A DNA stretch of 38,371 nucleotides from Myxococcota bacterium (GTDB taxonomy: Bacteria > Myxococcota_A > UBA9042 > DTJE01): assembly GCA_029975745.1 (NCBI GenBank), contig JARKOL010000163.1, forward strand, positions 1-38,371, given 5' to 3'. The translations under genes and the position numbers were made by a program. The notes under the pieces were generated by a model. The model did no database searches, had not been told where the DNA came from, and saw only the letters and a program-made list of their open reading frames with translations. Shown here piece after piece: positions 1 through 38,371 of the stretch (its first letter is position 1; every line of letters begins with the position of its first letter).

Positions 1-2
1 CA

Positions 3-2990
3 ACCGAGCAGTTCGACCCCAACGTCCGCCCGATGTGGCCCAGCGACAACTCGTGGGAGTTCTATGCCCAGCGACTCCTCTTCGCGCTTCATGGATGTTC
101 GTTGCTCATGCTGGACGACCCGATGGGACAGTACCTGACGCCCTGGAAGCTGGTTGCCGAAGGGTTCGTGGGCAACCGGCGGTCGATGACCGCGGACGGG
201 GACGGCAGCGTGTTCGTCGCGGCGGGGCCGGCGCTGTGCCCGTCGGGTTCGACATGCATCCCGGAAGAGACGCCGCCCGCGACCCAGATCGCGGTCGTCA
301 ACGGCACGCCCGCCTTCCCGAACGCGCGGATTGCCGGACTGGCCAACCCCACGATGGTGGTGGCCGCGAACGGCCGGCTGCTGGTGTCCAGCGGTGCCGA
401 CATCGCCATCGTGCCGCTGAATCGGCGCGACCCACTGGACGCCCGGATCGGGGCCATCACGATGCCCTGGACGGGCAGTCTTTCGGGCCATGGCAGCTTC
501 GTGAAGCTGAATGGGGCCCTGGGGTCGTCGCCGGTACACCACGCGGTCTGGATGGGCGGCATCCGGCTGGCGCTGGCCCAGGTGCGGCCCGGGGAACTGC
601 GATTCACCATTCCGAGTTTCGATTTCGGTTGGGAGCGCGCCGCTCCCTACCTGGCCGATCTGGGCCGCGGCGTCCGGATGACGCTGCCCGAGGGCGAGGT
701 CACGGTGCGCGTCGGTCCGGACACGCGGGGTATCGGCTTCGTCCAGACGCCCCAGCCGGGGCACTACAAGCCCGTGTACTACAACCAGATGAACGGCAGC
801 GGTTCGTGCTACCCCGTCGGGGGAACCGGGCCTGGTGCCGACGCGCCGTGGCTGGAGGTGGCGACGGGCGAGTGGGTCTATTGGCCCGCGCCCGGCAACG
901 CGCCCGAGTACGGTCCGTGGGGGTCTTCGCAGGCATGGTCCGTGACCTCGAACGACGGCCTGTTCTCGCCGTGGGTGGCGGCGAACGACGGCCCCTGGCT
1001 GGCCTACCGCTTCCCGACTCCCGGCCAGTACACGTTCCGGATGGAGCAGGGCGAGGAAGCGCTGGACTGCCGGATCCGGGTCACCCCCGGGGGGGCCCCC
1101 AACTACCGGACGGACATCACCGTAGACCCGGCGGTGGGGGGGACGTTCTTCAGCAACGGCCTGCGCATGCGGATCCCGCCGGGGGCGCTGCCCGGAACCG
1201 AGCCCTACACGCTGCGCCTGACGACGACGAACGACCCTGCGCCCGCGTCCGACGCCCCGGCGCCCGGCGACCCGCCGCAGCGTCATCGCCACTGGTTCAA
1301 CTTCGCGCCCCAGCCGGACCGGCTGTCGGGCACGCTGCGCTTCGGGGTCCCCGACGGCGGCGGAGGCGACGACCTGCCGCGCCCCGCGTTCTTCGACAAC
1401 GGCGCCGCCGACGGCGTCCCGGAGGCCTGGCGGATGTCGGCCTACGTGCCGATCGCGTTCGATCACGACGGGGCCGGCGGCTACGTGGATCTGGTGCTGC
1501 CGGCGGGCGAATACAACGCGCCGGGCATCCGGGACGAGGCTGCTTCCATCGCGCGCGCCGCGACACGTCCCGTCCTGGGGCCGCGCGTGCTGGAATCGGT
1601 GGTCGATGCCGGGGTCTGGCTGGGCAATCAGGTGAACGACATCGGCGCGAACCTGTGGTGGAAGGTCGGCCTTCCGAACGAGAAGATCGCCGACGAGCAC
1701 TTCACCGTCCTGTACAACACGCGCGCCGGCATGACGGAAGATCGCGCGCTGGCCGTCCACGAGGGACTCACCATGGCGCACACGCGCTTCCGGACCTGGG
1801 GCTACGAGGTGCCGGGCCACGTGATCGTCACGCTGGACAGGGACCTGGCCGAGGAGGGCAGCGCGTCGGGGCTGGGTCGCCTGGGCCACTGGAACGCGTC
1901 GGTGGCCGGCTGGCTGGCGTTCGACGACCTGACCTCGGTGTCGGCGCACGAGCTGTTCCACATCATCCAGTACGAGAACATGTCCTACGCGGCGCGCGCC
2001 CTGAAGTCCCAGTGGAAGTGGTTCATGGAGGGCTCGGCGGTCTGGGCCGAGATGATCACGTTCCCCGAGTCGAACTCGGCGAAGGACTACACGAAGGCGG
2101 GGTCGGACTTCGTGCATCTGGGCCTGGACGGCCTGGGCGCGGCGTCCGACAACCAGGCGTACGCCTCGGCCGCGCTGATCGACTACCTGGAGAAGCAGCA
2201 CGAAGGCGCCGTGCTTCAGATCCTGCAAGCGGTCGGCGTCCTGACCGCGCCCGACGACGCGCTGCGTACCGTGGTCGGCGACGTGCCGGCGTTCCTGGAA
2301 GGCTTCGCGCTGGCGTATTTCGGCGGCCAGGAAGCACCGTACAACGGATGGGACCTGTCCAAGGCGTTCCTGCCGCCGCGCGTCCTTGCGGCCCCATCGA
2401 CGACGCTGATCAACCGGGGCATGCCAGCCGAGAGCATCGTGGCGGTGCATGCCGCGACCGACCCGGGGACGACGCCGCCGGCCTCCTTTGCCGACGCCAC
2501 CGGCAGCGTGCTGCGCGCATCGCACATGAGCGAGTTCCAGCGGACGCTCCTGCTGGACGGCTCCGGAAAGGTGAAGGAACGGCTGGACGGCAAGTCGATG
2601 CCCCAGGGGATCGCGCTGGCGAAGGCCCAGACGTTCACGCCGGCGAACCGGTTGACCGTCGTGCATATCAACGGCGAACCGGCGGGCAGCTTCGCGCGGA
2701 ATCCGTCCGTGGTGTTCGAGGTGCCGACCCTGGACCAGGTGACGCCGGCCACGTTCCATTACGCCAGCGCGGTCGATCTGACGGCGACGGGCGGCGGGTT
2801 TGGCGACGGCGCGGCCAAGGGCAGCCTGGTGGTGTTCTACCAGGAGCACGCGACCAGCCAGTGGTCCGATGCGTCGGTCACGGCCCGGCTGCCCGCCAAT
2901 TCGGTGACGCCGATGGACGTGCCGGTCCTGGTGCGCCACAAGGCGGGCGTGGACAGCAACGTGCGGACGGTCACGGCGACGGGGAATTGA
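3..2990 (+). CDS. Putative secreted/surface metallopeptidase-like protein with gluzincin-type HELFH motif and C-terminal IPT/TIG-like segment (5' end outside window)
   Basis: Frame open to the left edge with no in-frame stop before the first ATG at 33. Contains SAHELFHIIQYE...WFMEGSAVWAEMI (HExxH plus downstream E) and a C-terminal 'PTLDQVTPATFHYASAVDLTATGGGFGDGAAKG' TIG-like segment. Confidence 0.7.
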   Translation, partial: TEQFDPNVRPMWPSDNSWEFYAQRLLFALHGCSLLMLDDPMGQYLTPWKLVAEGFVGNRRSMTADGDGSVFVAAGPALCPSGSTCIPEETPPATQIAVVNGTPAFPNARIAGLANPTMVVAANGRLLVSSGADIAIVPLNRRDPLDARIGAITMPWTGSLSGHGSFVKLNGALGSSPVHHAVWMGGIRLALAQVRPGELRFTIPSFDFGWERAAPYLADLGRGVRMTLPEGEVTVRVGPDTRGIGFVQTPQPGHYKPVYYNQMNGSGSCYPVGGTGPGADAPWLEVATGEWVYWPAPGNAPEYGPWGSSQAWSVTSNDGLFSPWVAANDGPWLAYRFPTPGQYTFRMEQGEEALDCRIRVTPGGAPNYRTDITVDPAVGGTFFSNGLRMRIPPGALPGTEPYTLRLTTTNDPAPASDAPAPGDPPQRHRHWFNFAPQPDRLSGTLRFGVPDGGGGDDLPRPAFFDNGAADGVPEAWRMSAYVPIAFDHDGAGGYVDLVLPAGEYNAPGIRDEAASIARAATRPVLGPRVLESVVDAGVWLGNQVNDIGANLWWKVGLPNEKIADEHFTVLYNTRAGMTEDRALAVHEGLTMAHTRFRTWGYEVPGHVIVTLDRDLAEEGSASGLGRLGHWNASVAGWLAFDDLTSVSAHELFHIIQYENMSYAARALKSQWKWFMEGSAVWAEMITFPESNSAKDYTKAGSDFVHLGLDGLGAASDNQAYASAALIDYLEKQHEGAVLQILQAVGVLTAPDDALRTVVGDVPAFLEGFALAYFGGQEAPYNGWDLSKAFLPPRVLAAPSTTLINRGMPAESIVAVHAATDPGTTPPASFADATGSVLRASHMSEFQRTLLLDGSGKVKERLDGKSMPQGIALAKAQTFTPANRLTVVHINGEPAGSFARNPSVVFEVPTLDQVTPATFHYASAVDLTATGGGFGDGAAKGSLVVFYQEHATSQWSDASVTARLPANSVTPMDVPVLVRHKAGVDSNVRTVTATGN

Positions 2991-3747
2991 GGCGACGAAC
3001 TGAATACAGAACCTTCTTCAGGATCAGGAACCCGCCGACCAGCAGCACCATGAACGCGATGGCCAGCCAGTCGAAGTACTTGTCGATGAAACGCTTCATG
3101 GGCGGACCGAAGGCCCAAAGCAGGCCGGCGACCAGGAAGAAGCGCATGCTGCGTCCGATCAGCGACCCCAGGGCCAGCGTCCAGATGTTGACGTCGAAAT
3201 AGCCCGCGGCGATCGTGAACACCTTGTAGGGGATCGGGGTGAACGCGGCGGTGAAGACCGCCATGAAGGCGTTGTCGTCGTACAGGGCCTTGACCTTCAG
3301 GAAGACCGAGCCCTGGGTGGCGGCCATGTGATCGGCGGCGTAACGGTAGAAGTCGAATCCCGACAGGGTGACCAGTTCGGCGCCCTCGCCGGACACGCCG
3401 TACCATGCCGAGGGGCCGACGATCCAGGCGATGATCGAGTTCACGGGGCCGAAGAACTCGTGGCCCAGATACCAGCCGAACATGCCGCCGGTGACCGATC
3501 CCAGCGCGCAGATCGCGGCATAGAAGAACGCCTTGCTGCGGCGCCCCAGCACCAGGGCGATCAGCAGGACGTCGGGGGGGACCGGGAAGAACGACGACTC
3601 GGTGAAGGCCAGCAGGAACAAGGCCATGGCGCCATAGGGCGTGTCGGCCCAGTGCAGCACCCAGTCGTACAGGCGGCGCATCCAGACCATCGGAAGGCGG
3701 TACCAGGGCACTGCCGCCTGCGGGGTTCCATGTTGTTCGGCCATCAT
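2971..3747 (-). CDS. DedA/YqaA-family (VTT domain) membrane protein
   Basis: 258 aa, multiple hydrophobic segments, 'FTESSFFPVPPDVLLIALVLG...GSVTGGMFGWYLG...FTPIPYKVFTIAAG'. Strong RBS (aaggagga) before ATG. 3' end overlaps the convergent gene by 20 bp. Confidence 0.88.
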   Translation of the reverse strand: MMAEQHGTPQAAVPWYRLPMVWMRRLYDWVLHWADTPYGAMALFLLAFTESSFFPVPPDVLLIALVLGRRSKAFFYAAICALGSVTGGMFGWYLGHEFFGPVNSIIAWIVGPSAWYGVSGEGAELVTLSGFDFYRYAADHMAATQGSVFLKVKALYDDNAFMAVFTAAFTPIPYKVFTIAAGYFDVNIWTLALGSLIGRSMRFFLVAGLLWAFGPPMKRFIDKYFDWLAIAFMVLLVGGFLILKKVLYSVRRLNSPSP

Positions 3748-3786
3748 TCCTCCTTGGATTGCCGGTTGAACGGCGCCGGGCGGCCC

Positions 3787-5550
3787 CTACGGCCGCACGA
3801 ACACCGCGTTCGAGTAGATGTAGGGGTAGTCGCGATCGGCCAGCGACTCGACCCGGGGCAGCACGGGCACCAGGTGGCGCGGGGTGACCCAGACCTCGAC
3901 GCGGAACACGCCGGGCTCCGTGACGGGCCATGCGAAGGTGCGCCCCTGGCCCTCGGCCTGCAGGACGACCTCGGAGCCTTCCGCCGTCGCGCGGATCAGC
4001 TTCGTCACGATGCGGGCGGAGGCGGGGTCGTCCGCGGTGCCGCCGAATCCCCAGGCCGGCTCGACCAGGGTGGGCGCCCGGAAGTACAGCGTCACGTCCT
4101 GGGCCCCGCGGATTTCGCGTCCCATCTCGACGGGCTCGTCGTCGGCGACCGCGAAGAAGTCGAATCCCAGGGGCATGCCGACCAGATCGAAGGACGTGAA
4201 CGAACGGCCGGTGCCGGTGGCCTTGCGCATGGCATCGGGCAGCACCGCGGGCGTTTCGGCGGCAATCGCGGCGTCATCCACCAGGACGTGGTTGGCCATC
4301 CAGCGGAAACTGCGGGCATAGCCGTCCATCTGGTAGCCGTCGGACAGGATCGCCGGGCCTCCCACGAACAGCAGGCGTGCCAGGTGCGGGTACTCGTCCG
4401 GGTCCGCGAAGCACCAGTCCTCGCTGCAGATGGCCGCGGGGATCTGGACGTTGCGGTGGATGTCGGTGGCGCCGAAGGCCGTCAGGCGGATGTGGGGCAC
4501 CGAGGCGTCGAACTTCAGCGTGTCGTTGGCGATCGGCTTCAGGAAGGGCAGGATGGACAGGTCGGGGTTGGCCGAGGCGTCCGGGGTGCCCATGAACCGA
4601 TCCAGCATGTACAGGTCGTCGATGTTGCCCGTCAGCGCCTGCATCAAGGCGGGGTGGAAGTTGAAGATCTCGATGCCGTCCAGGGGCAGGGCGATGATGC
4701 GCTCGACGGACAGGTCGCTCTGCTCGGGATGGCAGACGAAGGCGAATCCGTCCTGCTCGTGAACGGCGGCGATGTGGGCCTGCGCGGCCTCCAGGGGGAC
4801 CGAGTCGGCGACGTTCTGGTTGAAGATCAGCTCCGGAAACGGCAGGTTCTGGGGCGGGTTCAGTCCGGCCAGGCCCACGGGCATCTGCTTGCTGCCCTCG
4901 GTTCCCGCGAAGAAGTAGGCGTGCTCGACCAGACTGCCGGGCGGGCAGGTAATCCGGTTGGCGAAGGGCCGATCCTGGTCGTCGAAGATCATCTGATCGC
5001 CGCGGTCCGCCATGTGCTGGACCAGATCCTCGAAGGTCTGGTCCCGGGCGTTGCCGGGGTGGTCGGTCAGCATCATGAAGGAAACGCCGGACTTGCAGGG
5101 CGCCTCGCGCAGCTCGTCCTGGCAGGCGTCGTAGTAGGCGACGTCGGGCTTGTCGGCATCGGGGCCGTCCCAGCAGCCGTCGTGGGAATACCGCGAGTGC
5201 AGGTGGACGATGCCTCGCAACACCGTGTAGCCGCGGTTCTCGGGCCCGAAGGGGATGGGAGGCGTGACGACTTCCCAGCCGGCGTCGGCGGCCACGTCCG
5301 GCGGGACATCCTCGACGGGCGGGGTGTCGGGGGTCCCGGGGTCGGCGGGCGCGTCCGGGTCCGGTGGGGTGTCCTGGGCGGACCCCGGGTCCTCTGGAAG
5401 GCCGGGGTCGTTGGCGGCATCGGTGCCGTTGTCCGTTCCGGGAATGTCGGGGGTCGCGCCCGGGTCGGTGGCGCCGCCGTCGGAGCCACCGCAGGCCACC
5501 AGCGCCAGTGTCGCAACCAGCAGGCCGCAGGACAGGATTTGTCGGGACAT
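3787..5550 (-). CDS. PHP-domain lipoprotein with D/P-rich N-terminal tether
   Basis: Lipobox LVACGG, then an Asp/Pro/Gly-rich linker of about 60 aa, then 'GIVHLHSRYSHDG', 'LTDHPG', 'FVCHPEQ', 'GATDIHRN', which resemble PHP metal-site motifs. Confidence 0.72.
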   Translation of the reverse strand: MSRQILSCGLLVATLALVACGGSDGGATDPGATPDIPGTDNGTDAANDPGLPEDPGSAQDTPPDPDAPADPGTPDTPPVEDVPPDVAADAGWEVVTPPIPFGPENRGYTVLRGIVHLHSRYSHDGCWDGPDADKPDVAYYDACQDELREAPCKSGVSFMMLTDHPGNARDQTFEDLVQHMADRGDQMIFDDQDRPFANRITCPPGSLVEHAYFFAGTEGSKQMPVGLAGLNPPQNLPFPELIFNQNVADSVPLEAAQAHIAAVHEQDGFAFVCHPEQSDLSVERIIALPLDGIEIFNFHPALMQALTGNIDDLYMLDRFMGTPDASANPDLSILPFLKPIANDTLKFDASVPHIRLTAFGATDIHRNVQIPAAICSEDWCFADPDEYPHLARLLFVGGPAILSDGYQMDGYARSFRWMANHVLVDDAAIAAETPAVLPDAMRKATGTGRSFTSFDLVGMPLGFDFFAVADDEPVEMGREIRGAQDVTLYFRAPTLVEPAWGFGGTADDPASARIVTKLIRATAEGSEVVLQAEGQGRTFAWPVTEPGVFRVEVWVTPRHLVPVLPRVESLADRDYPYIYSNAVFVRP

Positions 5551-5662
5551 CGCAATCCCCCTGGGAAATTCCGGGCGTGAGTATGCTGGAAAGGGGCGTG
5601 CGGTTCAAGCGTCCGACGCGGGTTGCCTCCATGGACTGCTTCGATTGACACAATGGCCCTTG

Positions 5663-5743
5663 GCGCAGGCTGGCGCCTGCGCACTCCAAGGCCTTCGGCT
5701 GGTGACGCGCAGCGTCCGTGGAGTGCTGTGGCCACGCCACAGC
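5663..5743. repeat. Palindromic intergenic repeat, copy A (three hairpins)
   Basis: GCGCAGGC-TGGC-GCCTGCGC (5663-5682), GACGC-GCA-GCGTC (5704-5716), GCTGTGGC-CAC-GCCACAGC (5725-5743). Same modules recur at 12342-12508. Confidence 0.8.
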
Positions 5744-5835
5744 CCTTGCCCTGGCGCCGGGATCCTGCGCGCATTCACGCGTGGAACACCGCCGTGATCG
5801 TGGTAGATTTCACCATTCCCTAGCGGGGGTTGACG

Positions 5836-8135
5836 GTGCGTGCGATCCGCGTTCGGCCCCGGTCATCGGCTTGGATTGCCCTGGTGGGGTGTTGCGTGTC
5901 CCTGGCTGCCGTGGCGTGTGGGGGCGACTCCGGTGCCACGACGGGCGATCCGTGCGATTTCGAGGGACTTCAGGCGCAGCCGGTCCGGCCACTGGAGGAT
6001 AGGGCGTACGCCTTTGCGGTGGGGGCCTTCACGCTGGCGCGCAACGCGGCGGGCGGCCTGGTCGTGACGCACGCCGACGCGCCGGGACGCGCACTGTTCG
6101 AACTGGCTCATGCCGAGGCCGTCCAGGTCCTGCGGGCCCGGTTCACCGCCCAGGAACACCAGGGCACGTTCGATGTCCACGAGGTCATCGAGGCGACCTG
6201 CCCGCTGGGCGTCGAGGCGACTGCCCGAACCGACGGCGCGAACCTGTGGCTGGAGGGGCACTTTCCGGACGGCGGCGCGTGCGCGGGCCTGTCCTGGCAG
6301 GTGCGGGCCTGCCAGCCCATGGCGCATCATCTGTCGCTGGGAATCCGGGTTCCGGACGCCCCGTCGGACGTCGCCGTGCGATTCCAGGCGGCATCCGAAT
6401 CCGGTGAACGGGTCTTCGGCCTTGGCGAACAGTTTCCCCGGGACACCCTGGACCACAAGGGCGCGTCGTGCCTGTCCTGGTCCAGGAGCAGGGCATCGGG
6501 CGGGGCGAGCCGAACATCGCGGCCGTCATGGAGGTGCTGTCCCCGGGATCGTCCGGGGACGAAACGACGACCCATCACCCGGTGCCGCACGTGCTGACCA
6601 GCCGGAATCGGTCCTTCCTGCTGGAGAACACCGAGTACGCCGTGTTCGACATGACGCGCCCGGACGCCATCGACGTGCGGGTCCATTCGGCGGACGCGCG
6701 CATTCGCGTGCTGCACGGCGAGAGTCCCCTGGAACTGATCGAGCGGTTGACCGAGTTCACCGGGCGGATGCGGCCCCCGCCCGCATGGCTGGATGAAGGG
6801 GCGATTGTCGCCATCGCGCGACCTCCCCAGGAAGCGCCCGAGATCGTGGACCGGCTGGTGGCCGCCGGTGCCCCGCTGGCGGCGGTGTGGACCCAGACAT
6901 GGTGCGGTACGGCGCGGACGGTGCTGGGCGAGCAGGTGCTGTGGAACTGGGTGGCGCGTCCGGGCTGGGATGACTACGTCGCCGCGCTGGCCCAGCGAGG
7001 CACCCGCCCGTTGTGCTACGTGAATCCGATGTTTCGCGATCTGCCGCCCGAGGCGCCGGACACCACGCGCAATCTGTTCCGCGAGGCCACGGAAGGGGGC
7101 TTCGTGGTGCGCACGGACGACGGCAAGCCGTACCTGTTGAAGCAGGGCGTGTTCGACGTCGCGCTGCTGGACCTGTCGAATCCGGCGGCCCGGGAGTGGA
7201 TGCGGGACGTCCTGGTGGTCGAGATGCTCGGGGCGGGATGCCAGGGGTGGATGGCGGACTTCGCCGAGGCGCTGCCGTTCGACGGGGTGCTGGCCTCGGG
7301 CGAGGATGCGGCCGCCTGGCACAACCGCTACCCGGTCGAGTGGGCGCGCCTGAACCACCAGGCGCTCGAGGCCGCCGGCGCACTGGACCGGACGCTGGTG
7401 TTTCACCGATCCGGATTCACCAGGACGCCCGAGTTCAGTGGCATGCAGTGGCACGGTGACCACACGGTGACCTGGGATCGATACGACGGCCTGGCCAGCG
7501 CGCTGCACGGCCTGCTGAACGGCGGGTTTTCGGGAATCGCCCTGAACCATTCCGACGCCGGCGGCTGCACGGTGGTGCCGCTGATCGAACCGCCGGTCGA
7601 GCGGACGCCCGAGCTGCTGATGCGATGGGTCGAGATGAATGCCTTCACCGCCGTGTTGCGAACGCACGAAGGCAACCAGCCTGCGGTCAATGCCCAGGTG
7701 TGGTCCAGCGGTGCGTTGATTCGCCACTTCGCCCGGTTCGCCCGGGTCTATCGTGGACTGGCGCCGATCCGGCGCACCCTGTTCCAGGAGGCGTCGGCCC
7801 GGGGCCTGCCGGTGGTGCGTCACATGGCGATGCATCATCCCGATCTGGCCAGGGCGTGGGAGGTCCACGACCAGTTCCTGCTGGGGCCGGACGTGCTGGT
7901 GGCGCCGGTGTTGACTCCGTGTGTCGATGCGAACGACTGCGTGGTGAAGCCAGCGGTATGGCTGCCGCCGGGTACGTGGGTTCATGCCTGGTCAGGCGCG
8001 GCCCATGCCTTCGGCCCTGACGGCTCCGACCTGGACGTGGACGGGCCGCTGGGGCGGCCTCCGGTGTTCGTGCGCCAGGACAGCGAGGCTGCCCACGTGA
8101 TGGACGAAGTCTTGCGAGAAGTCGCGGCGTGGTAG
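5836..8135 (+). pseudogene. GH31 family glycosidase lipoprotein (YihQ/sulfoquinovosidase-like), interrupted by a frameshift near 6460-6468
   Basis: First part (5830/5836..about 6462) has lipobox 'AAVACGG' and ends '...GERVFGLGEQFPRDTLDHKG'. It continues in another frame as 'VPVLVQEQGIGRGEP...WTQTWCGTARTVLGEQVLWNW...GWMADFAEALPFD...WHGDHTVTWDRYDGLAS...RTHEGNQP'. Both halves match one GH31 architecture. Could also be a 1-nt sequencing error. Confidence 0.8.
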
Positions 8136-8190
8136 GGAAGGGCGCTGCCGTGGGCGGCGCACTCCAAGGCGCCTTCGGCGCATGGGGGGC
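8136..8190. repeat. Degenerate copy C of the palindromic intergenic repeat
   Basis: GCGCACTCCAAGGCGCCTTCGGCGC (8157-8181) resembles GCGCACTCCAAGGCCTTCGGC in copy A. Lies between convergent genes. Confidence 0.6.
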
Positions 8191-8191
8191 A

Positions 8192-9952
8192 TCAGCCGCC
8201 GGCGCGCAGCACGCGACCGGGCAGGGGGTCCGGATGGAAGCCTTCCGGGTCGATGATCGCGTGCCCGTTGATGAAGACGTGGTCGATGCCCACGGGGAAG
8301 TTCGAGGGGTCCTGGGCGGTCGAACGTGACGCGATGCGCGCCGGGTCGAACAGGACCAGATCCGCGAACAGTCCCGGCCGGATCCGCCCGCGGTCACGGA
8401 TGCCCAACTGGTCGGCGGGCAGCGAGGTGGACTTGCGGATCGCCTCGGCCAGTCCCAGGTGGCGGTGGTCGCGAACGTAGCTGCCCAGCAGCCGGGGGTA
8501 GCAGTCGTAGAACAGGTGGGACGGCAGTCCGAATCCCAGCAGGATCGTGTCGGTCACCACGGACACGTGGGGATTCAGCAGCGCCGCCAGCACCGACCGC
8601 TCGGTGAACGGGTCGCCGGGGAACGTCGGCGTCTCGAACACCAGCACGCGACCTTCCTCCTCGACCAGCAGGTCGCAGACCACGTCGAACGGGTGCTTGC
8701 CGACCTCGGCCGCGATGTCCGTGAAGGAACGACCCTCCAGGGGGCGGTTCTTGTCGGTCGTCACGCTCATGATGAACGCGGCGCCATAGCCCATCACCTT
8801 GAAGGCGTTGAACGACCAGGAATCGCGTCCCCGGTGCGGCCAGGCGACGTCGCCCTCCTCGATGCTGCGCCGGATCTCGCGGCGAGACACCGGGTCCCGC
8901 AGCCGCTTCAGCACCTCGGGGATGCTGCCCTGGAGGACCCAGGGCGGGAAGAAGGCCAGCAGGTGCGTGAACCCCGCGGACGTCGGCATCGTGTCGAACC
9001 CGATCGGCTCGCCGGCGTCGGCCCGCCGGAAGGCCTTTTCCATCTGGGACGCCAGCAGCCCGTCAATCGGGATCGGCAGTGGCACCGAGGCGTGAACGCG
9101 GCTGCCCAGTTGCAGCAGCCGATCCACCAGCGTCTTCCATGGCCAGGGCAGGTTCGGGATGCAGAACAGGTGGCTGACCTGCAGCGGCACCTCGGCCGCG
9201 GCGCAGACGCCCATCACCTCGTCCAGGGCGCGTCCCATCGTGTCCGAGTTGTACGAGCGCAGGTGCGACGTGAACACGCGGTGGTGGTCGTGGACCACGC
9301 GGGCCAGCTCCAGCAGTTCGTGCTCGTCGGACGACAGGCCGGGGAAATACATCAGCCCGGTGGACATGCCCAGCGCGCCCGCCTCCAGGCAGTCGGCCAG
9401 CATCGTCTTCATCGCGGCGATGTCCTGGGCGTCGGCGGTTTCGTTGCGATCACCCATGACGTTCAGGCGCAGGATGCCGTGGGGCGCCAGGAAACCGGCG
9501 TTCAGCAGCGCTCCCTGGGATTCGACGTGGGACAGCATCTGGTCGAACGTCTGCCAGTGGATGTGGTCGTGCTGGGGGGCGCCCAGGAAGAAGTCGAAGA
9601 ACGTGTGGACATAGCGAGCCTTTTCCGGAAACACCGGCGCCATGGACGTGCCGCAGTTGCCCCCGACAAACGTGGTGATGCCCTGGCGGACCAGGGGCTC
9701 CAGGATGCGGGGATGGTCGGGCTTGACCAGGGTCATCTCGGCGTGGGAATGGACGTCGATGAATCCCGGGCACAGCGCGCGGCCCCGGGCGTCGATGGTG
9801 CGTTCGGCGGACGCCTGATCCAGTGTTCCGATGGCCGCGATGCGGTCGCCGCGGATTCCGACGTCCGCGGTGAAGGGGTGGCGCCCCGTGCCATCGAAGA
9901 CGCGGGCGCCCTGAATCAGGGTGTCGAACGCGGATTTTGCGCGAAGCGTCAT
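8192..9952 (-). CDS. N-acyl-D-amino-acid deacylase / D-aminoacylase-type amidohydrolase
   Basis: 586 aa; 'LIQGARVFDGTGRHPFTADVGIRGDRIAAIG', 'CPGFIDVHSHAEM', 'FVGGNCGTSMAP', 'FTSHLRSYNSD', C-terminal 'GRIRPGLFADLVLFDP'. Confidence 0.88.
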   Translation of the reverse strand: MTLRAKSAFDTLIQGARVFDGTGRHPFTADVGIRGDRIAAIGTLDQASAERTIDARGRALCPGFIDVHSHAEMTLVKPDHPRILEPLVRQGITTFVGGNCGTSMAPVFPEKARYVHTFFDFFLGAPQHDHIHWQTFDQMLSHVESQGALLNAGFLAPHGILRLNVMGDRNETADAQDIAAMKTMLADCLEAGALGMSTGLMYFPGLSSDEHELLELARVVHDHHRVFTSHLRSYNSDTMGRALDEVMGVCAAAEVPLQVSHLFCIPNLPWPWKTLVDRLLQLGSRVHASVPLPIPIDGLLASQMEKAFRRADAGEPIGFDTMPTSAGFTHLLAFFPPWVLQGSIPEVLKRLRDPVSRREIRRSIEEGDVAWPHRGRDSWSFNAFKVMGYGAAFIMSVTTDKNRPLEGRSFTDIAAEVGKHPFDVVCDLLVEEEGRVLVFETPTFPGDPFTERSVLAALLNPHVSVVTDTILLGFGLPSHLFYDCYPRLLGSYVRDHRHLGLAEAIRKSTSLPADQLGIRDRGRIRPGLFADLVLFDPARIASRSTAQDPSNFPVGIDHVFINGHAIIDPEGFHPDPLPGRVLRAGG

Positions 9953-9997
9953 GGCAATCGACCTCGTAACGTGGCCATCATTGGCCAGGCGTGCAGT

Positions 9998-12232
9998 CTA
10001 GCGTAATCGCGGGAATGACGCACGCGGCGGCGTGAAGACCCACCACTCGCCGCCCATCCAGTCGCGTTCGTTGCCGTTGCCCGCCTGCACCGTCGCCACG
10101 ACCCGAACCAGGTAGCGCGCCGAGGGCTCCAGTGCATCCAGCATGGCGTCTTCGTCGGTCGATCCGCCCTGCGCGCCCAGGGTCACAATGACTTCCTGGC
10201 CCTCGGCAATCGGGCCCAGGTCGAGGGCGTGCGGCAGATCCGGCAGCGTGGTGCCCCAGCGCAATTGCACCGCGGAGGCGTCGGTATTCAGCGTGAACGT
10301 CACGCGGACTCGCCCGTCCGGAAGCGGCGTCGTGGCCAGCGGACCGATGACGGCCCGGGGCGGCGGGGCCGCGATCGTTCCCTCGGGGACCGCGCTGGCG
10401 GTCGCGTCCAGGAACGACTGGATGCGGGACGGCCCCGCCGGGGACGCGGCACCAAGCCCCGCATCGATCATCGTCTGTCGCACCAGGGCCAACTCCTCCC
10501 TGGCCCAGGCGGCCCAGGGGCCCAGGTCCGGGTCGGGAGCGGCACCGCCCAGGGTTCGGGCCCGCTGGGCCCACAGGAACAGGTCGATGGCCCGCCATGT
10601 CCGGGCCGCGAACGCCTGGTGGCGCAGCCGGAATTCCAGGTCCGCCCGATCCTCGGGGCGCAGCACGTCGGGGCTTGCCGCGACCCAGTCCAGGAAGGTG
10701 ATCAGGTCCGCGGCCGCAAGGTCCACCGCCTCGGAACCTTCCTGCCACAAGTCCAATACCGTGTCGCGGTCCGGCGATCGGATGCGGTCGTACACCGATT
10801 GCCATGCCGGATCCCATTTGGGCATGTTGCCCCGGCTGAACAGTTCGCCGAACGCGGCCTTGGACGGGATGTCCGTCCCCTTCTCCAGCGCCCAGATGCC
10901 CAGCGCATAGTGGGACTTCAGCCGAATCGGGAACGTGTTCTCGAGGATCTGGCGCAGCAGGTCCGCATCGTCGCCGGGCGGCAGGTCGTAGCGGTCCTGA
11001 AGGAATCCCTCCCAGATCGTCTTCAACGGCGTTTCCGGGTTGTCCACGAAGGCGGACAGGGCGCGCAGATTGACCTCGTTCGGGGTCCCCAGCGAGCGGT
11101 TGCTGCCGCGTTCGATCCGGACGACGTAGCCGATGCCGCGGTTGGCCCATGCGTGCTGCATGCGGAAGCGGAAGTACCCCGGGCTGCAGAAGGGCAGTCG
11201 CGATGCGCCGTAGTACTCGCCGCCCACGTCCAGCTCCAGGATGGACGGATGCGGCCCCACCTGACCCACCGTGGGGTCATGGGGGTTGTAGGGTTGCCAG
11301 TCGCCCACGTCGGACTTGTGCATCCCGACGAAGTCCAGTCCGCGGGAGGCTGCGAATCCGTACGAGTGCCACGGAATTTCCGCCGGTTCGTGCAGGAAGA
11401 CGCGGGCCACCATCTCCATCCCGCGGACCGCCAGAACCTTGCCCAGTGCCTCGGTGATCATCCGGATGCGGACATCGTTCGGCGGAGCCTCGAAGGGGTT
11501 GTCCCACTGGTCCATGCACCAGTCGCAACTGCATGCCGTGAACCAGGGCGACATCGGGGCCGACCCGAACATCAGCACGACGCCGTCCACCCGCGGGATC
11601 CGATCCAGGGCGGCATTCCACGCGGCAGCCCGGTCCATCCAGACCGTGTCGCCGGGCTCGTAGCACACGTCCAGCCCGGTGCCGCTGAACTCGTGAACCC
11701 AGATGAACGCCTTCATCCCACGCTGGTGCGCGGCGTCGATGGCGTCGTTCAGGGTCTGCACGCGGGTGGTCGTGGCGGCATCGTTGCCCAGCAGATCCTC
11801 GAAGTTCATCACCAGGTCGTGCGAAAGCTGGATGTGGTTGACCCGGTAGGCCGACGCGGCCTCCAGCGCCTCCATCACCTTCTCGGGGTTCGAATCCAGC
11901 AGGATCCAGCCGCGCACGGGCGAGTAGTTGGCGCGGTCGAACTCCCAGGGTTCCGCGTCGGTGGCATCGAGGGCGTCGTCGGGCCCCGGATCGGGCGCAT
12001 CCGTGGTCGCGTCCTCACCAGGCCCCTCGTCGCCGCCGCCTGGGTCCAGAACGGTGTCGAGCCAAGGATCGCCGGGCAGGTCGCTCGGAAGGCCCGGGTC
12101 CATCATGGCGTCCGTCCCGGCGTCGTGCCTCGCGTCGCCGCCGCCCGGGGCGGCGCCCTGGCCGCCGCCACCACAGGCGGCCAGGGCCGCGGCGGTCGCC
12201 AGCATCAGGAACGAGTCGCGAATGCGCGTCAT
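9998..12232 (-). CDS. Lipoprotein with TIM-barrel glycoside-hydrolase-like domain (family uncertain) and D/P/G-rich tether
   Basis: Lipobox 'AALAACGGGG', long D/P/G-rich linker, 'ASAYRVNHIQLSHDLVMNFEDLL...AIDAAHQRGMKAFIWVHEF...CSCDWCMDQ', C-terminal fibronectin-like segment. Confidence 0.6.
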   Translation of the reverse strand: MTRIRDSFLMLATAAALAACGGGGQGAAPGGGDARHDAGTDAMMDPGLPSDLPGDPWLDTVLDPGGGDEGPGEDATTDAPDPGPDDALDATDAEPWEFDRANYSPVRGWILLDSNPEKVMEALEAASAYRVNHIQLSHDLVMNFEDLLGNDAATTTRVQTLNDAIDAAHQRGMKAFIWVHEFSGTGLDVCYEPGDTVWMDRAAAWNAALDRIPRVDGVVLMFGSAPMSPWFTACSCDWCMDQWDNPFEAPPNDVRIRMITEALGKVLAVRGMEMVARVFLHEPAEIPWHSYGFAASRGLDFVGMHKSDVGDWQPYNPHDPTVGQVGPHPSILELDVGGEYYGASRLPFCSPGYFRFRMQHAWANRGIGYVVRIERGSNRSLGTPNEVNLRALSAFVDNPETPLKTIWEGFLQDRYDLPPGDDADLLRQILENTFPIRLKSHYALGIWALEKGTDIPSKAAFGELFSRGNMPKWDPAWQSVYDRIRSPDRDTVLDLWQEGSEAVDLAAADLITFLDWVAASPDVLRPEDRADLEFRLRHQAFAARTWRAIDLFLWAQRARTLGGAAPDPDLGPWAAWAREELALVRQTMIDAGLGAASPAGPSRIQSFLDATASAVPEGTIAAPPPRAVIGPLATTPLPDGRVRVTFTLNTDASAVQLRWGTTLPDLPHALDLGPIAEGQEVIVTLGAQGGSTDEDAMLDALEPSARYLVRVVATVQAGNGNERDWMGGEWWVFTPPRASFPRLR

Positions 12233-12341
12233 GGCGGGCCTCCGGTTCGGGACGGTCCAAGCGTAGCCAAGTCATGGGCCGCCGTCGAGCCGGCGGCGCC
12301 AGGGCTGAGTCAAGCCCCGCCGGTCCAGGGCCCGCGGCTCT

Positions 12342-12510
12342 GGACGCGAAGCGTCCGTGGAGTGCTGCGGCCATGCCGCAGCCCTCTGGTCGCCCGCCTG
12401 ACGGTGGCCGCCCGTACCACGGAGGCAAGGGCGCAGGCTGGCGCCTGCGGACTCCCCGGAGGCAAGGGCGCAGGCTGGCGCCTGCGCACTCCACGGACGC
12501 TGCGCGTCGG
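12342..12510. repeat. Palindromic intergenic repeat, copy B (composite, includes a 37-bp-period direct duplication)
   Basis: GGACGC-GAA-GCGTCC (12342-12356), GCTGCGGC-CAT-GCCGCAGC (12364-12382), GCGCAGGCTGGCGCCTGCG at 12431 and 12468 inside the duplicated GGAGGCAAGG...ACTCC unit, then inverted 'ccacggacgctgcgcgtc'. Confidence 0.8.
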
Positions 12511-12518
12511 GGAAGGGC

Positions 12519-12556
12519 GGGTACGGGCACGGGTACGGGCACGGGTACGGGCACGG
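12519..12556 (+). repeat. GGGTACGGGCAC tandem repeat (3 copies); G-quadruplex motif
   Basis: (GGGTACGGGCAC)x3 followed by GG: six GGG runs with exact 3-nt loops, about 77 bp upstream of the EF-G start codon. Confidence 0.85.
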
Positions 12557-12632
12557 CGCACGGCGGCATCGACGCGGCCGTCGTGCGATGGCATAATCCC
12601 CGCGCCTGGAAACGAAGGCGGGGGGAATCCCG

Positions 12633-14687
12633 ATGGCCGAACGCGACCGCACAAGCCTGAAATCGATGCAGCGCATCCGGAACCTGGGCATCATCGCCCA
12701 CATCGATGCCGGCAAGACCACCGTCACCGAACGGCTGCTGTTCGTCACCGGGCGCACCCACAAGATGGGCGAAGTCCATGACGGTGAGGCCGTGATGGAT
12801 TTCATGGTCCAGGAACAGGAGCGCGGCATCACCATTTCCAGCGCCGTCACCTCGTTCGAATGGGACAACCACGAATTCCATCTGGTCGATACCCCCGGGC
12901 ACGTCGATTTCACGATGGAGGTCGAGCGATCCCTTCGCGTCCTGGACGGCGGCGTCGTCGTCTTCGACGGGGTCGCCGGCGTCGAACCCCAGTCCGAAAC
13001 GGTGTGGCACCAGGCCGACAAGTACCGCGTCCCCCGCCTGGGGTTCGTCAACAAGCTGGACCGGGTCGGCGCCGACTTCGAGATGTGCGTCCGCATGATG
13101 CGCGAACGCTTTCCCCAGGCCATCCTGCCCATCCAGCTTCCCATCGGCGTCGAGTCCACCTTTCGCGGCGTCGTCGATCTGATCCGCTGGCGCACCCTGA
13201 CCTGGGACGGCTCGGACCCCCGGGACACCCAGATCGTCGAAGGCGTTCCCGCGGACCTCGAGGACGAGGCGCGCCAGGCCCGCGACGACCTGGTCGCCGG
13301 CATCGCCGACCATGACGAGGTCATCGCCGACAAGTACCTGCTGGGCGATGAAGTCACCGTGCCCGAGATCCTGGCCGGGCTCCGACGCCTGACGCTGGCC
13401 GGCCAGGTGGTGCCCGTCCTGTGCGGGTCGGCCCTGCGCAACAAGGGCATACTGCCGCTGCTGGACGCGGTCGTCGAACTGCTGCCGTCCCCGATCGACC
13501 TGCCGCCGGTCCAGGGACGCCACCCGAAGACCGACGAGCCAACCACGCGTCCCCACGACCCCAAGGCCCCCCTGTGCGCGCTGGTGTACAAGGTCCAGGT
13601 CGTGGACGAAGGGCGGCGCCTGACGTACCTGCGGATCTATTCGGGCACCATCGACGAGAAGGCCGACGCCTTCAATCCCGGGCGCAACATCACCGAAAAG
13701 TTCAGCCGCATCTTCCTGGTCCACGCCAAGGACCGCACGCGCCTGGAAGTCGTCGGCGCCGGCAACATCGTCGGCGTCCTGGGACTGAAGGTCACGGGAA
13801 CCGGCGAAACGCTGTGCGACCGCGGCCATCCGATTCTTCTGGAATCCATTCGCGCCTACGAGCCCGTGATCAGCATGGCCATCGAAACCGAAGTCCAGAG
13901 CGATCGCGAGAAGCTGGACCTGACGCTGCGCCGCATTGCCGACGAGGACCCCACCTTCCGTTTTCGCGAGGATCCCGACACCGGCCAGACCGTCATGTCC
14001 GGCATGGGCGAACTGCACCTGGACATCATCGCCGATCGACTGCGGCGGGATTTCGGGATCGGGGTTCGCGTCGGGCGCCCCGAGGTCGTGTACGCCGAAA
14101 CGGTCACGCGCCCCAACGAGGGCGCGGGCGTCTGCGACATCGACAACGACGAGGCCAAGGTCTTCGCGCGCCTGGTCCTGCGCGTCGCCCCGGCCGAGCG
14201 GGGCTCGGGAGGCACGGTCGAGTTGCCCGCGATGCTTCCGGGGATCTCGCCCAACCTGCTTGCCGCCGCGCGAACGGGGGTCCAGGAGGCCCTCAGGGGC
14301 GGGGTCCTGCACGGCCTGACCCTGACCGACATCGAGGCCACGGTCGTCGGCCTCGAGACCCGCGAGGGGCGCACCATCGACGAGACCGCCGTCAAGATTG
14401 CGGCGATGAACGCGGTTCGCGAGTCCTGCGGCGGCGCCGCACCCGCGCGGATGGCCCCGATCGGCGCCATCGAGATCGTCGTTCCCGGGGAGTTCATGGG
14501 CGAGGTGCTGGGCGGCCTTCAGGTGCGGCGCGGCATCATCGAGTCGATGGAGGACCGCGGTCCGGTCAAGGTGGTGCGAGCCACGGCCCCCATCGAGCGC
14601 ATGTTCGGCTACGCCACGGAACTGCGGTCGGCCACCCAGGGGCGCGGCACCTTCGCCATGCAATTCGCTCGCTACGACATCGAATAA
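12633..14687 (+). CDS. Elongation factor G-family GTPase (probable EF-G paralog)
   Basis: 684 aa; 'NLGIIAHIDAGKTTVTERLL', 'EQERGITISSAVTSFEW', 'LVDTPGHVDFTMEVERSLRVLDG', 'NKLDRVGADF', 'IERMFGYATELRSATQGRGTFAMQF'. GGGGG upstream of ATG. Confidence 0.93.
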   Translation: MAERDRTSLKSMQRIRNLGIIAHIDAGKTTVTERLLFVTGRTHKMGEVHDGEAVMDFMVQEQERGITISSAVTSFEWDNHEFHLVDTPGHVDFTMEVERSLRVLDGGVVVFDGVAGVEPQSETVWHQADKYRVPRLGFVNKLDRVGADFEMCVRMMRERFPQAILPIQLPIGVESTFRGVVDLIRWRTLTWDGSDPRDTQIVEGVPADLEDEARQARDDLVAGIADHDEVIADKYLLGDEVTVPEILAGLRRLTLAGQVVPVLCGSALRNKGILPLLDAVVELLPSPIDLPPVQGRHPKTDEPTTRPHDPKAPLCALVYKVQVVDEGRRLTYLRIYSGTIDEKADAFNPGRNITEKFSRIFLVHAKDRTRLEVVGAGNIVGVLGLKVTGTGETLCDRGHPILLESIRAYEPVISMAIETEVQSDREKLDLTLRRIADEDPTFRFREDPDTGQTVMSGMGELHLDIIADRLRRDFGIGVRVGRPEVVYAETVTRPNEGAGVCDIDNDEAKVFARLVLRVAPAERGSGGTVELPAMLPGISPNLLAAARTGVQEALRGGVLHGLTLTDIEATVVGLETREGRTIDETAVKIAAMNAVRESCGGAAPARMAPIGAIEIVVPGEFMGEVLGGLQVRRGIIESMEDRGPVKVVRATAPIERMFGYATELRSATQGRGTFAMQFARYDIE

Positions 14688-14788
14688 TCCCGACCCCGAC
14701 TCGTCCAGGGCCGCCGGCGTTTGGCCCCGGTCCCATCGCGGGCGGGGGATTCGCCTGGTCCCCGGCGGATATTTCGCGGCAACAGCGA

Positions 14789-14818
14789 TTGACGCTGGCT
14801 TTCCGACCGCAGTAACAT
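14789..14818 (+). promoter_or_regulatory. Candidate sigma70-type promoter (TTGACG-N18-TAACAT) for the TRAP operon
   Basis: ttgacg 14789-14794, taacat 14813-14818; 34 bp upstream of tatT ATG. Confidence 0.5.
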
Positions 14819-14851
14819 CCCCCGGTTGTGGGGGCCGAACAGGAGAGCCGT

Positions 14852-15724
14852 ATGACCTCGCGAATTTCGATCGCCGTCGTCGTGGCCGCGTCGTTCCTGA
14901 CGGTCGGCTGCCAGTGGAACAAGCTCGTGGCGGACAATCTGACCGCAACGATGGACGATCAGAAGCGGTCGTTCTACGAGGAACCGTCCGTTGCCCACGC
15001 CCGCGCCGGCGCTCCCGCGCTGCTGAAGCTGCTGGATGGGTTCCTGGTGTCCTCGCCCGACAACCCGGAACTGCTGGTTCGCGCTGCCGAACTGAACTGC
15101 GGCTTCGCGATGCTGCTGATCGAGGAGGAGGACCCGGAGTGGGCCTCGGCGCTGTACCAGCGCGGCTTCAAGTACGCCGAGAAGCTGCTGAAGGCGCGCC
15201 TGCCCGGGTACTCGGACGCCCGCAACATCGATGACCTGGTTGCCGTGCTGGCCAAGGCCGGCAAGGGCGACGTCGGCCCCATCTTCTGGGCCGGGGACTG
15301 CCTGGGCGGCTACATGAACCTGAACCGCGAGGACGCCAGCGCGTTCGCCGAGATGCCCCGGGTGCTGGCGTTCGCCCGCCGCGCGATGGAACTGGACGAA
15401 AGCTACTTCTACGGCGGTCCCCACATGTTCCTGGGATTCGCCTATGGGGCCCTGGGTGCCTCGATCGGCGGCAAGCCCGAGGACAGCCGCATGCACTTCG
15501 AGAAGTCGTTCGCCGTCACGAATGGACGCTTCCTGCTGGCGAAGGTCTACTTCGCCAAGACGTATTGCGTGCAGGTCCAGGACCGCGCGCTGTTCGAGGA
15601 GACCCTGCAGGAAGTGGTCGATGCGCCGGACGACCTGGCGCCCGAATTCCAGCTGGTGAACGCGGCCTCGAAGCAGATGGCCCAGCGGCTGCTGGACCGG
15701 ATGGACGAACTGTTCCTGGACTAG
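14852..15724 (+). CDS. TatT-family TRAP transporter-associated TPR lipoprotein
   Basis: Lipobox 'LTVGCQW'; alpha-helical repeat sequence with 'PEWASALYQRGFKYAEKLL', 'YFYGGPHMFLGFAYG'. Directly upstream of dctP/Q/M. RBS ggagag. Confidence 0.8.
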   Translation: MTSRISIAVVVAASFLTVGCQWNKLVADNLTATMDDQKRSFYEEPSVAHARAGAPALLKLLDGFLVSSPDNPELLVRAAELNCGFAMLLIEEEDPEWASALYQRGFKYAEKLLKARLPGYSDARNIDDLVAVLAKAGKGDVGPIFWAGDCLGGYMNLNREDASAFAEMPRVLAFARRAMELDESYFYGGPHMFLGFAYGALGASIGGKPEDSRMHFEKSFAVTNGRFLLAKVYFAKTYCVQVQDRALFEETLQEVVDAPDDLAPEFQLVNAASKQMAQRLLDRMDELFLD

Positions 15725-15751
15725 TGTCCGAACCCACGAGGAGGTGACCCG

Positions 15752-16750
15752 ATGACCCGTTTTGCTAGCGCCCTGGCCCTGGCGTTCCTGCTTGCGCTGC
15801 CGTCGGCGGTCCGCGCCCAGGAAACGTTCCTGTTGAAGGTTGCGACCGTGGCGCCGGAAGGGTCCGTGTGGCTGAAGGTCATGCGCCAGATGGCGAAGGA
15901 CATCGAAAAGGAGTCCGGCGGCACGATCCAGTTCCGCTTCTTTGCCGGCGGCGTTCTGGGCGACGACAAGACCGTCCTCGAGAAGATGAAGTACGGCCAG
16001 GTCCAGGCGGCCGGCCTGACGGGCGTCGGCCTGGGCGAGGTGCTGCCCGAGACGCGCGTCATGGAGCTGCCGTTCCACTTCCGGACGTACAAGCAGGTGG
16101 ACTGCGTGCTGAACGAGCTGCAGCCCGACTTCGAAAAGAAGTTCATGGACGCCGGCTACGTGATGCTGGGCTGGTCCGACCAGGGCTTCGTCTACCTGAT
16201 GTCGCGCAAGGAGATCCGCAGGGCCGAGGACATGAGCGGCACCAAGCCCTGGGTCTGGGACGTCGATCCCCTGGCCAAGGCCATCTTCCAGGCGTTCAAG
16301 CTGAACGGCGTGCCCCTGGCCCTGCAGGACGTGTTCGCGTCCCTGCAAAGCGGCCTGATCGACACCGTGTACATCTCGCCCGTCGCGGGCATCGCGTTGC
16401 AGTGGTACACCAAGGTCAACACCATGGTGAACCTGCCGATTACCGACGGCGCCGGCGCCATCCTGCTGTCCAAGTCGGTGTGGGACAAGATGTCCCCCGC
16501 CCAGCAGACCCTGCTGAAGACGAAGGTCGGGGAGTACACCCGCAAGCTGAACGTCGCGACCCGCAAGCTGAACGACAAGTCCATCGACGTGCTGCGCGAG
16601 AAGGGCCTGACCATCGTGACCCCGGACGAGGCCCAGGTGGCGGCGTTCCGCGTCAAGGGCAAGGAGGCGGCGAACCTGCTGGTGGGCAAGCTGTTCTCCA
16701 AGGCGCTGCTGGACCGCGTCCAGGGCCTGCTCGACGGCAAGTGCAAGTAG
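15752..16750 (+). CDS. dctP: TRAP transporter substrate-binding protein (DctP family)
   Basis: Signal peptide; 'LLKVATVAPEGSVWLKVMRQMAKDIEKESGGTIQFRFFAGGVLGDDKTVLEKMKYGQVQAAGLTGVGLGEVLPETRVMELPF'. Confidence 0.93.
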   Translation: MTRFASALALAFLLALPSAVRAQETFLLKVATVAPEGSVWLKVMRQMAKDIEKESGGTIQFRFFAGGVLGDDKTVLEKMKYGQVQAAGLTGVGLGEVLPETRVMELPFHFRTYKQVDCVLNELQPDFEKKFMDAGYVMLGWSDQGFVYLMSRKEIRRAEDMSGTKPWVWDVDPLAKAIFQAFKLNGVPLALQDVFASLQSGLIDTVYISPVAGIALQWYTKVNTMVNLPITDGAGAILLSKSVWDKMSPAQQTLLKTKVGEYTRKLNVATRKLNDKSIDVLREKGLTIVTPDEAQVAAFRVKGKEAANLLVGKLFSKALLDRVQGLLDGKCK

Positions 16751-16792
16751 GCCTGCCCGGGCCTCCCCCCCCCCTTGAAGAGGTGTCCTGAA

Positions 16793-17365
16793 ATGACACG
16801 AGTGGTCGAAGCGATCGACCGCGTCGTCGCCAAGGCGGAAACGGCCGTCCTGGCGTTCGTCGTCGGGTTGATGGTGCTGCTGGCCTTCATCGAGGTGATG
16901 CTGAAGCTGGCGGGTGCGGGCGTTCCGCAACTGGCGCAGTTCAATCGCTATCTGGTGATCTGGGTCGGGTTCCTGGGCGGCGCCGTGGCCAGCTACCAGG
17001 CGCGCCACATCAATATCGACATCGTGACCCGTTTCATCGGCGGCGAGGCCGCCAGGCGCGTCGTGGCGTTGATCGTGAATCTGGCGGCCCTGCTGCTGAC
17101 CCTGATGTTCCTGCGGGTCGGATTGTCGTACGTCGGCGACATGATCGAGGCGGACAAGGTGGCCTTCCGGGGCCGGATGTTCGGCCTGAACATCGGGTTC
17201 AGGGACTGGTGGTTCTCGCTGGTGATTCCGGCGGGACTGGCCTTGATGTCGTGGCACTTCCTGGCGCGGCTGCTGTACGCCGCGGCGAACCATGACCCCG
17301 GGGATCGTTCCGCCAAGGCACCGACGGCCGAGGCGATCGCCGACACCGAAGGAGGTGCGGCATGA
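16793..17365 (+). CDS. dctQ: TRAP transporter small permease (DctQ family)
   Basis: About 190 aa, four hydrophobic segments, 'RYLVIWVGFLGGAVASYQARHINIDIVTRF'. Overlaps dctM start by 4 bp (ATGA). Confidence 0.9.
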   Translation: MTRVVEAIDRVVAKAETAVLAFVVGLMVLLAFIEVMLKLAGAGVPQLAQFNRYLVIWVGFLGGAVASYQARHINIDIVTRFIGGEAARRVVALIVNLAALLLTLMFLRVGLSYVGDMIEADKVAFRGRMFGLNIGFRDWWFSLVIPAGLALMSWHFLARLLYAAANHDPGDRSAKAPTAEAIADTEGGAA

Positions 17366-19035
17366 TCGGCATCGGAGTGGTTGCGATCGTCCTGCTGGCC
17401 CTGCTGGGGCTCCCGTTGTTCCTGGTGATCGGCACGGGCAGCGTGCTGGGCTACCTGGACGGCGGCCAGAACCTGAAGCTGTTCTTTGCGTCGTACTACC
17501 TTGGCGTTTCATCGACGCCGATCTACATCGCCATTCCGCTGTTCACGCTGGCGGGCTATCTGATGGCCGAAAGCGGGGCTCCGGGCCGGCTGGTCCGGAT
17601 GTCGCGCGCGGCGGTCGGCTGGCTGCCGGGCGGCCTGGCCATGGTGGCGCTGATGGCCTGCGCCGGGTTCACCGCCTTCACGGGCGCGTCGGGCGTGACG
17701 ATCGTCGCGTTGGGCGGCCTGTTGCTGCCGGCGCTGCTGAAGGACGGGTACCCCGAGCGGTTCACCCTGGGCCTGCTGACGTCCGGCGGCAGCCGCGGCA
17801 TCCTGTTCCCGCCCAGCCTGCCGCTGATTGTGTATGCCATGATCGCCGGGTTGACGATGCAGTCCATCCCGGCCGATCTGGGCAGTTCCCCGCATGACGA
17901 TCCGGCCGTTGCCGCGACGGCGCCCGTCCAGGAAAAGGACGCCGCGCAGGCGGCCCTGGACGCCGAGATGGACCGGCTGCTGGGGGGGGACGACGACGAG
18001 GACGAGGACGCGGACGACGGCGTCGCGGTGGCGAAGGCCGGGGACGACGGCGACGCGGGTGAAGGCGAACTGGACGAGGGCGACGCCATCCTGGCCGAGT
18101 TGGGCATCGAGGACGCGGCCGCCGAGATTGCCGCCATCGAAAGCCAGGCCCAGGCTGCCGCCAATGCGCAGGCCGGTTCGGATTCCGAAGGGACGCCTCC
18201 CGCGGCCACGGCACCTCCGCCGAGGCGCTCCGGCGAGGTGATGCAGGTCACCGTCGATCGGCTGTTCGTGGCCGGTGCGATTCCGGGCGTGCTGGCGCTG
18301 ATCATGGTCGCGTTGTACGCCCTGTACTTCGGCATTCGGCACAAGGTGCCTCGTTCGAAGTTCTCGTGGCGGGAACTGTGGCTGGCGACCCGGGCCATGG
18401 GATGGGAGATCCCGATCCCGCTGATCGTCGTGGTCGGCATCTATGGGGGGTTCTTCACCGCCATTGATGGTGCCGCCATCGTTGCCGCCTACACGCTGAT
18501 CGTCGAGGTGTTCATCTATCGCGACATCCCGATTCGGCGGTTGCCGGTCATCTTCCGCGAGGCGATGGTCCTGGTCGGCGGAATCCTGTTGATCCTGATG
18601 TCCGCGACGGCGCTGACGAACTTCTTCATCGATCGCGAGGTGCCCCAGAAGCTGTTCGAGATCGTGCGCGCCAACATCAGCAGCCCGCTGACGTTCCTGA
18701 TCGTGCTGAACCTCTTCCTGCTGGCCGTCGGCATGCTGATGGACATCTATTCGGCGATCATGGTCGTCGTGCCGATCATCATTCCGGTCGCGTTGCACTA
18801 CGGGATCAACCCGGTTCACCTGGGGATCGTGTTCCTGATGAACATGGAGATCGGGTTCAACACGCCGCCCGTGGGCGTCAACCTGTTCGTCGGGTCGCTG
18901 GCGTTCCGCCGGCCGGTGCTGGATCTGATTCGTGCGATCCTGCCGTTCCTGGCGATCTCGGTGATCGCGCTGATCCTGATCACCTACTGGCCGAACCTGT
19001 CGCTGTTCCTGGTGAATGCGCTGGGGATCGAGTAG
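17362..19035 (+). CDS. dctM: TRAP transporter large permease (DctM family) with about 115-aa acidic insertion
   Basis: 'GYLDGGQNLKLFFASYYLGVSSTPIYIAIPLFTLAGYLMAESG...TGASGVTIVALGGLLLPALLKDGYPERFTLGLLTSGGSRGILFPPSLPLIVYAMIAG' and C-terminal 'NMEIGFNTPPVGVNLFV'. Confidence 0.93.
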   Translation: MIGIGVVAIVLLALLGLPLFLVIGTGSVLGYLDGGQNLKLFFASYYLGVSSTPIYIAIPLFTLAGYLMAESGAPGRLVRMSRAAVGWLPGGLAMVALMACAGFTAFTGASGVTIVALGGLLLPALLKDGYPERFTLGLLTSGGSRGILFPPSLPLIVYAMIAGLTMQSIPADLGSSPHDDPAVAATAPVQEKDAAQAALDAEMDRLLGGDDDEDEDADDGVAVAKAGDDGDAGEGELDEGDAILAELGIEDAAAEIAAIESQAQAAANAQAGSDSEGTPPAATAPPPRRSGEVMQVTVDRLFVAGAIPGVLALIMVALYALYFGIRHKVPRSKFSWRELWLATRAMGWEIPIPLIVVVGIYGGFFTAIDGAAIVAAYTLIVEVFIYRDIPIRRLPVIFREAMVLVGGILLILMSATALTNFFIDREVPQKLFEIVRANISSPLTFLIVLNLFLLAVGMLMDIYSAIMVVVPIIIPVALHYGINPVHLGIVFLMNMEIGFNTPPVGVNLFVGSLAFRRPVLDLIRAILPFLAISVIALILITYWPNLSLFLVNALGIE

Positions 19036-19062
19036 CCCGCATCCCGGCAGAAGCCCGAAGAA

Positions 19063-21228
19063 TCAGACCTGTCCCCCTTGCTGCCGACGCATGAACGTCT
19101 GGAGCGCCCGGGTCGCCGCCTGGGCCTTTTCGGTGTCGGAGCCGCCCGCCAATGCCATCAGGGTGTCCGCGGTGTGCAGGCCGCCCCGGACGCCCAGCGC
19201 CTCGATGGCCAGCAGCACCAGGGAATCGGACTTCGGGCGGATGCCCAGACGGCCGGGCAGCAGTGTCTTCAGACGGACCGGGGACACGATCTCCAGCAGC
19301 GCCGCCTCGAAGTCGGGCTGCGGGGGCAGCAGGACCTTCTCGTATTCCAGCAGCGCGCGCAGGCAGGTTGCCTGAAGGGACTCGGACGGCTCGTCCTCCT
19401 GACGGGTACGCATGCGGATCGTCTGATGCAGGCGCTCCAGGAACTCGGGCGCGGTCGCTCGCAACGCGGCAAGCTGCTGGATGGCGCGGCGAACCACCGG
19501 CTCCTCGTCGTCGCCCAGGAATCGCAGCAGCGCCGAATCGACGTCCTCCCCTCCGATGCGCGCCAGGCCAATCAGGCATTCCTCGCGGACCTTCGGATTG
19601 GGGTGCGCGGAATACTCGATCATCACGGGGATCGCGTCGCGCGAACCGATTTCGGCCAGAACCTGGATCAGGTTGCGCGCCGTGAACCAGGGGTGCCGAT
19701 GGGCACGCAACTCGTCGGTGAGCTGGCGCAGGGCAGGGGGGCCGATCCGGACCAGCACCGAGCAGGCGGCCTTCCTGGCGGACACGTCCTGTTCGGTGGC
19801 CAGGACGGACACCAGGCCCGGCACGACGGTTTCGCCGAACATCGCGACGGCACGCTCGAGCGGGTCGCGGACCTCCTTCGACGTGGCCGCGGTCGCCTGG
19901 ATCAGGGCGTCCACGAACCCGCCGGACTCCAGCGCGCCCAGCAGCTCCCGAATGAAGCGCTGGCGGCCAGGGAAGGGTGATTCCGAGGCTTCGTGTCGCT
20001 CTAGGATTTCGAACACCCGCCCGACCAGGTCGGCACGGCCCCGCGCCAACAGCTCGGGAAGGATCAGGACCAGCACGTTCGTGTACTTCAGATAGGTGGT
20101 GGCGTCGGTGGCCCCGTCCAGGTCCGCCAGGTAGGCGTCGATCCGCTCGATGAATCGCGACGTGGTGCGACCCGCGCGGATCTTCCTCTGGACGCTCTTG
20201 GGCAGGTCGTCGAAGCCGATCAGGTCAAGCTGGTGGCACTGCTCCAGCAACGACCGAGACTCGGGGATGTCCAGGGGAGCCAGTCGCAGCAGGGCGCTGC
20301 GCAGTACATGTCGCGCGGACTCGGCCACATCCTTGGGGTCGCGCCCGACGACCCGGAACTGGGCGGGGCGATCCTGGTAGGTCTGGATCAGGTCCAGCAG
20401 CAGCAAGGCGACCTGATGGACGGTTGCCGGAGCCAGGGCGCCCAGAACGGCTTGTTCCAATTCGTCCGGGCGGGTGTAGTCCAGGCCGTCGGTGACCAGA
20501 TCCAGGTTCAGCAGGATGTCGCGCAGCAGGTCGTAGCGGGTGATCGGGCGAACGATGTCGGAAACCGCCTGGGCCTTGAGTGCCTGGATGGTTTCCGGGG
20601 CGGCACCCTTCAGCATCGGCAGGCGCGAGATGTCCTTGCGGATGCGGGAGAGCGCAATCTTGACGGCCCAGCTCAGTTGCCGGAAGCCGCCCAGCACCTC
20701 GTCGATGCCGATGATGGTGACCCGAAGCACGTCGTGGCGCGTGAACTCCTGGGACAGGCGAACCGCGCTCTCGGCACCCGTGGCGTCCTGGGTCAGGCGC
20801 AGGCCCCAGTTGACCCAGATTTCCAGGAAGCGGTCGAACTCGTCCCGCTCGATCTCGTGCTTGATGGTGAAGGACGCAATCCGGTTGCGCAGGAAGTAGT
20901 CGTGAAACTTCGCGACGAAATGGTCGCCCATCATGCTGCGGAAGGTCTTGCCGACCTCGATGGGCTCGGGCAGCAGGCCCTCGACCATGACGCCGCGGTC
21001 GTCCACCGTGGACATCAGGACGTACGACAGTTCGGTCGCGTCCTGGGTCAGCAGCTTGAACCGGCCGAACAACTCGGCGGAGGCCTGCTGGGCCAGGGGG
21101 TGGTCCAGACTGTAGGTGCCGGTCTGCAGCAGGGTCTTGATCAGCGCCATGGTGAACTCGCCACAGCGCTGCCACGCCAGGCGAGTCGGGTCATCGTTGC
21201 CGCCGCGATGGCCTCCGAAATCCTGCAC
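19063..21228 (-). CDS. HEAT-repeat domain protein (C-terminal HEAT repeats)
   Basis: GTG start with GGGAGGA RBS; C-terminal 'WFTARNLIQVLAEIGSRDAIPVMIEYSAHPNPKVREECLIGLARIGGEDVDSALLRFLGDDEEPVVRRAIQQL'. Confidence 0.75.
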   Translation of the reverse strand: MQDFGGHRGGNDDPTRLAWQRCGEFTMALIKTLLQTGTYSLDHPLAQQASAELFGRFKLLTQDATELSYVLMSTVDDRGVMVEGLLPEPIEVGKTFRSMMGDHFVAKFHDYFLRNRIASFTIKHEIERDEFDRFLEIWVNWGLRLTQDATGAESAVRLSQEFTRHDVLRVTIIGIDEVLGGFRQLSWAVKIALSRIRKDISRLPMLKGAAPETIQALKAQAVSDIVRPITRYDLLRDILLNLDLVTDGLDYTRPDELEQAVLGALAPATVHQVALLLLDLIQTYQDRPAQFRVVGRDPKDVAESARHVLRSALLRLAPLDIPESRSLLEQCHQLDLIGFDDLPKSVQRKIRAGRTTSRFIERIDAYLADLDGATDATTYLKYTNVLVLILPELLARGRADLVGRVFEILERHEASESPFPGRQRFIRELLGALESGGFVDALIQATAATSKEVRDPLERAVAMFGETVVPGLVSVLATEQDVSARKAACSVLVRIGPPALRQLTDELRAHRHPWFTARNLIQVLAEIGSRDAIPVMIEYSAHPNPKVREECLIGLARIGGEDVDSALLRFLGDDEEPVVRRAIQQLAALRATAPEFLERLHQTIRMRTRQEDEPSESLQATCLRALLEYEKVLLPPQPDFEAALLEIVSPVRLKTLLPGRLGIRPKSDSLVLLAIEALGVRGGLHTADTLMALAGGSDTEKAQAATRALQTFMRRQQGGQV

Positions 21229-21352
21229 GTTCGTCCTCCCTCCGTCCTTTATGTCCGGGTGCCCGGGTTCTGTCAAGAAGTCCCGACCGATGCGGTTTGT
21301 CGTTTCGGTGGCGGGCGGGTATGCTTGGGCCTCCTTGATGGAGGTGCCTCCC

Positions 21353-22381
21353 ATGGAGGACGAACCGATTCTGGTCAAGCGCAGACGCCCCTTTCTGACC
21401 GTGGCGCTGGTCATCGCGGCTCTTGCCGCGATGGGGCTGTTCTTCCTGTGGTGGGCGTATCCGCCGTATCACTCGACGCGGTCCTTCGGCAAGCCGAAGA
21501 TTGTCACGGCCCATGTGGACGAGGAGCCGTTCGCGCGCCTGGCGCTGCAGCCCGGCGATTCGTACAGGCCCATCGAGGTCATGGCCGGCACCCAGGTGCC
21601 GTTCCTTTGCGGTGTCGTCTCGACGACCAAGGGCAGCCGATTCCACCTGTCCGCCTTCGGGCGCGATCACGATTCGGACGACTGCGTGTTCGACCTGAAG
21701 GTGCCGGACGCTATCGGGACCCACCACGATCTGCGCCTGACCTTCTGGGACTCGGCGGACCAGCCCGAGCCCACGGACACGCTCGACATTCCGGTGGTGG
21801 TGGTCGCGCGCAGCGAGCGGGTCGAGTTCCAGGCCCTGGAGGACAAGGCGGGCAATCCGATCCGGGGGGCGTCGGTGCCCGGCGAGGTGCGCGTCTATGC
21901 CCGGATCATCACGCAACTGCCGTCGGACGGACGCGACTACGTCGCCCTGTTCTTCACGGCCGATCCCGGCAACGGGGTTCCGGTGCTGGAACTGATGCCC
22001 GTGGGGCCCGGCGACAAGCCCACCCCCATGGTGGGGCAGGTGTTGCGCTATCGCAGCTACGGCAAGGAGTTGTCGGGCTATGCGACCTGGACACCCGAGC
22101 CGATCCGAATCGGAGGGAGCGACGGCGATCGCCAGGTCACGGACGTCTACGTCGGCGTCTTTCCCCGGGATCAGTTGGACGACCTCTTCGCCCGGATTCT
22201 GAAGGTCCAGGTCACTGGCGCGGACACCCTGACGGTCACGCCGCGGGTCGCGAATGCCGGGGAGCTTGCCGCGATGACGGTCCATGGGCGCCTGCTGTCG
22301 CCCCCGTTGCACCTGGTTCGCGCTGCCGGTGGCACCGGATCGAACCTGCGCATGCTGCCGCTCCCCACCATCGCCCAGTAG
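21353..22381 (+). CDS. Hypothetical membrane-anchored protein (single N-terminal TM helix)
   Basis: MEDEPILVKRRRPFLTVALVIAALAAMGLFFLWWAYPP then a beta-rich domain; GGAGG RBS. No family recognised. Confidence 0.7.
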   Translation: MEDEPILVKRRRPFLTVALVIAALAAMGLFFLWWAYPPYHSTRSFGKPKIVTAHVDEEPFARLALQPGDSYRPIEVMAGTQVPFLCGVVSTTKGSRFHLSAFGRDHDSDDCVFDLKVPDAIGTHHDLRLTFWDSADQPEPTDTLDIPVVVVARSERVEFQALEDKAGNPIRGASVPGEVRVYARIITQLPSDGRDYVALFFTADPGNGVPVLELMPVGPGDKPTPMVGQVLRYRSYGKELSGYATWTPEPIRIGGSDGDRQVTDVYVGVFPRDQLDDLFARILKVQVTGADTLTVTPRVANAGELAAMTVHGRLLSPPLHLVRAAGGTGSNLRMLPLPTIAQ

Positions 22382-22469
22382 GCCCCGTCTTCCACCGTCC
22401 CAGTCCGGAAGCCACGAAGCCAAGCCCGGCAAGGAAGAACAGGCGTGGGAGGGAAAACGCATCACGACC

Positions 22470-22590
22470 CCAGAGGCTCGGATCGTCAGCCTTATCGATG
22501 CCAGAGGCTCCGGATCGTCAGTCTTCACGACGCCAGAGGCTCCGGACCGTCGTCTTCACGATGCAAGAGACTCTGATCCGTCGCTTGATT
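22470..22590. repeat. Degenerate tandem repeat, about 32-bp unit, roughly 3.7 copies
   Basis: Units 22470-22500, 22501-22532, 22533-22563 and a partial from 22564; consensus CCAGAGGCTCCGGATCGTCAGTCTTCACGATG. Confidence 0.85.
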
Positions 22591-22655
22591 GGCTCAGGGG
22601 TTGATTGACGGGAAAGCAGAGAAGGTCACGGCGGGGGCGCAAGCCGGGAGGAGTG

Positions 22656-23246
22656 CTAGCCGACCGGCTCGGCCACTGCGCGCGCCTTCTTCTCGACGGC
22701 GAAGTTGATCGCGGAGTATCCCTCGATGGCAGCGGTGGTCATGACCAGGCGGATGACCTCGAACGCGACGTTCTGGTCCGCCTGAATCACGATCTGCTTG
22801 GACTCCTCAAGCCACTTCTTGGCCTTCTCGGGGTCCGCCGGCATCGGGTGGTTGCTCTGGTATGCATCGTGCGCCGCCTTGAGCACCTTGGAAAGCTCGG
22901 GCAGCTTCAGGTCGGGGAAGTTCTTCTCGTTCACGGCCGCGGTCTTGATGACCTCGGCGCCCTCGAAGAGAACGACGTTCGCCGAAATGCCGATCATGGG
23001 GTAGCGCTCGAGCGTGCGGCCCGAATACGCCTTCGGCAACTGGATGTCGTCCTGCTGCAGGAGGATGTCGCCAGTGGCCGAGAACGTGATCAGCAGGAAG
23101 ACGACCAGAATGACGAACATGTCGATCATGGGCACCAGGTTCAGCGAGAAAATCATTCCCCGCTTCGAACCGCGGCTACCCACCTTCAGCGATCTCATGT
23201 GCTTCACGCTGGAGCCAATCCGGCTACCTGGTGCCTTAATGGACAT
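22656..23246 (-). CDS. ExbD/TolR-family biopolymer transport protein (second copy)
   Basis: 'GMIFSLNLVPMIDMFVILVVFLLITFSATGDILLQQDDIQLPKA'. Confidence 0.9.
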   Translation of the reverse strand: MSIKAPGSRIGSSVKHMRSLKVGSRGSKRGMIFSLNLVPMIDMFVILVVFLLITFSATGDILLQQDDIQLPKAYSGRTLERYPMIGISANVVLFEGAEVIKTAAVNEKNFPDLKLPELSKVLKAAHDAYQSNHPMPADPEKAKKWLEESKQIVIQADQNVAFEVIRLVMTTAAIEGYSAINFAVEKKARAVAEPVG

Positions 23247-23297
23247 GGGTCCTCCGTCGCTCGACCGGCGGGACCGCGAAAGGCGGCCCCACCCGCG

Positions 23298-23777
23298 TCA
23301 CATTCCCATCTCGTTTCTGGCCGCATCCACGTCGGCCACGACCAGGTTCTCCAGCCCCACGACCATGCATGCGTCCATGGTCGCAATCATGTCCTTGTAG
23401 GGGATGGTGTCCTCGGGCGCCACGATGACCTTCTGCTCCTTGCTCAACTCGAGGGACTTCAGGTGCTCCTCGAGCTTCTCGGGGAGGAAGCCGCCTTCGG
23501 CCTTCGGAATCGAGACCGGCTGGCTGTCGGCGAACTTCACCGTGTAACCCTTGGAATCGACCATGATCGTCAGGCGCTTCGGGGGCTCCGTCTGCTCCTG
23601 CTTCGGCTGCGGCTTCTGAACCGACTGATCGACATTGATCCGACCGGTCTGGGTCCAAACGGCGGTCATCAGCAGGAACGTGACGCAGACGATCATCAGG
23701 TCGATCATCGGGACCAGATTCAAGTCGATAACCTGGGACTTCTTTTTTCCGGTTCCGACTTCTTGTACGCCGCCCAT
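23298..23777 (-). CDS. ExbD/TolR-family biopolymer transport protein (first copy)
   Basis: 'SQVIDLNLVPMIDLMIVCVTFLLMTAVWTQTGRINVDQS'. Confidence 0.9.
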   Translation of the reverse strand: MGGVQEVGTGKKKSQVIDLNLVPMIDLMIVCVTFLLMTAVWTQTGRINVDQSVQKPQPKQEQTEPPKRLTIMVDSKGYTVKFADSQPVSIPKAEGGFLPEKLEEHLKSLELSKEQKVIVAPEDTIPYKDMIATMDACMVVGLENLVVADVDAARNEMGM

Positions 23778-23857
23778 CTCAGGCCTCCTCGATCGTCAAT
23801 TCGACGCGTGCCCCCGCCCGAAAGGACAAGGGGCGCTCGCCCACGCAAAGCCCCGGA

Positions 23858-24508
23858 TCAGGCGGACTTGCCGTCCTGGAACTTGTCACGGTTGGCCGTG
23901 ATGAGGTTCAGAACGGACACGGTCGTCTCGTTGATGTCGTCCACGAGCTGCTGCGACTTCGCCTGGAAGACCGCGTACGACAGGGCCGAGGCGATGGCGA
24001 CGGCCAGACCGAACGCCGTGTTGTACATGGCTTCGGAAATACCGCCGGCCAGCTCGGTGGCCTTCGACGACGCATCCGCCTCGGCGACGGCGCCGAACGC
24101 GCGGATCAGGCCGAAGATGGTGCCCAGCAGACCCATGAGGACTGCCGCGTTACCGATAACGGCCAGGAAGCCGACGCGCTTCTCGATCTTGGGCAGTTCG
24201 CGCAGCGCGGCTTCGTCCATCGCGGCCTGCACGGCCTCGTCGCTCTCGGTGGCCTTCATCAGGCCCGCCTGGAGGACCTTGGCCAGCGGGAACTTCGAGC
24301 TGGAGCAGACCTTGAGGGCCTGACGCAGATCGCCCACCAGGATGTACTTGGTGAGGATGCGCACGAAGTCTTCCTTGTTGGGGTTCGCCTGGAAGTACAG
24401 CACGACGGTCCGCTCGATGATGACGCCGAACATGAAAATGCCCGTCGCCAAGATCACGAACATGTTGTGGCCGCCCGCTTCGAAGGCTGTTGCGATGAAC
24501 TCGAACAT
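23858..24508 (-). CDS. MotA/TolQ/ExbB proton channel family protein
   Basis: ATG with GAGAGGAG RBS; 'IEKRVGFLAVIGNAAVLMGLLGTIFGLIRAF...LAGGISEAMYNTAFGLAVAIASALSYAVF'. Confidence 0.92.
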   Translation of the reverse strand: MFEFIATAFEAGGHNMFVILATGIFMFGVIIERTVVLYFQANPNKEDFVRILTKYILVGDLRQALKVCSSSKFPLAKVLQAGLMKATESDEAVQAAMDEAALRELPKIEKRVGFLAVIGNAAVLMGLLGTIFGLIRAFGAVAEADASSKATELAGGISEAMYNTAFGLAVAIASALSYAVFQAKSQQLVDDINETTVSVLNLITANRDKFQDGKSA

Positions 24509-24636
24509 CTTGTGCACTCCTCTCTTAACTAGCCAACTGCCTTGCTGGAACGTCCCCACCGAAACGTCCGGTGGCGAATCCCAATCCCCTTCGGACCGGC
24601 TTCGCCCCCCGCCCAACTTGAACAGGGTGCGCCAGA

Positions 24637-24665
24637 CTTATAACCGGCTGCGGTCCGACTGTCAA
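24637..24665 (-). promoter_or_regulatory. Candidate sigma70 promoter (TTGACA-N17-TATAAG) for the exbB-exbD-exbD cluster
   Basis: Minus strand: TTGACA GTCGGACCGCAGCCGGT TATAAG, near-consensus hexamers and 17-bp spacing. Confidence 0.72.
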
Positions 24666-24771
24666 CAATACAAAGGTGTGCCGCACGCGCGCGTCGCGGG
24701 CACAGGGGTTGCGCTCGACCCGGCGAATTCCGCCTCCCCACCGACGGAATCGCCCATTCCCCGGGAAAGGA

Positions 24772-26538
24772 TCAGCCCGGGTTGAACACGAACGGCCACT
24801 GCACGACGCAGACACCACTTTCGGGTTTCTGGAAGCGCATTGCGCGAATCACGCGCAGCACGCACTGCTCGACCGCGGCATTTCCCAGGGTGGACGAGGC
24901 GATCGACGCGCCCTCGACCTTGCCTTCCTGGTCGATGGTCCAGCGGATGGTCGTCTTGCCGGCCAGGGACTCGTGGATCTGCAACTGGGCTTCGTAGCAG
25001 GCCCGGATGGCGCCGGCACGCCGCATCACGTTGGTGCGGATGTCGTCCTTCTTGCAGAAGCCGCTGGAGGCGCCCGAGTCGAGCTTCATCTGGCCGACTT
25101 TCTTGGTGCCCTTCTTGCCGAGGCCGGCGCGCATGCCCATGCCGCCACCGGTGTCCACGCGACCCAGGCCGTGGATCCGGCCGTAGCCGCCCGTGCCGCC
25201 GCCGCCGGCGCCGGTGCCCTTGAAGCCCATGCCGCCGGCGCCGTAGCCGACCTGGAGTTCCGAGCCGGTGCCCGCCATGGCGACGGCCATGCGGTTGTCG
25301 AAGGCATCGACGTTGTCGCTGAGGATCGAGGAGATCGCGCTGCTGCGGCCGAGCTGGTTCGACAGCACGTTCGCCAGACCGATCTTCTTGGGGTCGATCT
25401 TGTTGGCCAGGGCGCCGTCACGATTCGGGACCTTGCTTTCCAGGGTCGGGTCCTTGTCGGGGTCGCCGAACTTGCCTTCCTCGCCCTCGGCGCGCTTGCC
25501 GACCGAGTCGTCGTCGGACTCGGTGATTTCCAGGATGTCCTCGTCCTTTTCCATCGCGATGTTGGCCTCGACCTTCATCACGCGCTTCTCGGACTTGTGC
25601 TTGACGACGGCGCCCGCGGGGTTCCACATGAACTGCGAAACCACCCAGAAGGAGATGAGGAAGAAGGCCGACGCGACGGTCGCGGCGACGAAGGTGCCGT
25701 CCATCGAGGCGGCGGTGCTGCGGCCGATGATGACGTCGGGCCGGACGAACTGGAAGAACAGCTCGACCTTGTTGTCGAAGCTCAGGACGCCCCAGTCGCC
25801 CTTGCGCAGCGGCACGTATGTTTCGGCGCCGGCATCGGACAGGTGCTTCTTGACCCACTCGCGCAGAGGGGCCACGACGCCGTCCATGTTCAGGCGGCCG
25901 TTCATTTCGCGGGACAGGGCGACCGAGTAGTTGCCCTTGCGATCGACCTTGAACAGGGTCAGCGAGCCGGACGGCGAGGCGTTCGGCACGACGAAGTCGC
26001 TGCGCAGCGCGTCGCCGACGATGATGTCGCGGCGCTCGGTGAAGGTCGTCTCCTTGATCAGCTTGCCGTCCCACAGCAGGGCCACGCGCATCAGGCGGTC
26101 ATCGGGGCCGAGCATCGGCTGGGTCACCAGGGTCCACACGAATCCGACGACCATGACCACGATGCCCAGGAACGCCAGGTGATATCCGTAGAACATCGCG
26201 ATGCTGGTGGTTTCGGCCATGGCCTTCGCGGCGATCGCCTCGTTGATCGTGGCCAGGATCAGGAACGGGGTCAGGAACAGGAAGATGAACGACGCGGACG
26301 TGGCCAGCAGGCCCAGCAGCGCGACGAACTTCTTGCGGTTGACGAACAGCGCCACGACCGCGAGGGCGAGGGCCGCGGCCAGCAGCACGATGGCTGCGGC
26401 ACCGGTCCACCACTGGATGCCCTGGTACATCGAGGGGGCGGCGAAACCGACGACATCGGCATCGACCCAGTCGATCGCCAGGGATCCGACGATCCCCAGC
26501 AAGGCTCCGGCAATCGCAATCAGGAGTCCGATGACCAT
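24772..26538 (-). CDS. AgmX/PglI C-terminal-domain (TonB-like) membrane protein
   Basis: Multiple N-terminal TM segments; Gly-rich 'GYGAGGMGFKGTGAGGGGTGGYGRIHGLGRVDTGGGMG'; C-terminal 'IRACYEAQLQIHESLAGKTTIRWTIDQEGKVEGASIASSTLGNAAVEQCVLRVIRAMRFQKPESGVCVVQWPFVF'. Confidence 0.8.
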   Translation of the reverse strand: MVIGLLIAIAGALLGIVGSLAIDWVDADVVGFAAPSMYQGIQWWTGAAAIVLLAAALALAVVALFVNRKKFVALLGLLATSASFIFLFLTPFLILATINEAIAAKAMAETTSIAMFYGYHLAFLGIVVMVVGFVWTLVTQPMLGPDDRLMRVALLWDGKLIKETTFTERRDIIVGDALRSDFVVPNASPSGSLTLFKVDRKGNYSVALSREMNGRLNMDGVVAPLREWVKKHLSDAGAETYVPLRKGDWGVLSFDNKVELFFQFVRPDVIIGRSTAASMDGTFVAATVASAFFLISFWVVSQFMWNPAGAVVKHKSEKRVMKVEANIAMEKDEDILEITESDDDSVGKRAEGEEGKFGDPDKDPTLESKVPNRDGALANKIDPKKIGLANVLSNQLGRSSAISSILSDNVDAFDNRMAVAMAGTGSELQVGYGAGGMGFKGTGAGGGGTGGYGRIHGLGRVDTGGGMGMRAGLGKKGTKKVGQMKLDSGASSGFCKKDDIRTNVMRRAGAIRACYEAQLQIHESLAGKTTIRWTIDQEGKVEGASIASSTLGNAAVEQCVLRVIRAMRFQKPESGVCVVQWPFVFNPG

Positions 26539-26660
26539 CTGCAAGCCCTCGCATTCAAGCGGAAACACAACGCGTCGCGCACGGCCCGTCGGCCCGGGGG
26601 CCACGATCGGCGGAAGCGTGTCCCGCGGGTCGGCAGGAACCGGGTCCGCGAAGACCCTGG

Positions 26661-26690
26661 TATTCTGCAAAGGCATCGCCCATGCGTCAA
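26661..26690 (-). promoter_or_regulatory. Candidate promoter (TTGACG-N18-AGAATA) for the AgmX-like gene
   Basis: Minus strand hexamers in the intergenic gap between the TPR gene stop (26738) and the AgmX-like start (26538). Confidence 0.4.
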
Positions 26691-26737
26691 CAGGATTTTT
26701 CAAACGAAAAGGGGGCGGATTGACGGATATCCGGGGC

Positions 26738-27454
26738 TCAGTTCGCAGGGTTGCCCCGGATCGGCGCACCCATTGGGCCGCCACCCGCACGCCACCGGGC
26801 CGGATAGAGGCTGCGGGCCTGCCCCTCGCGCATCAGGGCGGATGCCTCTTCCGGCCGTCCGGTCTGGCGCAGCAACTGGGCCAGGCGGAATCGAGCCGCC
26901 TGGACTTCGGGATCGCGGGCAAGCAGGTTGCGGTACTCCAGAATCGCCGCGCCGACGCGTCCCGAGCGCTCGAACGCCAGCCCCCTGGCCATCGCCAGGC
27001 GTCGGGACAGCGTGTCCAGGGGCACGCGAACCGTGTCGGAGCCGGTGTCGGGCGGCAGGGGCAGCAGGTCGGCGGCGGGGTCGGGCGTATCGCGCTCCAG
27101 GGCCAGCAGCAGCGAGATCAGCGCCAGGTAGTCGCCGGTGGGTTCCAGGGTGCGAACCCGCGCCAGCGCCTGGTCGATCTGGGCGGCGGGCGCCCGCATC
27201 GCGATGGACGCGACGGTGGACTTGAGGACCGGAATCCACCATGTCGGGAATTGCGCCAGCACGTCGCGATATGCGGCCTGCGCGGCGTAGAGGTTTCCGG
27301 AATGCAGGGCCGAGTCCGCCTCGGACAGCCGCGTCCTGGCGGCCGCGATCGGATCCTCCTGGGAGGTGGCAAGGCCGGGCGCGAGGATCGATACGAACAG
27401 CGGAATCGCAAGGGCGCGAAGGTTCGATGCGCAGGCCGGCGCCATCGGAATCAA
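26738..27454 (-). CDS. Secreted tetratricopeptide-type repeat protein (last gene of the MCE operon)
   Basis: Signal peptide; 'ALHSGNLYAAQAAYRDVLAQFP', 'AILEYRNLLARDPEVQAARFRLAQLLRQTGRPEEA'. ATG overlaps the mlaD stop (ATGA). Confidence 0.65.
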   Translation of the reverse strand: MIPMAPACASNLRALAIPLFVSILAPGLATSQEDPIAAARTRLSEADSALHSGNLYAAQAAYRDVLAQFPTWWIPVLKSTVASIAMRAPAAQIDQALARVRTLEPTGDYLALISLLLALERDTPDPAADLLPLPPDTGSDTVRVPLDTLSRRLAMARGLAFERSGRVGAAILEYRNLLARDPEVQAARFRLAQLLRQTGRPEEASALMREGQARSLYPARWRAGGGPMGAPIRGNPAN

Positions 27455-28446
27455 TCCTTCAGAAGCAGCTTCCAGGGGTGCCGCTTCAGATCCTTCATTA
27501 TGGCGATCAGATCGTCATAGATTTCGCGGTCGGCCAGCAGGGCGCCGATGGTGCCCTTGCCATCGACGGCATTGCGGCTGAGGGTTCGCACGTCGCCCAG
27601 GATTCCGGTGATGCCCTGGCGACCGTCACTGACGACGGCCCGGGCGTCGGTCACCAGGCCGTGGCCTTCGGTGAGGGTGCGGTCCAGGTTGTCCGCGATG
27701 GCCGGCAGACGGGCGACCACGGGGCGGACACCCCGGTCCAGCGTGTCGGACAGCGAACGCAGCGATGCGACGATACCGCGCAGGTCGCCTCCGTCGCCGG
27801 TGCCGATGGCCAGCGCCGCACTGACGCGGTTCAGGTTGCCGACGATCTGGCGGATGTCGTCGCGGTTCTCGCCGACGACCTCGTCCACCTGGTTCGCCAG
27901 TCGGCCGATGCCGTCGATGGCGTCCCGGATGCCCTGCTGGTTGTCCTGCAACAGCGCCGACACGCGGGCAATCGTCTCGTTGGCATTGGCGCCCATCAAT
28001 TCGAAGCGCATCGGGCTGACGCCGTCCACGACCTGGCCCGGCTTCAGGGGCAGCGCCTCCGGGGTGCCGGGATCGATCTCGACGTACTTCTCGCCCAGGA
28101 TGCCCAGGGTCGTGATATGGAGCCGGGAATCCTGGCGCAGCATCACGAAGGAGGCGCTGTCGATGGTCAGCCGGGCCCGAACCTGGACGGGCTTGTTGTC
28201 GCGCTCCGGGTCGCGGCGTCCCCCCCACAATTCGACCGCGGTCACCTTGCCCACGGTGACGCCGCTGATCTTGACCGGCGCGCCCGTCTTCAGGTCGCCG
28301 CTGTTGGGGAAATCCACCATCAGCGGACTGCGATCCCGGCACGAGAAATCGCCCAGAAGGATGAGGAAGGCAACCAGAAGCAGGACGGCGGACAGGATCA
28401 GCGCGCCGACCTTGACTTCCATCGATCGCAGGGGACGGTCGGCCAT
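27451..28446 (-). CDS. MCE-domain (MlaD-family) substrate-binding protein
   Basis: N-terminal TM, 'GDLKTGAPVKISGVTVGKVTAVELWGG...RLHITTLGILGEKYVEIDPG', long helical C-terminus. Confidence 0.92.
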   Translation of the reverse strand: MADRPLRSMEVKVGALILSAVLLLVAFLILLGDFSCRDRSPLMVDFPNSGDLKTGAPVKISGVTVGKVTAVELWGGRRDPERDNKPVQVRARLTIDSASFVMLRQDSRLHITTLGILGEKYVEIDPGTPEALPLKPGQVVDGVSPMRFELMGANANETIARVSALLQDNQQGIRDAIDGIGRLANQVDEVVGENRDDIRQIVGNLNRVSAALAIGTGDGGDLRGIVASLRSLSDTLDRGVRPVVARLPAIADNLDRTLTEGHGLVTDARAVVSDGRQGITGILGDVRTLSRNAVDGKGTIGALLADREIYDDLIAIMKDLKRHPWKLLLKD

Positions 28447-28448
28447 GG

Positions 28449-29192
28449 TCACGTCTCCATCGGCCCGGCGGGATCGCCTCGGACGAACTGGCGAACGATC
28501 GGGTCGTCCGCGTCGCGGAAAGCCGCGGGCGGTCCGTCAAGCCGGATGCGCCCCTTATAAAGAAAAACGATCCGGTCGGCAACGCCGAAGATGGACCGCA
28601 AATCGTGGCTGACGACGATGACGGTCTTTCGCATGCGGTGGGCCAGGTCCCGGATCATGGCATCGATGTTCTCGCTGGCGACGATGTCCAGTCCGGTCGT
28701 CGGCTCGTCCAGGATGGCGCAGTCGGGGGACAAGGTCAGCGAGCGCGCGATGGCCACGCGCTTGCGCTCGGACGGGCCGACCTCGGCGGGCATCAGGTCG
28801 GCCTTGGAATCCATGTCGACGCGCTCCAGGAAGTCGCGGGCGGACTGGCGGGCGGCCTCGCGGGACAGTCCCTGGTGCTTGCGGATGGGCAGGGCGACGT
28901 TGTCCAGCAGCGACATCGAGTCGAACAGGGTCGGGTGCTGGAAGACCAGGGCGTACCGCTTGCGGATGTCCCGCCACCCGGCCTCGTTCAGGTCGGTGAC
29001 GTCCTGTCCGTCGATGCGGATACGACCGGCATCGGGTCGCAGCAGACCCACGGCATGCTTGACCAGGACGCTCTTGCCCGTGCCGGAACTGCCGATGATG
29101 TAGGTGATCTCGCGGTCCTTCAGCGTCAGATCGATGTGGTCCAGCACCGGATGGGCGTCGAATCGCTTGGAGACGCCGACGTACTCGATCAT
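28449..29192 (-). CDS. MlaF-type ABC ATPase 1 with degenerate signature motif (VGPSE)
   Basis: Walker A 'GSSGTGKS', Walker B 'CAILDEPTTGLD', H-loop 'VVSHD'; signature position reads 'MPAEVGPSERKRVAIARSL'. Confidence 0.92.
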   Translation of the reverse strand: MIEYVGVSKRFDAHPVLDHIDLTLKDREITYIIGSSGTGKSVLVKHAVGLLRPDAGRIRIDGQDVTDLNEAGWRDIRKRYALVFQHPTLFDSMSLLDNVALPIRKHQGLSREAARQSARDFLERVDMDSKADLMPAEVGPSERKRVAIARSLTLSPDCAILDEPTTGLDIVASENIDAMIRDLAHRMRKTVIVVSHDLRSIFGVADRIVFLYKGRIRLDGPPAAFRDADDPIVRQFVRGDPAGPMET

Positions 29193-29196
29193 CCCG

Positions 29197-29943
29197 TCAC
29201 CATCCAGCCAGGTAGGCCAGGGTCGAGATCAGGAAGTCCAGCATGATCACGACGAACGATGCGTTGACCACGGCGCGGGTGGTGGCCCAGCCGACGCCCT
29301 CCGACCCGCCGGTCGCGCGAAATCCGGAATCCGCCGCCAGGATCGGGATGGCCGTCCCGAACGCCAGGCACTTGAAGACGCCGACCCACACGTCCTTGGG
29401 CGCGGTGCCCGCCAGCGACAGGAAGGTTCGCAACTGGATGTCGAAGCGCAGGGTGCCCATCAAGGTGCCGGCGGCGATGGCGACCAGGACCCCGAAGACC
29501 CACAGCACGACCATCATGATCAGCGTGGCCAGGAAGCGCGGCACGACCAGGTACTCGATCGGGTCCGTGTTCGTGACCTTCATGGCCTCGATCTGGTCCG
29601 TCACCGTCATCGACCCGAGCTCGGCGGCAATGCCGGCGCCGACGCGCGTCGCCAGCATCAGCGCGACAATCGTGGGCCCGAACGTCCGGATCATGGTGCC
29701 GATGAAGAACCGGCCCACCTGGGTCAGGTCGGGCAGCACCTTCTGGGCCTGGAACGCCCCCTGGTACACCAGGATCAGGCCCAGGAACGCCAGGGTCACC
29801 GCGATGAAGACGACGGACTGGTTGCCGATCTGGAACATGGCATCGACGACGCGGCGGCGGGCGCGCGCGGCCGACGGCAGGGCGCGAACGGTGCGCTTCA
29901 GAAGAAACAGCGGCGATGCGATGGCCGTGGGGATTCCTACCAT
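29197..29943 (-). CDS. MlaE-type permease 1
   Basis: 'TMIRTFGPTIVALMLATRVGAGIAAELGSMTVTDQIEAMKVTNTDPIEYLVVPRFLATLIMMVVL'. Confidence 0.93.
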   Translation of the reverse strand: MVGIPTAIASPLFLLKRTVRALPSAARARRRVVDAMFQIGNQSVVFIAVTLAFLGLILVYQGAFQAQKVLPDLTQVGRFFIGTMIRTFGPTIVALMLATRVGAGIAAELGSMTVTDQIEAMKVTNTDPIEYLVVPRFLATLIMMVVLWVFGVLVAIAAGTLMGTLRFDIQLRTFLSLAGTAPKDVWVGVFKCLAFGTAIPILAADSGFRATGGSEGVGWATTRAVVNASFVVIMLDFLISTLAYLAGW

Positions 29944-30761
29944 GTCCACAGCACCGTCACGAAGAAGTTGACGACGAAGATCGCGATCGCGGCCGTGACG
30001 ACCGAATGGTTGACCGCGCGACCGACGCCCCGGGCACCTCCGGTGACACCCAGGCCCCAGTGGCACGAAACGATGGCGATGCCGCCGCCGAAGAAGAACG
30101 CCTTGACCAGGCCCATGACGAATTCGTCCACCAGGCGGCTTTCCAGGACCCCCTGCCAGTACACGCGCATATCGATGCCCAGAAGCGCGCTGCATGCCAC
30201 GGCGCCACCCGCCAGGGCGAAGATGTCGCCGATGCAGGTCAGCAGGACCAGCATCACGATCATGGCCAGGAACCTGGGGACGACGAGGTACGCGATCGGG
30301 TCGATGCCCAGCACCCGCAACGCATCGACCTGGTTGGTGACGACCATCGTGCCCAGCTCGGCGGTGTTGTTCGCGCCGACGCGGCCCGAGAACATGAGCC
30401 CGATCAGGACGGGCCCGACCTCGCTGAAGATCGCGGTTCCGGCGGCCCAGCCCACGATGCTGGTGGCGCCGGTCCCCTTCACGAAGTTGCCCGACGAGAT
30501 GACCATCAGGGCGCCGACGAACGTCGCGGTGGCCACGACGACGCCGACGGAACGGACGCCGACCTTGAAGAGCTGGCGCACGGTCTCGTCGTAGTCGAAG
30601 GCGCCCCGCGCGAAGGTGGACCGAAGGATGCGGACCTGCAGCACGGACATGCCGCCGACCACGGCGCAGGCGGCCAGGATGGCGCGCCCCACGTCGGCCA
30701 GGAAGCCGGCCCGGGGCGGGTTGCCCGGCGCCGCGAGTTCAGGTTGCATCGTTTCGGACAT
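29937..30761 (-). CDS. MlaE-type permease 2
   Basis: 'AIFSEVGPVLIGLMFSGRVGANNTAELGTMVVTNQVDALRVLGIDPIAYLVVPRFLAMIVMLVLLT'. Confidence 0.93.
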   Translation of the reverse strand: MSETMQPELAAPGNPPRAGFLADVGRAILAACAVVGGMSVLQVRILRSTFARGAFDYDETVRQLFKVGVRSVGVVVATATFVGALMVISSGNFVKGTGATSIVGWAAGTAIFSEVGPVLIGLMFSGRVGANNTAELGTMVVTNQVDALRVLGIDPIAYLVVPRFLAMIVMLVLLTCIGDIFALAGGAVACSALLGIDMRVYWQGVLESRLVDEFVMGLVKAFFFGGGIAIVSCHWGLGVTGGARGVGRAVNHSVVTAAIAIFVVNFFVTVLWTW

Positions 30762-31485
30762 CCAGGAAGACCTTCACCCTGGGGTCGGGACATGCCCGCC
30801 CGTCGGCCAGCGAGCCACTGAATATCACGCTTCCACCATGGACCACATGGAAATCGGTACACAGCAGGGCCAGGCGATCGACGTCGTGGGAGGCGACGAC
30901 CACCGTGCAGCCGGTCCGTCGCTGGTGTTCCCCGATCAACTGGAATATCCGGGAGGTGGTCACCGGATCCAGGCCGCCGCTGGGGTCGTCGAACAGCAGC
31001 AGATCCGGCTGGCCGATGGCGGCGCGCGCGACGGCGACACGTCGCTGCATCCCGCCCGATAGTGCCTGGACCGGCTGATCGCCCTGGCCCGCCAGGCGCA
31101 CCGAGTCCAGTGCCGCGGCAACCCGCTGGGAAAGGACGTCGGGCGGGGGAGGGGAGCGGTCCTGCGCCAGGGGGAATGCGACGTTTTCCGCGACCGACAG
31201 GAAATCGAACAGGGCAAGGTTCTGGAACTGCACGCCGATGCGGGACCGGACCGCGCGCAACTCGTCGGGGGCGTCGTGAGGCACCGGGTCGCCGAACAGG
31301 CGCACCTCGCCGTCGTTCGGCGCAAGCAAGGTTGCCAGAAGCTTCAGGACCAGCGTCTTGCCGGAGCCGCCGGGACCGACCAGGGCGTGAACGCGCCCCG
31401 GGGCCAGCGACAGGGTCACCTGATCCAGGACGCGGGTGCCGGACAAGGTCAGCGAGACGTCCAGGATCTGGGCGACATGATCCAC
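30739..31485 (-). CDS. MlaF-type ABC ATPase 2 with Walker-B Glu to Asp (DDP)
   Basis: GTG start with GGAG RBS; Walker A 'GPGGSGKT', signature 'ALSGGMQRRVAVARA', Walker B 'LLLFDDPSGGLD', H-loop 'VVASHD'. Confidence 0.92.
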   Translation of the reverse strand: MDHVAQILDVSLTLSGTRVLDQVTLSLAPGRVHALVGPGGSGKTLVLKLLATLLAPNDGEVRLFGDPVPHDAPDELRAVRSRIGVQFQNLALFDFLSVAENVAFPLAQDRSPPPPDVLSQRVAAALDSVRLAGQGDQPVQALSGGMQRRVAVARAAIGQPDLLLFDDPSGGLDPVTTSRIFQLIGEHQRRTGCTVVVASHDVDRLALLCTDFHVVHGGSVIFSGSLADGRACPDPRVKVFLDVRNDAT

Positions 31486-31505
31486 AGCCGCTCCGTGAAG
31501 GCGCG

Positions 31506-31943
31506 TCAGCCGTCGAACCCGTCGTCCCAGCCGCCGACGGCGGGCGCCTCGGCGAAGTCCTCGTCCATGGGAACGACCCGCGATTCGTCGCGCAGCAGCG
31601 CCAGCGAGAACAGGGCAATCACGCGATCGACCAGATCCTCGGAGGTCACGATCACCTCGATGCCGCGACGCGAAAGGGTTCGTCGCATCACGTCGCCGAT
31701 CGAACCCGTGACCACGACGCGGCAGTCGGACAGGATGTCGGCGACGGCGCGGTATCGGTCCTCGTGGCGTTCGCCCCGGATCGGCCGGCCAGGCAGGCGC
31801 CGGCTGGGCACGTTGTCCCTGCGCTCGACGTTGCCGATCTCGCCGGGGGTGACGTCGGCGACCACGAAGGCCGCCACGCGCCACAGGCGGGGAGCGACGC
31901 GGATGCCGTCGTCGGTGGGGATCGCGATCTTCAAGGCACGCAT
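31506..31943 (-). CDS. NifX/NifB-like (dinitrogenase iron-molybdenum cofactor family) small protein
   Basis: 'MRALKIAIPTDDGIRVAPRLWRVAAFVVADVTPGEIGNVERRDN...DCRVVVTGSIGDVMRRTLSRRGIEVIVTSE'. 20 bp upstream of ATPase 2. Confidence 0.55.
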   Translation of the reverse strand: MRALKIAIPTDDGIRVAPRLWRVAAFVVADVTPGEIGNVERRDNVPSRRLPGRPIRGERHEDRYRAVADILSDCRVVVTGSIGDVMRRTLSRRGIEVIVTSEDLVDRVIALFSLALLRDESRVVPMDEDFAEAPAVGGWDDGFDG

Positions 31944-32055
31944 CCAAACGAAGGACGCGCGGATTATCGGGACGCCGTGCCGGATTTGCAAGCCCGTCTG
32001 GTCGCGGCGCCGTGGCCATGCTAGGATTCCAGCCTGATATCACAGGGGTGCGTTC

Positions 32056-33087
32056 ATGAGGGCCGTGCAGATTGCCCGCATCGGACTTCCCGCCTTCGCG
32101 CTGCGCATGGTCGATGCGCCCCTCCCCGGTCTTGGACCCGGTCAGGTCCGGATTCGGGTGCGTGCCTTCGGCATCAACTTCGCCGACATCCTGGCCCGGA
32201 CGGGAATGTATCCCGAGGCGCCCCGCCTGCCGTTCATTCCGGGTTATGAAGTTGCTGGTGAAGTCATGGATGTCGCGGAGGATGTGCGGGATGTACGCTC
32301 CGGGGACCGGGTGGCGGCGCTGACGGACCTGGGGGGCTACGCCGAGGTGGCCGTCGCCGATGCCCGGTTCACGTTCGTGCTGCCCCCGGAGATGGACTTC
32401 CTGGACGCGGCGGCCATCCCGGTGAACGGGACCACGGCCTGGCTGTCGCTGCACGAGGCGACGTGCGTTCATGACGGGGATCGGGTGCTGATCCAGTCCG
32501 CCGCCGGTGGCGTGGGAAGCATGGCGGTCCAGTTGGCGGTGGTCGCGGGCTGCGAGGTGATCGGGACCGTCGGTGCGCCCGAGAAGCTTGCCTTTCTGGA
32601 GCGGTTGGGGGTGCGTCATGCCCTGTGTCATGACACCTGTGACGTGCCGGCCGAGGTCGAACGCCTGACGGGAGGCCGGGGGCTGGACGTCGTGGTCGAT
32701 TCGCTGGGCGGCGCGGCCATTGCCGACGGGCTGCGGATGCTGGCCCCCTCGGGTCGCCTGGTCAGCATCGGGATCACGTCGATGACGCCGGCGACGCGGC
32801 GGCATCTGATTGCGCGCGGCGTCGGGCTGCTTCGGGCGCCCATCCTTCATCCGTACGCGCTGCTGGACGAAGGCAAGGGGTTCATCGGGGTCAACCTGCG
32901 TCGCACGGCCGCCGAGCGCCCCGAGCGGGTCGCGCGGTGTCTGCGCTCGGTGTTCGCGCTGGCCGCCAGCGGGCGAATTCGCCCCTGCATCGATTCGGTT
33001 CATCCCTTCGAGGACTGCGCCAGGGCGCACGAGCGGCTTCACGGCCGTCACAGTGTCGGAAAGGTCCTGGTGCGCATCGACGCCTAG
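32056..33087 (+). CDS. Medium-chain dehydrogenase/reductase, quinone oxidoreductase-like
   Basis: 'RVRAFGINFADILARTGMYPEAPRLPFIPGYEVAGEV...GDRVLIQSAAGGVGSMAVQLA'. Confidence 0.92.
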   Translation: MRAVQIARIGLPAFALRMVDAPLPGLGPGQVRIRVRAFGINFADILARTGMYPEAPRLPFIPGYEVAGEVMDVAEDVRDVRSGDRVAALTDLGGYAEVAVADARFTFVLPPEMDFLDAAAIPVNGTTAWLSLHEATCVHDGDRVLIQSAAGGVGSMAVQLAVVAGCEVIGTVGAPEKLAFLERLGVRHALCHDTCDVPAEVERLTGGRGLDVVVDSLGGAAIADGLRMLAPSGRLVSIGITSMTPATRRHLIARGVGLLRAPILHPYALLDEGKGFIGVNLRRTAAERPERVARCLRSVFALAASGRIRPCIDSVHPFEDCARAHERLHGRHSVGKVLVRIDA

Positions 33088-33141
33088 AGTGGCATCCGAG
33101 CCGCCGGTCTGGTACCCTTGCGCCCCGGGAGGGACCACCGC

Positions 33142-33612
33142 ATGACGTCGAACCGAGTTCCCGCTGGGACCCGCTGCCGTGGAAGTCGTCCGGACCTTCG
33201 CTGGCTGCCCTTGGTGCTGCTGGCGCTGGGCTGCGCCGGGGGCTTCAATGCGATGGACGACCTGGACGAGACGCTCCGCAACTTCCATCACCATCTGGTC
33301 GCGCAGGCGGTCGATCACGCCGCGAACTACGTGTCGAACGACGGGATCGAGGCGTTCGAGAACCTGCACGAGCCCGCGCGCAACCTGAACCGGCTCGAGG
33401 AGTACAGCGTCGTGTCGGTGCGCGAGTTCCGGCCGACGAAGGAGGACCCCAGCCATCGCGCGACCGTGGTCGTCAAGGCACGGCTGCGCCGCGCCGACTC
33501 GATCACCGTCCAGTACGTTCGCTTCCGCGAGACATGGCAGCGGGAGGGAACCCGCTGGATGCTGGTGGACACCGAGATGACCCGCATGGAAGGAGAGGGG
33601 GGACGGGACTAG
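33142..33612 (+). CDS. Hypothetical lipoprotein
   Basis: 'LPLVLLALGCAGG' lipobox; short alpha/beta domain. No family recognised. Confidence 0.65.
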   Translation: MTSNRVPAGTRCRGSRPDLRWLPLVLLALGCAGGFNAMDDLDETLRNFHHHLVAQAVDHAANYVSNDGIEAFENLHEPARNLNRLEEYSVVSVREFRPTKEDPSHRATVVVKARLRRADSITVQYVRFRETWQREGTRWMLVDTEMTRMEGEGGRD

Positions 33613-33614
33613 CG

Positions 33615-34724
33615 ATGCCGATGCCCCAGGCCGCGCGAACCGCGCTGAAATGGCTGCTGTCGCTGGGAGTCGGCGCGCTGTTCATCGGGTTGGCCCTGGA
33701 CGAGTGGCCCATCGCGACCTTGACGGCCGGAGGCATCCGTCTGGACGGCCACTTCCTGACCACCGGCCAGGCGTGGCGGGTCAACCTCTGGTATCTGCCC
33801 GCATATTTCCTGACGCTGATCGTGATGCACATCTTCCGCTTCTGGCGATGGCAGCCCCTGCTGAAGCCGCTGGCGCACGTCGATCTGTGGACGCTGAACC
33901 GGGTCTGTTCGGTCGGGTTCATGGCGGTGTTCCTGATGCCGATGCGGCTTGGGGAACTGGTGCGGCCGGCGTTGATCTCGACCGAGGCGCCGATTCGCCG
34001 GTCCCCGGCGCTGGCGACCATCGTGGTCGAGCGGGTCATCGACGGGGTCATGGTCGCGGGCTTCCTGGCCGTCGCGCTGGTGTTCATGCCGCGGACGCAC
34101 GGCGATTCGGTCACCCAGATCCGCATCGGCACCTACGTTGCGCTGGCGGTGTTCGGGGGGCTGGTCCTGGCGCTGGCGCTGATGTTCGCGTTCCGGCGGG
34201 CCTTCCAGGCCTGGGTCCACGCGGCGACGGCCCGGGTGTCCGGGCGGTTCGCGCTGGCGTTCGGAGGGTTCCTGGATCGATTCCTGACCGGGCTGTCCAT
34301 CTTTCCGGACGTGAAGAACTTCGTCTGGTTCCTGTTCCTTTCGTTCTTCTATTGGGCGTCGAACGGCGTGGGGTTGTTCCTGCTGGCCCAGGGGTTCGAG
34401 GTCGGCGGGGCGTCGGGCGGCTGGGTGCCCTTCGGGATCCCGCTGATCGGGGCATTCGCGATGATGTCCACCATTGTCGTGGGCATGATGATCCCGAATG
34501 CGCCGGCCAATGTCGGGTCGTTCTGGTACTTCCTGCTGAAGCCGATCGAGTTGTATGGGGTCATGCCCGGGAATCCGGCGGGCCTGGCCTACGCGCTGAC
34601 CGTGTGGTCGCTGCAGTTGCTGCAGTTGCTGGTGTTCGGGGGCTGGTTCCTGTTGACGGGTTCGATCCCATGGCGTCGCGCGTTCACGGTGGGCACCTGG
34701 GCGGCCGCGACCCGTGACGACTAG
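33615..34724 (+). CDS. Lysylphosphatidylglycerol synthase TM-region-like (UPF0104) integral membrane protein
   Basis: Polytopic; 'GFMAVFLMPMRLGELVRPALIS...ALATIVVERVIDGVMVAGFLAVALV' and 'IPNAPANVGSFWYF', typical of this family. Confidence 0.82.
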   Translation: MPMPQAARTALKWLLSLGVGALFIGLALDEWPIATLTAGGIRLDGHFLTTGQAWRVNLWYLPAYFLTLIVMHIFRFWRWQPLLKPLAHVDLWTLNRVCSVGFMAVFLMPMRLGELVRPALISTEAPIRRSPALATIVVERVIDGVMVAGFLAVALVFMPRTHGDSVTQIRIGTYVALAVFGGLVLALALMFAFRRAFQAWVHAATARVSGRFALAFGGFLDRFLTGLSIFPDVKNFVWFLFLSFFYWASNGVGLFLLAQGFEVGGASGGWVPFGIPLIGAFAMMSTIVVGMMIPNAPANVGSFWYFLLKPIELYGVMPGNPAGLAYALTVWSLQLLQLLVFGGWFLLTGSIPWRRAFTVGTWAAATRDD

Positions 34725-34769
34725 GGCGGTGGGTGGCGCGAGGCGCCGCCGTGCCGTATCATGGCGTCG

Positions 34770-35648
34770 ATGAAACGGCGGATTCTGACGGGTGCGGTGG
34801 TCCTGGGCGTGTCGCTGGCGAGTGGCGCGGCGATGGCGGACACCGTGTACCACTGCGGCCTCAAGGACGGCGTCCCGTACTTCACGTTCAACACCAAGCC
34901 CCCGGGCCGAAAGTGCCGGGTCTACTCCGAGGGCGGGCGTGCGCAGGCCGCTCGCGCACCCGAGGGGGCGAAGTGCCGGACGCAGCGATTCCGCGACTCG
35001 GTCTTCTACACGTGTGAAAAGGACGGGATCCTCTGGTACTTCAACAAGCCGGCTGCCCGTCCCTCCGGGGATGCCGACGGCGAGGCGTCCGCTGCGGCCG
35101 CTCGTCCCCGGCGCCAGGCCGAACGGTCCGGCGGCGCGACGGATGGCGGCCTCGCGGAGGCTCGCGAATCCCCGCGTTCCGGCGCGGCCGACCGCGACCG
35201 CGATTCGGGGGACGTGCCGGTCGAACTGGCGGGCATGGACTCGCGCCGGATGGACGGGGGCTACCTGCGGGACATCGTGGTCCGGGCATCGACGGCACAG
35301 GGCATCCCGGTCGCGCTGCTGAGGGCCGTGATCGAGGTCGAGTCGGGCGCGAATCCGGACGTCGTCTCGCCTGCCGGGGCCCAGGGGCTGATGCAGTTGA
35401 TGCCGGTGACGGCCGGGTACCTGGATGTCGAGGACCCGTTCGACCCGGAACAGAACGTCATGGCGGGCGCGCGTCTGCTGCGGATCCTGTCGGATCGATT
35501 CCACGGCGACGTCACGAAGACCGTCGCCGCCTACTACGCCGGTGCCAGCGCGGTCCGTCGGGCGGGCGGGGTGCCGACCCGGAGTGCCGAGAACTACGTG
35601 GCCAAAGTGTTGTCCAGATACCAAAAGTACAGCAATCCCGCGGACTAG
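34770..35648 (+). CDS. Lytic transglycosylase (SLT domain) with N-terminal secreted region
   Basis: Signal peptide; C-terminal 'GIPVALLRAVIEVESGANPDVVSPAGAQGLMQLMPVTAGYLDVEDPFDPEQNVMAGARLLRILSDRF...AAYYAG'. Confidence 0.9.
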   Translation: MKRRILTGAVVLGVSLASGAAMADTVYHCGLKDGVPYFTFNTKPPGRKCRVYSEGGRAQAARAPEGAKCRTQRFRDSVFYTCEKDGILWYFNKPAARPSGDADGEASAAAARPRRQAERSGGATDGGLAEARESPRSGAADRDRDSGDVPVELAGMDSRRMDGGYLRDIVVRASTAQGIPVALLRAVIEVESGANPDVVSPAGAQGLMQLMPVTAGYLDVEDPFDPEQNVMAGARLLRILSDRFHGDVTKTVAAYYAGASAVRRAGGVPTRSAENYVAKVLSRYQKYSNPAD

Positions 35649-35685
35649 AAGGCCCTCCAATTCGTTGCGGAGGGGCCCGATCCGG

Positions 35686-35715
35686 TTGACAGCCGGTTCC
35701 CGAATCGGATATCCT
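35686..35715 (+). promoter_or_regulatory. Candidate sigma70 promoter (TTGACA-N18-TATCCT) upstream of the BamD-like gene
   Basis: ttgaca 35686-35691, tatcct 35710-35715; start codon at 35745. Confidence 0.6.
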
Positions 35716-35744
35716 ACACGCGCCTTTGCGTGCGCCGAGAATTG

Positions 35745-36593
35745 ATGAAGATGACACGATGGTTGCTGCCGTTCCTGGTCGTTCCGATGCTGCTGGCCGG
35801 CTGCGGCGGCACGACGAAGGCCGTTTCCGGCGGATCCGAGGGCCCCGCGACCCTGTCCCGTCAAAGCGGCTCCGCGTACCTGCGTGGCCTGAACGAACTG
35901 CGCAACGGGGACTACGCGAAATCGATGGAAACCCTCCAGGCCGTGGCCCGGGGGCCGTCGTACGTCCGATACACGGCACTGGCGCGCCTGCGCCTTGCCG
36001 ATGCGCTGTTCTACCAGGAGCAGTTCGACGAGGCGGCGGAGGGCTACCGCGGGTTCATCGAACTGAACGCGTCGGATCCGAACCTGCACTACGCGTACTT
36101 CCGGCTGGCCGAGTCGCGCGTGCGGTCGATCGCCGGCGACTTCCTGCTGATGCCCCCGTCGGACCGCAGGGATCCCCAGCGGGTGTGGGCCGCGCTGAAT
36201 CTGCTGGACGATTTCGTCGGGCGGTTCCCGAACAGTCCGCACATCGACGAGGCGCTGGTCTTGCGCGCGCGCATGGCCCGGACGGTTTCGTCCTACGAGA
36301 TGGAGGTCGCCCGCTTCTACATGTCGCGCAAGAAGCCGGCGGGCGCGGTCAATCGGATCCGGCGGCTGATGAAGACCGTGCCCTCGGTGTTCCGGGATGA
36401 AGCGACCCACCTGGCCCTGGTCGAGGCGCTGGCCGCCGCGAAGGACGGCGCCGGGCTGGAGCGGCAGTGCCAGACGTACCAGGAACTGTTCCCCGCCGGG
36501 CGGTACCGCTCGAAAGTGTCGAAGGCGTGCGCATCGGTGGTGGGGCGCACCGCCCAGTGGAACGATACGGGGATCCAGACGGACGGAGGCTAG
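35745..36593 (+). CDS. BamD/YfiO-like outer membrane assembly TPR lipoprotein
   Basis: Lipobox 'LLAGCGG'; 'YLRGLNELRNGDYAKSMETLQAV...FIELNASDPNLHYAYFRLAESR...VARFYMSRKKPAGAVNRIRRLM'. Confidence 0.72.
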   Translation: MKMTRWLLPFLVVPMLLAGCGGTTKAVSGGSEGPATLSRQSGSAYLRGLNELRNGDYAKSMETLQAVARGPSYVRYTALARLRLADALFYQEQFDEAAEGYRGFIELNASDPNLHYAYFRLAESRVRSIAGDFLLMPPSDRRDPQRVWAALNLLDDFVGRFPNSPHIDEALVLRARMARTVSSYEMEVARFYMSRKKPAGAVNRIRRLMKTVPSVFRDEATHLALVEALAAAKDGAGLERQCQTYQELFPAGRYRSKVSKACASVVGRTAQWNDTGIQTDGG

Positions 36594-36594
36594 C

Positions 36595-37140
36595 ATGTTC
36601 AAGAACTTCCGGGTTGGGGACATGGCGGTTTATCCGGCGCAGGGGGTCGCCGAGGTTCTTGGCATCGAGAGCCGGGAGGTTTCCGGCAACCAGGAAACGT
36701 TCTACATGCTGCGACTGATCGATACGGATCGGCGCATCATGATCCCGCTCAGCAAGGCACTGAGCGTCGGGCTTCGCCAGGTCATCTCGCGGGACGAGGT
36801 GCCGGCGGTCATGGGCTTGCTGAAGTCGAAGCCGGCCCGGCTGTCCCGTCAGAACTGGAATCGCCGCTATCGCGGCTACATCGACAAGCTGAAGACCGGC
36901 AGCGTCTATGACGTGGCCGAGGTGCTTCGCGACCTGTACCTGCTGCGCTACCAGAAGCCGCTTTCGTTCGGCGAACGCCGCCTGCTGGACACCGCCCGGG
37001 AACTGTTGACCCGGGAACTGTCCGTGGCCACTTCGGCCGGCGCGGACGGCATCCAGGCTGAACTGGACGACATCTTCCCGCCGCCTCCTCCCGAGGGAAT
37101 CGACTCCCCGCTCGAGATGGACGTCGCGGTCGAGTCGTAA
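36595..37140 (+). CDS. CarD-family transcriptional regulator
   Basis: 'FRVGDMAVYPAQGVAEVLGIESREVSGNQETFYMLRLIDTDRRIMIPLSKALSVGLRQVIS'; ggagg RBS. Confidence 0.93.
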   Translation: MFKNFRVGDMAVYPAQGVAEVLGIESREVSGNQETFYMLRLIDTDRRIMIPLSKALSVGLRQVISRDEVPAVMGLLKSKPARLSRQNWNRRYRGYIDKLKTGSVYDVAEVLRDLYLLRYQKPLSFGERRLLDTARELLTRELSVATSAGADGIQAELDDIFPPPPPEGIDSPLEMDVAVES

Positions 37141-37168
37141 GAATCCGTCCCCTGGAGAACACTCGACA

Positions 37169-38371
37169 ATGAAACGCTGTTTCGTGGTCCTGGCCCTGGC
37201 GTGCCTGGCTGCTCCAGCGAACGCCGGTGCCGATGGGGATCCGTGCGCCGTGGTGCCCGTCCTGCGGCCGGATGCGTCGGCCGCCGAGGTCATCCGTGCC
37301 GCCGGGGTTCTGGAGCGGACGACCGTTGCGCCCCAGGCGTGCCCGGCCGTGACGGCGTTGGCGTCCGCCATCGTTTCGCGCGGCCTGGAGGTCGGGGACC
37401 TGGACCACGCGGTGGGCGCGTGCGAATACCTCACCCACCGGGCCGGCGGAGTTCCCCGGGACGTGCGTGTCGGGTGCGCTCGGGCCTATGCGTTCGTCGG
37501 AGAGGTGGCGAAGGCCACGGTCCTGCTGGAAGCCCAGGTCGCCGAGGCCGGGGAGGATCGCCCGGGGCGAGTGCGCGCGCTGGTCGGCGCCGCACGGGTG
37601 CTTGAGGAGCGGATCCGCTTCTCGGCCGCGGCACAGTTAGTGGGGCGTGCGGTCCGCGAGGCGCCCGAGGATCCCGAACTGGGATTGCGGTGGGTGGAAA
37701 ACCTGCTCGAGGCAGGGCAGGGCGCCGCCGCGGGATCGGCCTCGGTCGAGGTCGCCGGGCGGTTGCCCGAACTCCGAAGGGAACTGGCCAAACGTCTGGT
37801 GCAGCGCGGCGCGGCCAAGCACGCCGTGGCGCTGGTCGAGGGGCTGGCCGCGACGGGGGTGCGCGAGGATCTGGACGCCGCGGTGTCCATCCTGGCCGGG
37901 AACCGGGATCGGAAGGGGGCGCGAGAGACCGTGCGTCGCTTCGTTCGCGAAGGGGCCGCGGGCGATCAGCGGGGGCGAGCGCTGGTCGGCGCGGATGTTC
38001 TGGATCGACAGGGACTCAGCCTCGAGGCCGCCGAGACGCTGGAGGAGGCGCTGGGCAACCTGGCGGCGGCGGCTCCCGACGCGGTCGAGACGCTGGGGGG
38101 CCTGCTGCTTCGGGCGGGGCGAGCGGAACGGGCGATTGCCGTCCTGGACCGGGCGTTCGAGCTCGGGGGGCGCTCGCTGGAGGCCGGGCTGCGGATCGCC
38201 GACCTGCTGCAGCGCTTCCAGCAGCATCGGGCCGCCGCCGCGCTGTTGCGGCGAATCGCGGACGTGCCGGAAGCCCGGCGGGTCGAACTGGCCCTTCGAG
38301 TCGGGCGAGCCCTGCGGGACGCGGGCGATGCCGACGGGGAGGAAGCCTTCCTGGCCCAGGCGGCCGAGGGC
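37169..38371 (+). CDS. Secreted Ala/Arg-rich TPR-like repeat protein (3' end outside window)
   Basis: MKRCFVVLALACLAAPANAGADGDPC signal peptide; manual translation stays open to the window edge with helical-repeat character. Missing from the ORF track because no stop lies inside the window. Confidence 0.65.
   Translation, partial: MKRCFVVLALACLAAPANAGADGDPCAVVPVLRPDASAAEVIRAAGVLERTTVAPQACPAVTALASAIVSRGLEVGDLDHAVGACEYLTHRAGGVPRDVRVGCARAYAFVGEVAKATVLLEAQVAEAGEDRPGRVRALVGAARVLEERIRFSAAAQLVGRAVREAPEDPELGLRWVENLLEAGQGAAAGSASVEVAGRLPELRRELAKRLVQRGAAKHAVALVEGLAATGVREDLDAAVSILAGNRDRKGARETVRRFVREGAAGDQRGRALVGADVLDRQGLSLEAAETLEEALGNLAAAAPDAVETLGGLLLRAGRAERAIAVLDRAFELGGRSLEAGLRIADLLQRFQQHRAAAALLRRIADVPEARRVELALRVGRALRDAGDADGEEAFLAQAAEG

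Follow-up and report, generated by a model that had tools for sequence, protein, structure and literature searches.

An operon of Myxococcota predicted to encode an MCE/Mla-type transporter with an asymmetric pair of ATPases

The operon described here, from a 38,371-nucleotide stretch of Myxococcota DNA (contig JARKOL010000163.1; the window), very probably encodes an obligate heterotetramer of two MlaE permeases and two ATPases, MlaE1/MlaE2–ATPase1/ATPase2, which would stand under an MlaD ring, with one ATP site competent for hydrolysis and the other degenerate. MCE transporters with a solved complex structure (MlaFEDB, Mce1) have a symmetric ATPase dimer, and the reason for degenerate ATP sites is debated even for exporters known to have them. 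A conserved asymmetric MCE core with two alternative catalytic lesions would add an independent example from a permease fold unrelated to theirs, in which it can be tested whether a single ATP per cycle suffices for lipid transport, and whether asymmetry acts as a direction-setter or as a clamp on the ATPases; Lujinxingia and Polyangium are cultured organisms suited to such tests. The author of a preliminary description knew of no MCE transporter with this asymmetric design, and we found none in the open-licence literature, either on MCE/Mla systems with a heterodimeric ATPase or on Myxococcus MlaE, which is weak evidence of absence.

Results

By its MlaE permeases, its MlaD MCE subunit and its MlaF/MceG-type ATPase, the operon is of the MCE/Mla type. 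Gene coordinates and Pfam domains bear out the preliminary description of a minus-strand operon ordered ATPase2–MlaE2–MlaE1–ATPase1–MlaD–TPR, in which neighbouring genes overlap or nearly abut. The range first given for it, 27451-31485, is correct for the genes from ATPase2 to MlaD and excludes the TPR gene (27454-26738). The genes are as follows.

30739..31485, minus strand: ATPase2, MlaF-like, 248 aa (GTG start; Pfam ABC_tran)
29937..30761, minus strand: MlaE2 permease, 274 aa (Pfam MlaE PF02405, E=3.3e-65; own clade)
29197..29943, minus strand: MlaE1 permease, 248 aa (Pfam MlaE PF02405, E=6.6e-56; own clade)
28449..29192, minus strand: ATPase1, MlaF-like, 247 aa (Pfam ABC_tran)
27451..28452, minus strand: MlaD-like MCE protein, 333 aa (Pfam MlaD PF02470, E=4.5e-19)
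26738..27454, minus strand: TPR protein (4-base overlap with the MlaD gene; position kept in family relatives)

The MlaD-like protein has a single transmembrane helix and a single MCE domain, the latter spanning about residues 30-145, together with a long helical C-terminal part; its structure model is confident only up to about residue 145, and its fold matches in the PDB are Mce1 subunits (top-ranked) and MlaD. No MlaB-like or MlaC gene is annotated by Pfam within the operon.

All of the ATPase motifs that had been claimed from the first reading are present in the sequence. ATPase1 has an intact Walker A (GSSGTGKS, 29070-29093), an intact Walker B (DEP, 28701-28709) and an intact switch His (SHD, 28602-28610), together with a degenerate signature, VGPSE (28767-28781) instead of LSGGQ/M. 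ATPase2 has a Walker A of GPGGSGKT (31354-31377), an intact LSGGM signature (31048-31062) and an intact switch His (SHD, 30883-30891), and its Walker B Glu is replaced by Asp (DDP, 30982-30990). The single-chain model of ATPase1 (pLDDT 91) is matched best in the PDB by MlaF of MlaFEDB (6xbd, TM 0.94), with MceG (8fed) a close second; the best NCBIfam match of ATPase2 is the MlaF model, below its cut-off. As a control, a Pfam search of the same genome gave 30 ABC loci, from which 23 complete ABC domains were compared. Among these 23, the Walker B Glu is lost in ATPase2 alone, and the signature Ser is missing from just two, ATPase1 and an unrelated ABC protein. Ordinary ABC proteins of the genome often differ at the third signature residue alone (LSKGF, FSRGM, LSHGM, LSAGE), and the loss of Ser is therefore the telling part of the ATPase1 signature.

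These lesions have the layout of a degenerate site, with a catalytic lesion in one nucleotide-binding domain (NBD) and a deviant signature in the other, both on the same composite site. A homodimer of ATPase1 would have two broken signatures and a homodimer of ATPase2 two broken catalytic sides, so that neither would retain an intact site, whereas the heterodimer would have exactly one, which supports the heterodimer.

The same arrangement recurs in relatives within Myxococcota; the scan of the genome collection covered the best 80 of 533 relatives. In ATPase1, the catalytic Glu and switch His are retained in 87/87 sequences, the first signature Gly is absent from all 87, and the signature Ser is absent from 84, the three that retain it reading LSDGM (twice) and LSAGQ (once). 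In ATPase2, the signature Ser-Gly is retained in 77/78 sequences, and a catalytic lesion is found in 77/78, either Glu to Asp (55) or His to Ser/Asn with Glu intact (22); in L158, the remaining ATPase2, both residues are present. L158 and the three Ser-retaining ATPase1 speak against the proposed design. The Glu to Asp sequences form one clade, one of whose 55 members additionally has His to Gln, and the ATPases with DEP and a lost switch His (SSD or SNE) belong to the other clades and form a large group from Polyangiaceae, Kofleriaceae and others; the preliminary description had noted Glu to Asp alone. The earlier proposal that both lesions fall on one composite site thus holds across both sets. 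Of its expectation that VGPSE-type signatures and DDP would be conserved together, the asymmetry stood and the strict pairing did not, since lineages with DEP have lost the switch His instead. Orthologous operons with LSGGQ/DEP in both ATPases, which had been named as a refutation, did not occur: among 57 ATPase1/ATPase2 pairs on one contig, none had two fully consensus ATPases. The lesions in these pairs lie in the signature of ATPase1 and in either the Walker B or the switch His of ATPase2, and the complementary site is unhit except for one ATPase2 with LAGGL.

An assembly or sequencing artefact, another refutation that had been raised, is ruled out because the same pattern is found across tens of independent genomes, including that of the cultured isolate Lujinxingia vulgaris. 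Pseudogene decay is likewise ruled out because the complementary motifs are strictly retained throughout the phylum. The counts are not independent trials, because Glu to Asp and His to Ser each represent one or few evolutionary events; many independent losses are rejected, as about two changes on the tree account for the Walker B states and about two for those of the switch His. To judge from these alignments, the system is widespread in Myxococcota and not a one-off, and the predicted asymmetry of its ATP sites is conserved in the phylum via two alternative lesions.

It could be argued that the heterodimer hydrolyzes ATP at both sites and that the Asp or missing switch His and the deviant signature merely tune the rate. 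Single degenerate-site lesions are tolerated in some transporters (PMC7756269), and the commonness of third-position signature variants in the same genome would also favour this view. We consider it very unlikely, given that a single site has lost the signature Ser and Gly along with a catalytic residue, and that alternative catalytic lesions in different lineages suggest that what is maintained is the loss of hydrolysis rather than any given residue. A heterodimer with a single hydrolytic site is the reading that we retain.

ATPase1 and ATPase2 each form one clade (support 99), separate from canonical MlaF of the same genome. MlaE1 and MlaE2 are also one clade each (support 100), which makes four separate clades for the two ATPases and two permeases. 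The ATPase HMM alone was rejected as a marker of the system, as a same-genome canonical MlaF (L112) scored 315 bits, near true ATPase1; the permeases separate system members better. MlaE1 and MlaE2 occur together in 70/153 genomes and are both missing from 78/153; MlaE1 is alone in 0/153, and weak matches to the E2 model stand alone in 5/153. Counting against the reading, one genome that is 84% complete (G041) has ATPase1, MlaD and MlaE1, and MlaE2 was not detected in it. Family f6 has the genes at three loci (ATPase1–MlaD, ATPase2–MlaE2 and MlaE1), yet retains them as a set.

The operon could also encode two transporters, each with an ATPase homodimer of its own (ATPase1 for MlaE1, ATPase2 for MlaE2) and perhaps with the MlaD ring in common. 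The structurally characterised Mla/Mce systems do have ATPase homodimers (PMC7790496, PMC9882608), and in family f6 ATPase2 adjoins MlaE2 while MlaE1 stands alone. Against this stand the missing intact site in either homodimer, the strict retention of complementary motifs in both ATPases, and the finding that none of the 153 genomes sampled has MlaE1 or MlaE2 by itself at a confident score, which together leave such an arrangement extremely unlikely. It is barely conceivable that one of the ATPases is a non-motor regulator, in an MlaB-like role, and that the working dimer is formed with the genome's canonical MlaF. Canonical LSGGM/DEP MlaF proteins are indeed encoded at other loci of the genome and the operon has no annotated MlaB-like gene, but both ATPases have a Walker A and a full-length ABC domain, their motif sets are exactly complementary, and both are conserved alongside two permeases across Myxococcota.

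Beyond the TPR gene lie genes for a TolQ/ExbD/GltG-like machine.

24772..26790, minus strand: GltG-like protein with AgmX/PglI C-terminal domain (NCBIfam gliding_GltG below cut-off, myxo_SS_tail above); true start probably about 26676
23858..24616, minus strand: TolQ/ExbB-like proton channel subunit (Pfam MotA_ExbB; conserved order)
23298..23777, minus strand: ExbD/TolR-like protein a (Pfam ExbD; conserved order)
22656..23246, minus strand: ExbD/TolR-like protein b (Pfam ExbD; conserved order)

The order of the GltG-like gene is conserved in family f1. A physical or functional coupling of the asymmetric MCE transporter to the proton-driven machine of this ten-gene cluster, in the window's family, is an idea that we regard as rather doubtful; if true, one envelope-spanning apparatus would move lipid between membranes, powered by the proton gradient as well as by ATP at its single hydrolytic site.

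Discussion

In the transporter that we propose, the hydrolytic site would be built from the Walker A, Walker B Glu and switch His of ATPase1 and the LSGGM of ATPase2, and the degenerate site from the nucleotide side of ATPase2, with its Asp or, elsewhere, its lost switch His, facing the broken signature of ATPase1. Each cycle would cost one ATP, and the putative substrate, lipid, would be moved between the inner membrane and the MCE ring. MlaD-like MCE subunits would form that ring above the core, and their long helical tails would probably serve as a periplasmic conduit.

The system resembles E. coli MlaFEDB (type VIII, MlaF2E2D6B2) in its MlaE permeases, its MCE-domain MlaD and its MlaF-type ATPase (33% identity and TM 0.94 for ATPase1). 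It differs in having two ATPases and two permeases, where E. coli has one MlaF and one MlaE gene, giving homodimers with two consensus sites. An ATPase homodimer made from one gene is common to the structurally characterised members of the type but does not define it, and two ATPase genes in separate clades with complementary lesions speak against such a homodimer here. The C-terminal extension of E. coli MlaF clamps the dimer, and ATPase1 is without the end of that extension. MlaA was not detected in the 13 genomes examined.

With mycobacterial Mce1 (YrbE1A/YrbE1B) the system would share a heterodimeric permease, and it has MCE subunits with long helical tails. Unlike here, a single ATPase, MceG, serves Mce1 as a homodimer (PMC9882608, PMC10517005). 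Mce1 further has six different Mce proteins (Mce1A-F), as against one MlaD-like protein here, and the MceG gene lies outside the mce operon, whereas the ATPase genes lie within the operon here.

The heterodimeric exporters with a degenerate site that we compared, TM287/288, BmrCD, TAP and CFTR, are type IV exporters, in which the transmembrane domain (TMD) is fused to the NBD and the permease fold is unrelated to MlaE. As in TM287/288, a Walker B Asp in one half and the deviant signature of the partner fall on one composite site (PMC5216877, PMC7756269). The type IV trait of a TMD fused to an NBD is absent from the operon, where Pfam finds the permeases as separate MlaE proteins; unlike exporters of the TM287/288 type, the system would have its NBDs as separate proteins attached to MlaE permeases, with an MCE ring above them. 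The likeness to the TM287/288 family would be one of mechanism, not of membership.

Gene organization

The window belongs to contig C39 of a draft assembly (4.26 Mb, 408 contigs) and carries, on its minus strand, two MlaF-like ATPases, two permeases and an MCE-domain protein, followed by further genes of the same orientation.

31485–30739, minus strand: ATPase2 (Pfam ABC_tran)
30761–29937, minus strand: permease MlaE2 (Pfam MlaE)
29943–29197, minus strand: permease MlaE1 (Pfam MlaE)
29192–28449, minus strand: ATPase1 (Pfam ABC_tran)
28452–27451, minus strand: MlaD-like MCE protein (Pfam MlaD)
27454–26738, minus strand: TPR protein, directly after the MlaD-like gene
from 26790 down to 22656, minus strand: GltG-like, TolQ/ExbB and two ExbD/TolR genes, downstream of TPR

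All the motifs named in the preliminary description were confirmed at base level in the window sequence. The upstream neighbour of ATPase2, about 20 bases from its start, encodes a Nitro_FeMo-Co domain protein (31991-31506, minus strand).

Lesions in the ATP sites

An ABC dimer holds each ATP between the Walker A/B motifs contributed by one subunit and the signature contributed by its partner. The Walker side of ATPase1 and the LSGGM of ATPase2 would accordingly form an intact composite site, and the Walker side of ATPase2 with the ATPase1 signature a site predicted to be broken twice. In a set of 87 ATPase1 sequences, from which canonical L112 and the tandem-domain L061 were left out, the first signature Gly is present in none and the signature Ser is missing in 84; Walker B Glu and the switch His are kept in all 87. 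ATPase2 retains the signature Ser-Gly in 77 of 78 sequences, and its catalytic side carries Asp with His (54), Asp with Gln (1), Glu with Ser (21), Glu with Asn (1) or Glu with His (1, locus L158). Except for L158, the lineages that retain Walker B Glu have instead lost their switch His. The two alternative changes fall on one and the same composite site, where the ATPase1 signature is lacking as well. The preliminary description covered only the Asp variant of ATPase2, not the one with a lost switch His (Glu with Ser or Asn). On the tree, the Asp state characterizes a single clade (55 rows, support 86), in which L158 is nested. The ATPase2 states represent few evolutionary events, and the weight of evidence lies in the one-sidedness of the lesions, not in a count of independent losses. 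The L158 protein (8079-8882) is the sole ATPase2 that retains Walker B Glu together with the switch His; its D-loop reads GRD, and ATPase1 was not found on the same contig.

As controls, 23 complete ABC domains encoded by the window's genome were compared: Walker B Glu is missing only in ATPase2, and the signature Ser only in ATPase1 and one LPGGI protein, next to which lies an ABC domain without the switch His. Substitutions at signature position 3 are common there (LSKGF, FSRGM, LSHGM, LSAGE) and should not be over-read alone. In this genome, adjoining ABC domains at L228 (contig C122, about 10125-11506) combine LSGGM and a switch His-to-Ser change in one with LPGGI and an intact His in the other, possibly another asymmetric pair. 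Four further loci encode single proteins with tandem MlaF-like ABC domains (L214:3547-5292, L215:5173-6942, L216:5100-6923, L217:4603-7182), with LSGGM/DEP/GLD in the N-half and (I/V)SNG(Q/E) with D-loop GQD in the C-half. No MlaE was found next to these four. Only L217 (= L061) was included in the tree, where it falls among canonical MlaF, apart from ATPase1 and ATPase2.

Clades, co-occurrence and gene order

The ATPase1 sequences group in a single clade, as do those of ATPase2 (support 99 for each), both distinct from canonical MlaF of the same genomes; MlaE1 and MlaE2 likewise each form one clade (support 100 for each), distinct from canonical MlaE. Across 153 Myxococcota genomes, both permeases occur in 70, MlaE1 alone in 0 and neither in 78; the remaining 5 have only weak MlaE2-model matches (224–232 bits), near the canonical MlaE range. 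The Fisher value for co-occurrence overstates independence because these genomes are related, and the telling point is that no genome among the 153 is one-sided at confident scores.

Searching related genomes revealed ATPase1 orthologues throughout the family, order and class. Several members of the window's family share the ten-gene order, and ATPase2–MlaE2–MlaE1–ATPase1–MlaD is retained in other families. In another family, f6, the set is split over three loci: ATPase1 is paired with MlaD, ATPase2 with MlaE2, and MlaE1 stands by itself, except that at L095 ATPase2 and MlaE2 are also apart. A public-genome scan with the MlaE2 alignment returned 533 relatives; the best 80 bear mostly Myxococcales, Myxococcota or 'Deltaproteobacteria' titles and include Lujinxingia and Polyangium isolates. 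In the Polyangium isolates (L181, L182, L189), MlaE2 and MlaE1 are side by side with ATPase1 on the opposite strand, and ATPase2 was not found within the flank examined, another partly dispersed arrangement.

The genes that follow the transporter in the window (26790-22656, minus strand) keep their order in the family: TPR–GltG-like–TolQ/ExbB–ExbD–ExbD is matched in L025, L029, L031, L033 and L064. Among the other counterparts of the cluster, TPR was not detected in L032 and L034, and L028 is interrupted by a contig end. This conserved order links the MCE transporter genes to a proton-driven Tol/Agl-type machine in the window's family.

Structure models and other Mla components

The ATPase1 model (mean pLDDT 91) best matches MlaF in MlaFEDB (6xbd, TM 0.94), with MceG of Mce1 a close second. 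MlaF has 269 residues; in profile comparison, ATPase1 stops about 17 residues short of its C-terminus and therefore is without the end of the C-terminal extension, which clamps the MlaF dimer (PMC7367683). The MlaD-like model is confident for a transmembrane helix and the MCE domain, but its long helical tail is predicted with low confidence; its closest folds are Mce1 subunits and MlaD. MlaC is present in 12 of 13 related genomes, in the window's genome on another contig, and MlaA was not found in any of the 13.

Comparison with known systems

The comparative evidence supports the asymmetric ATPase1/ATPase2 heterodimer predicted in the preliminary description, and the switch-His alternative sharpens it. 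Judged from the sequences, the pair has the same lesion layout as TM287/288 (PMC5216877) and other reviewed exporters (PMC7756269), in which the degenerate site binds ATP and holds the nucleotide-binding domains together while the consensus site hydrolyses. By analogy, the site formed by the ATPase1 Walker side and ATPase2 LSGGM would hydrolyse ATP, and the degenerate site would bind it and hold the domains together; speculatively, the occluded ATP may substitute for the missing C-terminal clamp of ATPase1. E. coli MlaFEDB has the composition MlaF2E2D6B2 (PMC7790496), and mycobacterial Mce1 combines a YrbE1A/YrbE1B heterodimer with an MceG homodimer (PMC9882608, PMC10517005). We found no description of an MCE transporter with a heterodimeric ATPase in the open-licence literature. 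Its permease, MCE subunit and ATPase family place the window system in the MCE/Mla kind, within which the paired, asymmetric ATPase would be the novelty.
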